From: Blastocatellia bacterium
Lineage (GTDB): Bacteria > Acidobacteriota > Blastocatellia > HR10 > J050
Length of the DNA stretch: 64,000 bases
Assembly (NCBI GenBank): GCA_025054955.1
Contig: JANWZE010000023.1
Location: 1 to 64,000 of the forward strand
Direction: 5' to 3'
Shown here one piece after another: positions 1-64,000 of this stretch (positions are counted from its first letter, which is position 1; each line of letters begins with the position of its first letter). A model generated the notes under the pieces. The model was not told the DNA's origin. It ran no database searches and was given only the letters and a program-made list of their open reading frames with translations. The position numbers and the translations under genes are program-made.

Positions 1-876
1 GGGGGGAGAGGATGCGGCCGCCCCCGGCAACCCCCCCTAACAGGGTGGATGTGGCCACCCGTTTTTGCCAGTAAACCGGCCAGCCAGGTAGGCATGTATG
101 GGGCCCACGCGGTGGCCCCCCGCGAAGAATCCTGCGGAGCGCATAGAACCGAATTCTTCAACCCGCAATTGGTACTGCCCATCTGTGTTCATCAGTGGTG
201 GTTCCGAGGAATCGCTCAAATGTTATTTGCAGAGGAGTCGGGCGGCCACGGCGAGCCGCCCGTACAGGGTGGCTGTGGGCCCGCGTTTTCGCCCGGAAAG
301 CGGGCAGGCCTGTATGGGGGCCTCGCTGTGGGCCCCCGCGTAGAATGCGTCTGAGCGGATAGAACCGAATTCTTCAACCCGCAATTGGTATTGCCCATCT
401 GTGTTCATCAATGGTGTTTCCAAGGAATCGCTCAAATGTTATTTTCAGAGGAGTCGGGCGGCCACGGCGAGCCGCCCGTACAGGGTGGCTCTGGGCGCGC
501 GTTTTTGCCAGGAAAGCGGGCAGGCCTGTATGGGGGCCTCGCTGTGGGCCCCCGCGTAGTATGCGTCTGAGCGCATAGAACCGAATTCTTCAACCCGCAA
601 TTGGTATTGCCCATCTGTGTTCATCAGTGGTGTTTCCGAGGAATCGCTCAAATGTTATTGAGGAGTCGGGCGGCCACGGCGAGCCGCCCGTACAGGGTGG
701 CTGTGGGCTCGCGTTTTTGCCCGGAAAGCGGGCAGGCCTGTATGGGGGCCTCGCTGTGGGCCCCCGCGTAGAATGCGTCTGAGCGGATAGAACCGAATTC
801 TTCAACCCGCAATTGGTACTGTCCATCTGTGTTCATCAATGGTGTTTCCGAAGAATCGCTCAAATGTTATTTGCAG
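1..876. repeat. 216-bp tandem repeat array, about four units
   Basis: The same block recurs at 232, 448 and 660, giving periods of 216, 212 and 216 bp, and the array ends at about 876. A more diverged unit fills 1-231. Each unit contains three GC-rich inverted repeats (GGGCGG/CCGCCC, GCCCG/CGGGC and GGGGGCC/GGCCCCC) and an AT-richer stretch holding ATTCTTCAACCCGCAATTGG. Open frames crossing the block exist on both strands but differ between units through small indels, so I read it as non-coding. The left edge of the window may cut the array. Copy number and function are unknown. Confidence 0.9.
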
Positions 877-909
877 AGGAGGGCCTGTCGGCAAGAGTGC
901 GGCCGAAAA

Positions 910-1185
910 CTATGCACGCGGCGGCAGCATCGGTTTGAAAATCGCTTCCAGTTGACGCGCAATGCGATCCAGACGCTGCCCAATCGAATCAAGCCGCTGA
1001 TCCAAACGCTGCTCAACAGAATCAAGCCGCTGATCCAGACGCTTGACCTCAGCGCGAAACTCAGCAGCAAGCGCATCAATCAATCGTTCCATGCCACGTT
1101 GGTTCAACCATGACGCGCCCAAAATAGCCAGTACAAGCGTCAACACAGCAAGCACGGCAGAAATGATGGCCACGTTCGGATTCAT
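910..1185 (-). CDS. small membrane-anchored coiled-coil protein, unknown function
   Basis: A 91-residue protein beginning MNPNVAIIS. Residues about 5-25 form one hydrophobic helix. The rest is a long amphipathic helix with repeated QRLD units (RLDQRLDSVEQRLDQRLDSI), which shows in the DNA as an internal 30-bp near-repeat. I chose the ATG at 1185 because the upstream extension from 1278 adds residues unlike an N-terminus and would place the membrane segment internally. The architecture resembles small XhlA/DUF-type coiled-coil membrane proteins, but no specific family is recognised. It would sit in the cytoplasmic membrane. It lies between the tandem array and the UnbV gene and is transcribed leftward like its neighbours. 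Confidence 0.6.
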   Translation of the reverse strand: MNPNVAIISAVLAVLTLVLAILGASWLNQRGMERLIDALAAEFRAEVKRLDQRLDSVEQRLDQRLDSIGQRLDRIARQLEAIFKPMLPPRA

Positions 1186-1274
1186 GCAGCCCCAGTGTAG
1201 CACAGCGGCTCTCCTGTGCCAATCATCATTATGGGCAAACCACACGGGATCGCTCATCACCAGCCACAAATCAA

Positions 1275-1928
1275 TCACTGAGCCTGCTGGCGCGCATTTT
1301 GCTGATAGAGACCGCGGCCTTCTTCAATGGTGATCCGTTGGTCAGCCTGGATATTCTCAAATCGTTCGCGTCGCCCGCTGGGCCATCGCACTTCCAGGTG
1401 ATCAACCTGTGTCGCCCGGCCCAGTCCGATATGCAGGCGCGGATCGTTGGCCGATAGAAAACTGGTGCCTGAGACGACCGGCCATGTTTGCGTCTTGCCG
1501 CCTGCCGTCACGGTGAGCACAGCGCCTACTGGGTCGCGGCTACTCTGAGTTCCGATCAATCGCACGCTGAGCCAGTGAGAGGCGTTGCCGCCCTCGTTCC
1601 TGAGTAACGTTGGACGATCGTCCAGATTGTTGACGATGATGTCAACATCGCCGTCATTGTCGTAATCCAAAAACGCGACACCGCCGCCGATGGATTCGAC
1701 AATGTACGGTTTCTCTCGATGACCGTTCTCCTGCAAGAAACGACTGAGGCCAGCCGATTCAGTGACATCCACGAAGTGAACAAGCGGACGAGCGTCAGAT
1801 ACCGATGAAGGAATTTGCTTTCTTTCACCAACTGATTGGCGCTGGCACTGAAGCGAGCACACACAGAGCAGGAGCATGCCAAGCGCCCATCTGCGCGTGA
1901 TGCGCGAATGTGCCGCCGTCATGCTCAT
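1275..1928 (-). CDS. short ASPIC/UnbV (CRTAC1-like) protein, probably internally deleted
   Basis: 217 residues. A hydrophobic signal sequence (about 10-28, ending LQC, a poor lipobox) is followed by HFVDVTESAGL, the usual start of acidobacterial CRTAC1-type proteins. There is a single FG-GAP/VCBS calcium-binding motif, DYDNDGDVDIIVNN (about 88-101), and then a complete C-terminal ASPIC/UnbV domain (HWLSVRL ... LEVRWPSG). Family members usually carry several FG-GAP motifs and run to 500 or more residues. Here the text expected before the first motif (IVESIGGGVAF) runs straight into text expected after the last one (VNNLDDRPTLLRNEGG), which suggests loss of the middle by recombination between repeats. 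It is probably exported. It follows the TPR gene, with which such proteins are often paired. Confidence 0.8.
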   Translation of the reverse strand: MSMTAAHSRITRRWALGMLLLCVCSLQCQRQSVGERKQIPSSVSDARPLVHFVDVTESAGLSRFLQENGHREKPYIVESIGGGVAFLDYDNDGDVDIIVNNLDDRPTLLRNEGGNASHWLSVRLIGTQSSRDPVGAVLTVTAGGKTQTWPVVSGTSFLSANDPRLHIGLGRATQVDHLEVRWPSGRRERFENIQADQRITIEEGRGLYQQNARQQAQ

Positions 1929-1953
1929 GGCTCTGATCCTGCCGCCGGTGCAT

Positions 1954-2051
1954 CGTGCAGCATCGAAGGCTCTGCCTTTCGTTCGACTCGTCCCCGGATA
2001 ATCAGCCTCACGCCGTTCATGAACCGTGCTGCATCAGAAGGCTCTACTGCC
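1954..2051. repeat. paired direct repeat, period about 71 bp (locus 1)
   Basis: CGTGCAGCATCGAAGGCTCT at 1954 recurs with small indels at 2025 (CGTGCTGCATCAGAAGGCTC). The second copy covers the stop codon of the TPR gene, which ends at 2044. The DNA between the copies is unrelated to them. This is one of nine such pairs in the window. Confidence 0.55.
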
Positions 2052-3738
2052 GGGACTGCTGGCTGAGCTGTTGAAACCGCTGGCGGGCCGCTTGACTTTC
2101 GCTGGCGCGGCCGGCTTTCTCATACGCTTGCGCCAACCAGTAGTAGGCTGCTGCATCGTTGGGCGCGAGTTGCACGGCCTGTTGTAATTGGTTGATGGCC
2201 TGCTCAGCTCGGCCGGCGCCCAGTTCCGCCCGGCCAAGGTTAACCCGGACTTGCGCCGAGCGCGGATCGCGTTTTTGCGCGTGTCGCAGCGTTTGCAAGG
2301 CCGCTTCAATCTCGCCTGCCTCTATGTAGGCAGCGCCCAGATTCGAGAGGATGTAGGCTTCCGGTTTTGCGGCAGCAGCTTTTTCTAAAATGGCGACAGC
2401 CTCGCGCGCCTTTCCCTGCTGGAGGTAGATCAAGCCCAGGTTGTTTTGCGCCTGCGCATGCGTCGGATCAATGCTTAACACCTGACGGAAGTGCTGTTCA
2501 GCATCCGGCAGCTTGCCCAGTTCTAGCAGGACGACGCCAATGCCCAGGTAGCAATCGGCGCACGCCCGATCCAACGCGATGCCACGACGATACTCCAGCA
2601 CCGCTTCGTTAAACCGACCGGCTTTTTTGAAAGCAACAGCCAGCGCCAATGCTAGTTGCAGATTCTTCGGCTGAGCCAGCGCGTCCCGTTGCAAGGACGC
2701 CAAATTCTGCGAGCTTTGGCGCAGCGACTCGTATCGGGCCAGTTCGGCTTGACCTGCCTGTGACTCACCCAATCGAATCAGCGTCGTGCCCAGGCTGTAG
2801 CGATACTGCGCTGTGCTGGGGTCAAGGCGCACAGCCTGCTCCAGCAATGGACGCGCGTCGCTGTAGCGTCCTTGCTGCATCAGCGTTTCGCCGAGCGCAT
2901 GGGCGATGGCAGCCGATTCTGGAGCCAGTTGCAACGCGCGTCGGTAGGCGGATTCAGCTTGCTGCCAGTTGCTCTGTTTGCGGTAGACGTCGCCCAGTTG
3001 CTGAAACGCTTCCGCCTGATTGTCGTCAAGTGTGACGGCCTGGTTCAGATGTTCGAGAGCCTTGCCGTACTCGTTGAGCGCGCTATAGGCCGCGCCCGCG
3101 TGAGCGTGATAGAGCGCCTTACTGCTGTCCAGCGCAATGGCTTTGGCAATTTCCTTCAATGCCGCTTCCACCTTCAGACGGTCTAGCGGGAATCCCGCGA
3201 CTGCCGGCGCTGCTGCCTGTAACAGATACGTCAGGCCGAGCCAGTCGTAGGCGTCAGCCATTTTCGGATCAAACTGAATCGCCTGCTGAAAATGTTTGGC
3301 CGCTTCCTCCGGCTGCTTCAGATGATAATAGACACGGCCCATATAAAAATGCAGCAACGGGTCGGAGGCATTTAAGCTCAAGCCTTTTGCCAGGACTTCC
3401 TTGGCCGGCAACCAATGCGCTTGTTGAATATAGATGCGGCCGAGCGCTTGATAGAGTTCAGAATCATTTGGGTTTCGTTTCATCTCCTGGTGCACGTATT
3501 CAGCCGCTTCCGACCAGCGGCCCTGCCGCTCCAGCTCGCGCGCGTACTCCAATGATGTGTGAAGCGGCGCCCTCCGTGAGGATGCAGTTTCGCCGGGAGC
3601 CACCCCCAAACGAGGAAACAGATACACAGCCAATGCCGCGCCCAGCATCAGCAGCAGCGTCAGCGCAAGTATCAAGGCCCGGTTCCGCCCGTCATGCGAT
3701 GGCGCTCCGACAGCGCGTTTTTTTGCCCGCCGACTCAT
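2044..3738 (-). CDS. membrane-anchored TPR-repeat protein
   Basis: 564 residues from the ATG at 3738 (MSRRAKKRAVG). A longer frame back to 3837 exists but adds an unlikely leader. A basic N-terminus and one transmembrane helix (about 20-42) are followed by roughly a dozen tetratricopeptide repeats to the C-terminus, each with the usual W/LG..Y..A.P pattern (for example ELYQALGRIYIQQAHWLPA, AYYWLAQAYEKAGRASESQA). The protein should be a periplasmic or cytoplasmic scaffold held at the inner membrane; TPR arrays bind partner proteins, and none is identified here. It is transcribed toward the UnbV gene about 115 bp downstream and may be co-transcribed with it. No enzymatic domain is visible. Confidence 0.85.
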   Translation of the reverse strand: MSRRAKKRAVGAPSHDGRNRALILALTLLLMLGAALAVYLFPRLGVAPGETASSRRAPLHTSLEYARELERQGRWSEAAEYVHQEMKRNPNDSELYQALGRIYIQQAHWLPAKEVLAKGLSLNASDPLLHFYMGRVYYHLKQPEEAAKHFQQAIQFDPKMADAYDWLGLTYLLQAAAPAVAGFPLDRLKVEAALKEIAKAIALDSSKALYHAHAGAAYSALNEYGKALEHLNQAVTLDDNQAEAFQQLGDVYRKQSNWQQAESAYRRALQLAPESAAIAHALGETLMQQGRYSDARPLLEQAVRLDPSTAQYRYSLGTTLIRLGESQAGQAELARYESLRQSSQNLASLQRDALAQPKNLQLALALAVAFKKAGRFNEAVLEYRRGIALDRACADCYLGIGVVLLELGKLPDAEQHFRQVLSIDPTHAQAQNNLGLIYLQQGKAREAVAILEKAAAAKPEAYILSNLGAAYIEAGEIEAALQTLRHAQKRDPRSAQVRVNLGRAELGAGRAEQAINQLQQAVQLAPNDAAAYYWLAQAYEKAGRASESQAARQRFQQLSQQSRQ

Positions 3739-3927
3739 AGAATGATCCGAGTGTGTGCACCATATTATCAAACGCCGCGCCGCTTGGCCAGCATCTTTGT
3801 CGAACCCGAATCGGAAACAGGCACGCGGGTGAAGCATCTTAGGACTTGGCGGCTTTTCCCAAAATTTTTCTTGCCTTGCCCCCTGAGGATCAATACAATA
3901 GTAGCCGTCATTGCGTGGTAAACGAGG

Positions 3928-4040
3928 TTCGGGAGTTTTCGGGGAAACAAATTAGGCGTCTGTTGGTGCCGGAGGCAACTATGTTAGTTGATGCAGCCCT
4001 TCGGGAGTTTTCGGGGAATCAAATTAGGCGTCTTTTGGTG
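3928..4040. repeat. paired 41-bp direct repeat, period 72 bp (locus 2)
   Basis: TTCGGGAGTTTTCGGGGAAA and the following 21 bp at 3928-3968 recur at 4000-4040 with two or three mismatches. The 31-bp interval contains the small dyad CAACTATGTTAGTTG. The pair lies in the 530-bp region before the secreted protein gene at 4270. Apart from it, 3739-4269 shows no gene I can support. The stretch 4205-4255 resembles the low-complexity intergenic text 'ctctgtggtttctt' seen elsewhere in this genome. Confidence 0.8.
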
Positions 4041-4269
4041 GCTCCTCGGTGAGTTTCCCAGCTACGCAGGGCACCACAACCGGAATGGTGTGGTCTGAAG
4101 TGGTGGTTTTTCTAGCATTGAATTTAAGTTTTTTGAGGCAGTGTTCATGAGGGCCGGACACGCCATGCGTGATTCAACCAAAACCGCCGAAACTCTGAAG
4201 CCGGTGAGAGTCCTTTAGTTCTCCGCGTTCTTCGGGTCTCTGTGGTTTCTTAGAACGAGGGAGGAGTCT

Positions 4270-6561
4270 ATGGATCAATTGAAGCGAATGTTGGTTCCTT
4301 TGTGTACGATCTGTCTTTTCTCAATGTTAATCTTCACGGGATTGGCCGATAGCAAGAGCCAGAAACACGAACAACGGCTCAAGCAACTGAAGGCTGAGCT
4401 GGTGAAAGAAGAGATGCTCGCACTCTTTCGGGAGGTTCGGCAGTTGAAGCGCAGGTCTGACCTCACCCCGAAAGAGCAAGGGCACTTGCGCGAGCTACAA
4501 ATTGTATTAAAGAGCAAACAAAGTGAGTACCGCGGGCTGATCGGCGCAAAAGAGCGCACGGCTCCGGAGCAAACAGTAGTGACCGTTTGCAGCGCCACCA
4601 CGCCCGTACCGGTGCCGCCGACGGGGACGGGCGGGTCAGCCTGCACGCCGGGTGTGCAAACAACTGTCAACACCATCACCGTGCCAAGTAGCTTGACCAT
4701 CGGCGATGTGAATGTGAAGATGTACATCACGCACACCTGGCGCGAAGATCTGGATGTCACGCTCACGTCGCCGATGGGCACGTCCGTCGTGTTGTTCACC
4801 GACGTCGGCGGCTTCGGGGATAACTTCGGCACAACGTGCACGCCGATGCCAGATTTTGTGATTGACGATGAGGCAGCCATCGATGTTGGCACGCTCACCG
4901 GCGGGTCCCCTGTTGGAGCTCCAGGCAGCTATAACCCCGAAGGCGCTGCTGTGCTCTCAGCCTTTGATGGCCAGGAGGCGATGGGCACATGGACGCTGTC
5001 CATCTGCGACGACCTGACTGCCGACAGCGGCACGCTCCAATGCTGGTGCTTGGAGTTCACCACGACTGCGCCTTCAACAGGAGTGAGCTGTAGTGTAACG
5101 CCGGCGACAGACACGAATCCTGAAGGCACCATTCACACATTCACGGTGACGGTTACCGATGACGGTGACCCATTATCTGGAGAATTTGTTGTGTATGAGA
5201 TCACCGCCGGGCCCAATGCAGGCACAACGGATTTCGGCATCACCAATGCGAGCGGTCAAGTGACATTCTCTTATACAGGAATTGGCGCGGGCACGGATAC
5301 AATTTCCGTCTGCGTGGTTGACGACGAGACCTGTAGCGCTGAGTGTACGGCCACCAAAACCTGGACCGATACGACTTGCACGCTGTCGCCTGCTACCAGC
5401 ACAAACCCGGCAGGCACCAGCCATTCGGTGACCGCGACAGTGACCAGCGCCGGCAGCCCCGTTCCCGGCTTGGTCGTACTTTTCAGCGTCTCAGGTCGCA
5501 ACACCACCACCGGCACGGGAACCACCAATGCCTCGGGCCAGGCCACGTTCACTTACACCGATGCAGGCCCGCTGACGACAGGCGGCACGGATACGATCAC
5601 GGCCTGTGTGCTCGCAGACTTTGGCGATTTCAGGCCTTCTGACGCGGAACGAGACTCGCCCTTTGGTGTGCTCTCCTGTGTCGCCACGTGTTCGGCTACG
5701 AAGACCTGGGTTGTCTGCACGATCAGTTGTCCGCCCAACCAAACGCGGGCCGCTTCAGGGTCCACCTGTGGCGCTCCGGTGACTTACCCAGCGCCGACCA
5801 CGGTGGGCAGTTGCGGCACGGTCACCTGCACGCCCCCATCGGGCTCGACGTTCCCATTAGGTACGACCACAGTGACGTGCACCACGACGGCTGGGCCGAG
5901 CTGCTCGTTCACCGTCACCGTGACCAATGCACCGCCCACTGCCAATGCCGGACCAGATCAAGTTGTTGATGAAGGCGCGACCGTGACACTGGCCGGCTCG
6001 GCGACCGATCCCAACACAGGTCATGCGGCAGCCGCTTCCTTCCAATGGACGCAAACAGGCGGACCGCCAGTCGTCATCACTAATGCCAACATGGCGACGG
6101 CCACCTTCACGGCACCGGAAGCGCCCGATGTGGAATGCTTGACGCTGACGTTCCAACTAAAGGTGACGGACCCGTGCGGCGCCATGGCCACGGATACCGT
6201 CGTCATCAGAACGGCAGACACGATTGCCGTCCGAGATGATGCCGACCCGAGCAAGTGCGTGACCATACGTCGCGGATGTGCTGCTACCACTGACGGCACG
6301 TACTGTATGCGGGCAGGCACCGAAACGTACACCGGACCGGCTGCCATCACCAAGCAGGGCTTTACCATCAACGTGCAGAGCGGTCCAGGAGACACCAACA
6401 TCGCTCAGGGTCTCATTGACACGCTTCGCTGTAGAGCAAACTTCCGGTTGACGCTACCCGGTGTGCCGAGACGAACGATCACGATCGTTTCCAACGTGAA
6501 TTCGTGTGACGATACGTGCAACTGTCCGGGCGGTGGTGGCGGCGGCGGGAGCAAGTATTAA
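4270..6561 (+). CDS. secreted multidomain protein with P-domain, Ig-like, HYR and PKD-like domains
   Basis: 763 residues; the start is fixed by a strong Shine-Dalgarno (GAGGGAGGAG) just upstream of the ATG. Order: signal peptide (about 7-27), charged coiled segment (30-95), a proprotein-convertase P/Homo-B-type jelly roll (about 130-270, with THTWREDLDVTLTSPMGTSV and MGTWTLSICDD), two bacterial Ig-like domains (about 275-475, each starting C.(V/L)(T/S)PAT.TNP.GT), an HYR-like segment (about 480-560, FPLGTTTVTC), a PKD/REJ-like domain (PPTANAGPDQVVDEGATVTL, about 560-655) and a Cys-rich tail ending in a glycine run. There is no protease catalytic domain, so the P-domain is probably an adhesion or stability module. 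Likely extracellular or cell-surface. Transcribed alone, with a hairpin just after the stop. Confidence 0.8.
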   Translation: MDQLKRMLVPLCTICLFSMLIFTGLADSKSQKHEQRLKQLKAELVKEEMLALFREVRQLKRRSDLTPKEQGHLRELQIVLKSKQSEYRGLIGAKERTAPEQTVVTVCSATTPVPVPPTGTGGSACTPGVQTTVNTITVPSSLTIGDVNVKMYITHTWREDLDVTLTSPMGTSVVLFTDVGGFGDNFGTTCTPMPDFVIDDEAAIDVGTLTGGSPVGAPGSYNPEGAAVLSAFDGQEAMGTWTLSICDDLTADSGTLQCWCLEFTTTAPSTGVSCSVTPATDTNPEGTIHTFTVTVTDDGDPLSGEFVVYEITAGPNAGTTDFGITNASGQVTFSYTGIGAGTDTISVCVVDDETCSAECTATKTWTDTTCTLSPATSTNPAGTSHSVTATVTSAGSPVPGLVVLFSVSGRNTTTGTGTTNASGQATFTYTDAGPLTTGGTDTITACVLADFGDFRPSDAERDSPFGVLSCVATCSATKTWVVCTISCPPNQTRAASGSTCGAPVTYPAPTTVGSCGTVTCTPPSGSTFPLGTTTVTCTTTAGPSCSFTVTVTNAPPTANAGPDQVVDEGATVTLAGSATDPNTGHAAAASFQWTQTGGPPVVITNANMATATFTAPEAPDVECLTLTFQLKVTDPCGAMATDTVVIRTADTIAVRDDADPSKCVTIRRGCAATTDGTYCMRAGTETYTGPAAITKQGFTINVQSGPGDTNIAQGLIDTLRCRANFRLTLPGVPRRTITIVSNVNSCDDTCNCPGGGGGGGSKY

Positions 6562-6579
6562 GCACCTTCTTCCCGCACA

Positions 6580-6615
6580 GCAGGGGCAGGTTGAATGACG
6601 ATCAACCTGCCCTGC
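6580..6615 (+). terminator. hairpin downstream of the secreted multidomain protein
   Basis: GCAGGGGCAGGTTGA, a 7-base loop, then TCAACCTGCCCTGC: a 14-bp stem with one bulged G, starting 18 bp after the stop codon. No strong T-run follows, so it is a probable but not textbook intrinsic terminator. Confidence 0.6.
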
Positions 6616-6983
6616 TTGTGTCGGTGGTAGACTCTTTCAACGGGTCAGGCGTTCCAGCGGCGGGCACCTTTATGCCGTTCCCTCGCTGCTTGGCGTGATT
6701 TACCCGACACGGCTTAGAGGCGTTTGTGAATGAGCTTGCCCTGGGAGCGCACGCGTGCAGCGTGCACTGAAGTTCGGCGTATTGAAGTGAGCGACCTCCG
6801 AGCAGCGGCGGCGGCAGCAGCCCACCAGCTCGCAGGCCGCTTGCGCGGCCTCTGGAGGTTGACTCACCATCATGACGATGTCATACAAATGCATACAGAA
6901 AATCGGAGACGGCCACTTGGGGTGTTCTGCTCCTGCTCTCCCATGTCACTCATCAAACATGGCCTTTCTCCAGTGTATTGGTA
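6616..6983. other. intergenic stretch without a supported gene
   Basis: No frame here has a ribosome binding site plus recognisable protein. The only structure seen is a hairpin AGGCCGC-TTGC-GCGGCCT at 6834-6851 next to a CAG/GCG-rich run. It lies between convergent genes. Confidence 0.5.
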
Positions 6984-7538
6984 TCATCGTACCACGACAC
7001 CGCAGGCAATCGGCGCGCCTGCGTCGCCGGAACGCAATGTGATTAGGTCTGGACCAGAAGCCGTGGCTCCAGGTTCCGTCGAGCGATACCGGCTGGGAAT
7101 GTTGGAAAAATTATCGGGGTTGCTGTAAACAATGACTGAACTGCCATCGGCGTCAAACAGATCAGCCACGGCAAAGCGATCCGTTTTGAACAGCATGTCA
7201 GCCGTGCCATCGCTGATAACATAAACGACCGGTAAATCGCCGGCATGGCCTGGATGTCGTTGCCCGCCCGGATTGAAATGCTCGCCTGCTGAGGCAAACG
7301 TTGGCGGCGTGCAGTTGCCCGTGCTGTGAATGTGGATGGCATGCCATCCCGGCGTTATTCTCTCCAAAACAACCCGCACATAGACTGTTCCGCCCAGGTC
7401 CTCAAAGCTGACCTGACCAACGGCCCGACCGGCAGCGTCACGCAAAAAAGCCCGCGCCAGATGATCCGATTGAGCAGGACGCATCGCGCCAACAAGCAGC
7501 AGAACGAGCGCGGCCCCACGAGCACCACCTTTCCACAT
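6984..7538 (-). CDS. Cu/Zn superoxide dismutase-like protein lacking a Cu ligand
   Basis: 184 residues from the ATG at 7538, preceded by GGAGGCAGGT at good spacing; the frame extends to 7583 without support. A signal peptide (about 1-24) sends it to the periplasm or outside. The SodC fold signature is clear: HIH (His69, His71), EHFNP (His87), RHPGHAGDLP (His95, His98, Asp101), and the disulfide pair Cys76 and Cys179 (IACGVV). The fourth copper ligand, normally the His of a VVH/VIH motif before NPDD, is Tyr138 here (VIVYSNPDN), and the active-site Arg before IACG is Pro176 (GAPIACG). The zinc site looks complete. By family knowledge it is unlikely to be an efficient dismutase; B. subtilis YojM is a known relative with missing Cu ligands. 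A zinc-binding structural or metal-handling role is possible. Confidence 0.85.
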   Translation of the reverse strand: MWKGGARGAALVLLLVGAMRPAQSDHLARAFLRDAAGRAVGQVSFEDLGGTVYVRVVLERITPGWHAIHIHSTGNCTPPTFASAGEHFNPGGQRHPGHAGDLPVVYVISDGTADMLFKTDRFAVADLFDADGSSVIVYSNPDNFSNIPSRYRSTEPGATASGPDLITLRSGDAGAPIACGVVVR

Positions 7539-7621
7539 ACCTGCCTCCAGCCAAGACAAACCACGAAGCGCAGGTAGCCCCAAAGAAAGGCGCGAGGCTC
7601 TTTGTGCGCTTCGTGATCTTT

Positions 7622-7714
7622 ATAGCGATTTTCAATTGCCTCTACCCGGGGAGCACCCGCCTCATGTACGCTTGAGTGGGCGCTCCCAGGGTAGATTGAT
7701 TCGCAAACCGCTCT
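7622..7714 (+). repeat. dispersed palindromic element, family 1, copy A
   Basis: About 93 bp. Begins ATAGCGATTTTCAATTGCC and ends GATTGATTCGCAAACCGCTC, so the ends are imperfect inverted repeats (AGAGCG(A/G)TTT). The middle carries GGGAGCACCCGCC / GGGCGCTCCC. Related copies: 12839-12938 (inverted), 13271-13370, 40676-40775, 48849-48949. Confidence 0.8.
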
Positions 7715-7768
7715 AGTGGCTCATATCCACGCCAATACTCTTTAACCTCTCTGGCCTGCCCTTGCCCA

Positions 7769-10700
7769 TCACCGCTTAGGATTAGTGACGTTGATGAACA
7801 CCGAGAGCGTGTTATTGGCTTCGTTCGTCTCACTGACTTGATTGGTAGCATCAACCAGCACACCGACGAATCGGCCGCCGGCAGGCGTGCCGGCAGGAAT
7901 CGTCGTCGTAACCACGAACGGCAACGCTGCGCCCGGCTGTAATTCAGGCGTGACCAGCGTCGTCAGCAACGTATCATTAGCATCAATGAAGCCATCAGCA
8001 GACAACCGAATCTGGTGGATCGTCGAAGCCGCCACACCGACGCCTTGATTGGCAATCGTGACGTTGACCGTGATCGAGCCGCCAGCAGGCACTGTCGAAG
8101 GAGAGACGCTCAAGTTGGTGGGCAGCAAATCGGCCTGCGCTGCGCCCAATACAGTAAGCGGTGCGACGGCAATGTTGTTCGTTTCGTCGGTTTCGCTCAC
8201 GGCGTTGCTGCTATCGGCGATAATGCCAATGAAGCGCTGGCCCGGCGGTATTCCCGGAGGTATGACGATGGAGATTGAGAAACTGACCGAACTGCCCGGC
8301 GCCAATGTGCTGGTTGCCACCGTGCTCAACAGTAGATCATTGGCATTAACGATGGCGTCCTCAGACAACCGAATCTCATGGACGGCGGCAGCCGCCGGCG
8401 CCTGCCCTTGATTGATCACGAGAAAACTGAGATTGACGCTGCTGCCCGGCGCGACACTGGCCGGTGAAACGCTCACCTGGGCAGGCACCAAATCCGCGCC
8501 GGTGGCGGTTGACAATCGCGCATTGACCGTGCCTCGTCCGCCTGTGATCACGTTGAAAAAGAGTTCCCAGCTTTGCCGGATGATCTCTACTTTGTTCAGA
8601 TCATCTTGCGAAGCGCGTCGCCCTTCCGGCACCACCAGGATGAACGCTTGTCTGAACCTTGTGGGCGCCGTCGGAAACGCCGGAATGCGCACGCCTTCTT
8701 CGGCGATGATCTGAGCAACCGTCACGTTTTGTCGCGTGCCTCTGACGCGCACGCCGACTTCCGGCGGACTGCTGCTGACACGATTGGTATCCGTCGGCGC
8801 GCGAATGAAGAAGAACGGCGCCACTTCAGCGGCAGAAGCCAATCCCATCAGGTAGCGATCCAGCATGCTGTAACGACTGGTCGCTTCAATCGAGAGGAAG
8901 AGGCCGCCGCCTTGATCGAGCCACTTGTTGCCTTCCATCTCGGACGCATCGCTATCTTTGAAAAAGCTCCAATGCGCGAAATCCCGACCCAGCAGCGCGC
9001 TACTGGGCACACCAGCATCGCTGAACTCAACGAAAGCCAGCCAACGATGACCGAACTCCTGCGCCATAATGTCGAGTGTGGAGTTTGTGCCCAAGAACGT
9101 TTGATTGGGATTGTCGGGGTATTCGCTCAGTTTGTTGAAATTGATGAACCCTTCCAAGCGACCGGCGCTGCCGAAGGCGCGCGGTCCGCCGTTGAATTCG
9201 CCGACGCTGCGACCAATGCCGCGTACATTGTTTTGTATCGGAGCGTAGAACGCGAATCCGCCGCCGCCCACCACATCGTAGGGCGTGTCGCTCGTGCCAA
9301 TAGCAGTGAGAAATTCGTAATCGTCCTGATGCGTTCGATAAAATCGGCGAGCGATGGCAGCGATTTGAAATCGCCCATCAAACGATTCATAGATGGCCGT
9401 GCGAAAGGCGACGCGCGGCAGCGGCAAGTCTTCAGTGAAGTCAACGACGCTGCCAAGCAAGGCCAGTCCTTGACTAATGCCGGTCAAACCGGTGCGCGAC
9501 CGGACATCGCTGAAGGTGAAGAGAATCCGGTTATTGCTGAATAGAACAACCTGAAACGTATTGAGCGCGCCTGTGCCAACTTCCGGCACGTTGCTCCAGG
9601 TAACAACCAATCGGTCGGCGGCCGCGCGCACAGTGATCTGCCCGCCGCGACTGGGATCCAAATCTGTCCAAAACGGCGCAATCCGCGCCGGCGGAAAACC
9701 AATCGAAGGGATGCGGTCTCGACTGCCTTGACCGAACGTCAAATTGCCGTTGGAATTAACGAAGACGCTGGTGTGCTCGCGGTTATAAAAAAGAAACGTG
9801 AACGGAATGTTCACCGAGACGAAATCATTATCGCCCAAGCTCAGCGGCGTGCCGGGCGTTGAATCAAAGCTGAACGGGACAAATGACGCGCCGTAATTAT
9901 CAGGCTCCAATCGCTCAAACTGGATCGAGCGGCCGTTTAGATCAAATAAATGAAACAGCGTGCCGTCATCGTGGAGCACAGCCACATTGCCAACGTCGAA
10001 ATCAGCCGGCGGCTGAGCCTGCGAACTGGCGCGGGCCGGAGCCTCCGGCAGCGGCGTATCCTGCGCGGTTGGATGATCCATCACGACTGCCTCATCGCTG
10101 AACATCAACACGCCTTGCTCATGCCCCACAATCAACAGATCAGGCCGGTCAGGGTGAAACTCCAGCGTGTGACCGCTGAGTTGATCGGGCAATGTGCCGA
10201 CGTAATCCCACTGAGCGCCCCGGCTGCTGCTGCGATACAATCGGTGTTCAATGCGATGTGAATGAACGGGGTATGCAATGAGCGCATAGAGCACGCGCGG
10301 TTGCCGCGGATGCACAGCCAATCGCGGTGTATGCGTGCGATATGGCAAGGGGACCGGCAATCCCTCATTGATGGCTGTCCACTGACTGCCGCCGTCATGC
10401 GTCACGTAAAAGCCGTTGACGTCGGTCGAGACGTACACGATGTCGCTCTCGGACGGATCAATGACCAGGTGGTCAATCGGCGACATCGGCGCGGCCCCGA
10501 CAGCCGCCGGCAACCCGCGATTGACAGCACGCCAACTGTAGCCGCCGTCATCGCTGCGGAAGACGCCATGACGAGCTGACCCCAGATACATCACACGCGC
10601 ATCAGCAGCAGCCACTTCAATGGCTAACGGAATCAAACCATCCGGTAGTCCGTCGGTGACCTTGCGCCAACCTGCATCTGCCTGAGTCGTCATGAACAGA

Positions 10701-11110
10701 CCATCGTGTGTGCCAATCCACAACATCCCATTGAGAGCAGCGACAGCAAATACATCCTGGCGCAAGCGAGCAGCGCCGGCGACCGGCAGGTCCTGCTTGC
10801 TCCATGAGTGCCCAGCATTATCGCTGATAAAGAGGCCGACTTCGGTGGCGGCATAATACCGTTGTACTGGCTTCGAGTCATACTTCAGCTCATAGATTTG
10901 TTGACCGGAAAACGGAGCAGCAACCCGCCGAGCAACCTGCTCTGCGCCGGTGACCTTGTAAAGCGATTGGCCACCATTGACGAGCGCTTGAGGAATTTCA
11001 GCTTCACTAAATGAATGACCAACCATGAGTGGGCCGAAGACCAGTAATATCGCACCAATCATCCACCATCGTTGGTGATATGTCGGTGAGAGCAATCCAT
11101 TGAATTTCAT
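7769..11110 (-). CDS. large secreted protein: BNR/Ycf48-like repeats, nidogen-like domain, zincin-like region, two CARDB domains
   Basis: 1113 residues from the ATG at 11110, which has AAAGGAGG upstream; the 18 codons before it are less likely. Signal anchor or signal peptide at about 13-36. Residues about 60-380 contain BNR/sortilin-type beta-propeller motifs (SDNAGHSWSKQDLP, RSDDGGYSWRAVNRGLP). About 430-560 resembles a nidogen/NIDO-like fold (APFWTDLDPS ... NNRILFTFSDV). About 590-870 looks like a zincin-type domain with QEFGHRWLAF near 680-690, where the expected HExxH reads QExxH. The C-terminus has two CARDB adhesion domains (about 905-1010 and 1020-1113). It is likely extracellular. 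The missing first zinc histidine makes proteolytic activity doubtful unless the family uses a different ligand set. Single gene behind its own promoter. Confidence 0.75.
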   Translation of the reverse strand: MKFNGLLSPTYHQRWWMIGAILLVFGPLMVGHSFSEAEIPQALVNGGQSLYKVTGAEQVARRVAAPFSGQQIYELKYDSKPVQRYYAATEVGLFISDNAGHSWSKQDLPVAGAARLRQDVFAVAALNGMLWIGTHDGLFMTTQADAGWRKVTDGLPDGLIPLAIEVAAADARVMYLGSARHGVFRSDDGGYSWRAVNRGLPAAVGAAPMSPIDHLVIDPSESDIVYVSTDVNGFYVTHDGGSQWTAINEGLPVPLPYRTHTPRLAVHPRQPRVLYALIAYPVHSHRIEHRLYRSSSRGAQWDYVGTLPDQLSGHTLEFHPDRPDLLIVGHEQGVLMFSDEAVVMDHPTAQDTPLPEAPARASSQAQPPADFDVGNVAVLHDDGTLFHLFDLNGRSIQFERLEPDNYGASFVPFSFDSTPGTPLSLGDNDFVSVNIPFTFLFYNREHTSVFVNSNGNLTFGQGSRDRIPSIGFPPARIAPFWTDLDPSRGGQITVRAAADRLVVTWSNVPEVGTGALNTFQVVLFSNNRILFTFSDVRSRTGLTGISQGLALLGSVVDFTEDLPLPRVAFRTAIYESFDGRFQIAAIARRFYRTHQDDYEFLTAIGTSDTPYDVVGGGGFAFYAPIQNNVRGIGRSVGEFNGGPRAFGSAGRLEGFINFNKLSEYPDNPNQTFLGTNSTLDIMAQEFGHRWLAFVEFSDAGVPSSALLGRDFAHWSFFKDSDASEMEGNKWLDQGGGLFLSIEATSRYSMLDRYLMGLASAAEVAPFFFIRAPTDTNRVSSSPPEVGVRVRGTRQNVTVAQIIAEEGVRIPAFPTAPTRFRQAFILVVPEGRRASQDDLNKVEIIRQSWELFFNVITGGRGTVNARLSTATGADLVPAQVSVSPASVAPGSSVNLSFLVINQGQAPAAAAVHEIRLSEDAIVNANDLLLSTVATSTLAPGSSVSFSISIVIPPGIPPGQRFIGIIADSSNAVSETDETNNIAVAPLTVLGAAQADLLPTNLSVSPSTVPAGGSITVNVTIANQGVGVAASTIHQIRLSADGFIDANDTLLTTLVTPELQPGAALPFVVTTTIPAGTPAGGRFVGVLVDATNQVSETNEANNTLSVFINVTNPKR

Positions 11111-11167
11111 AAGAAGAAGCCTCCTTTGATTTCTCAGCTTTGATCGCGTTCTTTTCCGGGCCACAGT

Positions 11168-11196
11168 ATCCTAGCGCAGTTAATCGGCGAGTTCAA
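11168..11196 (-). promoter_or_regulatory. sigma-70-type promoter of the large CARDB protein gene
   Basis: Read leftward: TTGAAC (11196-11191), 17 bp, TAGGAT (11173-11168), about 58 bp before the start codon at 11110. Close to the TTGACA/TATAAT consensus with ideal spacing. Confidence 0.5.
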
Positions 11197-11389
11197 GCAG
11201 TCGGTATCCAGACGGCATGCCGCGCGCGTTTGAGAAAAAAACTCTTGCTCTTGATGGAGAAAAAGCTTATTCTATTAGCACATAAAAACATTGAACCGGG
11301 CAAAACAACAAAGCCTCCGCGTGGCATGGGATGGGCACGAACAGGAGGTTGTGGAAGAGGTAGGTAATACGTGAGGATGGTGCTGGCCA

Positions 11390-12826
11390 ATGTTCAAAAT
11401 ACTGATTGTTGATGATGAAGAATCGGTACGTCGGTTTTTGATCAGTTGTTTTCGCCACGAACAGTACGAAATTGACCAGGCAGGCAGCGTCGCCGAAGCC
11501 AGAGACATGATGCTGCATAGCGTCTATGATCTGGTGATCACAGACCTGCGGATGGATTCCGTCTCCGGCATGGAGCTGGTCAGGTTTATTAAGAGCACGT
11601 CGCCGCACACAGAAGTGATGATGATGACCGGCTATGCTACGGTGGACATCGCCGTGCAAGCCATGAAAGAAGGGGCGTGCGATTTCATCACCAAACCGCT
11701 CAGCCGCGACGAGCTGTTGCAGCGGGTGAAAAACGCGCTGAATCGGCAACGCTTGGAGAAGGAAGTGGTCTTCCTGCGGAGCGAATTCCAACGCGAATTC
11801 GGCCTGGAAAACATCGTCGGTGAATCGAAGGAACTGCGAACGATTCTAGATACGCTGCGTCGAATCGCCCCAAGCGAAAGCACTGTGCTCATCACCGGCG
11901 AGACAGGCACAGGCAAGGAGCTCGTGGCAAAGGCCATTCACACGTTGAGCCGCCGCGCCAACAAGCCGTTTGTCTCTGTCAATTGCGCTGCGTTCCCCGA
12001 GCACCTGCTGGAAAGCGAGCTGTTCGGTCACGTCAAAGGGGCGTTCACCGGCGCTTCGACTAACCGGAAAGGATTGATCGAAGAAGCACACGGCGGCACA
12101 TTCTTCCTCGATGAAATCGGCACCATGCCGCTCAGCGTGCAGGCCAAACTGCTCCGCGTGTTGGAAGACCGCACGATTCGACGCATCGGTGAAAACAGAA
12201 CGATCACCGTTGATATTCGCATCATTGCGGCTACGAATCTGGATTTCGAGACGGCCATTCAGAATCGCGAATTCCGCGAAGACCTTTACTACCGTCTCAA
12301 CGTCGTCTCGATTCACGTGCCACCGCTGCGCGCGCGCCGCAGTGATATTCCGGCGCTGACCGAACACTTCCTGAAAAAGTACTGCCAACGCGAGAACAAG
12401 ATCATCCAGGCCATTGCGCCCGAGGCCATGCAGTTGCTGCTCAATTACAATTATCCGGGCAACGTCCGGGAGTTGAAACATATCATCGAGCAGGCTGTGG
12501 CTATGTGCGCTGGGCCGGTGATTACATGCGACGTTCTGCCGCCTCATGTGCGCGAAGGCGTCGAGCCACTCTCATTCGGATTTCAATCAACCCCAATGCC
12601 GTATGCTCAACCGATCACATCGCCCAACGGCCATCTGAACGGTCATCATAAGGGCCGGCTCAGAGCGCTCGATGAGCGCGAACGTGAGTTGATCCTGGAA
12701 GCAATCGGGCGCAACCAAGGCAATCTGGAACGCGCCGCCAAAGACCTCGGCATCAGCCGCGTCACGCTGTGGCGACGCATGAAAAAATACGGCATCCGCG
12801 GCACCTACACGGTTCACTACGGCTAA
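11390..12826 (+). CDS. NtrC-family sigma-54-dependent response regulator (orphan)
   Basis: 478 residues. Receiver domain (1-120) with acidic pocket VDDEES, phospho-acceptor Asp in VITDLRMD and Lys in ITKPLS. AAA+ domain (about 140-375) with Walker A GETGTGKE, the sigma-54-contacting loop GAFTGA and Walker [12 protein letters not shown]-terminal Fis-type helix-turn-helix (about 435-478; [20 protein letters not shown]). It activates sigma-54 promoters after phosphorylation by a partner kinase. No kinase gene is adjacent, so it is an orphan here; the candidate sigma-54 promoters elsewhere in the window are plausible targets, not shown ones. The ribosome binding site is weak (GAGGATGG). A family-1 repeat lies 12 bp after the stop. 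Confidence 0.93.
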
Positions 12827-12838
12827 CGACGGAACATT

Positions 12839-12938
12839 AGAGCGGTCTGCGAATGCGTTGATCCTGCGCACGCTTGCTAGCGTGCATTCGCCAGCAAGAT
12901 GCAGGGCCTCCAGCCTAAAGGCAATTGAAGATCGCTCT
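12839..12938 (-). repeat. dispersed palindromic element, family 1, copy B (inverted)
   Basis: 100 bp. Starts AGAGCGGTCTGCGAATGC and ends GCAATTGAAGATCGCTCT, the reverse orientation of copy A. The centre is the hairpin GCACGC-TTGCTA-GCGTGC. Confidence 0.8.
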
Positions 12939-12942
12939 AAGC

Positions 12943-13262
12943 TCGTGGAGTTGGATAGAACACGGATGAAGCGGATGCGGCGGATTTTCGCCGATTGATC
13001 CGCGTTGATCAGCCCAATCCGTGTCATCCGCGTTCCATGAACGGCATTAGTTCGTGAAGTTGGATAGAACGCGGATCAGACGGATGCGGCGGATTTTCGC
13101 CGATTGATCCGCGTTGATCAACCCAATCCGTGTCATCTGCGTTCCATGAACGGCATTAGTTCGTGGAGTTGGATAGAACGCGGATGAGGCGGATGCGGCG
13201 GATTTTCACGGATTGATCCGCGTTGATCAGTCCAATCCGTGTCATCCGTGTTCCATGAGCTT
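12943..13262. repeat. three tandem copies of a 109-bp repeat
   Basis: TTGGATAGAA recurs at 12951, 13060 and 13169, exactly 109 bp apart. Each unit is built from permutations of GCGGAT, GATCCGCGTT and AATCCGTGTCATCCG and is rich in internal inverted repeats. It is non-coding. This kind of 'ATCCGTGT' text is common between genes in several soil phyla. Confidence 0.9.
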
Positions 13263-13270
13263 CTTAACTT

Positions 13271-13370
13271 AGAGCGATTTTCCATTGCCTTTAGCCGGGC
13301 AGCGCCCGCCTGCGGGCTCATGCACGCTGCAAGTGCGCGCCCCAGGGTAGATTGATTCGCAAACCGCTCT
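13271..13370 (+). repeat. dispersed palindromic element, family 1, copy C
   Basis: 100 bp from AGAGCGATTTTCCATTGCC to GATTCGCAAACCGCTCT. It is joined at its right end, sharing the bases CT, to a fragment of the family-2 element (13369-13400). Confidence 0.85.
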
Positions 13371-13400
13371 AAGTAACGTGACAAAAGTTCGTGGCGTTAA
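13369..13400 (+). repeat. terminal fragment of family-2 palindromic element
   Basis: CTAAGTAACGTGACAAAAGT followed by TCGTGGCGTT matches the terminal inverted repeat of the complete family-2 copies at 25182-25324 and 40576-40677. Only one end is present; the rest is missing before the UDG gene end at 13417. Confidence 0.75.
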
Positions 13401-13416
13401 GGCGAAGTTCTGAAGG

Positions 13417-14361
<945 letters not shown>

Positions 14362-14362
14362 A

Positions 14363-15571
14363 TCATTCATCCACCTGCGTCGAAAGAAACACTTCAATCA
14401 GATGATCAAAGATGCGGTCGGCAACTTCGCGCTTCGAGAGCAAGGGCAGCGCGATAACATGATCATAACGGTCTATGATGGTGACGCGATTAGTATCCAC
14501 ATCAAAGCCGGCGCCAGGCGCGGTCACATCATTGACTACGATCATATCCAGGTTCTTGCGCTGCAATTTGTCGCGGCCATGCTCCACTGGCTTGTCTGTT
14601 TCAGCGGCAAACCCCACAACGATTTGATGAGTTTTACGACGGCCGACCTCAGTTAAAATATCCGGCGTCGGTTCCAGATCAAGTGTGACGCTTTGATCTG
14701 ACTTTTTGATTTTGCTTGCCTGTGGATGGCGTGGCCGAAAATCGGCTACTGCGGCTGCTTTGATGACAATCGTGGCTTCATTCAGGTGGCGTGTGACAGC
14801 GTCACACATCTGCTGAGCTGACCAGACGGGGATGAATCGCGCCATGGGAGGCGGGGTCAAGCGGGTCGGCCCGCTAATGAGCGTCACGTCGGCGCCGCGA
14901 GCCAGCGCCGCTTCAGCCAGCGCATAGCCCATTTTGCCGGAGGAGCGATTGGTCAAGAATCGAATCGGATCAAGGTCTTCGCAGGTCGGGCCAGCGGTCA
15001 CCAGTACATGGTGCCCGCTCAAGTCTGCGCCGGCGCTGGCCCGCTGCAAAAAAGCGATGGCGCGCGCCGCAATGACCTCCGGCTCGGCCAGGCGACCTTC
15101 GCCAACTGCCCCGCAGGCAAGGAAGCCGCTTTCCGGTTCAATGATTTCAACCCCTCGCGCCTGCAAGATGGCGACATTCTCTTGCGTGGCTGGGTGTCGC
15201 CACATCTCGACGTTCATGGCCGGCGCGATCATGACCGGACAGGTGGCCGACAGGTAAATCGTCGAGAGCATGTCATCGGCCAAGCCACGCGCGAATTTCG
15301 CTATGATGTTAGCCGTCGCCGGGGCAACGAGCAGGAGGTTAGCCCAGCGCGCGGCTTCGATATGTTTGATCGTCGTATTGGCGCCCGGCTCAAAGAGGCC
15401 GGTCATGACGCTGTGGCCAGAGAGCGCCTCGAACGTCACAGGGCCAACAAACTGGCACGCGCTCTGCGTCATCACGACACGAACAACAGCGCCTCGTTGC
15501 TGAAGCTGACGGAGCAGTTCAGCCGCTTTGTAAGCGCCAATACAACCGGTGACTCCCAACAATATATTCAT
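14363..15571 (-). CDS. coaBC: bifunctional phosphopantothenoylcysteine decarboxylase / phosphopantothenate-cysteine ligase
   Basis: 402 residues, a typical length. Makes 4'-phosphopantetheine for coenzyme A in two steps. The N-terminal flavoprotein (CoaC) half shows GVTGCIGAYKA, the active-site His in IKHIEAARWA, PAMNVEMW and the Cys/substrate loop FLACGAVGEGRL. The C-terminal CoaB half (from about 190) shows VLVTAGPTCEDLDPIRFLTN, NRSSGKMGYALAEAA and the Lys-containing PQASKIKK. Its first codons are part of a 37-bp sequence repeated 71 bp upstream, giving a second start-like ATG (MNILLGL...) with a similar leader that stops after 14 codons. The gmk stop lies 80 bp upstream, and the omega subunit gene often found between them is absent. 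Confidence 0.96.
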   Translation of the reverse strand: MNILLGVTGCIGAYKAAELLRQLQQRGAVVRVVMTQSACQFVGPVTFEALSGHSVMTGLFEPGANTTIKHIEAARWANLLLVAPATANIIAKFARGLADDMLSTIYLSATCPVMIAPAMNVEMWRHPATQENVAILQARGVEIIEPESGFLACGAVGEGRLAEPEVIAARAIAFLQRASAGADLSGHHVLVTAGPTCEDLDPIRFLTNRSSGKMGYALAEAALARGADVTLISGPTRLTPPPMARFIPVWSAQQMCDAVTRHLNEATIVIKAAAVADFRPRHPQASKIKKSDQSVTLDLEPTPDILTEVGRRKTHQIVVGFAAETDKPVEHGRDKLQRKNLDMIVVNDVTAPGAGFDVDTNRVTIIDRYDHVIALPLLSKREVADRIFDHLIEVFLSTQVDE

Positions 15572-15660
15572 CAGCGTTCCTCACATGCAAAGTCCAATCA
15601 AAGCGTCGTCGTAGATGAAGTGAGTCCCAACAGGATGTTCATCAGCGTTCTTCACATGAA
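15551..15660. repeat. paired 37-bp direct repeat over the gmk/coaBC junction, period 71 bp (locus 3)
   Basis: GACTCCCAACAATATATTCA plus 17 bp (15551-15587) recurs at 15622-15658 with about six changes. The left copy holds the coaBC start codon and ribosome binding site; the right copy begins at the gmk stop codon. The 34 bp between are unique. Confidence 0.8.
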
Positions 15661-16269
15661 CGTTTGCAGGATGGCTCGCGCTTCCTCTTCCTGTCGGACT
15701 CGCCGGTGACGTTCAGCGCGAACGATCGCCTCAACCGCCCGACAAGCTTCTTGCAGCTCATCATTGATGACCAAGTAATCGAACTCAGCGTAGCGCGTAA
15801 CTTCCTGACGAGCGACTTCCAGCCGTCGGCTCATGGAGGCCGGCGTTTCTGTGCCGCGCAAGTTCAATCGTCGTTTCAGCTCATCGAACGAGGGCGGCAT
15901 CAGGAAAATGGTTAACGCATCGGGCGAGTGCGCTCGGATTTGCGCCGCGCCTTGCACATCAATATCCAGAATCACGTCACAGTGAGCGGCCAGAATCTCG
16001 TCAACCATTCGCTTGGATGTGCCGTACAGATTGCCGAATACTTCGGCGGATTCCAGAAACTCCCCCTGCGCGCGCATCTTCAGGAAGTCATCACGGCTGA
16101 CAAAGAAGTAATCTTGGCCATGCACCTCGTTGGATCGCGGCTTGCGCGTCGTATGCGAAACCGATAAACGGGTCTGGGGAACGCGCTCCAGCAGCGCCTT
16201 GACGATAGTGGTTTTGCCGCCGCCGGAGGGCGACGAGATGACCACCAGGAAATTTCTGTTACTCGACAT
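15652..16269 (-). CDS. gmk: guanylate kinase
   Basis: 205 residues from the ATG at 16269 (MSSNRNFLVVIS), which overlaps the end of yicC by 11 bp; a longer frame reaches 16296. Phosphorylates GMP to GDP with ATP. P-loop SSPSGGGKTT, GMP-binding TRKPRSNEVHGQDYFFVSRD and the DIDVQGA motif are all present, as is the ARQEVTRYAEFDYLVIND C-terminal part. Translationally coupled to yicC in the usual bacterial order yicC-gmk. Confidence 0.96.
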   Translation of the reverse strand: MSSNRNFLVVISSPSGGGKTTIVKALLERVPQTRLSVSHTTRKPRSNEVHGQDYFFVSRDDFLKMRAQGEFLESAEVFGNLYGTSKRMVDEILAAHCDVILDIDVQGAAQIRAHSPDALTIFLMPPSFDELKRRLNLRGTETPASMSRRLEVARQEVTRYAEFDYLVINDELQEACRAVEAIVRAERHRRVRQEEEARAILQTFM

Positions 16270-17134
16270 TCTGAACCTGCTCCCGTAGCTTTTCAACTTC
16301 CGCGCGAAGCTCGATGGCGGCCTTAGCGGTGGCGATGCTGGGTGATTTCGATTGAATCGTTGTGCCTTCGCGGTTCATCTCTTGCAGCAGAAATTCGAGT
16401 TTGCGTCCATTAGCTTGGTCGCTCCCCAGCAGCGCGCGATATTGGTCCAGATGACTCTTGAGCCGATTGATCTCCTCGTTGATGTCAGACCGCTGAGCCA
16501 GCAAGACTACTTCTTGCGCCACTCGGCCTTCGTCCAGCGTGATGTCAGCGGCTAGCTCATGAACACGCCGCAGGAGCCGCTCACGGGCTATGGCCAGATT
16601 TGAGCGAGCATCGCGTTCGATGTCAGCAACCAAATTGGTAATCACGTTCAACCGTTCATACATTTCTTGGGCAATGGCGCGCCCTTCCACCGCGCGCATC
16701 TCGGCGACTGATTCAAGCGCCTGTTTCATGGCCGCATCCAGGCCCGCAACCAGCTCCGTTTCCAGCTCGCCTGACTGGCTGACCGGCTCAATCACATCGG
16801 GCAATGAGGCCAGCGTATTGATATCTAACTCGCCGCCGATGGAAAACTCCTGTTTCATCATCGCAACCGCGCCCAGATAACCACGAATCATCGGCCGATT
16901 CAACTGGTAAGCGATCTCCCCGGTGTGTTTCAACGTCACGCTGACGTTGATTCGTCCACGCTGGCAATACTGCAAAACCAATCCCCGCACCTGTGGTTCG
17001 GCAGCAACCAGCTCGTCGGGCAACCGCAATTGGATGTCCAGAAAACGATGATTGACTGTGGCAACAACGACGTCAATCGTGAATCGGTTGTTCTGATATG
17101 TCCCCCGGCCAAATCCGGTCATGCTTCTGATCAT
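16259..17134 (-). CDS. yicC: YicC/YloC-family endoribonuclease
   Basis: 291 residues with the conserved start MIRSMTGFGRG, the N-terminal YicC domain (about 1-155) and the C-terminal DUF1732 domain ending in LLQEMNREGTTIQSKSPSI and EKLREQVQNVE. Family members are stress-related RNases that affect small-RNA turnover. It is coupled to gmk by overlap and follows the ABC exporter gene by 52 bp in the same direction. Confidence 0.95.
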   Translation of the reverse strand: MIRSMTGFGRGTYQNNRFTIDVVVATVNHRFLDIQLRLPDELVAAEPQVRGLVLQYCQRGRINVSVTLKHTGEIAYQLNRPMIRGYLGAVAMMKQEFSIGGELDINTLASLPDVIEPVSQSGELETELVAGLDAAMKQALESVAEMRAVEGRAIAQEMYERLNVITNLVADIERDARSNLAIARERLLRRVHELAADITLDEGRVAQEVVLLAQRSDINEEINRLKSHLDQYRALLGSDQANGRKLEFLLQEMNREGTTIQSKSPSIATAKAAIELRAEVEKLREQVQNVE

Positions 17135-17186
17135 AACACTCGACCTACTTTTTCATGCGAGATCCCAACATCCATTCCACTGTTGA

Positions 17187-19022
17187 TTAAGCCCACTTCT
17201 GCGGCTGCATGAGCAGCGATGATGCCGATTCTTCATCAGCAAATTGCAATTCGTACAAGCGCTGGTAAACGCCTCCTTGCTGCATGAGCTGCTCATGTGT
17301 GCCGACTTCAGCAATCCGGCCATCCTCCAGCACGATGATACGATCGGCCTTGCGCACTGTGGAGAGCCGGTGAGCAATCACAATCGTGGTACGGCCTTTC
17401 ATCAGATTGGCCAATGCGCTTTGCACATAGAACTCCGATTCGCTATCGAGCGCTGAGGTCGCCTCATCCAGCACGAGGATCGGCGCATCTTTGAGCAACG
17501 CGCGCGCCATGGCCAATCGTTGCCGCTGACCACCGGAGAGTCGAACGCCGCGCTCCCCAATCACCGTATCATACCCCTGCGGCAGTTGACTGATGAATTC
17601 ATGCGCCAGCGCCGCTTGCGCCACCTCGATCAGCCGCCTGTCTGTTACGTCCGACCGACCATAGACGATGTTGTGCCGCACCGTGTCGTTAAATAACATC
17701 ACGTCCTGCGTAACGAGCGCCATCTGCTGTTGCAATGACTTCAACTGCACATCACGAATATCCACGCCATCAATCAAAATGGCGCCACGGCTGACATCGT
17801 AGAACCGCAGCAGCAGATTGATCAACGTCGTCTTGCCCACGCCACTGGAGCCAACGATGGCCACAACTTCGCCGGCGCGAACCTCGAACGTGATGTCTTC
17901 CAGCACCCATGACGAGGCATCAGGATAGGCGAACCACACGTGGCGAAATTCTATCTTGTCGCGGAACGTGGTGAGCGGTCGCGCATGCGGCTTATCACGC
18001 ATCTCGGTATGCTGATCCAGCAAAGCAAACACGCGGCCAGCGGCAGCCAACGCATGTTGTAACGCATTATGAATGCGACTCAGTTTGCGCACCGGATCAT
18101 ACAAACTGAAGAGGAAGAACAAGAATCCGAGAAATTCGCCGAGCGTCATCTGGCGAGCCGCAATGATGTGCAACGCATAGAGGATGAAACCGGCCGCTCC
18201 CAGCATGCCCATCAATTCAATCACCGGCGGCGAGAGCGCGGCGAATCGCGCCGATTTCAACTGTGCGCCCATCAGCCGTCGCGCCAGTCCCCTGAACCGC
18301 TCCGACTCGAATGACTCCATGCCAAACGCTTTGACAACCCGATGCCCAGCAATGGTCTCCTGCGCCAGATTCAGAATGTCCTGGTAGCCTTGCTGAACCC
18401 ACGTCCATGTGCGACGCAAGCGTCGGCTGAAAAAAATCGTCGCCGCATAGACGAACGGACCGAGCGCCAGCGAATATGTAGCCAACTTCCAATTGAGCTT
18501 GAAAATCGCCACCAGAAAAACGATCAACGTGAATGTCTCACGGAGCGCATCATTGACCGTGCGGGAAACTGCCTGATCAATTTTTTCCACATCATTGACC
18601 AGATGCGCGGTCAGCTCGTTGGTATGATGCTGAGAAAAGAAGCGAGCTGATTGGTGAATGATGTGATTGTAGAGCGAGCATCGCAGATCGAATACGGCGC
18701 GCTGCCCGATCCAGGCCATCAGGTAATTGGATAGGAATTCGGCAACACCCTTGATCACCGTAAACACGATCAGCAGCAAAGCAATCAAGTACATGGCCTG
18801 CTGAAAATCGGCGGGCAAGTAGCGGTTGAAGTCAATCAGATTGGAAGCCGCCGGCAACTCCTGTGTGGCGCGACCGGCTACGGACAAGCGGTCTGTAATC
18901 GGCACCAACAAGGCCCGTGTCGCGCCTTCAAACAAGGCCACAATGAGCATCAGGAACAAAGCCGTGATGAATGAGCCGAGATACGGCTTGAGATAACCCA
19001 GCAACCGGCGCAGCTCTTGCAT
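17187..19022 (-). CDS. MsbA-type ABC exporter (fused permease and ATPase)
   Basis: 611 residues, a half-transporter expected to work as a homodimer in the inner membrane. Six-helix transmembrane domain (about 15-320; LITALFLMLIVALFEGATRA, GFLFFLFSLYDPVRKLSRIH), then a nucleotide-binding domain (about 345-595) with Walker A VGSSGVGKTTL, signature LSGGQRQRLAMARAL and Walker B ILVLDEATSALDSES. The sequence type is that of lipid A/lipid exporters; the substrate cannot be told from sequence. It starts the leftward cluster leading to yicC-gmk-coaBC-udg. Confidence 0.9.
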   Translation of the reverse strand: MQELRRLLGYLKPYLGSFITALFLMLIVALFEGATRALLVPITDRLSVAGRATQELPAASNLIDFNRYLPADFQQAMYLIALLLIVFTVIKGVAEFLSNYLMAWIGQRAVFDLRCSLYNHIIHQSARFFSQHHTNELTAHLVNDVEKIDQAVSRTVNDALRETFTLIVFLVAIFKLNWKLATYSLALGPFVYAATIFFSRRLRRTWTWVQQGYQDILNLAQETIAGHRVVKAFGMESFESERFRGLARRLMGAQLKSARFAALSPPVIELMGMLGAAGFILYALHIIAARQMTLGEFLGFLFFLFSLYDPVRKLSRIHNALQHALAAAGRVFALLDQHTEMRDKPHARPLTTFRDKIEFRHVWFAYPDASSWVLEDITFEVRAGEVVAIVGSSGVGKTTLINLLLRFYDVSRGAILIDGVDIRDVQLKSLQQQMALVTQDVMLFNDTVRHNIVYGRSDVTDRRLIEVAQAALAHEFISQLPQGYDTVIGERGVRLSGGQRQRLAMARALLKDAPILVLDEATSALDSESEFYVQSALANLMKGRTTIVIAHRLSTVRKADRIIVLEDGRIAEVGTHEQLMQQGGVYQRLYELQFADEESASSLLMQPQKWA

Positions 19023-19093
19023 AGACGAAAGGAACGGAGACTATAAGCGGTTTGCGTGCACAGGGTCAAGATGAATGGCCGCCACCGACCATC

Positions 19094-19248
19094 GTTTGAT
19101 TGAAGCGCGAGTCTGTGTGAGTCCTGCCAGCGAACTCCTCACGCGACATCTGCAATACCGCAGGGTTTGATTGAGATGTCGCTCTGCGCGAGTCCTGCAA
19201 GCGGCTTGAGTCTACTTGAGGCGCGAGCCTGTGTGAGCCTTGCAAGGA
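19094..19248. repeat. paired diverged repeat, period 71 bp (locus 4), plus a third partial copy
   Basis: GTTTGATTGAAGCGCGAGTC plus 19 bp at 19094 recurs at 19165 with about ten changes; a third, more diverged version follows at 19210. The surrounding gap 19023-19440 also contains the low-complexity text CACTCATCACGCTCCACTC. No gene is seen in it. Confidence 0.6.
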
Positions 19249-19443
19249 ATAGGCAGGCTCGTACCACTCCCTACTGCTCACTCATCACGCTCCACTCTCG
19301 ACTCATCACGCTCCAGGCAAGAGGCATTTTTTGAATGGGACACCGACGCGAACTGTTCACTCATCACTTTCCACTCATCACGCTCCCCTGTCCACTCTCC
19401 GCCAATCACGACATTCGTGGCCGGCGCGTGCAACAAACAAAAA

Positions 19444-19472
19444 GGGCGCCGAGCCCCGCGGGCTCGACGCCC
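19444..19472 (-). terminator. intrinsic terminator of the TonB-dependent receptor gene
   Basis: Read leftward: GGGCGTCGAGCCC-GCG-GGGCTCGGCGCCC, a 13-bp GC-rich stem with one mismatch, then TTTTTGTTTGTTG. A textbook rho-independent terminator 32 bp after the stop codon at 19504. Confidence 0.9.
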
Positions 19473-19503
19473 TGTCATTAAGCTGTTCTAAGGAGGAATG
19501 TGC

Positions 19504-22500
19504 TTAAAAGCCCAACCGGAGGCCTAATTGCACTGTCAACGGACGCCCCACCGGTGGACCGAAGCCCGGGCCAAACAGCGAGAAGGGTTGCATGAACGTG
19601 CTGCCTGAGGTGGCAAAGCTCAAGCCGCGCCGCTCAGCAAACGCCAAATTCTCCACATCGAACAGGTTATACAGGTCAATGTACCCGCTCAGATTGACAT
19701 TCTCGCCCAGGCGGAACACCTTGCTGGCGCGCAGGTCCATGTTGATGTAGCGACCGCTGCGCTCTTTGATGTTGCCCGAGGCATCCACGATGAACCCTTT
19801 GCGCTGGCTGTTGACGCGAACCTGTGTGCAACCAGGCGGATTCAACGCCCGCAGCGCCGCTGAGTTGCCTCGCGCTTGGAAGACGGCTTGCAAATTGGCG
19901 CTCGCGCAGATGCGATCAATGACGCCCAGTCCATCGCCGTCAATGTCAAACCCTGTGTTGAGCGAGTAGGGTCGTGAACTGGCCACCTGCAAAATGGGCG
20001 CTAACTGAAAACCAAACGGCAGATCGAAGACGCCGCTGGCCACAAATCGGTGTCGCTCATCGAAGCGGGTCGGCCCAAATTCTTCGGGTTTGAACTGGTT
20101 TTCAGGTGTGATCTGGATCGCATTGCCGCTGTACGAAGCAACGGGCTGCCCACCCCAAGACCGGGAATTGGATAAGACATACGCAGCCCGGAACGTCATC
20201 TTGCTCATGCGACCGCGAATCTCCGTCGTCCAACTATCAAACAGCGAGCGGTTGGTCGTGCCGATCATATTGATCTGCTCGATGCGGGCGCGCCCGCCGG
20301 TGATGGGAAATCCGGCATCCACAAACGCACGATCCAGCAGCCGGCTGCTGGCTCCACGCACACACAACGGCGACGTTGGGGTTGAGCCGGGATAGGCCGG
20401 ATCGCAAATCTGGCGAATCTGCGGATTGATGACCTGCACGCGCGGCTCATGAATGCCCAGCGTGTGCACATAGTCGCTGGACAGGACCCAGTTCTGGCCG
20501 AGCGATTTCTGGAAGCCAATAGAAAACTTCTGAACATAGGGCTCCCGCGCGTCCGGATCATTGATGCGCCCAAAGCCGCCAAAGGCCAAATCAGCGAACG
20601 AGAATCCGGGGGGCAACGGCGGCAGTGGATCAACACCAAATCGGAATGTCGCAAGCTGCCCGGAGCCAACCCGATCGTTACGCAAGTCCAGCGCCGTTTG
20701 ATAAAGCTCCGGGTTGGATTGCGTCAACGAAAACAACGTCAGGTTCTGGAAGAGCTGGTCAAAGAAGATGCCGTACCCACCGCGGATGACCAGCCGACCT
20801 TCGCCCATCGGATCGTAAGCAAAGCCCAGTCGTGGCTGAAACTCCCTCCAGCTCGGCGTCGTGCGACTCAGTTTGTCGGGGTCTCGCGTCAACGCCTGAG
20901 CCAGCGGGTGGTTCAGTCGTTGCAGAATTCGGATTGTGCGATTGTTGGTCTGATCCACCAGATTGCCGATGTTGGCATCCCACCGCAGGCCCAGATTGAG
21001 TGTCAGGCGTGGTGACACCTTAAAGTCATCCTGAAAGTAGAACGCCAACTGATGCAATCGCTGCTCGTGATCCCCGCGACCATCTGAGTAAGTGATTTGC
21101 CGCACGGCTCCAGGCGTGGCAAAACCCTGCGGGTAGAGACCATTGGTGTTGTTGACAATGGTCAGCGGATCGTCGAAAAAGGCAATCGCATACCCTTGGG
21201 CACCGAAGAAAAAGTACCCGCCTAAGTCAGTCCAAATATAGTTGGACCCAAACTTCAGACTGTGGCGGTTCACCTGCCATGAGAAGTCATGACGAAATTG
21301 GTACTTCCGCTCCAATGTCGCCTGTGGCACATTGGTGTTCTTGCCTGTGACAACAGTCGGGAAGGAAAGCTGTGGCGCATCGGTGACGCCGAGAATCTCG
21401 TTCTTGAAATCCTGGAAGTGGAACGAGATCACATTCAGCTTAGTGCCACTGATCGCATAGGTGTGGTTGACCACGAAGCTATAGAGCCGGTTATCGTTCG
21501 TGTTGCCGTTATTGAGGTCGGCTCTTGCCGGAACAGGAATTTGGTCGTTGGGCGAGGAGTTGTCCTGAAACGAAAACCGATAGAACATGGACTGCTTGCC
21601 CGATAACCGATGATCCACCTTGGTCGTCAACAGCCAATCATCGTAGGGTGTGGGAATGGCCTCCACGACATTGGCCCCCGGAATAGCGCGCAACTGAGGC
21701 AGCGCAGCCGGCACAACCAGATTCTGTTGACGCTCACGGAAGCGCTCCAGCGCGCCAAAGAAGAAGAGCTTGTCGCGCACGATGCGCCCGCCAAACGAAC
21801 CGCCGATCTCCTGACGACTGAATGTCGGTTTCTCTCTGGCCGTTTGTTTCTCAAAGAAATCCTTCGTCCGCAGCGCCTCATCTCGGAAATTGGCAAAGAA
21901 CGAACCGTGCCACTCGTTGCTGCCTGATTTGGTGACCACATTGACGACACCACCAACGGCGCGACCGCTTTCAGCCGTCCATCGGTGCTGCAACACTTGG
22001 AATTCTTGGATTCCTTCATAAGCGAAATTCTGCAGCAGGCTGCCGACAACGTTATCCTTGTTATCGCCGCCATCCACGTTGACGTCCAGTTGTCGGCCAT
22101 CGCCGCCATTCATGGCGAAATTGCCAATGCGCGTCTTGGTTGGATCAAAATTGCCAGCAGGCCGAGCCTCTGGCATGATAACCGAGAGCGCCGCAAAAGT
22201 TCGATTCAACAACGGTAGGTTCTGCACCTCGGTTGGCGTGACCACGCCGGCGATCTCCGATTTGGTGGTTTCAATCAACGGCGCGCCGCCTTCGATATAC
22301 ATGACCTCCGTTGTCACACCCGGCCTGAGCGTGAAATTGAGCGTGACCCGCTGTCCAACCCCCAGCGTCACTTTCTGCGCCACGCTGCTAAAGCCGGCAG
22401 CCTCAACTTTCACCTCGTACTCACCCGGCGGCAGCTTGAATACAAAATAATCGCCGGAGTCGCTGGTGACAGTTCGTCGCTCAAGCCCGATAGCCTGATT

Positions 22501-22665
22501 CGTGACGATGATATTGGCGCCGGCTACCACTGCGCCGGCTTGATCCAGCACGGTGCCAGTCACCTCGGCCGTACTAACCTGCGCCGACGCTCCCGATACC
22601 CATGCAGCCATTAACAGCAGCATAACACCGGTAAAACGGATTCGTCGTTTCATACGCTTGAACAT
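19504..22665 (-). CDS. Oar-like TonB-dependent outer-membrane receptor with carboxypeptidase-regulatory domain
   Basis: 1053 residues. Signal peptide (about 10-28, ending ASAQ), a CarboxypepD_reg-like beta-sandwich (about 32-115; VTGTVLDQAGAVVAGANI, PPGEYEVKVEAAGFS), a plug domain (about 120-250) and a large beta-barrel with the aromatic C-terminus QLGLRLGF. This is the expanded acidobacterial 'Oar/SusC-like' type, probably importing large carbon substrates or acting at the surface; the ligand is unknown. The ATG at 22665 abuts GGGAGG directly, so the ATG at 22653 (MKRRIRFTG) is equally plausible. It has its own terminator and a sigma-54-type promoter with two upstream dyads. Confidence 0.92.
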   Translation of the reverse strand: MFKRMKRRIRFTGVMLLLMAAWVSGASAQVSTAEVTGTVLDQAGAVVAGANIIVTNQAIGLERRTVTSDSGDYFVFKLPPGEYEVKVEAAGFSSVAQKVTLGVGQRVTLNFTLRPGVTTEVMYIEGGAPLIETTKSEIAGVVTPTEVQNLPLLNRTFAALSVIMPEARPAGNFDPTKTRIGNFAMNGGDGRQLDVNVDGGDNKDNVVGSLLQNFAYEGIQEFQVLQHRWTAESGRAVGGVVNVVTKSGSNEWHGSFFANFRDEALRTKDFFEKQTAREKPTFSRQEIGGSFGGRIVRDKLFFFGALERFRERQQNLVVPAALPQLRAIPGANVVEAIPTPYDDWLLTTKVDHRLSGKQSMFYRFSFQDNSSPNDQIPVPARADLNNGNTNDNRLYSFVVNHTYAISGTKLNVISFHFQDFKNEILGVTDAPQLSFPTVVTGKNTNVPQATLERKYQFRHDFSWQVNRHSLKFGSNYIWTDLGGYFFFGAQGYAIAFFDDPLTIVNNTNGLYPQGFATPGAVRQITYSDGRGDHEQRLHQLAFYFQDDFKVSPRLTLNLGLRWDANIGNLVDQTNNRTIRILQRLNHPLAQALTRDPDKLSRTTPSWREFQPRLGFAYDPMGEGRLVIRGGYGIFFDQLFQNLTLFSLTQSNPELYQTALDLRNDRVGSGQLATFRFGVDPLPPLPPGFSFADLAFGGFGRINDPDAREPYVQKFSIGFQKSLGQNWVLSSDYVHTLGIHEPRVQVINPQIRQICDPAYPGSTPTSPLCVRGASSRLLDRAFVDAGFPITGGRARIEQINMIGTTNRSLFDSWTTEIRGRMSKMTFRAAYVLSNSRSWGGQPVASYSGNAIQITPENQFKPEEFGPTRFDERHRFVASGVFDLPFGFQLAPILQVASSRPYSLNTGFDIDGDGLGVIDRICASANLQAVFQARGNSAALRALNPPGCTQVRVNSQRKGFIVDASGNIKERSGRYINMDLRASKVFRLGENVNLSGYIDLYNLFDVENLAFAERRGLSFATSGSTFMQPFSLFGPGFGPPVGRPLTVQLGLRLGF

Positions 22666-22709
22666 CCTCCCTTAAATGGAATCACCTCAGAATTGCAAAG
22701 ATGATATTG

Positions 22710-22725
22710 AGCAACTGCTGTGCCA
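22710..22725 (-). promoter_or_regulatory. sigma-54 promoter of the TonB receptor gene
   Basis: Leftward reading TGGCACAGCAGTTGCT: GG and GC are exactly 10 bp apart and it matches TGGCAC-N5-TTGCW in full. The -12 GC is about 47 bp before the start codon at 22665. Confidence 0.8.
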
Positions 22726-22817
22726 GAGAGTAGGCAGCAACCGGTTCGCAGTGGCTAACCTGTTGCCAAACAAAAAACTATGGCTGCCGGCAAAGGTTCT
22801 AGCAGGGATTGCTTCAA

Positions 22818-22853
22818 CCAAAATTTTGGAGATTCGCATCCAAATTTTTGGAT
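22818..22853. promoter_or_regulatory. two tandem dyads, candidate activator binding sites
   Basis: CCAAAATTTTGG (22818-22829, perfect palindrome) and ATCCAAATTTTTGGAT (22838-22853, one central mismatch). Centres are 22 bp apart, about two helical turns, and lie roughly 110-135 bp upstream of the -12 element at 22712, the usual place for enhancer sites of NtrC-type activators. Confidence 0.55.
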
Positions 22854-22943
22854 ACTTCCACATTGGCGCTTAGAACAAACAACCAGCAGAGCGGCCTCGG
22901 CAGAACCCGACCGGATGATAGCCAGGCACGGGACATCGAATGA

Positions 22944-23063
22944 AATGAGAAGAATCTGCACTTGCGCGGGCTCAAGCCCAATCAGGCGCTCGAAGCCGTT
23001 CTGGAGGCGAATAAACTCTTGGCTGAGCCGATCAACGATCGAACGATCCTCGTGGTGTTAGAT
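22944..23063 (+). pseudogene. remnant of the N-terminal part of a secretin-like gene
   Basis: Translating from 22944 gives NEKNLHLRGLKPNQALEAVL and on to RTILVVLD before a stop at 23064. This reads like the end of an STN/secretin short domain (QALE..L...N.L....ND.TI.V). The matching continuation (NVANRARVQDMFMRTFQLKY) begins in another frame at about 23065, so one indel separates it from the following CDS. A further in-frame TGA at 22941 cuts it off upstream. Confidence 0.6.
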
Positions 23064-23085
23064 TAATGTAGCCAATCGAGCTCGG

Positions 23086-23781
23086 GTGCAGGATATGTTT
23101 ATGCGCACCTTTCAATTGAAATATGCCAGTCCACACGTTGTGCAAACATTGCAGACGGCAATCTCGGCTCTCTTGGGGCAGCGCGTCGCCGTCGTCCCGC
23201 ATGCTCAGATGGGTGCTCTCATCGTGCGTGCCCGGTCTCAGGATTTAGACGCGATTGGAGAGTTGATTGCCAGGATTGATCGGCCACAGCTCCGAGAAAA
23301 CGTGGAGGTGACGGCTTATCTGCTAGCGGCATCCGGCGCGACCGGCCAACCCGTGCCAGCCCCGGTGCGACGAGTGCTTGAGCGTATGGGGCCGGCGACC
23401 GAGTCATATCGGTTAGTGGACACGCTACTGCTACGCGCCCGCGCTGGCGAGGATGTCAATCAGGTGGATGCGCTCGCTCCACGCAGCGAATCAGGGCCAC
23501 AAAAGAGTTTTTACCAGTTTGGGTTTAAGGGAGTCTGGGTCGTATCAGAAGGAGCGCGCCGAACAATCCATTTTGACGGATTGCGGCTGACTGCTCGAGT
23601 GCCGATCGGGCTTTTGCCGCCACAGAAAGAAGGACAGCCAGAGAAGGTGGATTACGAGACTACTGGTTTCGAGATCAACCTTGACGTCCCCGAAGGTGAG
23701 CCAGTGATTCTTGGTCAAGCCCCCATGTTAGCGCCGGGCACGCCAGTGCTGGTCGTGCTCACGGCCAAGGTGGTTCCTTAA
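23086..23781 (+). CDS. secretin N-domain-like protein, probably 5'-truncated by a frameshift
   Basis: 231 residues from a GTG at 23086 (ATG codons follow at 23095 and 23101). Residues about 5-65 match a secretin N1/NolW-like repeat: RTFQLKYASPHVVQTLQTAI ... LIVRARSQDLDAIGELIARI followed by DRP. The remaining 160 residues have no clear family; they contain repeated beta-type segments and end LVVLTAKVVP. There is no secretin pore domain and no signal peptide. The missing beginning lies just upstream in a different frame, so the gene is probably inactive or a fragment. No other secretion genes are nearby. Confidence 0.6.
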   Translation: MQDMFMRTFQLKYASPHVVQTLQTAISALLGQRVAVVPHAQMGALIVRARSQDLDAIGELIARIDRPQLRENVEVTAYLLAASGATGQPVPAPVRRVLERMGPATESYRLVDTLLLRARAGEDVNQVDALAPRSESGPQKSFYQFGFKGVWVVSEGARRTIHFDGLRLTARVPIGLLPPQKEGQPEKVDYETTGFEINLDVPEGEPVILGQAPMLAPGTPVLVVLTAKVVP

Positions 23782-23929
23782 TTGTTGATGGCTGAGCGTT
23801 GGTTCATGAAGCCACTGGGATCAGCGTCACAGCCACTTGCGCAGCCAGTCGTACATAGTCAGATGGGTCGTCCTTTGGGAATAACCACTCTCATCGTTCG
23901 TGGCGAGCGCGGAGCGCATGGGCGATTCC

Positions 23930-23975
23930 TGTGAGAATGTGGTACAGGCATTCCTGCCTGTGCTCCATTTTCATC
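23930..23975 (+). repeat. dispersed palindromic repeat, family 3, copy 1
   Basis: CCTGTGAGAATGTGG-ACAGGCATTCCTGCCTGT with an internal dyad (ACAGGCA/TGCCTGT). An inverted copy lies at 26898-26944. It is followed by CCAGAC-TGCGAC-GTCTGG (24012-24029), related to text at 40895-40925. Confidence 0.7.
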
Positions 23976-24082
23976 ACTCAGCTTGCGCCGGAGGCGCAAA
24001 TAGAAGGTAGCCAGACTGCGACGTCTGGAACAGCACACCAAACAATCGTGGCGCGTCTGCAGCGCGCCGAGACATGGGTTTC

Positions 24083-24163
24083 GCGCACACCCGCGCTGCG
24101 CAGCCGCTCAATGAATTGCTGGAGCGTCTTCTGAGTAAAGCCGATTGTGTAAATCGTTTTCAT
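24083..24163 (-). pseudogene. N-terminal fragment of a DUF488-family gene
   Basis: The frame from 24163 starts MKTIYTIGFTQKTLQQFIER LRSAGVR, the typical first 27 residues of a DUF488 protein, and then turns into translation of the CCAGAC/GTCTGG palindrome and other repeat sequence. The conserved DVR motif and the rest of the domain are missing. A complete relative lies about 65 bp further right, at 24230-24736. Confidence 0.7.
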
Positions 24164-24229
24164 ACGCAGCCACTCATCAGAGACGGATGGTGTGCGAAGC
24201 GGCCGTCCGCCTCATCAAGTGCTCTTCCG

Positions 24230-24736
24230 TCAGGAAAACAGGCGAGGCTGTGTAGCGTGGCGTCGGAACGCCGTTGGATCGGTTTCGACAACCTCTCCTG
24301 AATGTAGGATGTGTTGAACCTGAACGCCTTCAGCAACCAGTGAGCGCGTAATCAACCAGTAGCGGTGGCACTTGCGATAATCAGCCTCACTGCACATGAT
24401 CGCCAGGCGATAAACTTCAGCACCTTTCTTCAACCGCTCCAGCCCCTCCCGATAGAATGGCGCTTGCGCCAACCGATCATAATCAACTTGGCCGTCCGGG
24501 CCGTAGTACTGCTCCTCGACGGGCCGACCACCCAACGCGTCACCCAGGTAGAGGTACTTGATGTGCGCTTGCTCCAACGAGGTTTTCAACGTTTCGCGGT
24601 TGAATTGAGGCGCGTAGCGGCTATAGGGCTGACTACGGGTATCCACCAGTACGTCAATCCGGCACTGCGTGAGCAGTTGCACAAACTGCTCGACGGACGC
24701 ATGGCTATGTCCTATCGTGTAAATCACGGGTACCAT
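24230..24736 (-). CDS. DUF488 domain-containing protein
   Basis: 168 residues with the family motifs IYTIGHSHASVEQFVQLL, DVLVDTRSQPYSRYAPQFNR and YLGDALGGRP, then the C-terminal MCSEADYRKCHRYWLI, which carries the conserved Cys and His. The family has no settled biochemical role. The complete gene and the adjacent truncated copy point to an old tandem duplication with one copy broken by repeats. Start ATG at 24736, or GTG at 24727. No recognisable ribosome binding site. Confidence 0.88.
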   Translation of the reverse strand: MVPVIYTIGHSHASVEQFVQLLTQCRIDVLVDTRSQPYSRYAPQFNRETLKTSLEQAHIKYLYLGDALGGRPVEEQYYGPDGQVDYDRLAQAPFYREGLERLKKGAEVYRLAIMCSEADYRKCHRYWLITRSLVAEGVQVQHILHSGEVVETDPTAFRRHATQPRLFS

Positions 24737-25181
24737 CGGTCGGCAGCATCATACCACAGGTACATGGACGGACAAAACCGATTGTGCAGGAAGCTGTGAA
24801 ACCACATCATCAACCGAGTGGGTGCGCTCGGCGGGTTTAGCTTTTTGCTCGAATAGCGTTCATTGAGCCATGCCGTGATCGAACCGATGTTGGTTCGGCC
24901 AACGCCAGATGTTGGCAACTCAAGCATTGAGTCTCAACACGGGAGAAGATGGTTTCAGCGGCCTCTGTCGGAGCTACGAGGCTCAGTATAGCGCTGGCGG
25001 CGCGCTCAACCACCCGAAATTTGTAGGAAGATGAAGCGTCCAGGTTGATTCCCTGGTCAACTTTCCAGCCAGGATGCATGAACCAAGCGAAGCCGATTTC
25101 GGCGTGGCATACCGCGGCAACGGCAGCCAACCATAGAAATTCTCTGCAAGTACAGCATCACCAATGTCGGATACCAAAAGC
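24737..25181. other. intergenic stretch without a supported gene
   Basis: Several overlapping short frames exist on both strands, but none has a ribosome binding site, a signal or a family motif. It separates the DUF488 gene from a family-2 repeat and is probably degraded sequence. Confidence 0.5.
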
Positions 25182-25324
25182 CTAAGTAGGTTGACAAAAG
25201 TTCTGGGACATTTTGGGGGGACGGGACGTTTTGGCGTGTGGTGATGTGTCACCGCTTTCCGGCCAACGCTGCGACACGTCGCAGCACTCCAAAAAACGCC
25301 ACGAACTTTTGTCACGTTACTTAG
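25182..25324. repeat. complete palindromic element, family 2 (143 bp)
   Basis: Starts CTAAGTAGGTTGACAAAAGT and ends ACTTTTGTCACGTTACTTAG, imperfect terminal inverted repeats of about 28 bp. The internal part holds two further dyads (GGTGATGTGTCACC and GCTGCGACACGTCGCAGC). Its right edge touches the 5' part of the glutamate-synthase-like gene. Confidence 0.85.
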
Positions 25325-25463
25325 AACGTCAATCCTCCAGACCTGGCCTCGCGCGGTTAGCTGGACGCAACACTTCCGAAGTAGCCGCATCAACCAAGGC
25401 GCCGAGGTAATCTATGCGCAGCCCTTCGGCATCATCACGGCGGCCTCGCAAAAGAATTATCCC

Positions 25464-26879
25464 GTGGACCTGTCGCACTTGACCATCATGGGAACGGCAA
25501 CGGGCGCGTGGGGCGTCCCGGCTGATTCGGACGCCGCCATCTTCCCGGCTGTCTCTCTGGAACGACGCATCGGTCGGGACAAGGGCATCAAAGCGAAACT
25601 CCCGATCATCATTCCCGGACTCGGCTCAACCACCATCGCCAAAAACAATTGGGAGGGCCTGGCCATCGGAGCCGCCATTTCGGGCATTCCGTTGACTATT
25701 GGCGAAAACGTCTGCGGCATGGACGAGCAGGCAGAATTCAAGCACGGGCGGGTGATCCATTCTCCCGAGATGGTTCGGCGGGTGAAGCTCTACCAAGACT
25801 GGCAACAGGACGGCTACGGAGCCATTGTGGTCCAGGCTAATGTGGAAGACACTCGACTGGGCGTTCACGAGTATGTCATTTCACAGCTCGGCGTGGAGGC
25901 GGTAGAGCTGAAATGGGGACAGGGGGCGAAGGACATCGGCGGCGAGGTCAAGATCAAAGATTTGGCCAAAGCCCAGTTGTTGAAGCGAAGAGGCTACATT
26001 GTATTGCCCGACCCGGAGAATCCCGACGTCATCGGAGCGTTCCGGCGCGGCTCGTTCAAAGAGTTTGAGCGTCACTCGCGCGTTGGCATGGTGGATGAGG
26101 AGAGCTTCATTCGGCGGGTGGAAGAGCTGAGGCGCGCCGGGGCCAAGTACGTGTTTCTGAAGACCGGCGCCTACCGACCGGCTGACCTGGCGCGGGCGAT
26201 CAAGTTCTCGTCGCTGGCCAAGATTGATCTGCTGACGGTGGATGGCGCCGGCGGTGGCACCGGCATGAGCCCTTGGCGCATGATGAATGAGTGGGGCGTG
26301 CCGCCGGTCGAGCTACACTCTTTGCTTTATCAATATGCCGAGACGCTGATGCAACGCGGCGAGTATGTACCGGACATTGCCATCGCCGGCGGGTTTGCCT
26401 TTGAGGACCAAATCTTCAAAGGGCTCGCCTTGGGCGCGCCGTATTTCAAACTGATCGGCATGGCGCGAGCGCCGTTAGCCGCCGCCATGGTGGGCAAGAC
26501 AATCGGTCGCAAGATTGAAGACGGTGACATTCCCGTTTACATTGTGCGATTCGGTGAGACGATCGAGGAGATTTTCGTCACCGCGCCGGAGCTGAAGCAG
26601 CGGTTTGGTTCTGATTTCGAGAAGATCCCAGCGGGAGCCATTGGGCTGTACACTTACCTCCAACGATTGGCTCAGGGGCTGCGGCAGTTGATGTGTGGCA
26701 ATCGAAAATTCGCTCTGGATTACATTACACGGGACGACATTGCGGCGCTCACTCGGGAGGCCGCTGAAGTCAGTGGTATCCCCTACGTCATGGACGCGGA
26801 TCGAGAAGCCGTCGAGTGGATCTTGAGTGGCATGCCAGAGCGACCGGCGACGCTTGAGCATCCCGAAAGCCTGGCTTGA
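25464..26879 (+). CDS. FMN-binding glutamate synthase-domain protein, N-terminus probably truncated
   Basis: 471 residues from a GTG at 25464. Related to the FMN-binding alpha/beta barrel of glutamate synthase (GltB/GltS domain): GENVCGMDEQAEFKHGRVIH, VELKWGQGAKDIGGEVKI, the flavin loop TVDGAGGGTGMSPWRMMNEW, and IAGGFAFEDQIFKGLALGAP. The frame stays open upstream and encodes family-like sequence there (EVIYAQPFGIITAASQKNYP, about 25404-25463), but all of it stops at the repeat ending at 25324. No ATG with a ribosome binding site exists between. The real gene may have begun further left and lost its start to the repeat. Stand-alone proteins of this type may use ammonia or act as other FMN oxidoreductases. 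Confidence 0.8.
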   Translation: MDLSHLTIMGTATGAWGVPADSDAAIFPAVSLERRIGRDKGIKAKLPIIIPGLGSTTIAKNNWEGLAIGAAISGIPLTIGENVCGMDEQAEFKHGRVIHSPEMVRRVKLYQDWQQDGYGAIVVQANVEDTRLGVHEYVISQLGVEAVELKWGQGAKDIGGEVKIKDLAKAQLLKRRGYIVLPDPENPDVIGAFRRGSFKEFERHSRVGMVDEESFIRRVEELRRAGAKYVFLKTGAYRPADLARAIKFSSLAKIDLLTVDGAGGGTGMSPWRMMNEWGVPPVELHSLLYQYAETLMQRGEYVPDIAIAGGFAFEDQIFKGLALGAPYFKLIGMARAPLAAAMVGKTIGRKIEDGDIPVYIVRFGETIEEIFVTAPELKQRFGSDFEKIPAGAIGLYTYLQRLAQGLRQLMCGNRKFALDYITRDDIAALTREAAEVSGIPYVMDADREAVEWILSGMPERPATLEHPESLA

Positions 26880-26897
26880 ACTTTACAGTGGGCCGCC

Positions 26898-26944
26898 TTT
26901 GAGAATCTGGGACAGGCAGGAATGCCTGTGCCACATTCTCACAG
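26898..26944 (-). repeat. dispersed palindromic repeat, family 3, copy 2
   Basis: Reverse orientation of the 23930 copy: GAATCTGGGACAGGCAGGAA ... GAATGTGG equivalents read on the other strand. It lies 19 bp after the glutamate-synthase-like stop codon. Confidence 0.7.
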
Positions 26945-26997
26945 GAGGGCGTCGCCACAGGCAACGTGAACAACTCCTGACGTGACTTTCATGCAGG

Positions 26998-29304
<2,307 letters not shown>

Positions 29305-29352
29305 AGACACCCTCCTGCGATTCGTTACCCACGCGCCTCGCTTTGCGGCGGG

Positions 29353-29461
29353 GCAGTAGGCCTGGTTGTTTGTTGATCCGTGCTGCGGCAATGCCTCAGT
29401 GTGCGCTCAACAACTGCGGCGACCGCAGTAGGCCTGGTTGTTTGTTGATCCGTGCTGCGGC
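29353..29461. repeat. paired perfect 37-bp direct repeat, period 72 bp (locus 5)
   Basis: GCAGTAGGCCTGGTTGTTTG plus 17 bp at 29353-29389 recurs without change at 29425-29461. The 35-bp interval is unique, though its last bases (CTGCGGCGACC) resemble those before the first copy. It lies upstream of maeB and just beyond the ferritin-like gene. Confidence 0.9.
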
Positions 29462-29473
29462 TGTGTCGGCTGC

Positions 29474-30028
29474 TCAGGGTGTCAGCGAATCTTCCCATTG
29501 GTGGCGGAGCGCTCGCGCTTGCTGACGCAATGTGGAATTCCGGCCGAATCGCTCAATAACGGCACAGACTCGCCCCAGATGATCGTCCGGGCGATCGTGC
29601 ATGGACCGCAGCGTCTCGGTCCATAAAACCGGCAATTTATCGAGCAGCCATTGATAAATCCAATTCAGTTCCGAGGTCTCCAACAGCAGCGTGCAGTACA
29701 GTGCGTGATCCAATGAAGCTTCGTGCTGAGTCATTCGTTCTTCGCACCGGTGAATCTCACGGACGAGTTTCGTGATGAGCGCAGGCTCAACCAATGGGCC
29801 GTCAAGTGGCAAAGGGGTGAGCCATAATTGCTCGGCGGCTGAGCGCAAGGCGTCGGCATGGTCTAGTTCGTCCTCGGCCAGATGCATCCAGAAGGCGCCC
29901 AGTTGCTGATCGTCTTCGAACATTTCGGCCAGACGTTCATAGAAGCGGGCGATTTGCGTTTCCAGCTCCGACAGCATGAGCAGCGTTTCAGCAGCCTTCA
30001 AGCAACTCTGGGGTCGTTGCTTCGCCAT
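29474..30028 (-). CDS. ferritin-like/rubrerythrin-like di-iron protein
   Basis: 184 residues, all alpha. The first helix pair has ELETQIARFYERLAE and AEDELDHADAL (an ExxH pair); the second half has EIHRCEERMTQHEASLDHAL and LLLETSELNWIYQWLL. This fits a four-helix ferritin-like bundle with Glu/His iron ligands, though not every ligand can be assigned by eye. Likely role: peroxide or iron handling, useful beside the oxygen-sensitive 2-oxoacid oxidoreductase, whose last gene it overlaps by 31 bp. No rubredoxin Cys4 domain is present. Confidence 0.7.
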   Translation of the reverse strand: MAKQRPQSCLKAAETLLMLSELETQIARFYERLAEMFEDDQQLGAFWMHLAEDELDHADALRSAAEQLWLTPLPLDGPLVEPALITKLVREIHRCEERMTQHEASLDHALYCTLLLETSELNWIYQWLLDKLPVLWTETLRSMHDRPDDHLGRVCAVIERFGRNSTLRQQARALRHQWEDSLTP

Positions 30029-31461
30029 GATGATTCAGGCTCCTTTTGAACAAAGCGGCGGCCCGCTTCAATGGCTGCACTGTTGAGTTCCAACAGTGAG
30101 CGATTGGCAGTTGTAGCCTGTAACGCGGCGGCGATGCCGGCAGCATCAAGCAAACGGGTCCGTTCAAGAAATGCGCCAAGGACTACCATGTTGGCAGCTT
30201 TGGCACTGCCCAGCTCATCGGCTATCTTGGTGGCGGGCAAGCCGATGGGCACCACGTCCTCTCGGGTAGGCGTCTTATCAATCAGGGAGGAGTCATAGAT
30301 GACCAACCCACCGCTGGTCATCTCTGGTTCAAATTTGTCCAACGAGGGCCGATTCATGGCAATTAGAACCGTGGGGTGAGAGACCAGCGGTGAGCCGATT
30401 GGGTTTGTAGAGATGTGGACGTGGCAATGGGCTGTGCCACCTCGCATTTCGGGTCCATACGAGGGAAGCCATGAGACATGGTAGCCTTGGCGCATACCCG
30501 CTTCGGCCATGAGGCGCCCTAAGAACAGGATGCCTTGGCCGCCAAATCCTGAAATCTTGATCTGCCAATCGCCGGCAAGCTGCGTTGTCACCGGCGGCGC
30601 AAGCTGCTCGTCGTTGTGACCATTGAGGCCGAGAATCATAGGAATTTGCTCTACGGGGACCTGCTGCCGGTAGCGCGTCCAGCCCTGCCGCTTGGCCGAT
30701 TCGTCTTTGAACACGCCCAGCGGAAAGACTGGCAACATCTGTTGTTCAATCCATTGGCACGCCTCCGTCGGCGATAATCCCCAACCGGTCGGGCATGGGG
30801 AGAGGACTTCGACGAGCGAGAAGCCTCGGCCTTCGATCTGATTTTGGATGGCCTTGCGCACGGCCTTACGCGCTTTCATCCGCGACCGATTATCTATCAA
30901 CGCGACGCGCTCGATATAGGTCGGACCTTCCAGCGTGGCCAGCAATTCACTGACGCGCAGCGGAAATCCTTCTGCTTGCGGTGTCCGTCCCAACGGCGAG
31001 GTGGACGTCTTCTGGCCCAACAGCGTAGTTGGCGCCATTTGACCGCCCGTCATTCCATAGATGGCATTGTTCACAAAAAAGACGGTGATATTCTCACCGC
31101 GATTGGCTGCGTGCAGAATTTCATTGCCGCCGATGGCTGCTAGGTCGCCATCGCCCTGGTAGGTAATGACAATGCTGTCAGGTCGAGCGCGTTTGACAGC
31201 CGTGGCCACCGCCGGCGCGCGCCCGTGAGCGACTTGAATGTTGCCTACATCGAAGTAGTAGTAAGCAAACACCGAGCAGCCAACCGGACTGATCAAAATA
31301 GTGCGGTCTTGAACACCCAAATCATCCAGCGCCTCGGCTACATACTTATGCAGATTGCCGTGGCCGCAACCGGGGCAGTAGTGCGTGGTCAGGTGATCGC
31401 CCGGCTTACGCTCAAACACCCCATAGAAACTCTTCGGGCGCTGGTATGCTTTCACATACAT
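29998..31461 (-). CDS. 2-oxoacid:ferredoxin oxidoreductase, fused beta and gamma subunits
   Basis: 487 residues. The beta (thiamine diphosphate) part (about 1-280) shows [20 protein letters not shown], the TPP/Mg motif [20 protein letters not shown] and [13 protein letters not shown], typical of the 2-oxoisovalerate/2-oxoglutarate-type enzymes. The gamma part (about 300-470) begins [20 protein letters not shown]. Together with the alpha and ferredoxin subunits upstream it oxidatively decarboxylates a 2-oxoacid to an acyl-CoA and reduces ferredoxin. Beta-gamma fusion is known in this family. It overlaps the alpha gene by 50 bp and has its own GAGGTGG site. The substrate (branched-chain or 2-oxoglutarate) is not certain. 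Confidence 0.9.
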
Positions 31462-32512
31462 GGTCCACCTCGCAAGCTTGAATAATTTGCTCGACCAACT
31501 CTTCCGTCGTCGGGATCATGCCGCCATAGCGACTATACAACAGCACGGGCCGACGACCTTCGACGGCCAGCCGCACATCTTCGACCAATTGACCATGACT
31601 GAGTTCAACTGTCAGGAAACAGTCGGCCCACTCTGTCATGACGGCAATTTCTCTGGCCGGGAATGGCCACAGAGTAATGGGTCGGAATAATCCGGCTCGA
31701 ATGCCTCGCGCGCGCGCTTGATCAATTGCTGTTTTCAGCACACGCGAGACGATGCCGTAGCCGATCAGGATGATGTCGGCATCATCGGTTTTGTACTTTT
31801 CGTAGAGGTCGGTTGTCTGACGCATCCGCTCGTACTTCTCTTCCAATCGCAGAATGTGTTGCTCCAACTCTTCAGGCGATAGGTATATTGAGCTAATCAA
31901 ATTGCTCCGTGTCTCTGCATCGCCGCGGACCGCCCAGTCTTTGATCGGCGGTGAGATCAGCGTCTCTGGGAACTCAACCGGCTCCATCATCTGGCCAATG
32001 AACCCATCGGCCAGCACAATCACTGGATTGCGGAACTGATCGGCCAACTCGAAGGCCAGGATCGTCAAGTCGCACATCTCCTGCGCGGAATTGGGGGCCA
32101 GCACAATCGTCCGATAGTTGCCATGCCCACCACCTTTGACGATCTGATGATAATCCGATTGTTCTGGCGCGATGTTGCCCAGGCCGGGGCCGCCTCGCAT
32201 GATGTCCACAATGACACAGGGCAATTCCGAGCCCGCGAGGTATGAAATGCCCTCTTGCATGAGGCTCAACCCCGGCCCAGACGAAGCCGTCATCGCGCGC
32301 TCACCGGCCGCGGCTGCACCATACACCATGTTGATCGCCGCTACCTCACTCTCTGCCTGAAGGAATGTTCCTCCCACCAACGGAAAATACTTAGCGGCGG
32401 CCTCGGCAATCTCGCTGGCCGGCGTAATCGGATAGCCATAAAACGACCGGCAACCGGCCAAGATGGCCGCTTTGACGACGGCTTCATTTCCTTTGATCAG
32501 TTCCTTCACCAT
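31412..32512 (-). CDS. 2-oxoacid:ferredoxin oxidoreductase, alpha subunit
   Basis: 366 residues. The pyruvate-flavodoxin-oxidoreductase domains I and II are present: [30 protein letters not shown], then [20 protein letters not shown] and PELPCVI-like [17 protein letters not shown], with a transketolase-C-like end (about 240-350, [20 protein letters not shown]). It forms the substrate/TPP pyrimidine-binding part of the complex. It lies 12 bp after the ferredoxin gene and is co-transcribed with it. Confidence 0.93.
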
Positions 32513-32524
32513 GCGTCATGATCC

Positions 32525-32779
32525 TCAATTGATGCTGTTTGTCTCCGGCTTCACCACATAGACCGTGATGGCCCCTGGTTCCGGACAGGCATAAAAACAA
32601 ATGCCACAGCCTGTGCAGCCGCGACCTTCATACCTGACCGGATGGTATCCATAGCCGTTCAATCCGTCACTCAGCGTCAGCACGTGGACAGGGCACGCTG
32701 CCACGCACAAACCGCACCCTTTGCACTCATCTTCTAAGATTTCGATGACGCCTCGATCTTGTTTCTGCTCGACCCTCAT
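32525..32779 (-). CDS. 2-oxoacid:ferredoxin oxidoreductase, delta (2x[4Fe-4S] ferredoxin) subunit
   Basis: 84 residues with two cluster motifs, [12 protein letters not shown] (about 19-30) and [14 protein letters not shown] (about 55-68). It passes electrons from the TPP centre to soluble ferredoxin. First gene of the leftward delta-alpha-beta/gamma operon; AAGGAGT lies before the ATG. Confidence 0.93.
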
Positions 32780-32845
32780 CGCTCATTTACTCCTTCATTG
32801 CGACTGCGGCCCTTTCGGTCCGAAGCGCATTAGCATGACTAGCGA

Positions 32846-32862
32846 TGCAAATGCTATGCCGA
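32846..32862 (-). promoter_or_regulatory. candidate sigma-54 promoter of the 2-oxoacid oxidoreductase operon
   Basis: Leftward reading TCGGCATAGCATTTGCAT: GGCA and TTGCA with GG and GC exactly 10 bp apart. The -12 element is about 68 bp before the ferredoxin start at 32779. Confidence 0.55.
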
Positions 32863-33182
32863 GATACCATCCCCAGGCTCAGGAGGGCTAATCGGCTGAT
32901 TTCTCGGCTCATCGCCGGATCGGTCGGCGGCCGCTCAGGTTCTCATCTGTGTTAAATCACGAACCCAGTTGGGAAAATTCACACGAACAAAAGGGAACGC
33001 TAACGCGGGGCACAGGCGCGGTTCCGGAGTGGGCGGCCGACCCTCGTGATAGTTCGGTCAATGTGAATCCGGGCACGACTCAAGGCATATCAGCCATATC
33101 ACCTGATTTGCGCTCATGCGAGACCTGGCCGCAGCACGCTCGATTTCACGACGTTGTCGGTCACGGGCAGCCCGGACTGGGC
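32863..33182. other. intergenic region between divergent sigma-54-like promoters
   Basis: No convincing gene. It probably holds activator binding sites for the promoters on either side; CATATCAGCCATATCACC at about 33086 and ACGGGCAGCCCG at about 33163 are the only short repeats or dyads noticed. Confidence 0.4.
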
Positions 33183-33198
33183 TGGCATGCAGCTTGCA
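33183..33198 (+). promoter_or_regulatory. candidate sigma-54 promoter before a micro-ORF and CBS genes
   Basis: TGGCATGCAGCTTGCA: GG-N10-GC with strong -24 and -12 elements, almost identical to the element at 41198-41213 (TGGCATGCAGATTGCC). It lies 23 bp before the 22-residue frame at 33221 and 147 bp before the CBS gene. Confidence 0.7.
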
Positions 33199-33220
33199 TG
33201 ACGACAAAGCGAGGATTTTC

Positions 33221-33289
33221 ATGAGCAGTCAGACCAATTGCGGAGGAAAAGATCACGTTCACGGAGCTAAAAAGCATGGTGGAACCTGA
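33221..33289 (+). CDS. 22-residue Cys/His-containing peptide (putative small ORF)
   Basis: ATG with GCGAGG six bases upstream, starting just after the sigma-54-type promoter. It encodes MSSQTNCGGKDHVHGAKKHG plus GT. One Cys (7) and three His (12, 14, 19) make a metal-binding peptide conceivable, but nothing proves it is translated. It could be a leader peptide for the CBS gene 55 bp downstream. Not a recognised family. Confidence 0.35.
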   Translation: MSSQTNCGGKDHVHGAKKHGGT

Positions 33290-33344
33290 CTGAGTGAGCG
33301 GGTACGCGCGATCCTCACTCGGCATTTGGTATAAGGAGGAAGGT

Positions 33345-33794
33345 ATGCCAATTTCCGATTATTGTTTGACTGAGGTCGTGACCATCCAGCCTGATGAAAC
33401 GATCGCCGCAGCCGCTGCGCTGATGCGCGATCAGCATGTGGGTTGCCTGGTCGTTGTTGAGGGAAACCGGCCGGTCGGCATTCTGACCGACCGGGACATT
33501 GTCAGAGGTGTGCTGGCCGAAGGACTTGATGCTACGCAAACGCTGGTCAACGATGCAATGACGCACGAAGTGGTCACTGTCCAAAGGCAGGCCGGTGTGT
33601 TCGATGCTATTTCTTTGATGTGTGATGAGGGCGTGCGCCGATTGCCGGTGGTTGATGAGGAAGGCCATCTGGTCGGCATCATCGCGCTGGATGATTTGTT
33701 GTTGTTGTTGGGAACCGAATTAGTGAATCTGGCCAGCATCAGCGCAACCGAACGCAATCGCGAACGCGAGAAAGAACGGACCGCGTCGGCCTGA
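33345..33794 (+). CDS. CBS-domain protein (tandem CBS pair)
   Basis: 149 residues from the ATG at 33345, which has AAGGAGGAAGG upstream. It is almost entirely one Bateman module: CBS1 (about 8-60, VVTIQPDETIAAAAALMRDQ, VGILTDRDIVRGVL) and CBS2 (about 70-125, MTHEVVTVQRQAGVFDAISL, VGIIALDDLLLLL). Such modules bind adenine nucleotides or similar ligands and act as energy or redox sensors. It lies behind the sigma-54-type promoter and before a second CBS gene, so it probably serves the cytochrome/2-oxoacid region. No catalytic domain. Confidence 0.9.
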   Translation: MPISDYCLTEVVTIQPDETIAAAAALMRDQHVGCLVVVEGNRPVGILTDRDIVRGVLAEGLDATQTLVNDAMTHEVVTVQRQAGVFDAISLMCDEGVRRLPVVDEEGHLVGIIALDDLLLLLGTELVNLASISATERNREREKERTASA

Positions 33795-33896
33795 CCAGAG
33801 GCGAGCGGAAGCGGATGCCTGTCGGCTCCGACTCTGTTTTTAACACGCCGGCTCTCACCGGTGGCATAACCGTTGAGCACGGCAAGGAAGGGTTCT

Positions 33897-34538
33897 ATGC
33901 TTGTCAAACAGATCATGACACAAGACGTTGTCACAGTCGCTCCGAACGACACGCTGTGGCAAGCTGACCAACTGCTGATGAAAGGACGGTTTCGTCATCT
34001 GCCCGTGGTGGAAGCAGGCCGATTGGTCGGTATTGTCTCAGACCGGGATATTCGTATCCCGTTATTCCTCAACTCACGAGAGACGGCGCTACAGACGATG
34101 CAGCAGAAACAGATTCGTCAGATCATGCGACAACCGGTCATGACGGCCTCTCCCTTGATGGCCATTGAACAAGCCGCAGCGATCATGTACGAAAACAAAA
34201 TCGGTTGTTTGCCGGTGCTGGAAAACGACCGCCTGGTGGGGATCATTACAGAGAGCGACATCTTCCGCGCATTCATCCAGATCATGGGGGTGATGTTGCC
34301 AAGCTCTCGCTTGCAATTGCTATTGGACGACGGCCCTGAACCGTTGGCCAAAGTCACGCACATTGTCAAGGATCACGGCGTCAACATCGTCAGCCTGGTC
34401 ACCGAACCATGCCAGACAGCCGGCAAACGCATCGTCGTCGTGCGGTTGCAAACGATTGATCCCAGGCCGATCATCAGTGAGCTGCAACGCGCCGGCATCG
34501 AAATCAGCTCACCTGAGTTACTGTGGCGACAATCGTGA
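33897..34538 (+). CDS. CBS-pair protein with C-terminal ACT-like domain (AcuB-like)
   Basis: 213 residues from the ATG at 33897, with GGCAAGGAAGGG upstream. Two CBS domains (about 5-60, VKQIMTQDVVTVAPNDTLWQ, VGIVSDRDIRIPL; and about 75-135, QIMRQPVMTASPLMAIEQAA, VGIITESDIFRAFIQIMG) are followed by an ACT-like fold (about 150-210, VTHIVKDHGVNIVSLVTEP). This layout is that of AcuB-type regulators, often linked to acetyl-CoA/acetoin metabolism. It is co-directional with the first CBS gene, 102 bp apart. Confidence 0.88.
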   Translation: MLVKQIMTQDVVTVAPNDTLWQADQLLMKGRFRHLPVVEAGRLVGIVSDRDIRIPLFLNSRETALQTMQQKQIRQIMRQPVMTASPLMAIEQAAAIMYENKIGCLPVLENDRLVGIITESDIFRAFIQIMGVMLPSSRLQLLLDDGPEPLAKVTHIVKDHGVNIVSLVTEPCQTAGKRIVVVRLQTIDPRPIISELQRAGIEISSPELLWRQS

Positions 34539-34712
34539 GCTCTTGTCCACTCCATCGGTCGAGCTGGCCGGTTCAAGAAGCCCTGATCGGCTGCGCTCTT
34601 TCACCCCATCTGGGGCATATCGCCCGCTCTCTCCTCACGCCTAATCCAAGGGAACGCATAACGAGTTGGTAGATTTCAACGATTTACTTGGCCTGTTAGG
34701 CTCGACCGTGAC

Positions 34713-34729
34713 TTGGTATGATGATTGCT
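34713..34729 (+). promoter_or_regulatory. candidate sigma-54 promoter of the small cytochrome gene
   Basis: TTGGTATGATGATTGCT: GG-N10-GC with TTGC at -12, 45 bp before the start at 34774. The only departure from consensus is GGTA for GGCA. Confidence 0.6.
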
Positions 34730-34773
34730 TCTTGTTGATGCTGTTTTAATGTCGCAATGCTGGAGGAAAAACG

Positions 34774-34998
34774 ATGATGCGATTACTGAAACTCATCAGT
34801 CTGATGGCGGCGGTGGCGGCGCTCACGGTCAGCGCGTCGTTGCCCGGAACGTATGCCAAGCCAGAATATAGCAAGAAGGAAAAGAAGAGCTGCAAGTATT
34901 GCCATACATCGAACAAGCCCAGCAAAGATGACCTGAATGACGCGGGCAAGTACTATCGCGATCACAAGACGCTTGACGGGTACACACCGAAAGGCTAG
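34774..34998 (+). CDS. small periplasmic mono-haem c-type cytochrome-like protein
   Basis: 74 residues with a signal peptide (about 1-28, ending TYAK) and one haem-binding motif CKYCH (about 40-44) in a Lys-rich mature part of about 46 residues. GGAGG precedes ATGATG; either codon may serve. Too short for class I cytochrome c and without an obvious distal Met, but a His follows at a plausible distance (YYRDHKTL). Likely an electron carrier or a sensor of haem maturation in the periplasm. It has its own sigma-54-type promoter and is followed by the oppositely transcribed kinase gene. Confidence 0.65.
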   Translation: MMRLLKLISLMAAVAALTVSASLPGTYAKPEYSKKEKKSCKYCHTSNKPSKDDLNDAGKYYRDHKTLDGYTPKG

Positions 34999-35021
34999 TT
35001 CAGGCGGGCATCAGGCTCACG

Positions 35022-36689
35022 TCAATGAGGTGGTTGAAAAATGTGTGGCGTTAAAGTCCGACTCTTAAGCGACGCCGGCAATCGCACAACAAAGCTGCTT
35101 CCCTGGCCTACGGTGCTTTCCACGGAGATGGTTCCGCCATAATTGGTGATGATACGATGAGACGTTGCCAGTCCCAATCCGGTGCCCTTTTTCTTGGTCG
35201 TGTAAAAGGGGCGAAAAATTTTCTCCAGATGCTCTGGGGCGATGCCCTCTCCGTTGTCGGTCACTTGCAGGATGATCGCTTCGTCTTTGGGATCAAAGCT
35301 CGTCGTCACGATAATTCGGCCTTTGCTTTTGCCCTGGACAGCATGGACGGCGTTCAGCAAAAGGTTGAGGATCACCTTTTGCATCTCATCGGGGTCTACC
35401 ATGACGGTAGGCAAGTGAGGGTCTTGACGAAATTCGATCTCAACATGGCCGTCGGCGACCTGCATCTGGGTCATCGTGATGGCATGTTCGATCAGTTGAT
35501 TCAGATTGGTTCGCGTATTACTGGCTGTATGCGGCCGCGCATAATCAAGCAGGTCACTGATGACGCGATTGACACGCATGGTTTCATCCAACACATGCTT
35601 CAAGACGGCGCGATTGGCATCGCCTTCGGGCAAATTTTCCAAGACAATTTCCAAGGCGCCTTTGATGCCAGCCAACGGATTCTTCACCTCATGAGCCAGT
35701 CCTGCCGCCAGCTCGCCGATCAAGGCCAGTTGCTCAGCGCGGGCGATGCGCCGCTCCAGCATCACGTGTTCGGTGATGTCGGAGACAACGTGAACCGAGC
35801 CGATCACCTGTTGTTGATCGTCCAACAAGGGACTGACCGTCACGCGCAGGACTTTGCCGCCGGGTCGCTCGACAATCTCAGTTGTGGGACAGCGGCTAAC
35901 GGTGGCTCGGTGGTCAGCGCAATCTGGCAAGCTGCCCTGACGACCCAGTATGGCCAAGCAACACGAGCTGCCCACCAACGTGTCCAACGGTTGATCCAAA
36001 ATGCGCGACAAGGCTTGGTTCGCCTTAATGATTTGCAGGTCAGGCCGATGAACCGAAATGCCATCCTGAATGGCGTTAAATGTGCTCTCCCACAGTTTGC
36101 TGGCGTAGGTGCTTTCGGCCAGCAGCCGCGCATTTTCGATCGCCATGCCCAGTTGCAAACCGATACATTCGAGCAGCTCCAGGTCGTCGGCAATCGCGCG
36201 CTCAGGATCATAGCTTGCTGTCACCAGCACGCCGATGACCTTGCCTACAGCAATCAGCGGGACACAGGCCAACGCGTGAACATTGAACTTCGCCACCACC
36301 GAACGAGTCACACGTGGATCACGGGCAGCATCGCGAACGACCAACGGCTCACCGCTGACGTACACCTGACCAGCCAATCCTTCGCTCGGCTTCAGATGAT
36401 CAATGCCGGCGATATACTCACGCGCAACGCCCCGCGCTGCGCGAACACGGAGGTCGCCGCTGTGCGGGTCGAAGAGCAAGACGAGCGCCATATCGGTGCC
36501 GATCACATCGGTCACAACCGCGAGCGCTTCTTCCATCAGCGGGTCCAACTGCTGCGAATGACTCAACACCGCAGCCAACCGGCTCAAGGCAGCTACTCGT
36601 TTCATTGGGGGCTGAGCCGGCGCGGCAGTGGCAATGCCCGCAGAATGAGGGATGGCAACGGCTGGCGCTTTGTTTTTCCTGACCGGCAT
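35022..36689 (-). CDS. soluble GAF-PAS histidine kinase
   Basis: 555 residues, no transmembrane segment. A GAF domain (about 45-200), a PAS domain (about 205-320, ESTFNAIQDGISVHRPDLQI), HisKA (about 330-395, phospho-His in GLAHEVKNPLAGIKG) and HATPase_c (about 430-545, N-box NLLLNAVHAV, G-boxes DNGEGIAPEH and GTGLGLATSH). It should phosphorylate a response regulator in answer to a cytoplasmic ligand or redox signal bound by GAF/PAS; the NtrC-type gene transcribed divergently from 36754 is the obvious partner. Only 64 bp separate the two start codons. Confidence 0.93.
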   Translation of the reverse strand: MPVRKNKAPAVAIPHSAGIATAAPAQPPMKRVAALSRLAAVLSHSQQLDPLMEEALAVVTDVIGTDMALVLLFDPHSGDLRVRAARGVAREYIAGIDHLKPSEGLAGQVYVSGEPLVVRDAARDPRVTRSVVAKFNVHALACVPLIAVGKVIGVLVTASYDPERAIADDLELLECIGLQLGMAIENARLLAESTYASKLWESTFNAIQDGISVHRPDLQIIKANQALSRILDQPLDTLVGSSCCLAILGRQGSLPDCADHRATVSRCPTTEIVERPGGKVLRVTVSPLLDDQQQVIGSVHVVSDITEHVMLERRIARAEQLALIGELAAGLAHEVKNPLAGIKGALEIVLENLPEGDANRAVLKHVLDETMRVNRVISDLLDYARPHTASNTRTNLNQLIEHAITMTQMQVADGHVEIEFRQDPHLPTVMVDPDEMQKVILNLLLNAVHAVQGKSKGRIIVTTSFDPKDEAIILQVTDNGEGIAPEHLEKIFRPFYTTKKKGTGLGLATSHRIITNYGGTISVESTVGQGSSFVVRLPASLKSRTLTPHIFQPPH

Positions 36690-36753
36690 AATTCAAGACG
36701 CACAGCAATGGTAGCGTGAATCAATTTAGCGAGTCAATTGAACGGAGGCAACC

Positions 36754-38154
36754 ATGAGCAAACAAAAAATTCTTGTCGTGGATGACGAAGACCTGCTGCG
36801 GTGGTCTATCAAAACCAAGCTGGAAAAATGGGGCTACGAGACGATCGAAGCAGAGACGGCCAGTCATGGTCTGAAACTATTCACTGACGAAGCGCCAGAC
36901 CTCGTCATTCTGGACATCAAATTGCCGGACGGCTCAGGCATTGACATCCTCCGGAAGATCAAAGAAGAGAATCCCAACACACCGGTCATCATCATCACTG
37001 CCAATACGACCGTTGACAACGCCGTCGCGGCGCTGCGCCTGGGCGCGTTTGACTTCATCTGCAAGCCAATCAACTACGACGAGCTGCAAGCATCCATCAG
37101 AAACGGGCTGGAAGCCAGCCACCTGCGCGACACGCTCGACCGCGTTCAATCATATTCCAAGAAGCGATTCAGTTTCGACATGATTGTCGGCGAATCGCCA
37201 CAAATGCGCGAGCTACTGGAGACGGTGCGGCGCGTCGCCGAGAGCGAAGCTTCGTGCGTCGTGCTGCTGGGCGAATCGGGCGTCGGCAAAGACCTTGTGG
37301 CCAAAGCGATTCACTATCAGAGCCGTCGGGCGCAGTATCCTTACGTCGCCATCAACTGCGCGGCCATCCCTGAAACGCTGATGGAAACCGAGCTGTTCGG
37401 TCACGAAAAAGGCGCCTTCACCGACGCTCGCGGCCAAAAGAAAGGCGTGTTTGAATTGGCTGACGGCGGCACCATCTTGCTCGATGAAATCGGCGACCTG
37501 CCCCTCGGCCTGCAAGCTAAGTTGCTGCGTGTGATCGAAGAACAACAATTCCGCCGCGTCGGCGGCGTGCGCAACATCAACATTGACGTGCGCATCATCG
37601 CCAGCACCAATCGCAATCTGGAAGAAGAAGTGCAACAGGGCCGATTTCGCGCTGATCTCTACTACCGGCTCAGCGTCGTGCAGATCACCATTCCACCGCT
37701 GCGCGAACGGAAAGAAGATGTGCTGTTGATCGCCGAGCACCTGATCAAGAACTTCAACGTCAAAATGAAGCGAAACATCATCGGACTGGCGCCCGAAACA
37801 AAGAAGCTATTTCTGGAATACACATGGCCGGGTAATGTGCGTGAGCTGCGCAACACTATTGAACACGCGATGATCTTCGAGGAATCACCCTATATCACGC
37901 CTAAGCATCTGCACACACGCATCAGCCACCACGGCCTGCCGGCCAGCAATCTCACGCCCAAACTGGGCACGCCGAAGCTGGTCGGCCGGATGACGTTGGA
38001 ACAGATGGAACAAACCATGATTGAACAAGCGCTGGAGCAAACCGGGTGGAACCAGACGCGCGCGGCCGATCTATTGGGCATCTCGCGCGATGCGATTCGC
38101 TACAAGATCAAGAAGTATCATATCGAGCGGCGTCAATCAGTCGCTCGGGTCTGA
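36754..38154 (+). CDS. NtrC-family sigma-54-dependent response regulator (partner of the adjacent kinase)
   Basis: 466 residues; GGAGG lies before the ATG. Receiver (1-120; VVDDEDLL, Asp in VILDIKLPDG, Lys in ICKPINYDE), AAA+ (about 145-380; Walker A GESGVGKDLVAKAIH, Walker B GGTILLDEIGD) and a Fis-type helix-turn-helix (about 425-466; AADLLGISRDAIRYKIKKYH). The sigma-54 contact loop reads GAFTDA, not GAFTGA; this variant occurs naturally in other activators. It stands 22 bp before the first cytochrome gene and is the best candidate activator of the sigma-54 promoters at 33183, 34713, 41198 and 42036. Confidence 0.94.
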   Translation: MSKQKILVVDDEDLLRWSIKTKLEKWGYETIEAETASHGLKLFTDEAPDLVILDIKLPDGSGIDILRKIKEENPNTPVIIITANTTVDNAVAALRLGAFDFICKPINYDELQASIRNGLEASHLRDTLDRVQSYSKKRFSFDMIVGESPQMRELLETVRRVAESEASCVVLLGESGVGKDLVAKAIHYQSRRAQYPYVAINCAAIPETLMETELFGHEKGAFTDARGQKKGVFELADGGTILLDEIGDLPLGLQAKLLRVIEEQQFRRVGGVRNINIDVRIIASTNRNLEEEVQQGRFRADLYYRLSVVQITIPPLRERKEDVLLIAEHLIKNFNVKMKRNIIGLAPETKKLFLEYTWPGNVRELRNTIEHAMIFEESPYITPKHLHTRISHHGLPASNLTPKLGTPKLVGRMTLEQMEQTMIEQALEQTGWNQTRAADLLGISRDAIRYKIKKYHIERRQSVARV

Positions 38155-38176
38155 GCGACCCAAAGGAGGTGAGATC

Positions 38177-40168
38177 ATGGCACGGCATCGCTGGATGGCA
38201 GTAGTTGTGATATTGGCAAGCACGGCAGCGGTCTTCGCCCAATCGGCGAAACAATCGGTGGACTGTATGAGCTGCCATCAGGATGCCACCTTGACCAAGC
38301 AAGTGAACGGACGGACGGTCAGTCTTGCTATCAAACCAGAAACGTTCGAGGCGTCGGTTCACGGCGTTTTGAACTGTACCGACTGCCACACTGATGTCAA
38401 AGACTACCCACACGAGCCGCCGCCCAAAGCGGTTTCCTGCGCAAGCTGCCATGCTGAGGCACATCAGGCCTACATGCAGGGCTTGCACGCCAAAGCCCGT
38501 AATGGCGGCAGGGCGCAAGCGGCTAGTTGTTTAGATTGTCATGGCGATGCCCACCAGATCAGGCCGTCCAGTGATCCGACGTCGAAAACCTATCGCAGCA
38601 ACATTCCGCAGACCTGCGGCTCGTGTCATAGTCTCAAGTTCGTCATGGAGCCGTCACATTTGAGCGCCCAGCCGTTTTTCTCGTATCAAGAGAGCGTGCA
38701 TGGACGAGCGGTCGCCGCCGGCTCGCTGAAAGCTGCCGTCTGCACAGACTGCCATCATAGCCACGACATTCGTTCCCCCGGCGACCCAAAATCGGAGATT
38801 TTCAAATTCAACGTGCCCGCGCTGTGCGGCAAGTGCCACGAATCAGTGACCGCTGAGTTCAACCAGAGTATCCACGGACAAGCCATCCAGCGCGGCCGAT
38901 GGCAAGCGCCTGTCTGCACCGATTGTCACGGCATTCATTCGATCAAGTCGCACATTGATCCGACGTCTTCTGTAGCTGCGCAAGCGCTGGCGCGCACCAC
39001 CTGCGCGACGTGTCATGAAGGCGTGCGATTATCGCAAGAGTTTGGCGTGCCAGGCCGGCGCACCAGCACCTATTTGGATAGCTATCACGGCCTGGCCTCG
39101 CGACTGGGTTCCAAGGTCGCTGCCAATTGCGCCAGTTGCCACGGCGTGCACAATATCCTTCCTTCGTCTGATCCGCGCTCGACGATCTCAAAAGCCAATC
39201 TGGTCAGTACCTGCGGGCGCTGTCATCCGGGCGCCAGCGAAAACTTCATTCGCGGCCGAGTCCACGTAGATGTGCCGATTTCAGAGGATACGGGCAGCAT
39301 TGTCAGCGCGTGGATCAGGACGTTCTACATCTGGTTGATCGTCATTCTCATTGGCGGCATGGTCGGTCACAATGTGATCATCTGGCGGAAAAAAGCGATC
39401 GCCGTGCGTCGCGCGCAAGACCGCTCCATCATCCGCATGACGCCGCAACAACGATGGCAGCATCTGTTGTTGCTCATCAGCTTCACCGTGCTGGCGTTGA
39501 CCGGATTCGCGTTGAAGTATCCCGATTCATGGCTGGCTTGGTTGCTTGGTTCTAGTGAACCATTTCGGCGAATCACCCATCGCGTGGCCGGCGCTGTCAT
39601 GATCGGCGTTGGGCTTTACCATATCGTCTACGTCTTCTGCACAAAAGAAGGATGGGAGGGATTCAAAGCGTTTCGCCCGACAAAACAAGATGTGTATGAT
39701 GCTGTCCACAACATACTGTATTATCTTGGCCGCCGATCAGACCGCCCCCTGTTTGGGCGGTTCACCTATGCCGAGAAGCTGGAATACTGGGCGTTGGTCT
39801 GGGGCATCATCATCATGGGCATCACCGGTCTGATGGCCTGGTTTGAAGTGACCGTGACGAAACTGCTTCCTCGTTGGTCTATTGATGTCGCCTTGACCAT
39901 TCACTTTTACGAAGCCGTGCTGGCCACGCTGGCTATCATCGTATGGCACTTATATCATGTTGTGTTCGACCCAGACGTTTACCCGATGAACTGGGCTTGG
40001 TGGGACGGGCGAATGTCTATCGAACAGTTCCGCCACGAACACCCGCTGGCTTACCAGCAGATGCTTGCCGAGCAGGAACAAGAACGCCGCGAACCGGCGG
40101 GCAAACCGGCGCGGCATGATTCAACTGACGAATTCAAACCATCTCCGGCTAGTAGCGGAGATGATTAA
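38177..40168 (+). CDS. 11-haem c-type cytochrome fused to a cytochrome b-like membrane domain
   Basis: 663 residues from the ATG at 38177 (MARHRWMAVVVILAS), with AAAGGAGGTGAG upstream; the frame extends left into the regulator gene. A signal peptide (about 1-22) leads to a periplasmic part with eleven CxxCH motifs (CMSCH, CTDCH, CASCH, CLDCH, CGSCH, CTDCH, CGKCH, CTDCH, CATCH, CASCH, CGRCH; about 30-375). The C-terminal half has a transmembrane helix (about 385-405) and a cytochrome b561/b6-like four-helix domain (about 430-620) with conserved His in FRRITHRVAGAVMIGVGLYH, DVALTIHFYEAVLA and IVWHLYHVVF. Such fusions can move electrons between quinones and periplasmic carriers. It is the first gene after the regulator; a mono-haem cytochrome follows 12 bp downstream. 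Confidence 0.9.
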   Translation: MARHRWMAVVVILASTAAVFAQSAKQSVDCMSCHQDATLTKQVNGRTVSLAIKPETFEASVHGVLNCTDCHTDVKDYPHEPPPKAVSCASCHAEAHQAYMQGLHAKARNGGRAQAASCLDCHGDAHQIRPSSDPTSKTYRSNIPQTCGSCHSLKFVMEPSHLSAQPFFSYQESVHGRAVAAGSLKAAVCTDCHHSHDIRSPGDPKSEIFKFNVPALCGKCHESVTAEFNQSIHGQAIQRGRWQAPVCTDCHGIHSIKSHIDPTSSVAAQALARTTCATCHEGVRLSQEFGVPGRRTSTYLDSYHGLASRLGSKVAANCASCHGVHNILPSSDPRSTISKANLVSTCGRCHPGASENFIRGRVHVDVPISEDTGSIVSAWIRTFYIWLIVILIGGMVGHNVIIWRKKAIAVRRAQDRSIIRMTPQQRWQHLLLLISFTVLALTGFALKYPDSWLAWLLGSSEPFRRITHRVAGAVMIGVGLYHIVYVFCTKEGWEGFKAFRPTKQDVYDAVHNILYYLGRRSDRPLFGRFTYAEKLEYWALVWGIIIMGITGLMAWFEVTVTKLLPRWSIDVALTIHFYEAVLATLAIIVWHLYHVVFDPDVYPMNWAWWDGRMSIEQFRHEHPLAYQQMLAEQEQERREPAGKPARHDSTDEFKPSPASSGDD

Positions 40169-40180
40169 CACGGAGGGACT

Positions 40181-40534
40181 ATGATGGTGTTAATCAAGAA
40201 ACTCACATTCAGCCTTTTTGTCGCTCTCCTTACGCTGACGATGATTTCCTCATGGCCTGCGCCGACGGCCACTACGCTGGTCAACGACGCAGCCAAACTC
40301 TATGAAGCCAAATGCGCCAAATGTCACGGCGCTGATGGCACCCCAACACAGATGGGCCAGAAGATGAAAGCGCCTGATCTGCGTTCCAGTGAGGTTCAAA
40401 AGAAAACAGACGACCAATTGTTCAAAGCGATTGCCAAAGGCGAAAAATCCTTCCATCAACTTGAAAAGAGCATGAGTGAAAAGGAAATTCGCCAACTGGT
40501 GGGGCATATCCGTGCATTGGCTAAGAAAAAATAA
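40181..40534 (+). CDS. class I-like mono-haem cytochrome c
   Basis: 117 residues (ATG at 40181 or 40184; GGAGGGAC upstream). Signal peptide about 1-27, then KLYEAKCAKCHGADGTPTQM with one CxxCH and a C-terminal helix KEIRQLVGHIRALAKK as in cytochrome c-553/cbb3-type domains. The distal Met is uncertain; KSMSE near residue 98 is the likeliest. Periplasmic shuttle, probably redox partner of the multihaem protein encoded just upstream. Confidence 0.87.
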   Translation: MMVLIKKLTFSLFVALLTLTMISSWPAPTATTLVNDAAKLYEAKCAKCHGADGTPTQMGQKMKAPDLRSSEVQKKTDDQLFKAIAKGEKSFHQLEKSMSEKEIRQLVGHIRALAKKK

Positions 40535-40550
40535 CTCGTTGTTGAATTGC

Positions 40551-40574
40551 TAGGGCGATTTTCATTTGCCTTGG
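40551..40574 (+). repeat. truncated family-1 element (copy D1)
   Basis: AGGGCGATTTTCATTTGCCT continues to GGC and is then cut by the family-2 element starting at 40576. It corresponds to the first 24 bp of the complete copies. Confidence 0.65.
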
Positions 40575-40575
40575 C

Positions 40576-40677
40576 CTAAGTACGTGGACAAAGGTTCTGG
40601 GGATACGGGACGTTTTGGAGTGCGGTGACGTGTCACCGCTTTCCAAAAACGTCACGAACTTTTGTCACGTTACTTAG
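40576..40677. repeat. complete palindromic element, family 2 (102 bp)
   Basis: CTAAGTACGTGGACAAAGGT ... ACTTTTGTCACGTTACTTAG, with the central dyad GCGGTGACGTGTCACCGC. It is the shorter relative of 25182-25324, lacking the second inner dyad. Its last bases overlap the start of a complete family-1 element. Confidence 0.85.
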
Positions 40678-40775
40678 AGCGATTTTCAATTGCACTTAGC
40701 CCGGGGGCCTGCACCTTGGGGGCTGAGGCACGTTGGGTGTGTGTTCCCAGGGTAAGCTCGTTCGTAAACCGATCT
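40676..40775 (+). repeat. dispersed palindromic element, family 1, copy D2
   Basis: 100 bp from AGAGCGATTTTCAATTGC to TTCGTAAACCGATCT. Its first two bases are shared with the end of the family-2 element. Confidence 0.85.
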
Positions 40776-40777
40776 AG

Positions 40778-40826
40778 GGCGTCGAGAAGGCAAGAGAGCA
40801 GCGTCAGGCTCGGCCTTCTCGACGCC
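40778..40826. terminator. perfect 14-bp inverted repeat
   Basis: GGCGTCGAGAAGGC (40778-40791), 21-base loop, GCCTTCTCGACGCC (40813-40826). No T-run on either strand, so it may be a rho-assisted stop or a structural element. The following DNA to 41197 has no supported gene. Confidence 0.45.
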
Positions 40827-41197
40827 GTTGCACACGAACGAGCCGATGGAAGAACAGGTGGCGGCTCTTGAAGGCGCGACGGATGGGAGGATGACGGCTG
40901 CTAGACATTGCACGTCTGGCTATCATCATGCGTCCGGCTGCCGCCGCCGCTCGGACTCAGTCAACGCCCACAGAGCGACGCCCCTACACACAACATGGTC
41001 TTTCCCGCTCAATTGGTATAACTCGGTGTGGCCGTCAATGACTCATGCACAATCGCCACGGCCAAGTTGACAACACCTGAGTCTCTTGACCCAACCTGCT
41101 CCGCCAAATTCCCCACAAGCTTCGTCGTCAAGCCCCGCACTGCTTGCGGATCGGTGAAGAAGCCCTATTTATGGCGTCCAGATCATAGACTCAGACG

Positions 41198-41213
41198 TGG
41201 CATGCAGATTGCC
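41198..41213 (+). promoter_or_regulatory. candidate sigma-54 promoter of the Cys-rich membrane protein gene
   Basis: TGGCATGCAGATTGCC: GG-N10-GC, 51 bp before the start at 41264. It differs from the element at 33183 at two positions only. Confidence 0.7.
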
Positions 41214-41263
41214 TCTTTATTGATTCCGGTTCTCTGGGAATTTTTCAGTAAGGAGATGGAGTC

Positions 41264-41836
41264 ATGAGCACCGTGCTGTATACGATCATCATCGTCGTGG
41301 CGCTGGGCGTCTTATACCTGGTGATGCGGCTTGTTATCGGCGCCTATCTGACCTATCGTGGCAAACGGCTGGTCACCTGCCCGGAAACGAACCAGCCGGC
41401 TGTCGTTGAAGTCAACGCGCTGCAGGCGGCCAGGACCGCGATGGTTGGCAAGCCGCAGCTTGAGCTTGATGCATGCTCTCGCTGGCCCGAACGAGCACAC
41501 TGCGGCCAAGAGTGCTTGCGACAGATTGAAGCGGCACCCGAAGCTTGTTTGATACAAACGATGCTATCAAATTGGTATGCGGGCAAGTCCTGTGTGCTGT
41601 GCGGCCACGTTTTTGAAAAAATTCACTGGGCCGAACATAAGCCGGCCTTGAGGGATCAGCAGGGTCGAACATACAGTTGGCAGGATATTCATCTGGAGCA
41701 GTTGCCGCAGGTGCTGCAAACGCACGCGCCGGTTTGCTGGAATTGCCACATTGCCGAGAGCTTCCGTCGTCAATACCCCGACCTAGTGGTGGATCGCCCG
41801 TGGCGAGACAACCTTCCACGCCAGGATGAGAACTGA
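41264..41836 (+). CDS. membrane-anchored Cys-rich protein, possible mono-haem protein
   Basis: 190 residues with AAGGAGATGGAG before the ATG. One N-terminal membrane helix (about 4-30), then a soluble part with nine Cys: CPETNQPAVVEV, CSRWPERAHCGQECLRQI, EACLIQTMLSNWYAGKSCVLCG and a terminal VCWNCHIAESF holding one CxxCH. Sequences with this C.RWPER..C.QECL layout occur beside cytochrome genes in related bacteria, but no function is established. It may bind haem through CWNCH and metal through the other Cys. It stands alone between two sigma-54-type promoters at the head of the decahaem genes. Confidence 0.65.
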   Translation: MSTVLYTIIIVVALGVLYLVMRLVIGAYLTYRGKRLVTCPETNQPAVVEVNALQAARTAMVGKPQLELDACSRWPERAHCGQECLRQIEAAPEACLIQTMLSNWYAGKSCVLCGHVFEKIHWAEHKPALRDQQGRTYSWQDIHLEQLPQVLQTHAPVCWNCHIAESFRRQYPDLVVDRPWRDNLPRQDEN

Positions 41837-41888
41837 TTGACCAAGCTGCAACGTGATCCCTTCGTCAGCGAAGGTTGCACAATCGGTC

Positions 41889-41926
41889 GGTGATAAACCC
41901 ACAGCAACAGTGTGGGGATTATCACC
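41889..41926. promoter_or_regulatory. large dyad upstream of the OmcA/MtrC gene
   Basis: GGTGATAAACCCACA, loop GCAACAG, TGTGGGGATTATCACC: a 15-bp stem with one bulged G. It ends about 110 bp before the sigma-54-type promoter at 42036, so it may be an activator binding site; as an RNA hairpin it could instead end the 41264 transcript. Confidence 0.5.
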
Positions 41927-42035
41927 CGCTTGCGCGATATAACCCATGGGCGGGGAGCCATGATAGATCTGTTCGTTGTCAAGAAATGGTTGCGTCAGTA
42001 GCGATTAGAAGCACAACTGAGCAAGCAGCAATGGT

Positions 42036-42051
42036 CGGCATACCAATTGCT
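42036..42051 (+). promoter_or_regulatory. candidate sigma-54 promoter of the outer-membrane conduit genes
   Basis: CGGCATACCAATTGCT: GG-N10-GC with TTGCT at -12. It lies 77 bp before the OmcA/MtrC start at 42128. Confidence 0.6.
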
Positions 42052-42127
42052 CAACGTGTAGTTCTATGAACGAACCAATGCCAGATGAACCAATTCATAC
42101 CCCAACTCACTGCAAGGAGGCCGTGTC

Positions 42128-44137
42128 ATGATCAGAAGCACTACAATGAGAACACGCATCAAGCTCGCATTCTTAATCGCCGGGTTCATTGCCCTGGTGG
42201 CCGGATTTGATCCGGGCGGCTTAATTGCGCAGCAGCAGGTGTTGCCGCGACCGGGCTTGAAACTGGAGATTCTGGGCGTCACCATTCCCGAAAGTCGCAA
42301 GCCAGAAGTTACATTCAAAATCACCGATGAACGGGGAATGCCTCTGGACAAAGACGGCGTCACAACTGAAGGCGTGGTGACGTTACGATTTTTGATCGCT
42401 CGTATTCGACGTGGCGAGCGGCAGTACACATCCTATATTGTTCGTCAGCAAACCGGCGCCGCCCTGGGAACGGTGGACCAAGCAGCAGCCGATTCAGGCG
42501 GCACGTATGCGCAGGTCGGTCCCGGCACCTACACGTACACATTCGGAACGACGCTGCCGGCCAATTATGATCGGACGGTCACACATACAGTCGGCGTTTA
42601 TGCCAATCGAGACATGACACATGTTGATGGCAATGATTATGTGGCTGCCGCGACGTTTGATTTTGTGCCGAACGGCACTCCGGTAACCGTCAAGCGGGAT
42701 GTTGTCAATGACGCGGCCTGCAACAAGTGTCATGATCAATTGACAGCGCATGGCGTGCGTCGCAGCGTCGCGTTGTGCGTGCTGTGCCATACGCCACAAA
42801 CACCCGATCCCGATACTGGCAATACAACCGACTTCAATGTCATGATCCATAAGATTCATCGGGGCGCTGATCTGCCCAGTGTGCGAGCTGGCCGGCCCTA
42901 TCAACTGATTGGCAATCGCGGTGTCGTTCATGACTACTCGAAGGTTCGATTTCCGCAAGACATTCGCAACTGCGATAGCTGCCACACGGGCAGTCAAGGG
43001 ATGAATGCACTAACCCGTCCGTCGCGGATAGCGTGTGGCTCCTGCCATGATAACGTCAACTTCGCTACTGGTCAGGGTCATGGACCGGGCATCCCGCAGA
43101 CCAATGACCTAGCCTGCGGGTTCTGCCATCAACCGACCTCCACAACAGAATTCGATCTGTCGGTTGCCGGCGCGCACGTGATTCCCAATCAATCCAGACA
43201 ACTGCCCGGCATCAAGTACACGATCGTCAGGGTTGAGAACACGGCGGCAGGACAACGCCCCAGAGTTATATTCAACATCACGGACAATGCCGGCCGTCCG
43301 ATTCAACCCAGTCAAATGAGCCGACTGGCGCTTGTGCTGGGCGGGCCAACGAGCGACTACAGCCGCTGGTGGACGGAAGATGCTCGCATGGCCACGCCGA
43401 CCGGCGACGGCAACTACGCTTACACCTTTAACACGGCCATTCCTGCTGACGCCACAGGCACGTACACAGTGACGTTGGAGGGCCGCCGCAATGTTCAGAT
43501 CATCGGCCCGAACTTTCAACCAACAACAATTCAAGACACCGGTCCGAATGTCACCAAGTCATTTGCTGTGACCGGACCGCTGGTCGAACGTCGTGTCGTT
43601 GTGGATTTGGCCAAGTGCAACGCTTGTCATGATATGTTGCGGGTGCACGGCGACAATCGGTTTAACAATGTGCAGTATTGCGCCGTGTGTCACAACCCGA
43701 ATCAGACGGACGTGGCGCGCCGACCGCAAGCGGAGCTGCCTGCTGAGAGCGTGGATTTCAAATACATGATTCACCGCATCCACGCTGGCAAAGAGCTATC
43801 CAGCGACTTCACCGTATACGGATTCGGCGGCACGGCGTATAACTACAATAACGTTGGTTTCCCTGGACGGCTGACCAACTGCACGATGTGCCATGTGGCT
43901 GGAACCCACTTGATTGGTTCGACCGCCGGACGATTGCCAACGGTCACGCCCAGAAGTCTGATCAATCCAACACCGCCGATTTCTGCGGCCTGCGTTGGCT
44001 GCCACGATAGTCAGGCCACATTGGCTCATGTTTCATTGAACACCTCTCTATTCGGCGAATCGTGCGCCGTCTGTCACGGCGAAGGGCGCGAGTTTGCCGT
44101 ATCGAAGTCGCACTTCCGGCGACCTGATGCCCGATGA
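42128..44137 (+). CDS. OmcA/MtrC-family decahaem c-type cytochrome
   Basis: 669 residues; CAAGGAGG precedes the ATG. A signal peptide (about 7-35, LIAQQQ) without a lipobox Cys, then beta domain I (about 45-190), five haems (CNKCH, CVLCH, CDSCH, CGSCH, CGFCH; about 195-345), beta domain II (about 350-490) and five more (CNACH, CAVCH, CTMCH, CVGCH, CAVCH; about 495-655). This beta-haem-beta-haem layout is that of OmcA/MtrC proteins, which pass electrons at the cell surface to minerals, electrodes or other acceptors. Unlike Shewanella homologues it is not visibly a lipoprotein, so it may be held by the barrel encoded at 46793. A strong hairpin follows the stop. Confidence 0.93.
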   Translation: MIRSTTMRTRIKLAFLIAGFIALVAGFDPGGLIAQQQVLPRPGLKLEILGVTIPESRKPEVTFKITDERGMPLDKDGVTTEGVVTLRFLIARIRRGERQYTSYIVRQQTGAALGTVDQAAADSGGTYAQVGPGTYTYTFGTTLPANYDRTVTHTVGVYANRDMTHVDGNDYVAAATFDFVPNGTPVTVKRDVVNDAACNKCHDQLTAHGVRRSVALCVLCHTPQTPDPDTGNTTDFNVMIHKIHRGADLPSVRAGRPYQLIGNRGVVHDYSKVRFPQDIRNCDSCHTGSQGMNALTRPSRIACGSCHDNVNFATGQGHGPGIPQTNDLACGFCHQPTSTTEFDLSVAGAHVIPNQSRQLPGIKYTIVRVENTAAGQRPRVIFNITDNAGRPIQPSQMSRLALVLGGPTSDYSRWWTEDARMATPTGDGNYAYTFNTAIPADATGTYTVTLEGRRNVQIIGPNFQPTTIQDTGPNVTKSFAVTGPLVERRVVVDLAKCNACHDMLRVHGDNRFNNVQYCAVCHNPNQTDVARRPQAELPAESVDFKYMIHRIHAGKELSSDFTVYGFGGTAYNYNNVGFPGRLTNCTMCHVAGTHLIGSTAGRLPTVTPRSLINPTPPISAACVGCHDSQATLAHVSLNTSLFGESCAVCHGEGREFAVSKSHFRRPDAR

Positions 44138-44145
44138 GCGAAGGC

Positions 44146-44183
44146 GGCCGATGGCAGACAAAACAGTATGCCTGCCATCGGCC
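44146..44183. terminator. perfect 12-bp inverted repeat after the OmcA/MtrC gene
   Basis: GGCCGATGGCAG, 14-base loop, CTGCCATCGGCC, starting 9 bp after the stop codon. No T-run. It could reduce read-through or protect the upstream mRNA end within the cytochrome operon. Confidence 0.5.
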
Positions 44184-44265
44184 ACATCCGGCGCGCGTCT
44201 TGGGCAAGCTCTTTGTTGATACTGCAATCGGCATGACAAAACTGGTACGCATGAGGTAGGTTCCT

Positions 44266-45702
44266 ATGAGACTATTATCGCGGAAATGGGTATGGACGCT
44301 GGTGACGTTGTTTTGGCGCAACTGGCTCACGTCGCTCGGCTCGATTCTGGCCACATTCAGCGCCCTTTCAATCATCGCGTTCGTCGCGCTTGGATTTCTC
44401 GGACTTGACACGCCGTACCTGGGCGTCATGGCATTTCTGGTGATGCCGGCCCTATTTATCGTCGGGCTGTTTCTGATCCCGATTGGCCTTCACTACGACC
44501 GAAAAAAACGCGCCACGCGTCAAGACGAACCTGAGCTTTACCCCGTCTTTGACTTCAATCAGCCTCGTCTACGACGCATGGCCGGCGTGGTGGCCGTGTT
44601 GACGGCTATCAACCTGATGATTTTGTCATTCGTCAGCTATCAAGGCGTCGTGTTCATGGATTCAGTGGCGTTTTGCGGCACGACCTGTCATACCGTGATG
44701 GAGCCGGAATACACGACGTACCTCAACTCGCCGCATTCCAAAGTCAAATGCGTGGAATGTCACATTGGCGCAGGTGCGCCGTGGTTTGTTCGTTCCAAAC
44801 TCTCCGGCGTAGGACAGGTGCTGGCCGTCGCCTTCAACACCTATAGCCGACCTGTGCCCTCGCCGGTGGAGAATTTGCGCCCGGCGCGCGATACGTGCGA
44901 ACAGTGTCACTGGCCTGAACGATTCACCGGCAATCGTATCAAAGTCATCACCAAATTTGCCGAAGACGAATCGAACACTGAAACCAAAACGGTCTTGCTC
45001 TTGCATATCGGTGGCGGCGCGACCGGCCAAGGCGGCATTCATAGCTGGCACATTGATCCGAAGAAAGAAACAACCTATATCACCACGGACCCGCGCCGAG
45101 AAGTCATCCCGTGGATTCATGTCAGAGAAGCCGATGGAACGGTTCATGAGTTTGTCGCCCGCGAAGGTGCGCCAACGGCCGAACAGCTTGCCAAGGGTCA
45201 GAAACGCACCATGGATTGCATTGATTGTCATAATCGTCCGACGCATATCTTCAAATTGCCCGATCAAGCTATGGACGAATCGTTGGCAGCCGGCCGCATT
45301 GATCGTTCGTTGCCTTACATCAAGAAAGTCGGCGTTGAAGCGCTGAAACAAGCCACCGGACCGAAACAGGAGGCGCTGGAAAAGATTGCCCGGCGCGTTC
45401 GCGACCACTTCCAGCAAAACTACCCTGAACTGGTCATCTCGAAGAAACCAGCGATTGAAGCAGCCATCGAGGAAATTCAGGCGATCTATCGTCGCAATAT
45501 ATTTCCATCCATGAACGTCACATGGGGAACGCATCCCGATCATATCGGTCATGAACGATTCCCCGGTTGTTTCCGCTGTCATGATGATCAGCACGTGAGC
45601 AAGACCGGCAAGACGATCAGCCAGGATTGTAGTTTGTGTCATACGATTTTGGCTCAGGATGAACAAGACCCAGAAGTGCTCAAGCAGTTGGAGATCAAAT
45701 AA
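44266..45702 (+). CDS. NapC/NirT-like membrane multihaem cytochrome
   Basis: 478 residues; GAGGTAGG precedes the ATG. Three membrane helices (about 20-48, 52-75 and 108-128) are followed by a periplasmic part with six haem sites: CGTTCH (a CX3CH variant), CVECH, CEQCH, CIDCH, CFRCH and CSLCH. The segment TCHTVMEPEYTTYLNSPHSK is the NapC/NirT signature, pointing to oxidation of membrane quinol and transfer to periplasmic cytochromes, the role CymA plays in Shewanella. It is longer than tetrahaem NapC and belongs to a wider group of quinol-linked multihaem proteins. Located between the OmcA/MtrC and MtrA-like genes. Confidence 0.88.
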   Translation: MRLLSRKWVWTLVTLFWRNWLTSLGSILATFSALSIIAFVALGFLGLDTPYLGVMAFLVMPALFIVGLFLIPIGLHYDRKKRATRQDEPELYPVFDFNQPRLRRMAGVVAVLTAINLMILSFVSYQGVVFMDSVAFCGTTCHTVMEPEYTTYLNSPHSKVKCVECHIGAGAPWFVRSKLSGVGQVLAVAFNTYSRPVPSPVENLRPARDTCEQCHWPERFTGNRIKVITKFAEDESNTETKTVLLLHIGGGATGQGGIHSWHIDPKKETTYITTDPRREVIPWIHVREADGTVHEFVAREGAPTAEQLAKGQKRTMDCIDCHNRPTHIFKLPDQAMDESLAAGRIDRSLPYIKKVGVEALKQATGPKQEALEKIARRVRDHFQQNYPELVISKKPAIEAAIEEIQAIYRRNIFPSMNVTWGTHPDHIGHERFPGCFRCHDDQHVSKTGKTISQDCSLCHTILAQDEQDPEVLKQLEIK

Positions 45703-45803
45703 TGTTCGTGGATTCAGCAGAGACAGCGGCCAGCAGGCCAGGCGCGTTTTCAGCCTCGCTTAGCACGCGCAGCGATCTCTGCCGGTAACTTTTGAGGCGC
45801 TCT

Positions 45804-46775
45804 ATGAGAACGCGATCAGCTCTTTCACATGTGAAGCTCGTCACGACGCTCTGCTTTCTTCTCATCACGGTCATTGCCGTCAGCGTGGATGTACCGGTCA
45901 CAACGTCGTTCGCTCTGCCGCAGCAAGCGCAGTCGGCAACACAAGAAACGGCGGCCACCGGCTCGTATGTCGGTTCGGAAACTTGCATGGGTTGTCATGA
46001 AGACATTCACAAACAATATGCGATGACCGCTCATTACGTGACCGACACCAGCGCCCGCTATCAGCAACCGATGAAAGGCTGCGAGGCCTGTCACGGGCCT
46101 GGCCAGGAACATGTGGATGCCGGCGGCGACGCGACCAAAATTTTCAATCCAAAAGGCAAGCCGCCGCGCCTCGCCAATGAGCGGTGCCTCAGTTGCCATC
46201 AACAACAGGAAGAGCGTCACAACTTTCGCCAAAGCGAGCATGGACTCAATCAAGTGGCCTGCATTGATTGCCACTCACCGCATCCGGCCAAACCGCTCGA
46301 AAACCTGTTGGTGAAGGAGAGTCCGGCGCTTTGCTATCAATGTCACGGCCAAATCAAGCAGCAATTTCAACGCCCATTCCATCATCGCGTTCATGAAAAA
46401 GGCATGAGCTGTCAGGATTGCCACAATCCGCACGGCGGCTTCAACCTCGCACAAACACGGGCGTCAGCCGGCGGAACCGATGCCATCTGCTTGAAATGCC
46501 ACACAGAGAAACAAGGACCTTTCGCCTTTGAGCATGCGCCGGTTCGGTTGGAAGGCTGCGTCATCTGCCACGTGCCGCATGGCTCCAATAATCCCAAGAT
46601 GCTCAAACGGAGCACAGTGCAACAGTTGTGTCTGGAATGTCACTCCGATACGCCGGGCATCTTCGGTCCAGAGCCGCCTGCATTTCACGATATTCGCAGC
46701 CCGCGATACCAAAACTGCACAACCTGTCACGTGAAGATTCACGGCTCATACGTCAATCGCCTGTTTCTGCAATGA
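45804..46775 (+). CDS. MtrA/DmsE-family periplasmic decahaem cytochrome
   Basis: 323 residues from the ATG at 45804 (GAGG six bases upstream); the frame extends to a TTG at 45792. A signal peptide (about 8-35) precedes ten regularly spaced CxxCH motifs: CMGCH, CEACH, CLSCH, CIDCH, CYQCH, CQDCH, CLKCH, CVICH, CLECH, CTTCH. Length, haem count and the start SYVGSETCMGCHEDIHKQYA fit the MtrA/PioA/DmsE family, which carries electrons through an outer-membrane barrel. The barrel gene follows 17 bp downstream, as in mtrAB and dmsEF. Confidence 0.94.
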   Translation: MRTRSALSHVKLVTTLCFLLITVIAVSVDVPVTTSFALPQQAQSATQETAATGSYVGSETCMGCHEDIHKQYAMTAHYVTDTSARYQQPMKGCEACHGPGQEHVDAGGDATKIFNPKGKPPRLANERCLSCHQQQEERHNFRQSEHGLNQVACIDCHSPHPAKPLENLLVKESPALCYQCHGQIKQQFQRPFHHRVHEKGMSCQDCHNPHGGFNLAQTRASAGGTDAICLKCHTEKQGPFAFEHAPVRLEGCVICHVPHGSNNPKMLKRSTVQQLCLECHSDTPGIFGPEPPAFHDIRSPRYQNCTTCHVKIHGSYVNRLFLQ

Positions 46776-46792
46776 GGGCCAGCGGAGGTTAT

Positions 46793-48850
46793 ATGCAGCA
46801 CACGATATTGGACACTCGACAAATCGCGTTTCCGATCATGCTCGCGCTCCTGCTCACGCTGGGGCTGACCACCTCGACGGCTTACGCGCAATCAACGTCG
46901 CCAGAGGAGCCTACACCACAGCAAGGGCCGGTCGAAGGATTCAAACTTGGCGGCCTGATCACCTCAGGCACGATTGAAATGGGGACGCGCCAGACGTGGA
47001 TCGGCGGCAATCAAGATGTCTATCGCAGTCAAGTTAACTTAGGCGCCGGGGTGCGCCTCTTTGACATCGCCGTGCAATCGCGCTCGCCCGATAACGCCGG
47101 CCCACTCTATGACACGCTCTCTTACCACATGACAAGCTGGGGCGGCGACCCTTACAACACCGTCCGGCTGAGCATCCAGAAGCGTCACCTCTACCGATTC
47201 GATCTACGATACTGGCGCATGGATTACGTCAACCTGCTGCCCACGTTTGCCAATCCACTGGTCAACCAAGGACTATTGATCAACCAACATAGCTTCAATC
47301 AGGCTCGCCGCGTCTCCAGCTACTGGCTCACGCTGCTGCCCAACCGGGACTTTCAAATCCGACTGGGCTACGAACGAAACTTTGCGTTTGGCCAGGCACT
47401 CACCACGTTTTCTATCGGACTGGATGAGTTTGTGCTCCAAGACCCAATGCGAACGACGACGAATGATTATCTGGTCGGAGTGGATACCACACTCGGTATG
47501 GTTGACCTGACCATTGAGCAAACCTTCCGCACGTTCAAGGATGATATGACCACGTTCCAAACGCCCGGCCTGATCAACAACGGCAATAGCCCGCGAGTTG
47601 GGCCGATTGGCGCTGTCAACCCGCAACAAATTCTGCTGACCTCGTTTCAGCGCGACAGCGCGGTACGCGGCTTCATGCCGGCCACGCGCCTCGGCCTGAA
47701 TATCCGACCGAGCAAACAGGTTCAATTCACCGGCCGCGTGGTCTACAGCGATGCCGAATTCGATTTCAATCGAAACGAAATCCTATCGGGCAATCTCTTC
47801 GATTTATCAGCGCTCAGCTTCGTCACGCGGCAACGCTCCAACGCGCTGGCAGCAGCCTCTCGCCCCATCACCACCGCTGACACTGCGTTGCGCGTCAGCC
47901 CAATCGAGCGCCTGACGCTGACCAATTCGACCTCATTCAATCACTTCGTCATCGCCGGCGGCAGTCTGTTAGAGACACTTCAAATTCTCGGTCTCACCTT
48001 TCAAGGGACGCCGCCGCCACCGAATCAAATGCAGCGCCTGGTCTCTTCGTTTCTGGATGAACGCACGTCGCTGCGTTCGCTGCGCAATCTGTTTGAAGCG
48101 AGCCTTGAGGCGCATCCTCGCCTGACACTGCGCGGCGGATACCGGTTCACCAACCGGCGCGCCCGGTTGACGATTCCCGTTCCGTTTCGCGCTATTGACC
48201 AGTCAAGCCTCGATACACACACCGGGATTGCTGGCCTGACCCTGCGCGCGCCGAAGCAATTTCGCCTGATGGCTCAATTGGAGCGCGGCTCTGCCGATAA
48301 TGTCTTCACCCGGATTGCGCCGTATCACCTGACGCGACTGCGCGTGCGCTCCAGTTTCCAGCCGCTCTCGCAATGGCGGCTGAGCGGCGAGTACACGCTC
48401 ACCGACGCGCGCAATCCCAATCCGTTTGTTGACACCCTGCACCGGCATCGCGCCTTCAACATTCATTCCACCGTATCGTTGAACGAACGCTTGGATATGG
48501 ACCTCGGCTATACGCGCGTGGACATTTCATCAGACACTTCGATCATCCTGAATCCACGCACGCTCGAACGCGGCAACTCGCCCTATCGAGCCGATGATAA
48601 TGCCGTGAACGCGGACCTCACGTTTTCGCCGTCGAGGCGGGTTCATCTGTCTGTCGGCTATGGCGTGATTAACTCCAAGGGGACATTTCCACTTAATTAT
48701 CACCAACCGCGCGCGCGCCTGTCGCTTGATCTGCACCGACGGCTCAGTTGGATTGCCAGTTGGGGTTGGTATGGCTACAACGAAAAGGGCGTCGCGATTC
48801 AGGATTATCGCGCCCATTTGCTGAGCTCAAGCCTGAAACTCAGGTTTTAG
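46793..48850 (+). CDS. MtrB/PioB-family outer-membrane beta-barrel
   Basis: 685 residues from the ATG at 46793 (GCGGAGG upstream). A signal peptide (about 12-35, TAYAQ) and a linker lead into an all-beta barrel of alternating strands (KLGGLITSGTIEMGTRQTWI, WRMDYVNLLPTFANPLVNQG, and the final YRAHLLSSSLKLRF with terminal aromatic). PioB/MtrB proteins sheath the MtrA-type decahaem wire and dock the outer cytochrome. The N-terminal CXXC found in Shewanella MtrB is not seen here. The stop codon TAG overlaps the first bases of a family-1 repeat. Confidence 0.9.
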   Translation: MQHTILDTRQIAFPIMLALLLTLGLTTSTAYAQSTSPEEPTPQQGPVEGFKLGGLITSGTIEMGTRQTWIGGNQDVYRSQVNLGAGVRLFDIAVQSRSPDNAGPLYDTLSYHMTSWGGDPYNTVRLSIQKRHLYRFDLRYWRMDYVNLLPTFANPLVNQGLLINQHSFNQARRVSSYWLTLLPNRDFQIRLGYERNFAFGQALTTFSIGLDEFVLQDPMRTTTNDYLVGVDTTLGMVDLTIEQTFRTFKDDMTTFQTPGLINNGNSPRVGPIGAVNPQQILLTSFQRDSAVRGFMPATRLGLNIRPSKQVQFTGRVVYSDAEFDFNRNEILSGNLFDLSALSFVTRQRSNALAAASRPITTADTALRVSPIERLTLTNSTSFNHFVIAGGSLLETLQILGLTFQGTPPPPNQMQRLVSSFLDERTSLRSLRNLFEASLEAHPRLTLRGGYRFTNRRARLTIPVPFRAIDQSSLDTHTGIAGLTLRAPKQFRLMAQLERGSADNVFTRIAPYHLTRLRVRSSFQPLSQWRLSGEYTLTDARNPNPFVDTLHRHRAFNIHSTVSLNERLDMDLGYTRVDISSDTSIILNPRTLERGNSPYRADDNAVNADLTFSPSRRVHLSVGYGVINSKGTFPLNYHQPRARLSLDLHRRLSWIASWGWYGYNEKGVAIQDYRAHLLSSSLKLRF

Positions 48851-48949
48851 AGCAATTTTCAATTGCCTTCCTTAGGAGCCCCGCATCTTGCCGGCTCATG
48901 CACGCTGCAAGTGTGCACCCCCAGAGTAAACTCATTCACAAACTGCTGG
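48849..48949 (+). repeat. dispersed palindromic element, family 1, copy E1
   Basis: AGAGCAATTTTCAATTGCC ... CATTCACAAACTGCTGGAGAGC, about 100 bp. It begins inside the mtrB-like stop codon. Confidence 0.8.
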
Positions 48950-49050
48950 AGAGCAGTGCATAAAATGAGTTCATCCTGGGGCACCCGCCGGAGCCAGCAT
49001 CATTTGGCAAGGCGCGGGCGCTCCAGGACGAAGATCATCTGAAGATCGCC
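48947..49050 (-). repeat. diverged inverted family-1 element (copy E2)
   Basis: On the reverse strand it reads GGCGATCTTCAGATGATC ... GGAGCGCCCGCGCC ... CCCAGGATGAACTCATTTTA ... CTGCTCTCCAG, matching family 1 in order. It sits head-to-head with E1, making a long palindrome. Confidence 0.5.
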
Positions 49051-49070
49051 ATAGGTCGCCTATGAAAATG

Positions 49071-49174
49071 CCCAGGCTCGCTTCGATGTTGCCCTGAAAC
49101 AAACCCACGATTCACCATTGCTTCAACTTTGCGTGTCTGGCCCAGGCTCGCTTCGATGTTGCCCTGAAACAAAC
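49071..49174. repeat. paired perfect 34-bp direct repeat, period 70 bp (locus 6)
   Basis: CCCAGGCTCGCTTCGATGTT plus 14 bp at 49071-49104 recurs unchanged at 49141-49174, with a unique 36-bp interval. Between the family-1 repeats and the end of the dehydrogenase gene. Confidence 0.9.
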
Positions 49175-49238
49175 ACGCGCTGATTGGCCGACTCCACTCT
49201 TGCTCCATGGTGACGGAAGCCGATCATCGGCGGTGTGA

Positions 49239-50288
49239 TCACTGCTTCGGATCAATGGCAACTTTCAACATGTCGGTTGATTGCGATAAGTCAGCCAACA
49301 CCTGAGGCAACTCGGTGAGCGGCGCAGTATGCGAAATCCATTCAGCGGGATTGATCATGCCAGCAGCGATGATGCGCAACGCTTCGCGCACATGGCGCGG
49401 CGTGTGATGAAATGGCGATTTGACGGTCAGTTGGTCATAGTGGATTCGTTCAGCATCCAGATTGACGGCCGTGCCGGCTGCACATCCACCGAACAAGGTC
49501 ACCGTGCCGCCCCGGCGCGCGCAACTGACTGCCAACTCCCAAGCAGCCGGCAGCCCGACGCACTCGACAACTCTGTCGGCCATGTACCCGCTGGTCAATG
49601 AGCGAACCTTCCCGACAACGTCGCCGGTTGTATTCACATCGAAGACAGCATCGGCTCCCAGTCGCTCAGCGGCGTGCAATCGCGCTGCACGTCGTCCGAA
49701 TGCCAACACGCGCGCGCCTTGCAATTTCGCTAAGCGGACGAACAACAACCCAATCGGCCCCAGTCCCAGCACCATCACCGTGTCACCTTCCCTGATATCG
49801 CTTTCTTCAAGCCCTTGTACAACACAGGCCACTGGTTCAACCATGGCGGCGGCGGCAAATGAAACTGAATCAGGAATCGGCAGAAGATTCACCCGGACGA
49901 TGCGTGCAGGAATTTTGATGTATTCGGCATAGGCGCCATTGAGAAAGAGCAAATCCGTGCAGGCACTAAAACTCTGCTTCCGGCAGTAGAAGCATTGACC
50001 GCACGGCGCTGAATTGGCGGCCACCACACGCATGCCGACGTGAAAGTCACTGACGCCCGGACCGACTTCAACAATCGTCCCTGAGAATTCATGGCCGAAG
50101 ACCGATGGCAACACGATCATCCGCGCATGATAGCCGCGTTGATAGACTTTCAAGTCTGTGCCACAGGTCAGCGCCGTATCAATTTTGACGAGCACTTCCC
50201 CTTGCTCAACGCGGGGGATCGGCAAACGTTCGATGCGCACATCACGTTGGCCATAGAGGACAGCAGCCAGCATACTCTCTTGCTTCAT
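49239..50288 (-). CDS. zinc-dependent medium-chain alcohol/polyol dehydrogenase
   Basis: 349 residues. Catalytic-zinc residues in ALTCGTDLKVY and GHEFSGTIVEVG, the structural-zinc Cys set CGQCFYCRKQSFSAC, and the NAD(P)-binding VLGLGPIGLLFVRLA. Closest in layout to threonine/sorbitol dehydrogenases; the substrate is not certain. It is divergent from the methionine-salvage genes, with starts 127 bp apart and each side with its own promoter, so a link with sugar-phosphate by-products is possible but unproven. Confidence 0.9.
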   Translation of the reverse strand: MKQESMLAAVLYGQRDVRIERLPIPRVEQGEVLVKIDTALTCGTDLKVYQRGYHARMIVLPSVFGHEFSGTIVEVGPGVSDFHVGMRVVAANSAPCGQCFYCRKQSFSACTDLLFLNGAYAEYIKIPARIVRVNLLPIPDSVSFAAAAMVEPVACVVQGLEESDIREGDTVMVLGLGPIGLLFVRLAKLQGARVLAFGRRAARLHAAERLGADAVFDVNTTGDVVGKVRSLTSGYMADRVVECVGLPAAWELAVSCARRGGTVTLFGGCAAGTAVNLDAERIHYDQLTVKSPFHHTPRHVREALRIIAAGMINPAEWISHTAPLTELPQVLADLSQSTDMLKVAIDPKQ

Positions 50289-50308
50289 AGATCAGCTCAC
50301 GAGGCGGC

Positions 50309-50338
50309 ATTATACTCTCTCACCAACAACAGAGGCAA
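50309..50338 (-). promoter_or_regulatory. sigma-70 promoter of the dehydrogenase gene
   Basis: Leftward: TTGCCT (50338-50333), 18 bp, TATAAT (50314-50309), 21 bp before the start codon at 50288. Confidence 0.6.
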
Positions 50339-50376
50339 TTTGCTGGCGCTCGGTGATTGGCGCGTCAACGCGCTCA

Positions 50377-50405
50377 TTGACTGTCCGCGTGCGTCTGCCT
50401 ACAAT
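50377..50405 (+). promoter_or_regulatory. sigma-70 promoter of mtnBDC, giving a nearly leaderless mRNA
   Basis: TTGACT (50377-50382), 17 bp, TACAAT (50400-50405). The start codon at 50415 is only 10 bp after the -10 box, so transcription should start about 3 bp before or at the ATG; no ribosome binding site is present. Confidence 0.65.
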
Positions 50406-50414
50406 TCGACCGCG

Positions 50415-51074
50415 ATGACCAACCCAGTCAACAATCCTCCAGGTGATGTTCCATTCACTGAAATAGCGGCCAGCTTGGCTCACATCAGTCGGATGTTTTA
50501 CGACCGCCGCTGGACGCTGGGAACGAGCGGAAATTTCAGCGCCGTGATCAGCCGTGATCCATTGCGACTGGCCATTACAAGCAGCGGCGTAGATAAAGGG
50601 CAGTTGGCCACTGAGCATATTTTGCTGGTTGATGAGAATGGCCAGCCGGTGGATGGAACAGGCCAGCCATCGGCGGAAACGCTCCTGCATGTGGCGATCG
50701 CGCGCACGCTTGGCGCCAACGCTGTGTTTCACACTCATTCGATCTGGAGCACACTGGTCTCAGAAGCCCATCTCAATGAAGGAGGCTTGACGATTCAAGG
50801 CTACGAAATGTTGAAAGGATTGGAGGGCGTCCGCTCACACGAGCATTGCGAGTGGATTCCGATTCTGGATAACTCGCAGGATTATCGGCAACTGGCTGGC
50901 GCGGTTGAGGCGCTTTTACAACGTCATCCCAACACACATGGCCTTTTGCTTTACCGACATGGACTCTATACCTGGGGCGCCGATCTGGCCGCAGCGAAAC
51001 GGCACGTGGAAATTTTGGAGTTCCTGCTGGAAGTCACAGGACGAACGCTGCCGCATGTCAACGGTCGCCCCTGA
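50415..51074 (+). CDS. mtnB: methylthioribulose-1-phosphate dehydratase
   Basis: 219 residues from the ATG at 50415. A class II aldolase/adducin-type protein acting in methionine salvage (dehydrates 5-methylthioribulose 1-phosphate). Family motifs: RRWTLGTSGNFSAVI, SSGVDKGQLATEHILLVD, zinc ligands in HTHSIWSTL and YRHGLYTWG. First gene of mtnB-mtnD-mtnC; the next start is 18 bp downstream. No ribosome binding site, consistent with a leaderless transcript. Confidence 0.93.
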   Translation: MTNPVNNPPGDVPFTEIAASLAHISRMFYDRRWTLGTSGNFSAVISRDPLRLAITSSGVDKGQLATEHILLVDENGQPVDGTGQPSAETLLHVAIARTLGANAVFHTHSIWSTLVSEAHLNEGGLTIQGYEMLKGLEGVRSHEHCEWIPILDNSQDYRQLAGAVEALLQRHPNTHGLLLYRHGLYTWGADLAAAKRHVEILEFLLEVTGRTLPHVNGRP

Positions 51075-51092
51075 TCAATGAGGCAAAAACCT

Positions 51093-51653
51093 ATGGCAAT
51101 TGTCACCATTCCCGACAAGCACCAAACATTGACCGATCCAACGGCCATCAGGTCACACCTGGCCAGCATCGGCATCGCTTACGAGCGATGGAATCCGGCG
51201 CATCCTGTCGCTCCCGATGCCCCACCCGAGGCCATCCTAGCAGCTTATGCCGCCGAGATTGAAGCGCTGAAAGCGCGTGGCGGCTACGTCACTGCCGACG
51301 TCGTTGACGTCACCCCGCAGACGCCGGGCCTCGACGCGATGCTGGCCAAGTTCAGCCGCGAACACTGGCACGATGAGGACGAAGTCCGTTTCATTATTGA
51401 TGGTCGCGGGCTGTTTCATATTCGACCGCAGCAAGGGCCGGTCACGGCCATCGAAGTTGAAGCCGGTGACTTGATCTGCGTGCCGCGCGGGACCTGGCAC
51501 TGGTTCAATCTGTGCGCCGACCGGCGTATTCGAGTGATCCGTTTATTCCAAGACCCGGCTGGCTGGACTCCGCATTACACAGACAGCCACGTTGACGAAA
51601 ACTATCAGCCTGTCTGTTTCGGCTTCAGTCATCTTCCTCTGCAAGCAAGTTGA
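51093..51653 (+). CDS. mtnD: acireductone dioxygenase
   Basis: 186 residues from the ATG at 51093 ([15 protein letters not shown]), which has ATGAGG eight bases upstream; an ATG at 51078 would add five residues. A cupin that oxidises acireductone to the 2-oxo acid precursor of methionine and formate. Metal ligands: [16 protein letters not shown] (HxHx4E) and [10 protein letters not shown]. It ends just before the mtnC start. Confidence 0.95.
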
Positions 51654-51664
51654 GGCCTATCATC

Positions 51665-52411
51665 ATGCCATCACTTGGTCCGATTCGCAGCATTTTACTG
51701 GATATCGAAGGGACAACGACGCCAATTGCATTCGTTTATGAGGTGTTGTTTCCCTACGCCAAGATGTACGTAGCCGATTTTCTTTGGCAGCACGCTGCCT
51801 CTGATGAAGTCTGCGCTGATATTGCTGGCCTCTGGCAGCAACACACCGATGATGTGAAAAACGGGCTGACGCCCCCGCCTCTGTCGGCCAGTCCGCCGGA
51901 AGCGCGTCTCTCATCATTGGTCAGCTACGTTCACTGGTTGATTGATCACGACCGAAAGTCAACAGCCCTGAAGTCGTTGCAAGGCAAAATCTGGCAAGAG
52001 GGCTACCGAACCGGTCACCTGCGAAGCCAGGTCTTTCCCGATGTGCCTATGGCGTTTGAGCAGTGGCAACGGCAGAAAATAGAAATTTGCATTTTCTCTT
52101 CGGGCAGCGTCCTGGCGCAACAACTCTTGTTCGCGCACACCACGGACGGCGACTTGACGCGGTTCATCCATGCCTATTTCGATACAACGATCGGCTCGAA
52201 ACGAGACCCGGAAAGTTATCGGCGGATCGCGACAACGCTCGGACACGCTGCCGAACAGATGCTCTTCATCTCCGATGTGACGGAAGAACTGGATGCCGCG
52301 CAATCAGCCGGCATGGCCACGCGACTGGCCGTTCGTCCGGGAAATCATCCACAGCCGGCCTCGCCGCACGTGGCGATACACACGTTTGAGGCGCTCATGG
52401 CCGAAAGATAA
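51665..52411 (+). CDS. mtnC: enolase-phosphatase E1
   Basis: 248 residues from the ATG at 51665; a TTG at 51650 overlapping mtnD is also possible. A HAD-family enzyme that enolises and dephosphorylates the mtnB product. Motifs: nucleophile region ILLDIEGTTTPIAFV, second motif IFSSGSVLAQQLLF, Lys/Asp motifs TIGSKRDPESY and LFISDVTEELDAA. Completes the mtnB-mtnD-mtnC set; mtnA and a nucleosidase/kinase are not in the window. Confidence 0.95.
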   Translation: MPSLGPIRSILLDIEGTTTPIAFVYEVLFPYAKMYVADFLWQHAASDEVCADIAGLWQQHTDDVKNGLTPPPLSASPPEARLSSLVSYVHWLIDHDRKSTALKSLQGKIWQEGYRTGHLRSQVFPDVPMAFEQWQRQKIEICIFSSGSVLAQQLLFAHTTDGDLTRFIHAYFDTTIGSKRDPESYRRIATTLGHAAEQMLFISDVTEELDAAQSAGMATRLAVRPGNHPQPASPHVAIHTFEALMAER

Positions 52412-52509
52412 TGAACAAAAAACCACAAAGGACACGAAGGACACAAAGAGCCTCTTGTCTGGCCTGGTGCGCTTCGTGCCCTTGTTGGTTCACCATCTGA
52501 GGAGGCACT

Positions 52510-54558
52510 ATGCACTACAGTCGTCGTTTGATCTCACCATATCTTGTCACGACTCTGCTCATCTGGTCGGTGGTCGTCGGAACCTGCACGCCGGCCCTGA
52601 GCCAGGATGGGACATCACAACCGAAAGGCTGGACGCTCGATGAAATGATGAAAGTCAAATCGGTTGGGAACGTTCAGGTTTCGCCTGATGGCCGGCGCGT
52701 GGTCTTCACTGTGACTGAGGCCATCATGACCGATGACAAAAGCGACATGCTGACTCACATCCACATGGCCAACGCCGATGGGTCGAACGCCTATCAATTC
52801 ACCTACGGCGATAAATCCTGTTCCAACCCACGATGGTCGCCGGACGGGCGCTGGATCGCGTTTACATCGAGTCGGTCGGGCAAGGAGAACATCTGGTTGA
52901 TCCGCGCCGATGGCGGTGAAGCCCAACAATTGACCGATGTCAAAAGCGGCGTGGGAAGCTACCGCTGGTCTCCTGATAGCAAATTGATCGCGTTCACCAT
53001 GCCTGATCCACCAACCGAAGCGCAGGAGAAAGCTGAAAAAGGAAAGAACGACGCTAAGGTCATTGATGAGAACATCAAGTTCAATCGGCTCTGGGTCATT
53101 CCTATCGAAAAAGACGCCAACGGCAAACGTGAGCCGAGGCAACTGACCAAAGAAAATTACAACGTCAGTGGCAATTTCGACTGGTCGCCCGACGGCAAAA
53201 CGATTGTCTTTTCTCACACGTTGACGCCGCGCGCAGATGATTGGCCATCGGCTGACATATCCACAGTGGCTGTGGCGTCTGGCGAAGTGAAGCGGCTTGT
53301 CAGCACCGGCGCAGCAGAGAGTTCGCCGCTGTTTTCGCCTGACGGTCGTCAGATTGCCTTCGTGGCGACAGACAATCCGCCAACATGGGCACGAGATGCG
53401 CGGGTCTATATCATCAGCGCCGGCGGCGGGCAAGCGCGGCCACTGGCCGAAACCTATGATCGCCAGCCAGACCTCGTAGGATGGTCAGCCGATGGTCAAT
53501 CGGTTTACTTCACCGAAACGCGCGGCACGGTAGGCCGACTTTCAGCGTTGCCTGTCACCGGCGGACGGCCGCAAGACCTCGATCGCGGAGACGTGGACAT
53601 GCTGGGTGTCAATCTAAACGCCACACGAACGGCTATCGGATTTATCGGGCAAACGTCGGCGCGTCCGAACGAGGCTTACGTGAGCCGATTACCAGCGTAT
53701 GTGCCTGTGCAAGTCAGTCGCGTCAACGCTGAGTTCTTGAATCATGTGACCGGTCGCACCGAGGTCATCCGCTGGAAGTCATCGGATGGGATGGAGATCG
53801 AAGGATTGCTGACCTACCCGGTCAATTACAAACCCGGGCTCCGGTATCCGCTGTTGCTCATCATTCATGGTGGGCCTGCTGGCGTCTTTCGAGAGACATT
53901 CATTGCCGGTGGAGGCGGCGCTTATCCGATCGCTGCTTTTGCCGATCAAGGATTCGCCGTGCTGCGCCCGAACGTGCGAGGCTCGTCAGGCTATGGGAAG
54001 CAATTCCGCTACGCGAACTACCAAGACTGGGGCGGCGGCGATTTTCGGGACTTGATGACCGGTGTGGATCACGTCATTAGCATGGGCATCGCAGACCCAG
54101 AGCGCCTCGGCGTGATGGGATGGAGCTACGGCGGCTTCATGACCTCGTGGATCATCACACAAACAAAACGATTCAAAGCTGCCTCAGTCGGCGCCGGCGT
54201 TACCAATCTGATGAGCTTCACCGGCACAACGGATATTCCTAGTTTCATCCCCGATTACATGAGGGCTGAATTCTGGGACAATCTGGACGTCTACCGAAAT
54301 CATTCAGCCATGTTCAACATCAAAGGCGTGACGACGCCAACCTTGATTCAACATGGCGAACAGGATGAGCGCGTGCCGATTTCGCAAGGATTTGAGTTGT
54401 ACAACGCGCTCAAGCGGCAGAACGTGCCGGTGAAAATGATTGTTTACCCACGCACGCCGCACGGTCTGCGTGAGCCTAAGCTGCGGCTGGATGCCATGAA
54501 GCGCAATCTGGAGTGGTTCACCCACTATTTGAATCAGGATGCAGCCGCTAGGAAATGA
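52510..54558 (+). CDS. S9-family prolyl oligopeptidase/acylaminoacyl peptidase
   Basis: 682 residues; GAGGAGG precedes the ATG. Signal peptide (about 10-34), a beta-propeller of WD40/PD40-like blades (about 45-420; QVSPDGRRVVF, RWSPDGRWIAF, DWSPDGKTIVF) and an alpha/beta-hydrolase catalytic domain (about 435-680) with nucleophile Ser in GWSYGGFM, Asp near QHGEQDERVP and His in RTPHGL. Exported peptidase, cleaving short peptides or acyl-amino acids. Upstream text at 52412-52500 (CCACAAAGGACACGAAGGAC) is a common low-complexity intergenic repeat. Its last codons form one copy of a repeated pair. Confidence 0.93.
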   Translation: MHYSRRLISPYLVTTLLIWSVVVGTCTPALSQDGTSQPKGWTLDEMMKVKSVGNVQVSPDGRRVVFTVTEAIMTDDKSDMLTHIHMANADGSNAYQFTYGDKSCSNPRWSPDGRWIAFTSSRSGKENIWLIRADGGEAQQLTDVKSGVGSYRWSPDSKLIAFTMPDPPTEAQEKAEKGKNDAKVIDENIKFNRLWVIPIEKDANGKREPRQLTKENYNVSGNFDWSPDGKTIVFSHTLTPRADDWPSADISTVAVASGEVKRLVSTGAAESSPLFSPDGRQIAFVATDNPPTWARDARVYIISAGGGQARPLAETYDRQPDLVGWSADGQSVYFTETRGTVGRLSALPVTGGRPQDLDRGDVDMLGVNLNATRTAIGFIGQTSARPNEAYVSRLPAYVPVQVSRVNAEFLNHVTGRTEVIRWKSSDGMEIEGLLTYPVNYKPGLRYPLLLIIHGGPAGVFRETFIAGGGGAYPIAAFADQGFAVLRPNVRGSSGYGKQFRYANYQDWGGGDFRDLMTGVDHVISMGIADPERLGVMGWSYGGFMTSWIITQTKRFKAASVGAGVTNLMSFTGTTDIPSFIPDYMRAEFWDNLDVYRNHSAMFNIKGVTTPTLIQHGEQDERVPISQGFELYNALKRQNVPVKMIVYPRTPHGLREPKLRLDAMKRNLEWFTHYLNQDAAARK

Positions 54559-54637
54559 ACGCCTAGCGGGCGCGTTCATCGGGCGTGCCGCGACTGCGCG
54601 GACTCAGGATGCAGCCGCCAGGAAATGAACGCATAGA
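54534..54637. repeat. paired direct repeat over the S9 peptidase stop codon, period 70 bp (locus 7)
   Basis: TCAGGATGCAGCCGCTAGGA plus AATGAACGCCTAG at 54534-54566 recurs at 54604-54636 with two changes. The first copy is the end of the coding region including its TGA. Confidence 0.85.
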
Positions 54638-54831
54638 GCGATAGACCGCGGCGACGCCCAGCCGATCAAAGGTGACAAAAGGTGATAACGTGATGTGATG
54701 AGGCGGTGACTGCGTTTGGCTTGTGTCGCCGCCTCAATGAGCTGCCCTGTGCTCAGTGTTTCACTGTTTCTCGCGTTCTCTCGCCTTTATCCACCTGATT
54801 GGTTACAATGATGCGCCCATTGAACTGATGC

Positions 54832-55821
54832 ATGAGTGAGCAACTCGAAAAACTTGACCAGATGCGCGACGAGCTAGAGCAGAAGATCGCTCAGTTGATC
54901 CCTCTTGCGACCACTGCCGAAGCGCGAAAAGAATTGGAACGACTCGTTGCACGGCTGGAGCGTCTTCAGACGAACATCATGGCGAATTTAACCCCGATGG
55001 GACGAGTCAAATTAGCCCGGCATCCAAACCGTCCTTACACGTTGGATTTCATTCGGCACATGTTCACCGACTTTTCTGAAATCCACGGTGACCGTCGTTA
55101 CGCTGATGATCCGGCCATGGTATGCGGCATGGCTCGATTTCATGGTGAGCCGGTCGTCGTCATTGGCCAACAAAAGGGTCGTGATTTGAAGGAACGCCAA
55201 TACCGTAACTTCGGCATGGCGCAACCCGATGGCTATCGAAAGGCAATGCGCGTGATGAAGCTGGCTGAAAAATTCGGTCGAGCCGTCTTCTGTTTCGTTG
55301 ACACGCCGGGCGCATATCCGGGCATTGAAGCCGAAGAGCGCGGGCAGGCTGAAGCAATAGCCTATAACCTGCGCGAGATGTCGCGGCTGCGCGTGCCGAT
55401 TATTGTCACCATCACAGGCGAAGGAGGTTCAGGCGGCGCGTTGGCCATCGCCGTCGGCGATTATGTTGGCATGTTAGAAAACGCCATCTATTCGGTCATT
55501 TCGCCTGAAGGCTGCGCGGCCATCTTGTGGAAGGATGCCGGGCAAGCTGAGAAGGCAGCCGAAAGCCTCAAACTCACAGCCCAGGATTTACTCCAGTTAG
55601 GATTGATTGACAGCGTCATCCCAGAGCCACGCGGCGGCGCCCATCTCAGCCACACTGAGACAGCCCGCATCCTGGATGAGCATTTGGTGGCTGCGCTCAA
55701 CCAAGCCAAAAACTTACCAATTGATGAGCTGATCAAGCGACGGTACGAAAAGTTCCGCCGGATGGGCGCGTTTGAGGAAGTTTCTGAAGAAATACGGCGC
55801 GCGTTGGTCAGCGCCGGCTGA
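54832..55821 (+). CDS. accA: acetyl-CoA carboxylase, carboxyltransferase subunit alpha
   Basis: 329 residues, normal size. First committed step of fatty-acid synthesis with AccD, AccB and AccC, none of which is in the window. Motifs: ARHPNRPYTLDFIRHMFTDF, the CoA/oxyanion region FVDTPGAYPGIEAEERGQAE, and TGEGGSGGALAIAVGDYVGM. A TACAAT box 19 bp before the start may be the -10 of its promoter. Transcribed alone; convergent with the thiE operon. Confidence 0.96.
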   Translation: MSEQLEKLDQMRDELEQKIAQLIPLATTAEARKELERLVARLERLQTNIMANLTPMGRVKLARHPNRPYTLDFIRHMFTDFSEIHGDRRYADDPAMVCGMARFHGEPVVVIGQQKGRDLKERQYRNFGMAQPDGYRKAMRVMKLAEKFGRAVFCFVDTPGAYPGIEAEERGQAEAIAYNLREMSRLRVPIIVTITGEGGSGGALAIAVGDYVGMLENAIYSVISPEGCAAILWKDAGQAEKAAESLKLTAQDLLQLGLIDSVIPEPRGGAHLSHTETARILDEHLVAALNQAKNLPIDELIKRRYEKFRRMGAFEEVSEEIRRALVSAG

Positions 55822-55881
55822 GCGTAGTCCAGCAAGTGCGTGCTCGTTGCTCATCTGGCCCAAAGGCCTCGTTCTTTCCCA

Positions 55882-56517
55882 TCACTTGATGTCGGCTCGC
55901 TCTACAGCTTCAAGCACCCGGCAAAAGGCGCGCGCCCGCTCGGTGATCGAGCCGCTGGTTAACAAATCGCTAATCACAGCGACGGCGTCAGCGCCGGCTG
56001 CGATGACCTGGGGCGCAGTTTCTAACGTGATACCGCCAATGGCGACCAGTGGCTTACTGATGCGCTGGCGCACGCGTCTGATCGTTTCTAGACCGACGAC
56101 CGGCTCATGATCGGGCTTCGTTGTGGTAGCAAACACCGGACCGATGGCGATGTAATCAACCGGCAAGGCGTCAGCCGCCAGAGCCTGCTCAAGTGAATGC
56201 GTGGAGAGGCCGATGATCTTACCCGGTTTGATCACGGCACGCGCTTTCTGCACCGGCACATCATCCTGACCGAGATGCACCCCATCGGCATCCACAGCCA
56301 GCGCAATATCTACACGGTCGTTCACAAGCAATGTGACACCATGATCGCGGGCTACGCGCATGGCTTCTTCAGCCGCCTGGTAAAACGCGCGCGGCGACGC
56401 CGCCTTCTCGCGCAGTTGAATCCAGGAAATCCCGCCGGCAGCCAACTGGCGAACCTGCTCGGCGTGAGACAAACCGGTCAAAACCCGATCCGTGATGGCA
56501 TAGACGCGGGGCATCAT
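55882..56517 (-). CDS. thiE: thiamine phosphate synthase
   Basis: 212 residues from ATG 56517 or 211 from ATG 56514; the stop of the upstream gene lies inside this ATGATG, so translation is coupled. Joins HMP-PP and thiazole phosphate to thiamine phosphate. TIM-barrel motifs: WIQLREKAAS, VNDRVDIALAVDADGVHLGQ, IGLSTHSLEQA, DYIAIGPVFATTTKPD and the phosphate loop VAIGGI. Last gene of the leftward ABC-KHE1-like-thiE operon. Confidence 0.94.
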   Translation of the reverse strand: MMPRVYAITDRVLTGLSHAEQVRQLAAGGISWIQLREKAASPRAFYQAAEEAMRVARDHGVTLLVNDRVDIALAVDADGVHLGQDDVPVQKARAVIKPGKIIGLSTHSLEQALAADALPVDYIAIGPVFATTTKPDHEPVVGLETIRRVRQRISKPLVAIGGITLETAPQVIAAGADAVAVISDLLTSGSITERARAFCRVLEAVERADIK

Positions 56518-57110
56518 ATCACGTGCGGATCGCCCAAGACGGACTGCGGTTTCACCTGAATCTCGCACTGACCGGACTGCACTCGCTTGCCGCCTTCGCA
56601 AGCAAGGTAGTGCGAGATCAAGCGAAAGGCATTCCAACCAAAAAACACATTCGGCCCTGGAATAACCACCATCGCGCCGGTCAACGGTAAAACCAGTAAG
56701 TTGATCACTAACCACTGTCGGTGATAACGCACCTGTTTATTGATAAACCGTCGAAACATGCGACGTACCCATTTCTCCTGGGCCTGTGGTGGATGTCTGA
56801 TCTCCACCAGATCAGCCTTTCGCAACTGTTTCATCAGCGACTCATCTGGGCTAATATGCGATTCCAAATACCGGATTAGTTTCTTGAGGTAAAGCAGCAG
56901 GCCGCGATCAGCATGCTCCAGAGCCTGCATCGAGTTTTCATAAACCGATTCAAGTTTTCGCAAAAACCGGTGCCTGGGTTCAATATCAGCAGGTTGAAGT
57001 TTCTCCAGCGGCCGCGCAGGCAGCCGAAATCGGCAGCGTCGCCCGTGTACCTCTACCTCAATTTGTACCCGAACCATTCTCGCGCAATCTGTTGTCGGCT
57101 GCTCAATCAA
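56514..57110 (-). CDS. membrane protein resembling the mitochondrial K+-H+ exchange-related (KHE1) family
   Basis: 198 residues. The N-terminal part is soluble and basic; the C-terminal part (about 125-175) has two hydrophobic segments, RQWLVINLLVLPLTGAMVVI, and then the motif PGPNVFFGWNAFRLISHY, which I associate with the Mit_KHE1 family (yeast YDL183c-like). The function of bacterial members is unknown, so any role in cation exchange is a guess. It overlaps the ABC exporter gene by 4 bp and thiE by 4 bp. Confidence 0.5.
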   Translation of the reverse strand: MIEQPTTDCARMVRVQIEVEVHGRRCRFRLPARPLEKLQPADIEPRHRFLRKLESVYENSMQALEHADRGLLLYLKKLIRYLESHISPDESLMKQLRKADLVEIRHPPQAQEKWVRRMFRRFINKQVRYHRQWLVINLLVLPLTGAMVVIPGPNVFFGWNAFRLISHYLACEGGKRVQSGQCEIQVKPQSVLGDPHVI

Positions 57111-58855
57111 TCGCTGGCCGCCAGCTCTTCTTCCAACATTTGCTTTTCGTAGAGATCAGCGTAGAGTCCGCCGCGCGCCAATAGCTCATCGTGTGTGCCC
57201 CGCTCAACGATGCGGCCGTGATCCAGCACAATGATCTTGTCGGCATCTTTGACCGCTGAAAGACGGTGCGACACAATTATGCAAGTGCGATCTCGCATGA
57301 CATCGCGCAGGTGATGCAAGATGCGCTCCTCCGTTTGCGTGTCAACAGAGGACAACGCATCGTCCAAGATCAACAGCTCTGGACGGCGAATCACGGCGCG
57401 CGCAATGGCCGTGCGTTGCTTTTGTCCACCGGATAATGTGATGCCACGCTCGCCAACGAGGGTATCATAACCGTTGGGAAAATCGGCGATGTCGCCGTCA
57501 AGCCCGGCAATCACAGCGGCTCGCTCGATCTCCTCCATGAGCGCGCCCGGAGCGCCAAATGCAATGTTGTCTTTCAACGTCAACCCAAACAGGAACGGCT
57601 CCTGCGGCACAACACCGATTGAGGCGCGAAGGCGTTCCAACTTCAATTGGCGGCTGTCTATCTCATCAATAAACAGTTGCCCCGGCGGCGGGTCTACCAA
57701 GCGCGTGACCAAGTCCAGCAGCGTCGTTTTGCCTGAACCGGTTCGACCGACGATCGCCACCGTCTCCCCTGGCTCAATTGTCAGGTTGATGTTCTTCAAC
57801 ACAGGCTCGCGGCCGTTGTAGCTAAATGTCAAATTGCGGAATTCGACCTTGCCCTCCAACGGAACGTCAATAGCATCCGGCGCATCTTGAATGAGCGGCA
57901 GGCGATTGAAAATCTGATCCAGACGCTCCATGCTGGCCATGCCCCGCTGCACCAAATTCACAACAAATCCCAACGCGATCATCGGCCAGATCAACTGTCC
58001 CATGTAGAGATTGAATTCAATAAACTCGCCGACTGTGATCGCGCCGTTCAACGTCAAATGTCCACCGTACCACAACACACTGACGAATCCTAATCCGATC
58101 AGAGCCTGTAACAATGGATAGAACATGCCACTCAACTTAATCAGTGACATGTTGCGCCGAACGTACTCTGCGTTGAGTTGTCGGAATTGTTTGATCTCAT
58201 GCTCTTCCTGCACGAATGCGCGCACTACCCGCACGCCGGAGAGATTCTCTTGCGCCTTGGCGCTCATCATCGAAAAGAATTCCTGGATTTTCTCAAACCG
58301 TTCATGAATCCGCTGACCAAAATACTTGGTGGCCACGAACACCAACGGTAACGAGATGAGCGCCAGCACCGTAAGCAGCCCGTTGATCCGAATCATCAAC
58401 GGCAACGCGAGCACGAAAATGCTCAACGTTTGCAGCCCGTACAACACGGCTGGCCCAGCCATCATCCGCACTGCATTCAGATCATTTGTGGCGCGCGCCA
58501 TCAGATCGCCCGTTCGGTGCTCGTGGTAAAACTGCATATCGAGCGTGAGCCAATGAGCGAACAGATCGTTCCGCAGCTCATACTCAATATCGCGCGACAT
58601 GCCGACGAGTATCCATCGCTGGAAAAACAAGAACACGCCTTGCACGAGCTTGATGCCGACCACCAACAACGCATACATCAATAACGTTCGTGCGGTAACT
58701 TTCAACGTTAATTCATTGACGGCGTCACGCACAACCATCGGCGCCGTGATCCCAATCGCGTTGCCAACGAAGATACAGATCAGGCCAAGAATCAAGGCTC
58801 GTCGGTGACGACGATGGTAGGTTAACAATCGCTTCAACGCAGGACTGACACTCAT
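57107..58855 (-). CDS. multidrug/lipid-type ABC exporter (fused permease and ATPase)
   Basis: 582 residues. Six-helix membrane domain (about 18-310; ALILGLICIFVGNAIGITAP) and nucleotide-binding domain (about 335-570) with Walker A GRTGSGKTTLLDL, signature LSGGQKQRTAIARAV and Walker B LLILDDALSSVD. The catalytic base position reads Asp-Asp (LDDALSS) where Asp-Glu is usual; this is typical of one partner of heterodimeric exporters, but no second half is adjacent. Overlaps the next gene by 4 bp. The promoter lies 55-85 bp upstream. Confidence 0.92.
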   Translation of the reverse strand: MSVSPALKRLLTYHRRHRRALILGLICIFVGNAIGITAPMVVRDAVNELTLKVTARTLLMYALLVVGIKLVQGVFLFFQRWILVGMSRDIEYELRNDLFAHWLTLDMQFYHEHRTGDLMARATNDLNAVRMMAGPAVLYGLQTLSIFVLALPLMIRINGLLTVLALISLPLVFVATKYFGQRIHERFEKIQEFFSMMSAKAQENLSGVRVVRAFVQEEHEIKQFRQLNAEYVRRNMSLIKLSGMFYPLLQALIGLGFVSVLWYGGHLTLNGAITVGEFIEFNLYMGQLIWPMIALGFVVNLVQRGMASMERLDQIFNRLPLIQDAPDAIDVPLEGKVEFRNLTFSYNGREPVLKNINLTIEPGETVAIVGRTGSGKTTLLDLVTRLVDPPPGQLFIDEIDSRQLKLERLRASIGVVPQEPFLFGLTLKDNIAFGAPGALMEEIERAAVIAGLDGDIADFPNGYDTLVGERGITLSGGQKQRTAIARAVIRRPELLILDDALSSVDTQTEERILHHLRDVMRDRTCIIVSHRLSAVKDADKIIVLDHGRIVERGTHDELLARGGLYADLYEKQMLEEELAASD

Positions 58856-58909
58856 GCGCGATGGTTCCTTCCCGCTGCGCTCAATGCTTGATTCATACGC
58901 AAGGCAAGC

Positions 58910-58938
58910 ATTGTAGCAGCAAACGATCTTTGACCCAA
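58910..58938 (-). promoter_or_regulatory. sigma-70 promoter of the ABC-KHE1-thiE operon
   Basis: Leftward: TTGGGT (58938-58933), 17 bp, TACAAT (58915-58910), 55 bp before the start at 58855. It lies just beyond the stop codon of the gene at 58961. Confidence 0.55.
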
Positions 58939-58960
58939 GATATGTCTGAACGGCACTCGA

Positions 58961-59794
58961 TCAAGGCTTGGGAGCCAGGCTCGAAGGTGGGCTGATTGAA
59001 CCGCTCATCTTGGCGACAACGATAGATAATCTGGCGATCTCGGACCTGAGGAACTCTTCCACCTCTTTAGTCACGAGTGAACGGGCCGGAAAGTACCCCC
59101 GACGGTAGAAACTGGGCAAGGGAAAATCGCTAGCAAAAGGATTCCTTCGCGTGGCAAAAAACATCATCACTCGATAGTACACGAGCTTGCCCCTTGCCAT
59201 CTGATGGGGCTTTACCACGTCTGATGAGACAGCAGCTTGTAACCGCTCCGCTGCCCGCTCTGTGAGCAACGGCGTGAGGACCATGAATACTGTCCACTCT
59301 GGCAGAAGCCACGAGCCAGCTCGGATCCTTCGTTGGAGTTCGAGCAACCCCTTATACGTTTCGATGTAGAGCAGGACCGTCAACAGTCTCGGTGTTGGCT
59401 TCCGTCGCCAAAACCGCAGGTAGTCATAAACCTCGCCCATCAGGATTTCGATCACGGGTTTGCCCGGGGCTATTGTTAATGTCTGGCCTTGAATCTCTTC
59501 CTGAGAGAATCTGAGCCGAAGCACAAGCATCGGCGCAATCCGGTAATGGATGATCCTCTCCAAAACAACCATGAGCAGTAACGCAGTCCCAACTTCAAGC
59601 CCAACCCTGATGAGAAGGCTTAAATCCGTCGAAGGAAAAGACCGTCGCGCCAATGGCACAAGCGTTTGGTAGGCCGGATAAAAAACCAGCGCGGTGGCGA
59701 ATATCAGGACAATCTGTGAGAATAAAATGAGATATTGTGTGGTTCGGCTAAAAGAAACATGAGGAAACAACCTTGCTAATGCAAGCCATATCAT
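58961..59794 (-). CDS. predicted integral membrane protein, unknown function
   Basis: 277 residues. Two clear hydrophobic segments (about 20-45, TQYLILFSQIVLIFATALVF; about 63-85, VGLEVGTALLLMVVLERIIH) and a basic cytoplasmic C-terminal half with weaker hydrophobic stretches (SWLLPEWTVFMVLTPLL). No enzymatic motif or known family recognised. No Shine-Dalgarno is clear. Upstream lie a pair of repeats (locus 8), the 20-residue peptide gene and a strong promoter, all in the same direction, so it may be transcribed from 60137. Confidence 0.6.
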   Translation of the reverse strand: MIWLALARLFPHVSFSRTTQYLILFSQIVLIFATALVFYPAYQTLVPLARRSFPSTDLSLLIRVGLEVGTALLLMVVLERIIHYRIAPMLVLRLRFSQEEIQGQTLTIAPGKPVIEILMGEVYDYLRFWRRKPTPRLLTVLLYIETYKGLLELQRRIRAGSWLLPEWTVFMVLTPLLTERAAERLQAAVSSDVVKPHQMARGKLVYYRVMMFFATRRNPFASDFPLPSFYRRGYFPARSLVTKEVEEFLRSEIARLSIVVAKMSGSISPPSSLAPKP

Positions 59795-59848
59795 GAGAAG
59801 GTGGTTTACGAAGGCAGTGGAATGAAATGCGAGGAAAGAGTGCCCGGT

Positions 59849-59954
59849 GGGTTACCTCCAAAATCGTAGGAGGACGCTTCGCCACTTCGGCGGCACGCTC
59901 GGCTCAACTGATGCGTTGTGGCTATCCCCAAAACCTTCGGAGGACGCTTCGCCA
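59849..59954. repeat. paired direct repeat, period 70 bp (locus 8)
   Basis: GGGTTACCTCCAAAATCGTA plus GGAGGACGCTTCGCCA at 59849-59884 recurs at 59919-59954; the last 16 bp are identical, the first 20 diverged. It would lie in the 5' leader of the membrane protein gene if transcription starts near 60137. Confidence 0.8.
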
Positions 59955-60035
59955 TCAAGGCTGCAAAACTAACCTCCCACAGAGGGGCCACCGGGCCATC
60001 TCTAATTGAACCTGTTTATGGAAAACTTCCTACGC

Positions 60036-60098
60036 TCACTTCTTACTTAAAAGAAGCAACACAGCCAAGAGAGCGAGCACTATTGGAGTAGAAATCAT
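60036..60098 (-). CDS. 20-residue hydrophobic peptide (putative small membrane protein)
   Basis: MISTPIVLALLAVLLLLSKK followed by TGA: a single membrane helix with a Lys-Lys end. The ribosome binding site AAGGAGGT, about eight bases before the ATG, is the best match in the whole window, and a near-consensus promoter lies 46-74 bp upstream of the ATG. Such features are rarely chance. Possible roles: a small membrane regulator, a toxin of the type I kind, or a leader for the membrane protein gene 240 bp further on. No homologue is known to me. Confidence 0.6.
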   Translation of the reverse strand: MISTPIVLALLAVLLLLSKK

Positions 60099-60143
60099 AA
60101 ACCTACCTCCTTGCTTGGTTTTTGGAATAAAACTACGGGCGGT

Positions 60144-60172
60144 AGTATATGAAGTTGAAAGACTCGTGTCAA
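60144..60172 (-). promoter_or_regulatory. near-consensus sigma-70 promoter of the small peptide gene
   Basis: Leftward: TTGACA (60172-60167), 17 bp, TATACT (60149-60144). The -35 is perfect and the -10 has one mismatch; expected start near 60137, giving a leader of about 39 nt. Confidence 0.8.
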
Positions 60173-60262
60173 CCAAAAAATTGACAGCCTAAGTGCACAA
60201 GAACCCGCTCCAGCCAGCGTCACGCAACGAATGTACAGACCAGCGACGGTAGGCCAGCGGTC

Positions 60263-60364
60263 CATTCCCTGAGGCCAAAATCCGTCTGCCTGTGGTGATA
60301 CTGTTGCCAGACGAGCTGGGCCACCCAGGCAACTCATTCCCTGAGGCCAAAATCTGTTTGCCTG
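60263..60364. repeat. paired 30-bp direct repeat, period 72 bp (locus 9)
   Basis: CATTCCCTGAGGCCAAAATC plus CGTCTGCCTG at 60263-60292 recurs at 60335-60364 with two or three changes. The interval holds GTTGCC/GGCAAC. It follows the stop codon of the rhodanese gene. Confidence 0.85.
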
Positions 60365-60389
60365 CTTGGAGTGAATATCGAGCAGGGAG

Positions 60390-61484
60390 CTAATACTCTC
60401 CATAATTTACCGGATAGCCCTGTCGGTTCCATTCGAGCATTCCACCGGCAACAGACTGAACATTGGTGAAGCCTGCCTGCATCAAGATGCGCGCTGCTTT
60501 GGCCGATCGGACGCCACTCCGACACACTGTCAGGATGCACTTGTCACGATAAGGTTCCAGCTCGTGCAACCGGCAAGCCAGCTCCTGAACGGGCAGCAGG
60601 TAGGCCCCTTGAATATGTCCTAACTCGCCCCCGTATTCCTCCTCGGTCCGAACATCGAGCACAACGATTGTATCGCCGCCACTTTGCAACATGTGGTGAG
60701 CTTGCTCAGGAGAGATTGTCATCACGGGACAATCTGCTTCAACCTCGCTGATTGTTCCTTTGACTTCGCAGGCCGGCAAGTCCCTTGGAATCCAGACGGC
60801 GTTGGGGTCGCGTGTGCAGGCATAATTGGCGTTGAGTACATCCTTCATCCATTCGACAGGTGGAAGCGCCAGATTGCTCAGCCAGTAAACGTATTGCTCG
60901 CGCGAGGTGAATTGCAATCGTGGATTGGTCCGCCGTTCTTGTCCAAGCGTCGAGTACGTGTGTCCGTGATAATCATGAGCGGGAAAGACCAGAAAGTGAT
61001 CGGCAAATTCTTTGAGTTTTTGCAGGCTATCGAAATGTTCGCCGGGGTCACCCGATGGTAAATCGGTCCGACCGGCGCCGCCTTCGCCGATGAAGAGAAA
61101 ATCGCCGGTCAACAGTTTGTCTGCGACGACCAGCGTCATACTGTCGGACGTATGCCCAGGGGTGTGCCGACACAAGATAGAGAGGTCGCCGACTTGAATG
61201 GTATCGCCATCTGTCAGACGTTCAGTGACACATTGCGGCTTGGCCGACGCATGCATCACATAAGGCACGTTTAGATGATCCAGCAGCGCCGCGCCGCCCG
61301 AGAGATGGTCGGCATGAGTGTGAGTGTCAATAATGCAGACGGGCTGCCACTGCTCCTGCTCAAGCATTCTCAAATAATCCCCAACATGATCCAACAGCGG
61401 ATCAACCAGCACGGCTTCGCGGGTCTTAGCTGAAGCAATCAGGTAAGTTCGACATGGTCCGGCGTTGAGTTGTTTGAATATCAT
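60390..61484 (-). CDS. persulfide dioxygenase-like metallo-beta-lactamase with C-terminal rhodanese domain
   Basis: 364 residues; AAGGGGG precedes the ATG. The N-terminal MBL domain (about 1-245) has THTHADHLSGG, HTPGHTSDS, GDFLFIGEGGAGRTDLPSGD and FPAHDYHGHTYST, the ETHE1/persulfide dioxygenase pattern with a mononuclear iron site. The rhodanese domain (about 265-360) has VLDVRTEEEYGGELGHI and the active-site Cys in LTVCRSGVRS. It would oxidise glutathione or other persulfides to sulfite and handle sulfane sulfur, in the cytoplasm. Single gene. Confidence 0.92.
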   Translation of the reverse strand: MIFKQLNAGPCRTYLIASAKTREAVLVDPLLDHVGDYLRMLEQEQWQPVCIIDTHTHADHLSGGAALLDHLNVPYVMHASAKPQCVTERLTDGDTIQVGDLSILCRHTPGHTSDSMTLVVADKLLTGDFLFIGEGGAGRTDLPSGDPGEHFDSLQKLKEFADHFLVFPAHDYHGHTYSTLGQERRTNPRLQFTSREQYVYWLSNLALPPVEWMKDVLNANYACTRDPNAVWIPRDLPACEVKGTISEVEADCPVMTISPEQAHHMLQSGGDTIVVLDVRTEEEYGGELGHIQGAYLLPVQELACRLHELEPYRDKCILTVCRSGVRSAKAARILMQAGFTNVQSVAGGMLEWNRQGYPVNYGEY

Positions 61485-61554
61485 AACCCCCTTTCGGATA
61501 GAGATGCGCTTCCATCGGTCTAGCTGATGATAACGTGCGATGGGCAGTCGCCAA

Positions 61555-63231
61555 TTAGTTCAGCTTCCAAACAATCCGACCGCCGACGATCGTGTAAATG
61601 ACTTGCGTCGCAACAATCTGGTTTGGATCAATCGTGAAAATATCCTGAGACAATACAACGATGTCAGCTAATTTGCCTGGTTCGAGTGTTCCCTTGTGCT
61701 GCTCGGCGAATTCCGCATAAGCATTGTTGATCGTATAGGCGCGGACGGCCTCTTCCACGCTGATCTTCTGCTCGGGCACCCAGCCCTGTGGATGTTGCCC
61801 ATCAATCGTGCGGCGCGTCACCGCCGCGTCAATACCCAGCAATGGACTGAGTGGGGCGACGTTCCAATCCGACCCAAACGACAGTCGCGCCCCCGCATCA
61901 AGCAAGGAGCGAAAGGCATAGGTGGTCTTGCATCGTTGGCGACCGATCCGTTTCTCTGCCCAGCGGCCATCATCAATGGCATGATAGGGCTGCATGGACG
62001 GAATGACGCCGAGTTGGGCAAAACGTGGAATATCTTCAGGCCGCAAATGCTGCGCATGTTCGATGCGAAACCGACGATCACGCGGGCCGTTCTCCCGGCT
62101 CACCTGCTCAAACAGGTCTAATAGGACTTTGTTTGCACGATCGCCGATGGCATGAATGGAGACGGGCAAGCCGACTTTATCGGCGGCTGCCACCCGTCGT
62201 TTCATACGTCCAGGAGGCAGCATGTCTTCGTGCCACAATCCGCTGGTATGAGGCGCGTCCAGGTAGGGCTCAAAAAACAACGCTGTTGTTGAACCGAGCG
62301 AGCCATCAGCAAAACCTTTGAGGCCGCCGAGCCGTAACCAATGATCGCCTGCGCCGTGCCGGGCGATGTAATCGCGCTGGCGTTGCCACGAAGCAATCGG
62401 CGTGCGAGCATAGATGCGAACGGTCAATTCGCCGCGCCGATGAAATCGGCGGTAGACCTCCCAGTCGGCCCACGAGGTAATATCGTGAATCGAGGTCACA
62501 CCGACGCGCGCAGCCTCTTTCATTGCCGCTCGTAACGCTTGATCTTGTTCTTGCTCACTTGGCGGTGGGATGACGCGCCAGACCAGGTCCATGGCGGCAT
62601 CTTTCAACACGCCAGTCGGTTCGCCCGTGGCCGGGTCTCGAACAATGGTTCCACCCGGCGGGTCCTTGGTACGCTTGGTAATGCCGGCCAAGCGAAGCGC
62701 CAAGCTATTGGCCAAGCCCATGTGCCCATCCAGCCGCGTGACGAACACCGGATTGTGCTTGGTCAACGGATCAATCCACTCTTTTCTTGGTAACGGCGCG
62801 CCCGGCCAGTTCTCATGATCCCATTCACCGCCGGTGATCCATCGGCCGGGCGGCAGCGAGGCGGCCTGCTCGCCTAGCCGTCGAGCAAATTCCTGCTGCG
62901 TCGCAGCGTCGCGGAGACTGACGGTCAGAAGCTGGAAGCCGCCGCTCATAAAGTGTGTGTGGTTATCAATGAAACCTGGCAGCGCCAGTTTTCCTTGCAG
63001 ATCAATCACCTCAGTGTGACGATCCACCAGCGAACGAACCTGCTCCACGCTGCCGACCGCCAGAATGCGATCTCCGCGAACGGCGATGGCTTGGGCCCAT
63101 GGTTGCTGCGAATGGCCAGTCCATATCTTGCCATTGAGCAAGACCAGATCAGCGCCTGGTTGCTGGCTTTGAACAGACCATGTCGCCAACAGCATCATCA
63201 CCCAAACCAATACCTCTGTCATGATTGACAT
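61555..63231 (-). CDS. exported amidohydrolase (YtcJ-like, Amidohydro_3)
   Basis: 558 residues from the ATG at 63231; the ATG at 63222 and a longer frame to 63315 are alternatives. Signal peptide MTEVLVWVMMLLATWSVQSQ, then the composite amidohydrolase barrel: DLVLLNGKIWTG, metal-binding GFIDNHTHFMSGG, SIHAIGDRANKVLLDLFEQV, RIEHAQHLRPEDI, LSFGSDWNVAPLSPL and the C-terminal LEPGKLADIVVLSQDIF. Hydrolyses an unknown amide-type substrate, probably in the periplasm. Confidence 0.9.
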   Translation of the reverse strand: MSIMTEVLVWVMMLLATWSVQSQQPGADLVLLNGKIWTGHSQQPWAQAIAVRGDRILAVGSVEQVRSLVDRHTEVIDLQGKLALPGFIDNHTHFMSGGFQLLTVSLRDAATQQEFARRLGEQAASLPPGRWITGGEWDHENWPGAPLPRKEWIDPLTKHNPVFVTRLDGHMGLANSLALRLAGITKRTKDPPGGTIVRDPATGEPTGVLKDAAMDLVWRVIPPPSEQEQDQALRAAMKEAARVGVTSIHDITSWADWEVYRRFHRRGELTVRIYARTPIASWQRQRDYIARHGAGDHWLRLGGLKGFADGSLGSTTALFFEPYLDAPHTSGLWHEDMLPPGRMKRRVAAADKVGLPVSIHAIGDRANKVLLDLFEQVSRENGPRDRRFRIEHAQHLRPEDIPRFAQLGVIPSMQPYHAIDDGRWAEKRIGRQRCKTTYAFRSLLDAGARLSFGSDWNVAPLSPLLGIDAAVTRRTIDGQHPQGWVPEQKISVEEAVRAYTINNAYAEFAEQHKGTLEPGKLADIVVLSQDIFTIDPNQIVATQVIYTIVGGRIVWKLN

Positions 63232-63318
63232 CTCATCATTGAACGCCCTAACAGAAGGCTCGTAACGGAAGCAGAGCGCATTCCATTCGGCCATCTGCCG
63301 GGCCGCACGCGGCACGCC

Positions 63319-64000
63319 TCACGGCCTGACGCGCACGCCGAATTCATTCAACACCTGCGGATCGCGCAAATTGCGCCGCCATTGCTCAAAGATCGGTCGC
63401 ACCGATGGGTCGGCCTTCATGGCAAATGATTCAACCAACCGATCCACGTCATTGATGTCAGCCTGCGTGACGGTCACAACGCCGCGCTCCACTAAGCCGC
63501 GCACGACGAAGAGATGGCGCTCCAATTTCGATTGCGTGGTCAACAAGAGGCTGGGATTCAACAGCATGATCCTCACCATTTCTGGCGAAACCTGATAGTA
63601 CTGCTGTATGAACGCGCGTCCTCTGGACGTTTGCGACAACACCTCATCACGGAAGCGATACAGTGTCGCCAATGTCTCATCGGCATTCTCTTGTCCCTCA
63701 ACAACCGTCTTGGCTGAACATCCACCCGGCGGTGGCGGCGGTGGCGGCGGCGCGTCCACAATCTCAAAATTACCGTTGCTCACATCAGCGACCAGTGGAT
63801 TATCGAAATTGGAAATCCGCACAACCGCCAGTATGGTTCCTGGACCCGTCACCGTCCACGGTTGCGAACCGTCATTGGCGGTGCTGACAAACAAGGTTTC
63901 AAATGGTCCACCGGGGCCGTTGCGCGATAGCTCAATCTTGACGTTGCTGATGCTGCCCGTGGTGCTCCAGCTTATGGTCTGCGTTGAGCCGACGGTCCAT
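63319..64000 (-). CDS. secreted protein, C-terminal part with Kre9/KNH-like and CFI-box-like domains (runs off the window)
   Basis: The frame is open to the window end, so the start is outside. The right edge encodes WTVGSTQTISWSTTGSISNV, the pattern of a Ser/Thr-rich Kre9/KNH-type beta domain that continues to about 63770. A run of eight prolines then leads to a helical domain beginning GGCSAKTVVEGQENA and containing YRFRDEVLSQTSRGRAFIQQ, which resembles C-terminal CFI-box-type domains (FRD..L..T..G). Likely exported or surface-attached. It ends 87 bp before the amidohydrolase start in the same direction, so the two may be co-transcribed. Confidence 0.7.
   Translation of the reverse strand, partial: WTVGSTQTISWSTTGSISNVKIELSRNGPGGPFETLFVSTANDGSQPWTVTGPGTILAVVRISNFDNPLVADVSNGNFEIVDAPPPPPPPPGGCSAKTVVEGQENADETLATLYRFRDEVLSQTSRGRAFIQQYYQVSPEMVRIMLLNPSLLLTTQSKLERHLFVVRGLVERGVVTVTQADINDVDRLVESFAMKADPSVRPIFEQWRRNLRDPQVLNEFGVRVRP

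Follow-up and report, generated by a model that had tools for sequence, protein, structure and literature searches.

A probable CbcL/MtrH/MtoC-family cytochrome encoded beside an ImcH-type protein in an acidobacterial MtrA-MtrC gene cluster

How bacteria select an inner-membrane entry point to extracellular electron transfer has been described best for Geobacter: ImcH works there at potentials above -0.1 V, CbcL at lower ones (PMC12307469). CbcL of Geobacter sulfurreducens is an inner-membrane quinone oxidoreductase with an N-terminal multihaem c domain, all of it bis-His ligated, fused to an FdnI/HydC-like b domain (PMC9129911, PMC6295460); it is described as having six helices and carrying nine c and two b haems (PMC9129911). 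The family to which it belongs, CbcL/MtrH/MtoC, spans 15 phyla, and its members carry 3 to 23 CX2CH motifs and mostly six transmembrane (TM) motifs (four or five in a few), share 28.6% identity or more, and in some cases are encoded beside mtrAB (PMC6295460). MtrH of Rhodoferax ferrireducens and MtoC of Dechloromonas and Gallionella are encoded with mtrAB or mtoAB (PMC6295460). ImcH proteins are characterized by three N-terminal TM helices, one CX3CH and 5-9 CX2CH motifs (PMC6295460). Homologues of imcH and cbcL lie in one region of Desulfuromonas soudanensis (PMC4914508), and vicinity of the two genes as such is therefore known.

Here we examine a gene cluster in a window of 64,000 nucleotides (the whole stretch of DNA analysed) at the start of contig JANWZE010000023.1 from a Blastocatellia bacterium. 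The protein encoded at 38177-40168 is, judging from its sequence features, very probably a CbcL/MtrH/MtoC member, an inner-membrane quinone/periplasm oxidoreductase feeding an MtrA-MtrB-MtrC conduit beside an ImcH-type protein. Both this assignment and that of the neighbour to ImcH rest on published family features rather than on identity to named proteins. The family is already described, and the window protein is not a new kind. The cluster is composed as follows.

35022-36689, minus strand: GAF-PAS sensor histidine kinase, divergent from the regulator gene (Pfam)
36754-38154, plus strand: sigma-54-dependent response regulator with receiver, AAA+ and Fis-type HTH domains (Pfam), 22 bp before the cytochrome gene
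38177-40168, plus strand: probable CbcL/MtrH/MtoC-type protein, 663 aa, 11 c-type haem motifs and a b-type membrane domain (ORF, Pfam, motif count, alignment, model)
40181-40534, plus strand: mono-haem class I cytochrome c, 12 bp after the cytochrome gene, a candidate periplasmic partner (Pfam)
41264-41836, plus strand: 190-aa protein with one N-terminal hydrophobic segment, one CXXCH and several more cysteines (sequence features)
42036-42050, plus strand: sigma-54-like -24/-12 site before mtrC, in the same place in relatives L013 (3136) and L014 (2958)
42128-44137, plus strand: OmcA/MtrC-family decahaem cytochrome (TIGR03507, 504.3 bits, cut-off 209.3)
44266-45702, plus strand: ImcH-type quinol dehydrogenase, the "NapC-like" protein of the initial annotation (N-terminal membrane stretches, one CX3CH, five CX2CH)
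45792-46775, plus strand: MtrA/DmsE-type decahaem cytochrome (TIGR03508, 251.9 bits, cut-off 192.2)
46793-48850, plus strand: MtrB-like protein (position after mtrA and similarity among loci alone)

The MtrB-like protein has no family match above cut-off in Pfam or NCBIfam, and its start is taken at an ATG within ORF 46628-48850, the longer one listed. Neither Pfam nor NCBIfam matches the 190-aa protein at E 0.001. Sigma-54-like matches over the window (83 against 95 expected) are not above chance and single sites mean little; the site before mtrC, in the same place in three genomes, fits the sigma-54 regulator of the cluster. Two sigma-54-like 15-mers, at 41198-41212 and 33183-33197, differ by one base, and each stands upstream of plus-strand genes. 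A plasmid search gave no match.

The 663-aa reading frame at 38177-40168 is open throughout. A longer ORF, from TTG 38021, was dropped as the cytochrome start; ATG 38177 is the better choice because the TTG ORF overlaps the regulator gene, whereas this ATG has AAAGGAGG 7 bases upstream and a signal peptide beginning at it. The regulator stops 22 bp before the ATG, and the gene thus lies directly after its presumed regulator, as first annotated. The protein contains 11 CXXCH motifs and C488 as its sole additional cysteine. Its six hydrophobic segments correspond to the signal peptide and five helices, and it is laid out in four parts, all on the plus strand.

38177-38239, plus strand: predicted signal peptide, residues 1-21 (positive N-terminus, hydrophobic segment 4-26, helix 4-21 in the model)
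38255-39268, plus strand: periplasmic 11-haem domain, residues 27-364 (motif count, alignment)
39290-39403, plus strand: predicted anchor helix TM1, residues 372-409, with H398 at 39368-39370 (alignment, model)
39416-40102, plus strand: FdnI-like four-helix b-type domain, residues 414-642, with presumed ligands H429, H468, H576 and H591 and the extra conserved H482 (Pfam, profile, fold, conservation)

Pfam places Ni_hydr_CYTB (PF01292) on residues 421-598 at 53.3 bits against a cut-off of 30.1, and several multihaem c families also match. These profiles are general ones (Ni_hydr_CYTB, cytochrome c7), and none names CbcL; the formate dehydrogenase gamma equivalog TIGR01583 reaches 45.6 bits and stays below its 115.85 cut-off.

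The fused c plus b architecture is not a chance product. Among 58 genomes (its own included) some match is present in 35 and a match at 52% identity or more in 15, with 67% identity in G001, a relative from the same family in the genome taxonomy; a genome contig scan confirmed at least 558 relatives, of which the best 80 were kept. Of these best 80 of at least 558 loci, 52 are from Acidobacteriota, and the rest include Omnitrophota, Verrucomicrobia, KSB1, Ignavibacteria, Bacteroidetes, Gemmatimonas, NC10 and Planctomycetota (taxon groups assigned by hand from record titles). Geobacter, Rhodoferax, Dechloromonas and Gallionella are not named in the titles of these best 80 of at least 558 loci. 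For conservation analysis we used an 83-row alignment that includes the window protein and leaves out L013, L019, L023, L038, L044 and L065 (reading frame not recovered) as well as L014-L016 (repeats of L003, L006 and L008).

In the periplasmic domain the CXXCH motifs start at residues 30, 67, 88, 118, 147, 189, 217, 247, 276, 318 and 346, bearing out the eleven c-type haem sites originally annotated, and each has its own candidate distal histidine (residues 62, 79, 104, 126, 175, 196, 233, 254, 304, 325 and 363). Ten of the distal histidines are kept in all 63 aligned eleven-haem sequences and H79 in 62 of 63. Because there is one conserved extra periplasmic histidine per haem, all eleven c haems are probably bis-histidine ligated. 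Across the 83 aligned sequences the motif number is eleven in 63, nine in 11 and thirteen in 9; these counts refer to clipped stretches, and L085 has 17 motifs in its whole ORF against an alignment maximum of 13. In the structure model, residues 101-361 (38477-39259; eight of the eleven motifs) resemble the haem cores of hydroxylamine oxidoreductase-type enzymes (Z 6.1-8.4, 22-27% identity), and nine of the 50 VIA-align matches listed are multihaem enzymes, mostly of this kind, in the same Z range. The likeness may reflect a common haem arrangement and is not taken as proof.

The protein was modelled from the 83 sequences (mean pLDDT 86.7), an earlier 12-sequence model (59.7) having been set aside as poor. 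The model contains the anchor helix (372-409) followed by helices 423-447, 461-488, 531-555 and 567-597, so the four-helix b-type domain described initially is present in the same polypeptide, with one extra helix between it and the haem domain. In a Foldseek search of the PDB, FdnI, the gamma subunit of E. coli formate dehydrogenase-N (1kqf_C), was the only match below E 0.001 (E 7.2e-5, TM-score 0.79 by FdnI length). VIA-align likewise places FdnI first (Z 16.5, rmsd 2.9 over 210 residues), followed by the E. coli hydrogenase-1 cytochrome b (Z 11.3 and 10.5), and a profile comparison finds FdnI at sequence level as well (E 1.2e-14). Domain search and structure prediction, the checks suggested at the outset, recover Ni_hydr_CYTB, multihaem c families and the FdnI fold. 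H429, H468, H576 and H591 align with FdnI H18, H57, H155 and H169, which we take to be the b-haem ligands of that protein, and all four are kept in 83 of 83 aligned sequences; the C-terminal domain does have the His pairs for b haems whose lack would have told against the original reading. FdnI differs in having no c-haem domain, and its match covers neither H482, which falls in an alignment gap, nor the anchor helix with H398. As the haem domain is outside and the anchor helix takes the chain to the cytoplasmic side, the four-helix unit would be oriented as in FdnI.

Two further membrane histidines are almost as constant as the presumed ligands: H398, in the anchor helix, occurs in 83 of 83 fused sequences, and H482, in the third helix, in 82 of 83 (the exception is L081). 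Both are also found in split paralogues of the fused gene. At 25 loci the fused gene has a nearby two-gene paralogue (26 pairs picked by eye; further pairs may exist) in which the first gene encodes a multihaem c protein that stops past the anchor helix and the second a b protein, and H398 is present in 25 and H482 in all 26 of these pairs. The match of the split b proteins begins at about residue 402-420, and the joint between the c and b modules is seen directly, since the pairs break between the anchor helix and the b domain. Their layout may resemble that of Geobacter CbcBA, whose b and c portions are encoded separately. At L032, L035, L050, L051, L055, L074, L083 and L087 the c-type member of a split pair near the fused gene has 19 CXXCH motifs. 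The genome of the window has no second Ni_hydr_CYTB gene over cut-off, and a candidate CbcBA-like pair in it was dropped when its weak second Ni_hydr_CYTB hit turned out to be a bc1-type cytochrome b.

As a control we used other Ni_hydr_CYTB proteins of relatives (14 loci, of which three did not align and L106 repeats L099, leaving ten). H468 is present in all ten and H482 in one of the nine that have a residue there, several of the alignments being weak; beyond the third helix the control alignment is weak (H429 aligned in 8 of 10, H576 and H591 in 4 of 10), and the anchor helix with H398 lies outside it. By position, H398 and H482 would lie near the cytoplasmic ends of their own helices. One tentative and rather doubtful reading of this pattern is a third b haem held between them at the cytoplasmic side, in which case the family would bind three b haems, not two; otherwise the two histidines could be part of a family-specific quinone or proton site. 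Three conserved histidines have been proposed as possible b-haem ligands in CbcL/MtrH/MtoC (PMC6295460), and in the literature searched, most of it known by listing alone, we found no statement on a third b haem in this family.

These properties can be set against the published systems. The motif count of 11 lies inside the family range of 3-23, and five helices plus a signal peptide inside that of 4-6; the C-terminal HydC/FdnI-like b-type domain is in the same chain as the c haems, and conserved membrane histidines are available as candidate b-haem ligands (H398, H429, H468, H576 and H591 in 83 of 83, H482 in 82 of 83). The window protein differs from CbcL in having eleven haems instead of nine and, in its model, five helices plus a signal peptide instead of the six helices reported. 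The conduits of Geobacter are porin-cytochrome (Pcc) pathways (PMC6295460), whereas the window gene clusters with MtrC and MtrA genes. In the clusters of MtrH and MtoC the second quinol dehydrogenase is CymA (R. ferrireducens) or none is named in the published account (PMC6295460), while that of the window is ImcH-type.

The "NapC-like" protein at 44266-45702 has the hallmarks of ImcH: CGTTCH at residue 137 as its one CX3CH motif, five CX2CH motifs (within the published range), and N-terminal hydrophobic stretches at residues 20-78, with room for two helices, and 102-137, which together match the published pattern. Pfam assigns it to Cytochrom_NNT (41.1 bits, cut-off 24.1). It departs from the published picture in its surroundings: the published account of imcH reports no adjacent mtrAB or mtoAB (PMC6295460), whereas in the window an mtrA-family ORF follows about 90 bp after the ImcH-type gene. 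Throughout the best 80 of at least 558 loci, which as top-scoring loci are no random sample of neighbourhoods, an ImcH-type gene lies near the CbcL-type gene (up to about 10 kb) in 43. It is on the same strand within 350 bp in 33 of the 80, downstream in 27 (all Acidobacteriota) and upstream in six (all Omnitrophota); where at least 6 kb are available on both sides (43 of the best 80), 28 of 43 have it within 6 kb. Three TM segments are predicted in 42 of the 43 ImcH-type ORFs, and 42 likewise have a single CX3CH. The CX2CH count is six in 34 of the 43 and five or seven in three each; single ORFs have three, twelve or twenty, values that lie outside the range described. This wide neighbourhood, in different orders, goes beyond the one published case of vicinity, and in the literature searched, most of it known by listing alone, no statement on a wider CbcL-type/ImcH-type pairing was found.

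Such frequent proximity, in two gene orders, is what one would expect if the two proteins formed one functional unit, a complex or relay, instead of serving as alternative entry points. We regard this as distinctly unlikely, for either gene also occurs in the company of an MtrA-type gene by itself. ImcH without a full window-type protein is found in nine of the 58 genomes (one, G044, has a divergent copy in pieces on another contig), and an MtrA-family gene lies within 7 kb of ImcH in eight of the nine and within 10 kb in the ninth. Conversely, four genomes have a divergent copy (35-37% identity) and no full ImcH, with an MtrA-family gene within 5 kb in two and on another contig in two; G047 and G013 are genomes with only the divergent copy and an MtrA-family gene nearby. 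At the G050 locus a ten-haem ORF and a 711-aa ORF in the MtrB position accompany ImcH, and at the G047 locus an eleven-motif MtrA-family ORF and a 693-aa ORF in the MtrB position accompany a window-type protein with nine haems; the MtrB assignment of both ORFs is by position alone.

Having both CbcL-type and ImcH-type genes is common among the genomes compared. Of the 15 genomes with a window-type protein at 52% identity or more, 14 have a full ImcH-type gene, and both genes lie within 6 kb of each other in 12 of the 15. They are on different contigs in G001, a further argument against a single unit: contig 25 carries the window-type gene together with MtrC, MtrA and an MtrB-like gene, and contig 36 carries ImcH. 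In G002 the window-type gene and the start of MtrC are on contig 422 and ImcH on contig 96, and contig 91 carries the end of MtrC and MtrA without ImcH between them. Because relatives carry an MtrA-type gene near each type alone, or near both, either a CbcL-type or an ImcH-type protein can probably supply an MtrA-type conduit. On another contig in the genome of the window (G000:C152, L094 5117-8293) lies a second decahaem gene of the MtrA family; the ORF after it, of 709 aa, has the MtrB position, and no MtrC-family match was found on that contig.

Reading the computed haem motifs, ligand conservation, predicted-model fold and neighbourhood together, we infer a quinone site, ligand pairing, partner, redox window and outward electron path as follows. 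By analogy with FdnI, the four-helix b domain would oxidise quinol on its cytoplasmic side. Electrons would cross the membrane over two b haems, presumably paired as H429/H591 on the inner and H468/H576 on the outer side, and pass to the eleven bis-His c haems in the periplasm. From there they would reach the MtrA-MtrB-MtrC conduit via a small cytochrome, perhaps the adjoining mono-haem one. The CbcL-type protein would work beside the ImcH-type protein, most likely in another redox window, as Geobacter CbcL does relative to ImcH.

One point against this path is that mono-haem class I cytochromes usually have a high potential and fit a low-potential chain poorly. In a different reading, the CbcL-type protein would serve other periplasmic acceptors, for instance an oxidase and the mono-haem cytochrome c, in place of a bc1 complex, and not be wired to this conduit. 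The mono-haem gene lies directly downstream, a similar one is found on the same strand within 700 bp in 14 of the best 80 of at least 558 loci, and the genome has three COX1-family genes over cut-off. Moreover, a clear MtrA gene (over 120 bits) is seen in only 10 of those best 80 loci and not in the other 70, many loci ending at contig ends, and a large share of the family may have no tie to such a conduit. For the window protein itself we nevertheless consider this destination unlikely: its gene shares one cluster with MtrC, MtrA and MtrB-like genes both in the window and in G001, and a bc1-type cytochrome b is encoded separately in the genome, its ORF preceding one for a nine-haem cytochrome (G000:C50, L093 6674-9162).

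Electrons could also flow mainly in the opposite direction, the CbcL-type protein then reducing quinone with electrons that extracellular donors deliver via the conduit, as in the MtoC mode. FdnI, the closest fold, reduces quinone in its own enzyme, and an FdnI-like orientation would conserve energy in this mode; the three COX1-family genes are in keeping with it. CbcL/MtrH/MtoC homologues are present in Fe(II) oxidisers, and the authors of the published family description found no feature separating the two directions (PMC6295460). However, no RuBisCO large subunit was found in the genome, which makes autotrophy by that route unlikely, and the ImcH family is so far tied, in the same account, to quinol oxidation only (PMC6295460). 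The three COX1-family genes and the lack of a RuBisCO large subunit make it probable that the organism is a heterotroph capable of using oxygen. This agrees with outward flow without proving it; we hold the inward mode to be somewhat improbable.

A quinone-to-periplasm module additional to the NapC-like protein, as initially suggested, remains the best reading of the window protein, with the b-haem His positions and the FdnI fold both present. If the third b haem were true, the protein would contain fourteen haems and its electron path close to the quinone site would be longer or would branch, and H398 and H482, if haem-binding, would alter the two-b-haem picture given for CbcL. The two types of entry point stand together in one acidobacterial cluster with MtrC and MtrA, and in relatives an MtrA-type gene is accompanied by either type or by both. 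The set of such relatives is a natural test of which type feeds the conduit and at what potential.
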